A DNA stretch of 12,408 nucleotides from Acholeplasmataceae bacterium. Its GTDB lineage: Bacteria > Bacillota_I > Bacilli_A > ML615J-28 > CAG-698. The notes under the pieces were generated by a model. That model worked only from the letters and a program-made list of their open reading frames with translations, was not told where the DNA came from and ran no database searches. Positions 1-12,408 of the stretch are shown here, one piece after another; the stretch's first letter is position 1; each line of letters opens with the position of its first letter. The translations under genes were made by a program, and so were the position numbers. The stretch is from contig DUUA01000124.1 in NCBI GenBank assembly GCA_012841765.1, positions 1 to 12,408 on the forward strand, in the 5' to 3' direction.

Positions 1-143
1 TGACTTTTTACCGCATTATTAGATGTAATCCTTTATCTAAAGGCGGTTATGATCCTGTCCCACTTACAAAAGCAGAAAAAAAATTAAAAAATACTTTGCC
101 AAATTCTACTGAAGAAATTTCCGATTTTTCTAAAGAAGACTGA
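1..143 (+). CDS. yidD: YidD family membrane protein insertion efficiency factor, 3' part only
   Basis: This is the C-terminal 46 or so codons of a gene cut by the left edge, read in the frame whose first full codon starts at base 3 and ending at TGA 141-143. The translation contains YRIIRCNP followed by GGYDPVP, the hallmark C-terminal motif of YidD proteins, including the conserved cysteine. YidD is a small membrane-associated protein known from its family to assist YidC-dependent membrane protein insertion; it is usually about 70-90 residues and often sits near rpmH/rnpA/yidC, which cannot be checked here. After the motif comes a lysine/acidic tail of about 26 residues, typical of the variable end of the family. 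It is the only plus-strand gene. It converges with the next gene and overlaps its 3' end by 60 bp. The motif identification is strong; everything upstream is outside the window. Confidence 0.9.
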   Translation, partial: TFYRIIRCNPLSKGGYDPVPLTKAEKKLKNTLPNSTEEISDFSKED

Positions 144-1685
144 CAATTTAGAATTACTAGAATCAACTTTTGTTGGTTCTGTTTTTTTATCATCGATAAC
201 ATTTATATTTAATTTATATTTTTTTCCACCTGATTCAAATAAGACATTATGATCACCAAGAGATTTACTATTTTTATATTCATCATATACTACAATAATT
301 TCATCTTCTTGATTTAATCCATAATATCTACTAGATAATAATAAAACATCTCCAGTTGTTATTGGCTTGATATTTGAAGCAATATTTATCATTCCTTTGT
401 CAAAAAGAAAAACCGGTTTCTCACTATCAATAATATTTATTGTAACGGTATAATAAGAACAATTATTCGAATTATCTTTTGCTACAAAGGTTACATCATA
501 ACTACCAACCTTATGTTGATTCAGCGAATAATTATCTTGAAAAACTTCCAAAACAATATTTGTGTCAATATCATCTGTCACTGTTAAAGTCTCTTTTATT
601 TGTTCAAGTGAAAAATCTTCTAAATTTCCAATTTCAATATTATTATTTCCAGTTATTACTGGTGCAACATTATCTCTTACATTGATATTTGTTGTAAATT
701 CAGAAACATTATTAGAACTATCACTAACACGGTAAGTAACAGGATAAATGCCTATAACAGAAGATGAGTTCGGATAAACATCATTAATTAATTCAACCGA
801 ATCAGTTAAGTTTAAATCATAATTATCTGTTGCGGTAACTTTCGTTAATAAATACTCGTTTGTTAGCAAAGCATTTGGATGAGTGTAAATAGTATTTGGA
901 GCTGTGATTACTGGTGCAACATCATCATAAACATCGATAATTACTTTAATAGAACTAAAATTATTAGTATTATCATTTACTTTAAAAATAACATCATACT
1001 GATTAACAATATTTTCTTGACCAGTATATTCATCTAATTCAATAACTACAGAATTAGTAATATCTCCACAATAATTATCATATACTCTCATTTGTGATTT
1101 CAATAAGTCAATAGAAGTAGAATTTCCATAGGGGATTCTAATTGTTGTATTTTCTTGTGCTACTTCTAGATTATTTAATGGTCCCTGATATACTAATTCT
1201 TCTAATTCATAATCTGCTATATCTAAGGTTTCTTCAAATAAAATAAAATATTTATCCATTTGCTCAGCATAAATATTCTCTGTTTCAATTTCATACCTAA
1301 TCTCAACTACTAAATAACCAGTTTCTTCAGTTGTAGTAAAAGAATAAGTAATTCCTTGAGAAAAATCAAAAAACGTATTTGTTCTAATCAACTCTTTATT
1401 TTGATTATACTCATAAAAATAAATACCACTCCAATTAACATTGACCTCATTACGTTTTTTAAACTTATAAGCAGTTAAAGGTTTTACCTTGATATACCGA
1501 TAAGTCTTTGTTGTTGTAATATCATTTCCATTTGTTGTCGTTATAAAATTAAATGGATCTAAATAATTAATTCCACTTGGATAAAACTCCCAGTCATAAG
1601 TTGCTGCTTTCGGCATCATAATCGAAAAACAAAGTATAACTGCACAGATAATAAAACTAAAAAATAAATAAATTTTTCTTTTCAT
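84..1685 (-). CDS. Secreted protein with tandem DUF5011/Cry22-type Ig-like domains
   Basis: A 533-residue protein, ATG at 1685 with AAAGGA about 6 nt upstream. Residues 1-27 form a signal peptide (MKRK, then a hydrophobic stretch, PKAAT). Residues about 28-155 resemble the beta-sandwich modules often found at the front of Firmicute surface proteins (IKVKPLTAY, IYFYEYNQNKELI), but this is only a resemblance. From about 165 to 500 there are four repeats with the Ig-like pattern DxxxPVI...VTDN/ATDNYD...VGxYxVTFxxxDxSNN, as in DUF5011/HYR domains; the second and third are the clearest and the fourth is degenerate. The last about 20 residues (FFRKIGNFFSRIWQSIF) are aromatic, basic and amphipathic, with no LPXTG or TM anchor. 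It is likely an extracellular adhesive or binding protein; the ligand is unknown. It lies downstream of the transporter terminator and is probably transcribed on its own, but I see no convincing promoter. Its 3' end overlaps yidD. Confidence 0.85.
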   Translation of the reverse strand: MKRKIYLFFSFIICAVILCFSIMMPKAATYDWEFYPSGINYLDPFNFITTTNGNDITTTKTYRYIKVKPLTAYKFKKRNEVNVNWSGIYFYEYNQNKELIRTNTFFDFSQGITYSFTTTEETGYLVVEIRYEIETENIYAEQMDKYFILFEETLDIADYELEELVYQGPLNNLEVAQENTTIRIPYGNSTSIDLLKSQMRVYDNYCGDITNSVVIELDEYTGQENIVNQYDVIFKVNDNTNNFSSIKVIIDVYDDVAPVITAPNTIYTHPNALLTNEYLLTKVTATDNYDLNLTDSVELINDVYPNSSSVIGIYPVTYRVSDSSNNVSEFTTNINVRDNVAPVITGNNNIEIGNLEDFSLEQIKETLTVTDDIDTNIVLEVFQDNYSLNQHKVGSYDVTFVAKDNSNNCSYYTVTINIIDSEKPVFLFDKGMINIASNIKPITTGDVLLLSSRYYGLNQEDEIIVVYDEYKNSKSLGDHNVLFESGGKKYKLNINVIDDKKTEPTKVDSSNSKLSVFFRKIGNFFSRIWQSIF

Positions 1686-1758
1686 AATAATCCTTTCTCT
1701 ATATTACTCAGTTTCAACAATATATTATTAAGAATTATTAAAATTTATCTTTTAATTT

Positions 1759-1784
1759 AAAAAAAGCCAAGTATTTACTTGGCT
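1759..1784 (-). terminator. Rho-independent terminator of the aromatic amino acid ABC transporter operon
   Basis: On the minus strand AGCCAAGT (1784-1777) pairs perfectly with ACTTGGCT (1772-1765) across a 4-nt loop, followed by seven T residues (1765-1759). The stop codon of the ATPase gene (1777-1775) lies inside the hairpin, so the terminator is embedded in the end of the coding region. Confidence 0.9.
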
Positions 1785-2572
1785 AAAACTAATTGATCTG
1801 AAATAGTTACATTTGTTGAACTAAATTTTTGTAATAGTTTTTCTATTGTTAAATTCTTTTTTTCTTCATCTCTAACATCTAAGATTACTTTTCCCTCATT
1901 AAACATTAGTAATCGATTTCCATATCTAATAGCATCTTTCATATTATGAGTAATCATAATAGTTGTTAATTTTTCATTTTGAATAATTTTTTCAGAAATA
2001 TCTAAAACGGTTTTTGCAGTTTTTGGATCAAGTGCAGCAGTGTGCTCATCTAATAAAAGTAATTTAGGACTATTTAGGGTTGCCATTAATAAAGTTATTG
2101 CTTGTCTTTGTCCTCCAGATAATAAACCAATTTTTTGATCCATCCTTTGTTCTAGTCCTAAATCAAGTCTTGCAAGCAAATTTTTAAATAAATCTTTATT
2201 TTTTGCTGAAAAACCCCATCTCAATGTTTTTCTTTTACCTCTTTTTAAAGCCATTTCCATGTTTTCAAGTATTGACATATTCGATGCAGTTCCTTGCATT
2301 GGATCTTGATAAACCATCCCCATATATTTTGCTCTTTTATATTGTTTCATTTTAGTAATATCTAAACCGTCTAAAACAACATGGCCAATATCAGCAAAAT
2401 GCATTCCCGTGACAACATTTAAAAAAGTTGATTTCCCACTTCCATTACTACCAATGACCGTAATAAAATCACCATCTTCTACGGTAATAGTTAAATCATC
2501 AAGAGCTACTTTACGATCAATTTCATTTTGATCTTTATTAAAAACTTTAGTTACATTTTTTAATTCTAACAT
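1775..2572 (-). CDS. ABC transporter ATP-binding protein, TrpZ-like (COG1101 type)
   Basis: A 265-residue cytoplasmic ATPase powering the importer formed with the permease just upstream. Visible motifs: Walker A GSNGSGKS at about 41-48, a Q-loop around 88-92 (VYQDP), signature LSGGQRQ at 151-157, Walker B LLLLDEH at 171-177 followed by TAALDP, and a switch histidine in MITHNM. The DEH instead of DEP after Walker B is typical of the subgroup that works with ABC_sub_bind lipoproteins. ATG at 2572 is preceded by AAGGAG. It overlaps the 3' end of the permease gene by 7 bp, which indicates translational coupling. Substrate assignment to tyrosine/aromatic amino acids rests on the upstream leader peptides, not on this protein. 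Confidence 0.93.
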   Translation of the reverse strand: MLELKNVTKVFNKDQNEIDRKVALDDLTITVEDGDFITVIGSNGSGKSTFLNVVTGMHFADIGHVVLDGLDITKMKQYKRAKYMGMVYQDPMQGTASNMSILENMEMALKRGKRKTLRWGFSAKNKDLFKNLLARLDLGLEQRMDQKIGLLSGGQRQAITLLMATLNSPKLLLLDEHTAALDPKTAKTVLDISEKIIQNEKLTTIMITHNMKDAIRYGNRLLMFNEGKVILDVRDEEKKNLTIEKLLQKFSSTNVTISDQLVLAK

Positions 2573-3474
2573 GATTTTAGCTCCTTATTGACTTTTCTAT
2601 TTTTTATTGCTTTTGTTATTAATGGCATTCCAAGTATGATTGCTACTAATATTGCTTGTAATAGTTTTAAATCATTAGGATTCATACCTAATAAATTAAT
2701 GGCAATTGCAATTAATAATTGATAAACAAAACTACCAACGATAATAGCAATCAACCAAACTTTAAATGATTTTTTGCCAATTATTGCTTCCCCAATTATA
2801 ATTGAGGCAAGTCCAATAACAATAGTCCCCTTACCAATATCCATATTACTACTAGCCATTTTTTGTGCTATCAAAGAACCGCTTAAAGCAACTAATCCAT
2901 TTGCAAGAGCAAGTCCCAAAATAATCATTAAATCCGTATTAATTCCTAATGATTTACTCATTTTTTGATTCATTCCTGTTGTTCTGACACTCATACCAAT
3001 TTCAGTGCCAAAAAACCAATATAGTACTAAAAATATTATTATAACTACTAGTAATGCTGTCAGAGTTTTAGATAAAGCTCTATTATCAAACAACATATTA
3101 ATATATGAAAAAACAGTTTTATTATCTCCAATATAAAGAGATGCTTTTCCCATTACTTTTAAGTTGACGGAATATAACCCTGTCATTGTAATAATACCTG
3201 CAAGAATTCCCGGTATTTTTAATTTTGTATGTAAAAGGCCAGTAATTGTTCCAGCTAACATTCCACCAAAAAATGCAATAATTGTAGCCAGAAGGGGATT
3301 TACTCCTTTAATAATTAATATTGCAGCTATTGCTGCTCCTAAAGTCAAAGTACCTTCACTAGTTAAATCAGCAAAATCTAGAACTCTAAAAGAAATGAAG
3401 ATACCAAGGGCCATTATCGCCCATACTAAACCTTCTTGAAAAGAATCTGTTAAAATATTTAATAATATATCCAA
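2566..3474 (-). CDS. ABC transporter permease, TrpY-like (BPD_transp_2 family)
   Basis: A 302-residue integral membrane protein with about eight hydrophobic segments, including the family-typical stretches FRVLDFADLTSEGTLTLGAA near the N-terminus and KIPGILAGIITMTGLYSVN around 85-105. This fold is shared with branched-chain amino acid and TrpXYZ-type permeases; it should form a homodimeric channel served by the adjacent ATPase and by the ABC_sub_bind lipoproteins. The start is a TTG at 3474, supported by AGGAG 9 nt upstream; this Shine-Dalgarno sequence overlaps the stop codon of the preceding lipoprotein gene, so the two are probably coupled. The 3' end overlaps the ATPase gene by 7 bp. It is the only permease in the window and presumably serves both lipoprotein paralogs. 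Confidence 0.92.
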   Translation of the reverse strand: MDILLNILTDSFQEGLVWAIMALGIFISFRVLDFADLTSEGTLTLGAAIAAILIIKGVNPLLATIIAFFGGMLAGTITGLLHTKLKIPGILAGIITMTGLYSVNLKVMGKASLYIGDNKTVFSYINMLFDNRALSKTLTALLVVIIIFLVLYWFFGTEIGMSVRTTGMNQKMSKSLGINTDLMIILGLALANGLVALSGSLIAQKMASSNMDIGKGTIVIGLASIIIGEAIIGKKSFKVWLIAIIVGSFVYQLLIAIAINLLGMNPNDLKLLQAILVAIILGMPLITKAIKNRKVNKELKSC

Positions 3475-3486
3475 TTTCTTTTACTC

Positions 3487-4485
3487 CTATTCCTTTATTA
3501 AATCAGCTACTAATATAGCATTTTGCAATAAATCAGTTGGTATTTCGACACCAATTAAATCTAATTGCTTCTTATTGATAACAAGTTTAAATTCTTCTAG
3601 TCCTATAGACGGTATTTCACTAGGTTTTAATTTATCCCTTAAAATTGAAATAGCCATTTGTGCTGTTTGAAATCCCAAATTATAATAATCAATACCATAA
3701 GTAATTGATCCACCATCAATAACAGAATTGATTTCTCCAGCAATAGCTGGAATTTTTTCTTGTAAAACAACTTCATTAATAACACCCATAGCGCCAGCTA
3801 TAGCATTATCTGTTGGGATGTAAATAGCATCTACTTTTTTAGCAAGAGCTGAAGCAACTAATTGTAAATCATTAATTGTGTCAATAGTACTAATATGAAC
3901 TGTTAAACCTAGCTTTTCTGCTTCAACTTTAGCAATATTAGCTTGAATTTCTGAATTAGTTTCACTAGAAGTATAAAGAATTCCTATGCTTTTAGCATTT
4001 GGTACTAGCTTTTTAACTAACCCAATTTGTTCTTTAATAGGATTCATATCGTTTGTTCCTGTAACATTTCCTCCAGGAAATTCATTACTCTCAATTAACA
4101 TTGCTGAAACAGGATCAGTTACTGCCGTAAATAAAATTGGCGTGTCTTTTTCTTGATCTTTTGCTTCATTTAATATTGCGTTAGCTGCTGGTGTAGCAAT
4201 AGCTAATATTAAATCACTATTTCTTACAAGTTTCTTTGCTTGTAGAGACATTGTTGGATAATCTTTTTCTGGATTTAGTAGTTCAATATCAATATTATCA
4301 CCATTTATATAACCCACTGCTGCAAGTCCATCAATAAAACCCCTTCGAGCATTACTCAAAGCTTCTATTTCTAAATACTGTAAAATACCAATTTTAATTC
4401 TTTTTTCAGAATTATCACAACCACTAGATAGTAATAAAACACAAATAGATAATAACACTATTAATAATCCTTTTAAATTTTTCAT
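3487..4485 (-). CDS. ABC_sub_bind (TrpX-like) substrate-binding lipoprotein, copy A
   Basis: A 332-residue extracytoplasmic substrate-binding protein. The N-terminus is a lipoprotein signal with the cysteine at about 23 (LLLSSGC, a slightly loose lipobox), then the two-lobed ABC_sub_bind domain (KIGILQYLEIEALS..., ILFTAVTDPVSAML, GGNVTGTNDMNPIKEQIGLVKKLVPN, DAIYIPTDNAIAGAMG, GGSITYGIDYYNLG). Members of this family include TrpX; the ligand is usually an aromatic amino acid or is unknown. It is the first gene of the transcript that continues into the permease and ATPase, 12 bp upstream of the permease start. ATG at 4485 has a strong GAGGAGGA site. The upstream leader encodes a Phe/Tyr-rich peptide and an attenuator terminator. 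It is a close tandem paralog of the lipoprotein at 4847-5836 (by eye about three quarters identical), with differences at the hinge/ligand region (IAGEINSVIDGG here). Confidence 0.93.
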   Translation of the reverse strand: MKNLKGLLIVLLSICVLLLSSGCDNSEKRIKIGILQYLEIEALSNARRGFIDGLAAVGYINGDNIDIELLNPEKDYPTMSLQAKKLVRNSDLILAIATPAANAILNEAKDQEKDTPILFTAVTDPVSAMLIESNEFPGGNVTGTNDMNPIKEQIGLVKKLVPNAKSIGILYTSSETNSEIQANIAKVEAEKLGLTVHISTIDTINDLQLVASALAKKVDAIYIPTDNAIAGAMGVINEVVLQEKIPAIAGEINSVIDGGSITYGIDYYNLGFQTAQMAISILRDKLKPSEIPSIGLEEFKLVINKKQLDLIGVEIPTDLLQNAILVADLIKE

Positions 4486-4504
4486 AAATCCTCCTCATTG
4501 AAAT

Positions 4505-4535
4505 AAAAAAAATGTGTTATAAGCAATAACACATT
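4505..4535 (-). terminator. Attenuator terminator in leader A
   Basis: A perfect 10-bp stem on the minus strand (AATGTGTTAT / ATAACACATT, inverted) with loop TGCTT and a run of eight T residues (4512-4505), lying 20 nt before the start codon of copy A and upstream of its ribosome binding site. The stem and loop are base-for-base identical to the one in leader B. A terminator between promoter and gene implies conditional read-through. Confidence 0.9.
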
Positions 4536-4638
4536 AAAGATTAAAATTAATTTCTTTATCGTTATTACTTAATCAAGATTTGCTGATATCAAGTAATAAC
4601 ATTTATACCTTCCAAGCTAAAAAGCCAAGAACATATTG

Positions 4639-4707
4639 CTAATTTACAAGATATCTCCTTGGAAAGTAAAAATAATAAAAAAATTGATTAATTATGACTG
4701 AATTCAT
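4639..4707 (-). CDS. Aromatic leader peptide A (22 aa, FFYYFYF-PRRY)
   Basis: A 22-residue reading frame, ATG at 4707, TAG at 4641-4639, with a strong GGAGGAAAG Shine-Dalgarno sequence (4720-4712) at normal spacing. It reads MNSVIINQ, then FFYYFYF, then PRRYLVN. Eight of 22 codons are Phe or Tyr, seven of them consecutive. It sits about 30 nt after a good promoter and about 100 nt before an intrinsic terminator, the position of a classical attenuation leader peptide such as PheL. It aligns without gaps over residues 1-19 with the leader peptide at 5994-6059 (M.S.I.NQF.YY.Y.PRRY). Its likely role is to make a translating ribosome stall when charged tRNA-Tyr or tRNA-Phe is scarce, not to act as a stable protein. 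Confidence 0.85.
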   Translation of the reverse strand: MNSVIINQFFYYFYFPRRYLVN

Positions 4708-4735
4708 AATTCTTTCCTCCAACTTTAATGAAATC

Positions 4736-4764
4736 ATTATAATATAAAAAAGCCATTAAGTAAA
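4736..4764 (-). promoter_or_regulatory. Promoter for leader A / copy A transporter operon
   Basis: TTTACT (4764-4759), a 17-nt spacer and TATAAT (4741-4736) on the minus strand, giving a start site about 7 nt downstream and shortly before the leader peptide ribosome binding site. The -35 and spacer lie inside the terminator hairpin of the preceding lipoprotein gene. Confidence 0.8.
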
Positions 4765-4801
4765 TGAAAAGATTGAATGAAAACACTTACATGGCTTTTT
4801 T
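4746..4801 (-). terminator. Terminator after lipoprotein copy B, likely bidirectional
   Basis: AAAAAAGCCAT (4746-4756) is the exact inverse complement of ATGGCTTTTTT (4791-4801), with further imperfect pairing inside (4760-4766 with 4784-4790) and a long A-rich loop. Either strand ends in six T residues. It begins 46 bp after the stop codon of copy B and should separate its transcript from the downstream transporter operon. Confidence 0.75.
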
Positions 4802-4846
4802 AATTAAATATCAAGTTTAAATGACTAAATACTATTAATTTTAGCC

Positions 4847-5836
4847 TTATACAAAATCATCAGCTGCTTCTAATAATTCAGTTGGTATAGTAATTCCAAT
4901 CTGATCTAATTGTTTTTTATTGATAACTAAACTAAATTTTTCAATTGCTAATCCAATTGAAGGTATTTCACTAGGTAATTTATTATCTCTTAGAATAGCT
5001 ACTGCCATTTTAGCAGTTTCAATTCCTAATTTATAATAATCAATTCCATAACTAATTGATCCCCCATCATAAACTGGGTTTGCCTCTCCATTAATTACTG
5101 GTATTTTTTCTTGCAAAACAACTTCATTCATAATTCCCATAGCCCCAGCAATTGCATTATCAGTTGGAATGTATATAGCATCGACTTTTTTAGCAAGGGC
5201 AGAAGCAACTAATTGCAAATCATTTATTGTATCAATAGTGCTAATTTGCACAACCAATCCAAGAGCTTCAGCCTCAGTTTTTGCTATTTCAGCTTGTATT
5301 TCTGAATTAGGTTCACTAGCAGTATATAAAATCCCTAGTTTTTTTGCATTAGGAACTAATTGTTTTACTAAACCGATTTGTTCTTTAATTGGATTCATAT
5401 CGTTTGTCCCTGTAACATTTCCTCCTGGAAATTCATTACTAGCAATTAACATTGATACTACAGGATCAGTTACTGCAGTAAAAAGAATAGGTGTGTCTTT
5501 TTGTTGATCTTTTGCTTCATTTAAAACTGCGCTTGCTGCTGGTGTAGCAATAGCTAATATTAAATCGCTATTTCTGACAAGTTTTTTTGCTTGCAGTGAC
5601 ATTGTTGCAGCATCAGTTTCTGGATTAAGAAGTTCAATAACAATATTATCTCCATCATTATAACCTTCTGCTTTTAATCCATCAATAAACCCACGTCTTG
5701 CATCACTCAAAGCTTCAATTTCTAAATATTGTAAAATACCTATTTTTACTTTTCCATTAGAATTATCACAACCCGTTGCAATAAAACCCATAAATACCAA
5801 TAATAACACTATAAATAAACTTTTAAAATTTTTCAT
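4847..5836 (-). CDS. ABC_sub_bind (TrpX-like) substrate-binding lipoprotein, copy B
   Basis: A 329-residue lipoprotein paralogous to the one at 3487-4485. The correct start is the ATG at 5836, which has AGAGGAG about 6 nt upstream and begins a lipoprotein signal (MKNFKSLF..., IATGC with the cysteine at about 23). A longer in-frame ATG at 5896 would run through the attenuator terminator and is rejected. The two-lobed ABC_sub_bind domain is complete (KIGILQYLEIEALSDARRGF, ILFTAVTDPVVSMLI, DAIYIPTDNAIAGAMG, GGSISYGIDYYKLG). It differs from copy A near the hinge (VINGEANPVYDGG) and in the C-terminal strand (IGLAIEKFSLVINKKQLD). It is followed by its own terminator, so it is a one-gene transcription unit without permease or ATPase and presumably feeds the shared transporter at 1775-3474. 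Its leader peptide carries five consecutive Tyr codons. Confidence 0.93.
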   Translation of the reverse strand: MKNFKSLFIVLLLVFMGFIATGCDNSNGKVKIGILQYLEIEALSDARRGFIDGLKAEGYNDGDNIVIELLNPETDAATMSLQAKKLVRNSDLILAIATPAASAVLNEAKDQQKDTPILFTAVTDPVVSMLIASNEFPGGNVTGTNDMNPIKEQIGLVKQLVPNAKKLGILYTASEPNSEIQAEIAKTEAEALGLVVQISTIDTINDLQLVASALAKKVDAIYIPTDNAIAGAMGIMNEVVLQEKIPVINGEANPVYDGGSISYGIDYYKLGIETAKMAVAILRDNKLPSEIPSIGLAIEKFSLVINKKQLDQIGITIPTELLEAADDFV

Positions 5837-5857
5837 TTTTCTCCTCTTTCTTAAATT

Positions 5858-5887
5858 AAAAAAATGTGTTATAAGCAATAACACATT
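5858..5887 (-). terminator. Attenuator terminator in leader B
   Basis: Same 10-bp stem and TGCTT loop as leader A (5887-5878 with 5872-5863), followed by seven T residues (5864-5858), located 22 nt upstream of the copy B start codon. Confidence 0.9.
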
Positions 5888-5993
5888 AAAAATCAAATTG
5901 ATTCTATTATTGTTATTACTTAATCAAATTCAAATGATATCAAGTAATAACAATTTTATTTTCCCAGCTAAAAAGCCAAGAATATATAGTAAG

Positions 5994-6059
5994 TTAACTT
6001 TGATATCTTCTTGGTAAGTAATAATAATAATAAAATTGATTACAAATGATAGACTTCAT
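5994..6059 (-). CDS. Tyrosine leader peptide B (21 aa, FYYYYYL-PRRY)
   Basis: A 21-residue reading frame, ATG at 6059, TAA at 5996-5994, with GGAGGAAA (6072-6065) as ribosome binding site. It reads MKSIICNQ, then FYYYYYL, then PRRYQS. Six of 21 codons are Tyr, five of them in a row (four TAT, one TAC). The N-terminus (M.S.I.NQF) and the PRRY are shared with leader peptide A, while the aromatic block differs only in which aromatic residue is used. This is the pattern expected when the codon identity of the block is what matters. Inferred role: a sensor of tRNA-Tyr charging that controls transcription of lipoprotein copy B. Confidence 0.87.
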   Translation of the reverse strand: MKSIICNQFYYYYYLPRRYQS

Positions 6060-6087
6060 AACTGTTTCCTCCAACTTTATTGAAACC

Positions 6088-6116
6088 ATTATATTATAAA
6101 ACAAACAATATGTAAA
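6088..6116 (-). promoter_or_regulatory. Promoter for leader B / lipoprotein copy B
   Basis: TTTACA (6116-6111), 17-nt spacer, TATAAT (6093-6088) on the minus strand; a second overlapping TATAAT lies at 6098-6093. It is located about 15 nt upstream of the leader peptide ribosome binding site. The -35 is 40 bp after the queT stop codon. Confidence 0.82.
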
Positions 6117-6155
6117 TAAAAAACACAAATGAAAACACTTACATTGATGATTTAG

Positions 6156-6632
6156 TTAAATATTTTGATTAGCATCAATCATTTTAATGAATTCTGGTTC
6201 TTTTCTTAGAGTATTAAAAACTACAACCCCAACAATCATCACAACTAATTCCCCTAATGCAACTTGTAATGCTGATAAAATAAAAGGGAGATCTAAGATT
6301 AAATATAATTCTAAACCAATTATTAAAGCATTAATAATAACTGGAAAAATCGCTGCAATATATAACCTCTTACTATTCATAATACCAATTAAAGATAAAC
6401 TGGTAGCAACAGTGCCAAAAATAACATCAACCCAACCCATTGGCGACATAAAGTTAGCAATCATGCAACCGATTATTAATCCTAACATATAATCTTTTCT
6501 AAAAAAAACTAATAATACTAATACTTCTGAAATTCTAAATTGAATATTCCCAAAAGAAAATGGATTTATAATAGTAAAAACGATATAAAGAGCCGCAACT
6601 ATCGCATTACGGACGATACTTTTTGTATTCAT
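6156..6632 (-). CDS. queT: QueT family queuosine precursor transporter (ECF S component)
   Basis: A 158-residue membrane protein with about five hydrophobic helices and the QueT/DUF988 pattern: MNTKSIVRNAIVAALYIVFT, PFSFGNIQFRISEVLVLL, GCMIANFMSPMGWVDVIFGT. QueT proteins are substrate-capture (S) components of ECF transporters for a queuosine precursor such as preQ1 or preQ0. Start: the ATG at 6632 with AAGGAG at 6644-6639; a 13-codon in-frame extension to 6671 would run through the riboswitch and is rejected. It has its own promoter and a preQ1-I riboswitch, which independently supports the substrate. It encodes no ATPase or T component; the nearest are in the B12 operon just upstream, but a shared ECF module elsewhere in the genome could serve it. 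Confidence 0.92.
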   Translation of the reverse strand: MNTKSIVRNAIVAALYIVFTIINPFSFGNIQFRISEVLVLLVFFRKDYMLGLIIGCMIANFMSPMGWVDVIFGTVATSLSLIGIMNSKRLYIAAIFPVIINALIIGLELYLILDLPFILSALQVALGELVVMIVGVVVFNTLRKEPEFIKMIDANQNI

Positions 6633-6638
6633 AAAACA

Positions 6639-6684
6639 CTCCTTGTTTTTTACTTTAAGATGGTTAGGCAAGGAACAACATCTT
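6639..6684 (-). promoter_or_regulatory. PreQ1-I riboswitch, translational type
   Basis: On the minus strand, stem P1 AAGATG (6684-6679) / CATCTT (6662-6657), a loop containing TTCCTTGCCTAAC, an A-rich strand (AAAGTAAAAAA) and CAAGG (6645-6641) that pairs with CCTTG (6673-6669) to form the H-type pseudoknot. This layout matches the small preQ1-I aptamer. CAAGG overlaps the AAGGAG Shine-Dalgarno of queT, so ligand binding should block translation. L1 is slightly longer than in the best-known examples. Confidence 0.8.
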
Positions 6685-6693
6685 AGTTAAATT

Positions 6694-6708
6694 ATTATAT
6701 CATAAATG
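6694..6708 (-). promoter_or_regulatory. Extended -10 promoter for queT
   Basis: TGATATAAT on the minus strand (TATAAT at 6699-6694, TG two bases upstream) places the transcription start at about 6687, just before the preQ1 aptamer. The -35 is weak (TTAAAT or TTTAAA within the palindrome at 6710-6732). The same TTATGATATAAT string occurs in the B12 operon promoter. Confidence 0.65.
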
Positions 6709-6709
6709 A

Positions 6710-6732
6710 GTTAATTATTTAAAATAATTAAC
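6710..6732 (-). terminator. AT-rich palindrome at the end of the B12 operon, possible weak terminator
   Basis: GTTAATTATTT and AAATAATTAAC are perfect inverted repeats separated by one base. It overlaps the stop codon of the S component gene and abuts the queT promoter. There is no good T run after it (TCATTTATG), so termination would be weak; it could alternatively be an operator. Confidence 0.4.
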
Positions 6733-7414
6733 CGATAAAAATTCCATATTTATTCTTTGCTCTATTAAATATTTCCAATAAAGGTTTAGCAAAGATTACG
6801 ATAAAGACACAATTAGAAACAATATAAATAATCAATATTGGCATAGAAGTGATTAATATTGCTAAATATCTAGATAAGTTAAAACCTTGGTCAATTTGTA
6901 AAACTGTCCATACTTCAACAACACTTGTAAATAAAACTGCTCCTAAAACTCCAAGTAATAAAATAAAAGCAATGTTTTTACTAATTTGTTTATCTTTAAA
7001 TATTCCAGCAATATATCCTATCATTCCCCAAGAAAACATTTGAAATGGCGTCCAGGGCCCTTGTCCAAAATAAAAATTAGAAAGAACAGCACTTAACATT
7101 CCAATCATAAAACCTGATTCTTTTCCAAAAGCTAAAGCAGCTATAATTATAATTGCGGTAACAGGTTTAAAATGAGGAACAGAAGCAAAGATTATTCTAC
7201 TAACTACATTAACAGCAATAATAACCGCGATCAAAACCAATTCTTCTGCTTTTGGTTTTCTATTTTCATATGAAAGAATAAAAGGAACTAAAGCAAGTAA
7301 AGCTACTATTAAAGATAATAATCCAAACTGCTTATTTCGAAATAGTAAATATGAGCTTATAATAATTACAGGTATTATTAAAAAAATAATTAGATATTTA
7401 ATTTGTTTTTTCAT
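6728..7414 (-). CDS. ECF transporter S component, cobalamin type (CbrT-like)
   Basis: A 228-residue membrane protein with about six to seven hydrophobic helices. The middle carries the diagnostic stretch of cobalamin-type S components: PHFKPVTAIIIIAALAFG followed by ESGFMIGMLSAVLSNFYFGQGPWTPFQMFSWGMIGYIAG. The S component binds the vitamin and couples to the EcfT/EcfA module. The assignment to cobalamin comes from this motif and from the cobalamin riboswitch at the head of the operon. ATG at 7414 overlaps the stop of the ATPase gene by one base (TAATG) with no clear Shine-Dalgarno sequence, so it depends on translational coupling. It is the last gene of the operon. Related families transport corrinoid precursors, so the exact corrinoid is open. 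Confidence 0.88.
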   Translation of the reverse strand: MKKQIKYLIIFLIIPVIIISSYLLFRNKQFGLLSLIVALLALVPFILSYENRKPKAEELVLIAVIIAVNVVSRIIFASVPHFKPVTAIIIIAALAFGKESGFMIGMLSAVLSNFYFGQGPWTPFQMFSWGMIGYIAGIFKDKQISKNIAFILLLGVLGAVLFTSVVEVWTVLQIDQGFNLSRYLAILITSMPILIIYIVSNCVFIVIFAKPLLEIFNRAKNKYGIFIG

Positions 7415-9054
7415 TATTTTAAACCATTTGCTAAAGCAAGAGCTATTACTTCATTATTAGTAACTGTATTTTGATAAAAATTTTTAGAAATTAAAGATGC
7501 TTTAGTTGTATATAAAATATTATTACTAAAAAACTCATGAATATTTGTAGGGTTATTAATCTTCCCATCAAATAACATTGCTATTCTATCACTTACAGTT
7601 GCTGAAAATTCAATGTCATGAGTAACCATAATAATAGTTACCTTTTCTTTTTGTAACTCTTTTAAAATATATACTAATTGTTTTTTTGCAAATGCATCAA
7701 GCCCTTTGGTCGGTTCATCTAAAAACAATATCTTTGGTTTTAAAAGTAATATTTTAGCAAGAGCACATTTTTGTATTTCTCCTCCTGATAAATCAAAAGG
7801 ATGCGAGTATAAATATGGATTTAGCTTTAATAACTCAATTATTTTATTTTTATCTTCTTCACTACTTCCACCAATTTTTAAACTATCATTTAAATCTTCT
7901 AAGACTGTTTTCTTTAAAAAAACATTTAAAGGATTTTGAGGAAGAATTGTTAAATTATTTATATATAAAGTATTATTCTTATATTCTTTTAACTTTTTGC
8001 CATTAATTACTATTTTTCCACTATATGGTTTTATCACTCCTGATAAAACATTTAGTAAAGTAGTTTTACCACTGCCGTTGCTTCCGAGAATAGTGAGAAT
8101 TTCGCCTTTCATAACTTTAACATTCAAATCATTTAAGATGTCCTGTCTTTGTTTGTCATAACTATAAAATATACCTTTGCCTTCTATAACGACATCATCA
8201 CTCAAATTAGGCATGCTATAGGGCAAATTAGGAGTAGTATTTACAAATTTTTTGGTTAATTCACTTCTAGCATCTTTTACAAAATAACTTACATTTAATC
8301 CTAAAGAATTAGTTATTTGTAAAGCGCTTGGAAGTGCTTCTTTAATATCTAAATTATTGTTTCTTATGTAATTGTTAACTTCTTCTTTAGTATCTTTAAT
8401 TAGGAGTTTGCCTTCATCAAGCAATAGCACTTGATCCACAATCCCAAAAACATCTTCTAAATTATGCTCAACTAAAATTATTGTAATTCCTAATTCTTTA
8501 TTAATCTTAGTTAACAGCCCTAAAAAATTACTTCTAGCTATTGGATCTAATTGTGAGGTTGGTTCATCAAGTAAAATTAGTTTAGGATTCATTACTAATA
8601 TTGAAGCTAAATTAAGTATTTGTTTTTGACCTCCTGATAAATTAGCAGTCTTATCGTAAAACCAATTATCAATTCCAAAGAAATTAGAAATTTCTGCAAT
8701 TCTATTTCTCATAACTTCCATTGGTGTATTTAAGTTTTCTAAACCAAAACTAAGTTCATGCCAAACTTTATCGGTAACAATTTGATTATCAGGATTTTGA
8801 AAAACATAACCGATACTTTGTGGTTCTACATTTTCTTCTACATTCTTATCAAGAAATAAAACTTTTCCATCTTTACTACCATTTGGCATTAATTCTTTTT
8901 TTATGAGTTTTAATAATGTAGTCTTCCCACAACCCGTTTTACCACAAACAAGCAAAAAATCACCTTCATTTACTTCTAAAGAGATATTATTTAAAGCATA
9001 TTTATCTTCTAAAGCATATTTAAAACTTAAATTTTTGATTTCAAGTAGTGCCAT
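7414..9054 (-). CDS. ECF transporter ATP-binding protein with two fused ABC domains (EcfA-EcfA')
   Basis: A 546-residue protein carrying two complete ATPase domains, equivalent to EcfA1 and EcfA2 fused head to tail. First domain: Walker A GKTGCGKT (38-45), Q-loop VFQNPDNQ (84-91), signature LSGGQKQ (139-145), Walker B LILLDEP (159-165), switch EHNL. Second domain: Walker A GSNGSGKTT (324-332), signature LSGGE (422-426), Walker B ILFLDEP (442-448), switch THDI. The linker is about 235-285. Both sites look intact. It energises vitamin uptake with the T and S components next to it. ATG at 9054 with AGGAGA about 9 nt upstream; it overlaps the T component gene by 28 bp, and its stop overlaps the S gene start by one base. 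A fused ATPase linked to its own T and S genes is the dedicated (group I) ECF arrangement. Confidence 0.94.
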   Translation of the reverse strand: MALLEIKNLSFKYALEDKYALNNISLEVNEGDFLLVCGKTGCGKTTLLKLIKKELMPNGSKDGKVLFLDKNVEENVEPQSIGYVFQNPDNQIVTDKVWHELSFGLENLNTPMEVMRNRIAEISNFFGIDNWFYDKTANLSGGQKQILNLASILVMNPKLILLDEPTSQLDPIARSNFLGLLTKINKELGITIILVEHNLEDVFGIVDQVLLLDEGKLLIKDTKEEVNNYIRNNNLDIKEALPSALQITNSLGLNVSYFVKDARSELTKKFVNTTPNLPYSMPNLSDDVVIEGKGIFYSYDKQRQDILNDLNVKVMKGEILTILGSNGSGKTTLLNVLSGVIKPYSGKIVINGKKLKEYKNNTLYINNLTILPQNPLNVFLKKTVLEDLNDSLKIGGSSEEDKNKIIELLKLNPYLYSHPFDLSGGEIQKCALAKILLLKPKILFLDEPTKGLDAFAKKQLVYILKELQKEKVTIIMVTHDIEFSATVSDRIAMLFDGKINNPTNIHEFFSNNILYTTKASLISKNFYQNTVTNNEVIALALANGLK

Positions 9055-9908
9055 TTAATTTTCTCCTTAATTTCATATAAAACAGGTAAAAGCATATATA
9101 TACTTAAAAGTGATAAAAATACAATTAAATAAATATCAAATTTCAGATTAGATATAGTTGGATAATAATAAAAATCTAAATTCCCAGCTACATACATATA
9201 AATAAATAAAACTATTGTTACTAAATTTATTAACATCACAATCAAATCTTGACGTTTAAACCGGTATAAAGAATAATTACTTCTTTTACCAATTCCATAT
9301 CCTCTGGCTTTCATTGATAATGAAGTATCTAAAGAACTATCAATTGCCCAAGTTAATAAAGCCAAAAAAACTTTGATAGAATTTTCTAAACGATTAAAAA
9401 TTCCTCCTTTAGAATATAATCCTAATGTCTTTTGAGTGTTTTTAATCTCTCTTCTTTTCTTAATAAAATTTGGAATGAATTTTAAGCCCATTGAAATTAT
9501 TAAGCCTAATGTAGGAATTATTCCTTGAAATAAAAATAGAGTTTTATCACTATCCATTACTTGATTAAAAACAGAAAACCAATACATAATAGCTATAAAT
9601 AATGTAGCAATACTTACACCATAAATAATTGCCTCCAAAGTAATAGCATTATCATTAAGAAAAAATAAAATAGTTTTCCCATTATGGCTAAATAACGGAT
9701 TCGCTAGAACTATTAAAACAAATGTAATTAAATAAAATGAAATATTCATAAAAAATATTTTTGGTTTATTTAAATAAAGAGAATATATAATACTGGAAAC
9801 AAAAGATATTACTAATATTACAGGATTATATGTGATCATTGTTAAAACAATAGTTGTCATAAAATAAGAAAAAATAGTAAAAGGATGAAAATTAGCGAAT
9901 GTTTTCAT
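9027..9908 (-). CDS. ECF transporter T component (EcfT/CbiQ-like transmembrane protein)
   Basis: A 293-residue integral membrane protein with hydrophobic segments near the N-terminus, at about 60-120 and near the C-terminus. The cytoplasmic coupling region carries SLSMKARGYGIG, the ARG-type motif by which T components contact the ATPases. It links the S component to the double ATPase. Start: the ATG at 9908 has GGAGGAAA just upstream; an in-frame ATG at 9932 gives an N-terminal MMMFWRKI extension encoded by the ribosome binding site itself and is rejected. The gene overlaps the preceding DUF4430 gene by 17 bp and the ATPase gene by 28 bp. Confidence 0.92.
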   Translation of the reverse strand: MKTFANFHPFTIFSYFMTTIVLTMITYNPVILVISFVSSIIYSLYLNKPKIFFMNISFYLITFVLIVLANPLFSHNGKTILFFLNDNAITLEAIIYGVSIATLFIAIMYWFSVFNQVMDSDKTLFLFQGIIPTLGLIISMGLKFIPNFIKKRREIKNTQKTLGLYSKGGIFNRLENSIKVFLALLTWAIDSSLDTSLSMKARGYGIGKRSNYSLYRFKRQDLIVMLINLVTIVLFIYMYVAGNLDFYYYPTISNLKFDIYLIVFLSLLSIYMLLPVLYEIKEKIKWHYLKSKI

Positions 9909-10431
9909 AATTTTCCTCCAAAACATCATCACCTAAATCACAAGTATAGACGATATTTATATAGTCGTTATTTTTAAGTTTATAATCACTAATTGATTGA
10001 TCTCCTTTTATTCCATTTACTAAATAGACCCATCCACTTAAAGCCCCACAATCAAATTCATATAAATAACTGATTCCTCTTATATATTTAGAATCTCCAT
10101 AGCCTTTTGTTTCTAGTTGAATACGAAAATGTTTACTAGCTCTTAGTAAGATATCATAAACAGTATCAGCCTCTCTCAAAACTAACTCTGTTGACTTTAA
10201 AACATAACCATTTTCAGGAAGATAGTTTTCTTCTTTTAAACTAGGTGTTAAAATATCCCAGTTATCATATATTAAATGACAATCAATTTCTAAAGTGATA
10301 ACTTCAGTTTCATTAGTAATATTATCAATATTATTTAGATAGTGTTCTTGAACACTTTCAATTTTTACACCACCAATAAGAATAACCAATATAATAACAA
10401 ATGAGAAAATTAAAAGAAGATCTTTTTTCAT
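9892..10431 (-). CDS. Membrane-anchored DUF4430 (transcobalamin C-terminal-like) protein
   Basis: A 179-residue protein with an N-terminal hydrophobic segment (about residues 4-22) without a lipobox cysteine, so probably an uncleaved anchor or a signal peptide, and an extracellular domain. Residues about 95-172 show the DUF4430 pattern: ADTVYDILLRAS, YIRGISYLYEFDCGALSGWVYLVNG, SISDYKLKNNDYINIVYTCDLGDD. In animals this fold is the beta domain of transcobalamin and intrinsic factor, which closes over bound cobalamin. Together with the alpha/alpha-toroid protein encoded just upstream (one-base TAATG overlap, hence translational coupling) and the cobalamin riboswitch, a role in capturing cobalamin at the cell surface for the ECF transporter is a good inference. 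Binding itself is not proven by the sequence. Confidence 0.85.
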   Translation of the reverse strand: MKKDLLLIFSFVIILVILIGGVKIESVQEHYLNNIDNITNETEVITLEIDCHLIYDNWDILTPSLKEENYLPENGYVLKSTELVLREADTVYDILLRASKHFRIQLETKGYGDSKYIRGISYLYEFDCGALSGWVYLVNGIKGDQSISDYKLKNNDYINIVYTCDLGDDVLEENYENIR

Positions 10432-12113
10432 TATTTATTCCTCTTTCTTTTAATTATTCTTAAAGTAAAAATTGAAAAAACACTAATAAGAGCTATTAAT
10501 AAAAAACCGATAATTAAATTACGTTCATTAAAGAAATTGCTAGGATTTACTTCTTCATATAGAATAATATGTTTTTTAGAATCTTTTAACAAATCTTTAT
10601 ACAAATCAATAATTGCTTCTTTTTGAATTTCATCTTCTTCTCTTAAATAGTCTTCAATTAACTCATTTAAAACTAAAACTTTATTTTTTTCTTCTTTAAT
10701 AATATTAATCTTTTCATCTAATCTTATTTTAGTATTACCATCAATATTAGAAAATCTTATTTTTTCTTGATAATAAACCATTTCATAAAAATTTTCTATC
10801 TTGGGATTTTTCACAAGTTTTACAATGTTATTAATATCCTCTTTAGTAACTGATATTTCTTCATTTACAATTACAAGATTATCATTATAAGCTTCTTCAA
10901 TTACTACTTCAATATTATTCATAGTTAAATTATTATATAAATGAGAGAAATTATAAACATAATTTCTTTCACTTCCAGGAATTAATTTATACCTTAATAA
11001 TAATTGTTCTAAACCACTAATTGATAAATTATCAGCATCTTTAATAGCAAAAATTAAACTGTTAATTTCTTCTTTTAATTTAGAGTCTATTTCTGGTTTT
11101 AAATCATAAATGGATCTCTTTTTATTAACAAATCTATCGTAGGCAACTAATCCCATAAAAGCTTGATAGCCCGATATTTTATTTGTTTTATCATTTCTTC
11201 TAAAAGTTCCATCTTTATTTTGGTATTTTATAATCCCATCAAGTACAGTTTTATCATTTTTTATAAATCGTTCATCTGTATCGATATCAATTCCTAAACT
11301 TGTAAGACTAATTAATACTTGTGCAGTGCTTTCCGCATTTCCTATTCCATAACTCTCAAAATCACCATCTGGTTTTTGTAATGAAGAAAAAAGCAATAAA
11401 ACTCTATCAATTACATCTTTTACAGTAGTTTCAATATTTCTATCTTGAAGTTTATTATAAACATTATAAACAATTAAAGAATTATAATATTCACTTAGCG
11501 CTTGAACAACTAAAGCACTCATATCAATATCAGGTTCATCTTTGCTGAAAGCAAAACCTCCACCCGGAATTTCATAACTCAAAATATTTTCTATTAAAGA
11601 TTTTCTTGAGTGAAATAAATCGTCATTAATTTCTTCAAAAGCAAATGAGTCAAGAGCCATTAAAGCAAAGACAAAACTATTAATTCCTTGTTTTTCTAAT
11701 GATTCACTTTGTTTGGTATTATAGATTCCATCAAATAATAAATCATAACTAAAATTATTTAGAGTAATCTCACTAGGATTAAGGCCCACAGAAACAGATA
11801 ACATTATTAATCGATGCCATTCAGTCATTAAGTTTTTATTTAGATAACCATATTTTTCATAGTTGTCGCTAATATAATGTCTTAATAAACCTTTATATAA
11901 ATTAATATCAAGCTCTTTTTCACTTCTTAAAATGCTAAATAAAAACCAGTCATCAAAATTATTTCCTGCTTTTTTTTGCAATTCAAATATCTCATCAAAA
12001 GAAAAATTTGATAAATAATTATCAATATTTTCATTAGTTTCTCTTTCACTTGCACTAACAGCTATACTAAAGAAATTAACAAATATTAAAATTAATATAA
12101 AAACTTTTTTCAT
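10431..12113 (-). CDS. Secreted, TM-anchored alpha/alpha-toroid (terpenoid cyclase-like/transcobalamin alpha-like) protein
   Basis: A 560-residue protein with a signal peptide (MKKVFILILIFVNFFSIAVSA, cleavage near ASE), a large extracellular part and a C-terminal TM helix (about 527-548, IIGFLLIALISVFSIFTLRII) followed by KRKRNK, so it is type I anchored. Residues about 130-340 carry prenyltransferase/squalene-cyclase-type toroid repeats: GGGFAFSKDEPDIDMSALVVQAL, QKPDGDFESYGIGNAESTAQVLISL, YQNKDGTFRRN. No cyclase DXDD-type catalytic context is expected in a secreted protein; the same fold forms the alpha domain of transcobalamin. Residues 340-520 are helical and charged, of unknown function. 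Start: ATG at 12113 with AGGTGAT upstream; an upstream in-frame ATG at 12149 lies inside the riboswitch terminator and is rejected. First gene of the B12 operon. Confidence 0.87.
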   Translation of the reverse strand: MKKVFILILIFVNFFSIAVSASERETNENIDNYLSNFSFDEIFELQKKAGNNFDDWFLFSILRSEKELDINLYKGLLRHYISDNYEKYGYLNKNLMTEWHRLIMLSVSVGLNPSEITLNNFSYDLLFDGIYNTKQSESLEKQGINSFVFALMALDSFAFEEINDDLFHSRKSLIENILSYEIPGGGFAFSKDEPDIDMSALVVQALSEYYNSLIVYNVYNKLQDRNIETTVKDVIDRVLLLFSSLQKPDGDFESYGIGNAESTAQVLISLTSLGIDIDTDERFIKNDKTVLDGIIKYQNKDGTFRRNDKTNKISGYQAFMGLVAYDRFVNKKRSIYDLKPEIDSKLKEEINSLIFAIKDADNLSISGLEQLLLRYKLIPGSERNYVYNFSHLYNNLTMNNIEVVIEEAYNDNLVIVNEEISVTKEDINNIVKLVKNPKIENFYEMVYYQEKIRFSNIDGNTKIRLDEKINIIKEEKNKVLVLNELIEDYLREEDEIQKEAIIDLYKDLLKDSKKHIILYEEVNPSNFFNERNLIIGFLLIALISVFSIFTLRIIKRKRNK

Positions 12114-12117
12114 TTCA

Positions 12118-12174
12118 TCACCTAAAAAAATGCCACCTTTGGGTGGCATTTACTATTCTTTTAATAACAAACAT
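12118..12174 (-). other. Possible 18-codon upstream ORF in the riboswitch expression platform
   Basis: ATG at 12174 follows GGAGGGGAA closely and the frame runs through the whole terminator hairpin to TGA at 12120-12118, ending 4 nt before the start of the toroid gene. The spacing to the purine-rich box is short and the box may simply be part of the riboswitch, so translation is uncertain. Confidence 0.25.
12124..12150 (-). terminator. Terminator of the cobalamin riboswitch
   Basis: A perfect 9-bp GC-rich stem (AATGCCACC / GGTGGCATT) with a 4-nt loop and seven T residues (12130-12124), located between the B12 aptamer and the start codon of the first gene. It is the expected transcriptional off-switch when the vitamin is bound. 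Confidence 0.92.
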
Positions 12175-12199
12175 TTCCCCTCCGGAATGATCTACTTTA

Positions 12200-12350
12200 G
12201 TTAATGGCAGGTCTCCTGACTTAAGAATCATCATAAATCTTAATCTTCCCGATTTCTCAGTGATATATAAAGATTTACTCCTCAATTACAGTAGCGGGGG
12301 CTATTCTAGATTTTCACTAGATTCCCTATTAATGCATCAAATGCAACCAA
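12200..12350 (-). promoter_or_regulatory. Cobalamin (B12) riboswitch aptamer
   Basis: The minus strand contains, in the right order, GGTTGCATTTGATGC, then ATAGGGAATCTAGTGAAAATC, then CCCCCGCTACTGTAA, then CACTGAGAAATCGGGAAG, and the B12 box AAGTCAGGAGACCTGCC (12222-12206). These are the conserved core segments of cobalamin riboswitches. The terminator that follows makes it a transcriptional off-switch for the five-gene uptake operon. Confidence 0.96.
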
Positions 12351-12374
12351 AAACTATTCTATTTAATTAAACAT

Positions 12375-12383
12375 ATTATATCA
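12375..12383 (-). promoter_or_regulatory. Extended -10 promoter of the B12 uptake operon
   Basis: TGATATAAT on the minus strand (TATAAT at 12380-12375, TG two bases upstream), about 25-30 nt before the aptamer. A -35 at 17-nt spacing would be TAGTAA, a weak match, consistent with an extended -10 promoter. Confidence 0.65.
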
Positions 12384-12408
12384 TAAGTATTACTTAATTA
12401 CTATAAAA

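Follow-up and report, generated by a model that had tools for sequence, protein, structure and literature searches.

Tandem tyrosine-codon leaders and a putative ribosome-mediated attenuation relay at an ABC_sub_bind importer of an Acholeplasmataceae bacterium

In the 12,408-nucleotide stretch of Acholeplasmataceae DNA that was analysed (hereafter the window), two tandem lipoprotein genes of an ABC importer are each preceded by a short tyrosine-rich leader ORF and an intrinsic terminator. We consider it very likely that each lipoprotein gene of what appears to be a tyrosine importer is under the control of a ribosome-mediated attenuator that reads the supply of tyrosyl-tRNA and passes it on to the terminator through a relay of RNA arms. 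The ORF, the codon run, the arms, their covariation, the pocket residues, and the gene context come from the sequence and its comparison with relatives. Attenuation, tyrosine as the signal, and tyrosine as the substrate are each supported by a separate line of evidence, namely, codons and covariation, folding with the ribosome at defined positions, and the binding pocket.

All features of the locus are on the minus strand. The importer genes code for ABC_sub_bind lipoprotein 1 (4847..5836, ATG at 5836; PF04392, E 1.6e-70), ABC_sub_bind lipoprotein 2 (3487..4485, ATG at 4485; PF04392, E 2.6e-72), an ABC permease of the BPD_transp_2 type (2566..3474; PF02653, E 9.2e-23), and an ABC ATPase (1775..2572; PF00005, E 2.2e-25). 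The initial annotation had placed a promoter, a ribosome binding site, an ORF of 21 to 22 codons, and a terminator before both lipoprotein genes and this arrangement was confirmed, except that the promoters can only be called promoter-like. Leader 1 has a promoter-like site, TTTACA-17-TATAAT (6088..6116), which matches the consensus at 11 of 12 positions and is not significant by count alone, a GGAGG ribosome binding site (6068..6072), and a 21-codon leader peptide, MKSIICNQFYYYYYLPRRYQS (5994..6059), whose ORF is kept in relatives. Its aromatic codon run is TTT TAT TAT TAT TAT TAC (6018..6035), and this is followed by CCAAG (6010..6014), which is the 5' arm of a candidate pause helix with TCTTGG (5981-5976) as its partner, and by arm 1b (GATATC..., 5999..6007). 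Further downstream are arm 3, GTTATTAC (5944..5951), then arm 3b (5944-5936), arm 4, GTAATAAC (5912..5919), the partner of which is either arm 3 or arm 5, and the intrinsic terminator made of arms 5 and 6 (5858..5887), a hairpin of AATGTGTTAT-TGCTT-ATAACACATT with a U-run. Leader 2 is built in the same order, with a promoter-like site, TTTACT-17-TATAAT (4736..4764), matching the consensus at 10 of 12 positions, GGAGG (4716..4720), a 22-codon leader peptide, MNSVIINQFFYYFYFPRRYLVN (4639..4707), of which a nearly identical leader is found in L001, the run TTT TTT TAT TAT TTT TAC (4666..4683), arm 1b (4647..4655), arm 3 (4593..4600), then arm 3b (4593-4585), arm 4 (4561..4568), and a terminator of arms 5 and 6 (4505..4535) with the same hairpin as leader 1. 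In both leaders arm 1b covaries with arm 3b. Neither hairpin was listed by the terminator scan because the scan needs three G-C pairs and each leader hairpin has only two.

The aligned regions upstream of the two lipoprotein genes have 89% mean column identity, and identity between the encoded lipoproteins is 79%; these values suggest, in keeping with the duplication claimed initially, that the duplication took in the leader together with its gene. No relative was found in viral contigs, and the matches in plasmids, 124 records, were all below 60% identity. A T-box was considered as the control element and rejected, since the window, scanned against Rfam with a permissive threshold (E up to 1), showed no match to the T-box family RF00230 and neither a T-box nor any other Rfam element at the leaders; the only match was a cobalamin riboswitch. 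This agrees with the initial annotation, which had found no T-box motif.

A covariance model was built from 19 leaders, with L025 left out, and gave 11 new matches, a count that excludes L096 because it is the same locus as L053 of the training set. Nine of them precede ABC_sub_bind genes, one precedes a permease-ATPase pair, and one precedes aroB-aroC, so that all 11 sit before genes of aromatic import or the shikimate pathway; Pfam confirmed the gene assignments at L104 and L107 (aroB, aroC, permease, and ATPase). Within the order to which the closest relative belongs, 21 of the 24 genomes with PF04392 have a match directly before an ABC_sub_bind gene, and the 19 genomes without PF04392 have no match at all; with the 12 genomes that contributed to the training set put aside, the counts are 9 of 12 importer-bearing genomes and 0 of 19. 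A GGAG-like site and a start codon precede the run in nearly all leaders, L007 and L104 lacking one by the filter, and a best hairpin with a U-run is present in 30 of 30 aligned leaders. The Tyr run and the ORF are kept in relatives, and this conservation puts the observation of the leaders above chance. The loose ORF filter is unspecific by itself, as 62 rows passed it and at least 7 of these were at sites unrelated to ABC_sub_bind genes. In genomes G031 and G032 one importer gene is without this type of leader, and in other lineages the filter that was used showed no aromatic leader for many of the proteins with Glu and Tyr. At L128 and L133 the V/Y paralogues have T-boxes before them. Of the 44 listed matches to aroF-type genes in the same order, 30 loci were examined, and none of these had an aromatic leader in the roughly 1.5 kb before the gene; a few of the 30 are cut by contig ends, and this distance would miss a leader that heads a longer operon as in L104. 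As a side observation, the prephenate dehydrogenase domain was rarer in genomes with a leader at the importer (5/21 against 13/22, Fisher p 0.03), a difference that carries no conclusion because the genomes are not independent and their completeness is uncertain.

The six-codon run was counted in 29 distinct leaders; one of the two identical leaders L101 and L102 was dropped from the codon, 4:5-pairing, and folding counts. Among the 174 run codons TAT occurs 91 times, TAC 43 times, and TTT 27 times; thus 134 are for Tyr and 27 for Phe. The third positions vary silently in a single reading frame. The proposal that tyrosine is the signal is supported by this conservation at the codon level, with the qualification that leader 2 is mixed with Phe.

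The RNA arms were examined by comparing the pairing of each arm with its own partner and with partners swapped between leaders. For 1b:3b an alignment-free swap test was used because the leader alignment misplaces arm 1b in rows with a short 1b zone, such as L097, L099, L100, L035, and L053 (L025 was left out), and five rows with a repeated 1b sequence were dropped from it. The duplex energy was -10.67 kcal/mol with the own partner and -5.77 kcal/mol with swapped partners (0/5000 permutations; 25/25 leaders), and both sides had changed in 8 of 9 pairs. Own partners were likewise better than swapped ones for 3:4 and 5:6 (0/5000 permutations each) and for 4:5 (4/5000), the last of which is paired in 95.2% of cells. 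Pairing of the Tyr run with arm 4, a candidate from ribosome-free minimum-energy folds, was rejected because own partners were no better than swapped ones (811/5000). The CCAAG:CTTGG helix is paired in 92.8% of cells across 19 leaders, with only three cells changed on both sides, and probably serves as a pause helix that synchronises polymerase and ribosome. Hence there are mutually exclusive helices with covariation, 4:5 against 3:4 plus 5:6, and in addition 1b:3b, which supports a predicted relay of five arms.

From these features we infer the coupling, stalling, and pausing, as well as the response to tyrosine and its transport. When tyrosine is scarce, the ribosome would halt on the Tyr codons with its front edge before most of arm 1b, and 1b would pair with 3b. 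This would leave arm 4 free to form 4:5, which would prevent the terminator 5:6 and allow transcription of the lipoprotein gene. With ample tyrosine, the ribosome would reach the stop codon and mask 1b; 3:4 would then form, arm 5 would be free, and the terminator 5:6 would end transcription. Folding in silico with a placed ribosome, which is an equilibrium calculation and a proxy for the co-transcriptional race, gave a mean 4:5 pairing of 0.66 with the ribosome on the last Tyr codon and 0.21 with the ribosome at the stop codon. In 24 of the 29 leaders, pairing of this antiterminator with the ribosome on the last Tyr codon exceeded that at the stop codon by more than 0.1, in none did it fall below by that much, and the direction of the shift was unchanged for ribosome footprints of 10 to 16 nt. 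When the 1b zone was shuffled, 4:5 pairing in the stalled state dropped to 0.27, the native value being higher in 29/29. There was no clear switch in five leaders; 4:5 pairing was equal at both ribosome positions in the second copy of L001 and in L006, it was almost equal in L007, and in L012 and L107 it was low even with the ribosome stalled on the last Tyr codon. In leader 2 of the window the values were only 0.75 and 0.47. Folding with no ribosome already favours 4:5 (0.48 on average) over 3:4 (0.15), so that an untranslated leader is not clearly in the off state. Of the ribosome-mediated attenuation proposed initially, the attenuation itself is supported by codon conservation, arm covariation, and folding, and the simple trp type is replaced by a putative relay with an extra helix exchange.

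Tyrosine as the transported amino acid is suggested by the binding pocket. The lipoprotein CD0873 of C. difficile binds tyrosine and its selectivity residues are Glu 263 and Tyr 279 (PMC6816091). In an alignment to 6hni, Glu251 and Tyr267 of lipoprotein 1 are at these positions and lipoprotein 2 has the same pair. The initial label of a TrpXYZ-type importer did not hold because the lipoproteins score 285.7 and 285.6 bits against the TrpX model NF041285, below its cut-off of 390; with this and their tyrosine-binder residues, a tryptophan TrpX was rejected. Combinations of an aromatic leader and this importer recur in other bacterial groups with different RNA designs. In the Leptolinea family (Chloroflexota), Phe-only runs precede Ala-type proteins in 6/6 cases and leaders with Tyr in the run precede Glu-type proteins in 6/6 cases, counting only proteins with a detected leader. 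The sixth Tyr leader, that of L164, has only four aromatic residues in its run, too few to pass the filter, and was spotted by eye; the Fisher value of 0.002 for the match of leader to pocket was computed on 6 and 5. By the filter there is no leader at the Glu-type proteins of L155, L156, L165, L167, and L168 or at two Ala-type proteins of L166. At L168 a T-box-like sequence was seen by eye. In our set L012 has a Tyr leader, yet Thr at the Glu position.

A different reading, which we regard as unlikely, is that the leaders respond to phenylalanine, or to aromatic amino acids as a class, and that the importer has several of these as substrates. Leader 2 of the window has three Tyr and four Phe codons, so that Phe too may count there, the Lactobacillales leaders are mixed for Tyr and Phe, and Phe codons equal or outnumber Tyr codons before the Glu-type proteins of L159 and L160 of the Leptolinea family. 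This reading has to be set against the predominance of Tyr over Phe among the run codons of the window's own leader family and the finding that the Phe-only runs of the Leptolinea family accompany another pocket residue. It is quite improbable that the nascent leader peptide itself acts in the ribosome tunnel as a TnaC-like arrest peptide responding to free tyrosine or some other small molecule, with the run as a recognition motif and not a gauge of charged tRNA. Many leaders do have a PRR-like segment after the run; however, this segment is not kept as peptide, being PRG, PSV, PRK, PGR, REN, or QEL, and the arrest-peptide reading of PRR was rejected for that reason. What is kept is the PR-encoding CCAAG as a helix arm with CTTGG, and for an importer tyrosine would be expected to repress and not to induce.

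The extensive conserved pairing could also be that of a riboswitch or a protein-binding element with the short ORF being incidental, and this we consider very improbable because Tyr in the run is preserved by silent substitutions in a single frame, nearly all leaders have a GGAG-like site and a start codon, and the position of the run relative to arm 1b switches the predicted fold. That the hairpins are mere terminators of the upstream gene and the Tyr-rich ORFs a product of chance is hardly credible. In a window of 26.6% GC the codons TAT and TTT are common, and the promoter scan of the window was at chance level, with 84 found against 88.3 expected; against this stand the occurrence of the leader in importer-bearing genomes outside the training set and the apparent duplication of leader and gene together.

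Tyrosyl-tRNA-dependent attenuation through the relay thus remains the reading that we prefer, and it has a wider bearing. We think it rather probable that the five-arm tyrosine relay is one of several separately built attenuators on this importer family, in Acholeplasmatales-like Bacilli, Lactobacillales, and the Leptolinea family, and that the choice of leader codons tracks the selectivity residue in the pocket of the controlled protein, so that a leader could serve as a label for the transported amino acid. Predicting what a transporter carries is difficult. If the codons of a leader match the residues of the pocket, as is the case for Tyr and Phe among the proteins with a detected leader, either could be used to check the other in unannotated ABC_sub_bind importers. 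To our knowledge tyrosine has not been described among the amino acids read by leader peptides. If our proposal is true it would join them, and it would do so in an order of Bacilli in which T-boxes are present in 43/43 genomes searched.

The initial annotation knew of no system of this kind in the group. Literature searches found no leader-peptide attenuator for tyrosine or for this ABC_sub_bind importer, and to that extent the statement stands; there are, however, leader-peptide precedents in this part of Bacillota, for histidine and for Acholeplasma aroF. His-leader attenuators of the his operon and/or the hisZ*YX transporter occur in Firmicutes including Erysipelotrichales (PMC9413887); they too are leader-peptide attenuators of amino acid genes in Bacillota, and in the part of that report used here they are for histidine with no tyrosine case. 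The Acholeplasma aroF leader uORFC-13-1 has a promoter, an ORF with at least one Phe codon, and a terminator stem (PMC8632094). It resembles the window leaders, by its description in the cited part, in belonging to an aromatic amino acid gene, in these elements, and in a lineage that is probably near, and it differs in that it is placed there before aroF only and not before an importer. In Streptococcus suis trpXYZ is under a tryptophan T-box (PMC9382623), which has in common with the window leaders the related importer family and the control of premature termination by tRNA charging, whereas the T-box binds tRNA directly and the cited portion mentions no leader peptide. CD0873 is of the same protein family with the same Glu and Tyr selectivity residues and, unlike the lipoprotein genes of the window, has no leader peptide mentioned in the portion of PMC6816091 that was used. 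Overall, the sequence comparisons support ribosome-mediated attenuation of a new form, a relay that reads tyrosine. The trp, his, and phe leaders of Proteobacteria are ribosome-mediated attenuators. The window leaders are like them in having a short leader ORF with regulatory codons, mutually exclusive helices, a terminator before the gene, and the expected sign of the response, and unlike them in having mainly Tyr codons, in serving an importer, and in being in Bacillota. They also differ by a predicted extra relay between ribosome and terminator, 1b:3b then 4:5 as against 3:4 then 5:6, and an attenuator that relays the position of the ribosome through such an additional helix exchange would be a testable variation on the trp paradigm.

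The minus strand of the window (12,408 bases, GC content 26.6%) carries, in this order, an ECF-type operon, a QueT-like gene, leader 1, lipoprotein 1, leader 2, lipoprotein 2, a permease gene and an ATPase gene. The ECF-type operon, which includes a DUF4430 protein, is headed by a cobalamin riboswitch (RF00174; 12189-12366, minus strand, 116 bits), and an apparently secreted protein containing HYR and bacterial Ig-like domains is encoded at 84-1685, downstream of the importer operon. Leader peptide 1 (MKSIICNQFYYYYYLPRRYQS) is at 6059-5994 and leader peptide 2 (MNSVIINQFFYYFYFPRRYLVN) at 4707-4639, both on the minus strand. As the initial annotation had described, both lipoprotein genes are preceded by a Tyr-rich leader ORF with a ribosome binding site ahead of it, here GGAGG, and with a terminator, here a hairpin and U-run, between it and the structural gene. 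The regions upstream of the two genes have 89% mean column identity when aligned, and the two lipoproteins are 79% identical; in the closest named locus, L001 from a Bacilli MAG, the first lipoprotein is 80% identical. Both lipoproteins were assigned to PF04392 (ABC_sub_bind), lipoprotein 1 matched three solved sequences (6hni, 3lft and 3lkv), and neither reached the TrpX cut-off. This departs from the TrpXYZ-type importer named initially.

Among 79 loci, Tyr-run leaders of the same design were found before an ABC_sub_bind gene in L001 to L012, L034, L035, L053 and L069; that of L007 was recognised by eye, and the L025 leader is more divergent. The covariance model R1 was trained on 19 leaders, including both from the window. 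It matched 15 of the 16 genomes of the Tyr-run leader loci, once in each except G001, the closest relative of the window, where the leaders are also in tandem and it matched twice. It matched 22 of 43 genomes in the order of G001 (E <= 1e-3) and 21 of 395 genomes sampled from the class (E <= 1e-4). This search for homologous leaders in related genomes, which had been suggested initially, gave 11 matches outside the training loci (L097 to L107), nine of them upstream of an ABC_sub_bind gene. PF04392 is present in 24 of the 43 genomes; 21 of them have the leader at the importer, versus none of the 19 that lack PF04392; when the training genomes, 12 of the 21, were removed, the counts were 9/12 versus 0/19. 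Of the other new matches, L107 is upstream of a permease-ATPase pair and L104 (genome G031) is before 3-dehydroquinate synthase and chorismate synthase genes, a context from which the Tyr-leader attenuator may serve biosynthesis too. Matches to DAHP synthase and prephenate dehydrogenase lie farther downstream of L104 on the same strand.

Arm 1b directly follows the codon run and its partner is arm 3b. In the alignment 82.7% of 1b:3b cells are paired, with both-side changes in 8 of 9 pairs. The whole-structure controls apply to the 1b:3b and run:4 helices together and not to 1b:3b alone: jointly 86.9% of cells are paired, a value reached in 0/500 shuffles, and slid versions stay below 58%. When partners were swapped among leaders, a test that does not use the arm 1b alignment, the mean 1b:3b duplex energy was -10.67 kcal/mol for own partners versus -5.77 for swapped ones (0/5000 permutations), and the own duplex beat the median swap in 25/25 leaders. 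The same test gave 0/5000 each for 3:4 and for the terminator 5:6, and a weaker 4/5000 for the antiterminator 4:5; these significances are overstated for related sequences because the permutations ignore kinship. The concerted arm changes in the distant members L005, L010, L034 and L035 are the stronger point. For 4:5, 95.2% of cells are paired with both-side changes in only two pairs, and for CCAAG:CTTGG 92.8% with both-side changes in three cells. That the codon run is kept for pairing with arm 4 was considered and rejected, since a leader's own run fits its arm 4 no better than do the runs of swapped leaders. Tyr is kept in the run while third positions vary (of the 174 run codons of 29 leaders, TAT makes up 91, TAC 43 and TTT 27).

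The switch was calculated as equilibrium folding, not kinetics, of the stretch from the ribosome front edge to the end of arm 5, scored as the mean paired fraction over eight arm positions. In 29 leaders the predicted means for a ribosome stalled on the last Tyr codon were 0.66 for 4:5 and 0.07 for 3:4; for one that has reached the stop codon they were 0.21 for 4:5 and 0.53 for 3:4. In rounded values, predicted 4:5 pairing rose on stalling in 27 leaders, three of which (L007, L012 and L107) differ very little, and was equal in two; by a margin of 0.1 it rose in 24/29 and reversed in none. Stalled versus stop-codon values for 4:5 were 0.75 versus 0.12 in window leader 1 and 0.75 versus 0.47 in leader 2. 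The direction was unchanged when the footprint was varied from 10 to 16 nt, with 19 to 25 of the 29 passing the 0.1 margin, and shuffling the 1b zone lowered stalled 4:5 to 0.27, the native value being higher in 29/29. With no ribosome the 4:5 mean was 0.48, so the calculation makes no clear prediction for an untranslated leader. On the codon conservation, the covariation and the predicted folding, ribosome-mediated attenuation is very probably the mechanism of these leaders.

T-boxes occur in 43/43 genomes of G001's order and upstream of paralogous V/Y proteins in L128 and L133; the group therefore has T-boxes without using them at this importer. In L128, L133 and L134 a T-box, then another short ORF, precede the ABC_sub_bind paralogue (the first two T-boxes above the Rfam cut-off, that of L134 by eye), and L128 and L133 each contain a pair of tiny ORFs that overlap at CATGAAC. 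L119 (G031) and L121 (G032) have a similar, compact element some 140 bases ahead of an ABC_sub_bind gene; it carries a GTTATTGC/GTAATAAC terminator of its own, and both a Tyr leader and a T-box are absent.

Leaders of other designs precede ABC_sub_bind genes elsewhere. In the family of Leptolinea (Anaerolineaceae), tandem modules pair a Phe-only-run leader with an Ala/Tyr protein (pocket residues) and a leader with a Tyr-containing run with a Glu/Tyr protein. Counting only proteins with a detected leader, 6/6 distinct leaders before Ala-type proteins have no Tyr in the run (L155 has one outside it) and 6/6 before Glu-type proteins have at least three Tyr, two of them with as many or more Phe (Fisher p 0.002, computed on 6 and 5). 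Leader codons thus follow the pocket residue in this family. By eye its RNA design differs from that of the Tyr-run family. These leaders (L016, L020, L030, L155-L160, L162 and L164) have Phe-only or Tyr-rich runs; in several the start codon is a few bases past a TATAA-like box, so they are perhaps leaderless, and in those inspected a stretch near the ORF end is complementary to the terminator. A third design, which mixes Tyr and Phe codons, is found in Lactobacillales (alignment of 33 leaders; L014, L021-L023, L026-L029, L033, L036, L041, L042, L045, L047, L051, L054, L056, L057, L059-L064, L068, L070, L072-L074 and L076), 30 of the 33 being at most 600 bases from the next ABC_sub_bind ORF. 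Their proteins have Ser or Asp, less often Asn or Ala, at the Glu place. The leader ends take forms such as YFYSYFR and YYYFSFFR; behind them come alternative arms in a long conserved chain and then a terminator. Scanning L014, L022, L028 and L054 at the gathering score gave no Rfam match at their leaders. A Bacillota leader, MNFGYYYCLSQVDRCTTLG (L017:28-87), stands before a Glu/Tyr protein, and its ORF contains CAGGTGGAT, complementary to the terminator arm ATCCACCTG.

According to PMC6816091, CD0873 of C. difficile binds tyrosine via Glu263 while Tyr279 blocks tryptophan, and the places are Ala and Tyr in the Phe binder VC_1101 and Ala and Gln in the Trp binder SP1069. The two lipoproteins of the window share the CD0873 pair, Glu and Tyr. 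Among 128 distinct ABC_sub_bind ORFs that were tabulated, 28 encode proteins preceded by a leader of the Tyr-run family (that of L007 found by eye); 27 of these proteins are Glu/Tyr and the remaining one, in L012, is Thr/Tyr. Glu/Tyr proteins number 48/128 overall, and for many of those in other lineages the filter used found no aromatic leader. In this table the leader nearly always goes with Glu/Tyr, but not the other way round. The initial annotation knew of no described system of this kind in the group, and in searches of the open-access literature we likewise found no tyrosine leader and no leader on this ABC_sub_bind importer. Published precedents are histidine leader-peptide attenuators in Firmicutes (PMC9413887) and, in Acholeplasma, an aroF leader (PMC8632094). 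Given these precedents, the Tyr-run leaders on the ABC_sub_bind importer would, as judged from sequence, be a new form of the known leader-peptide attenuation.
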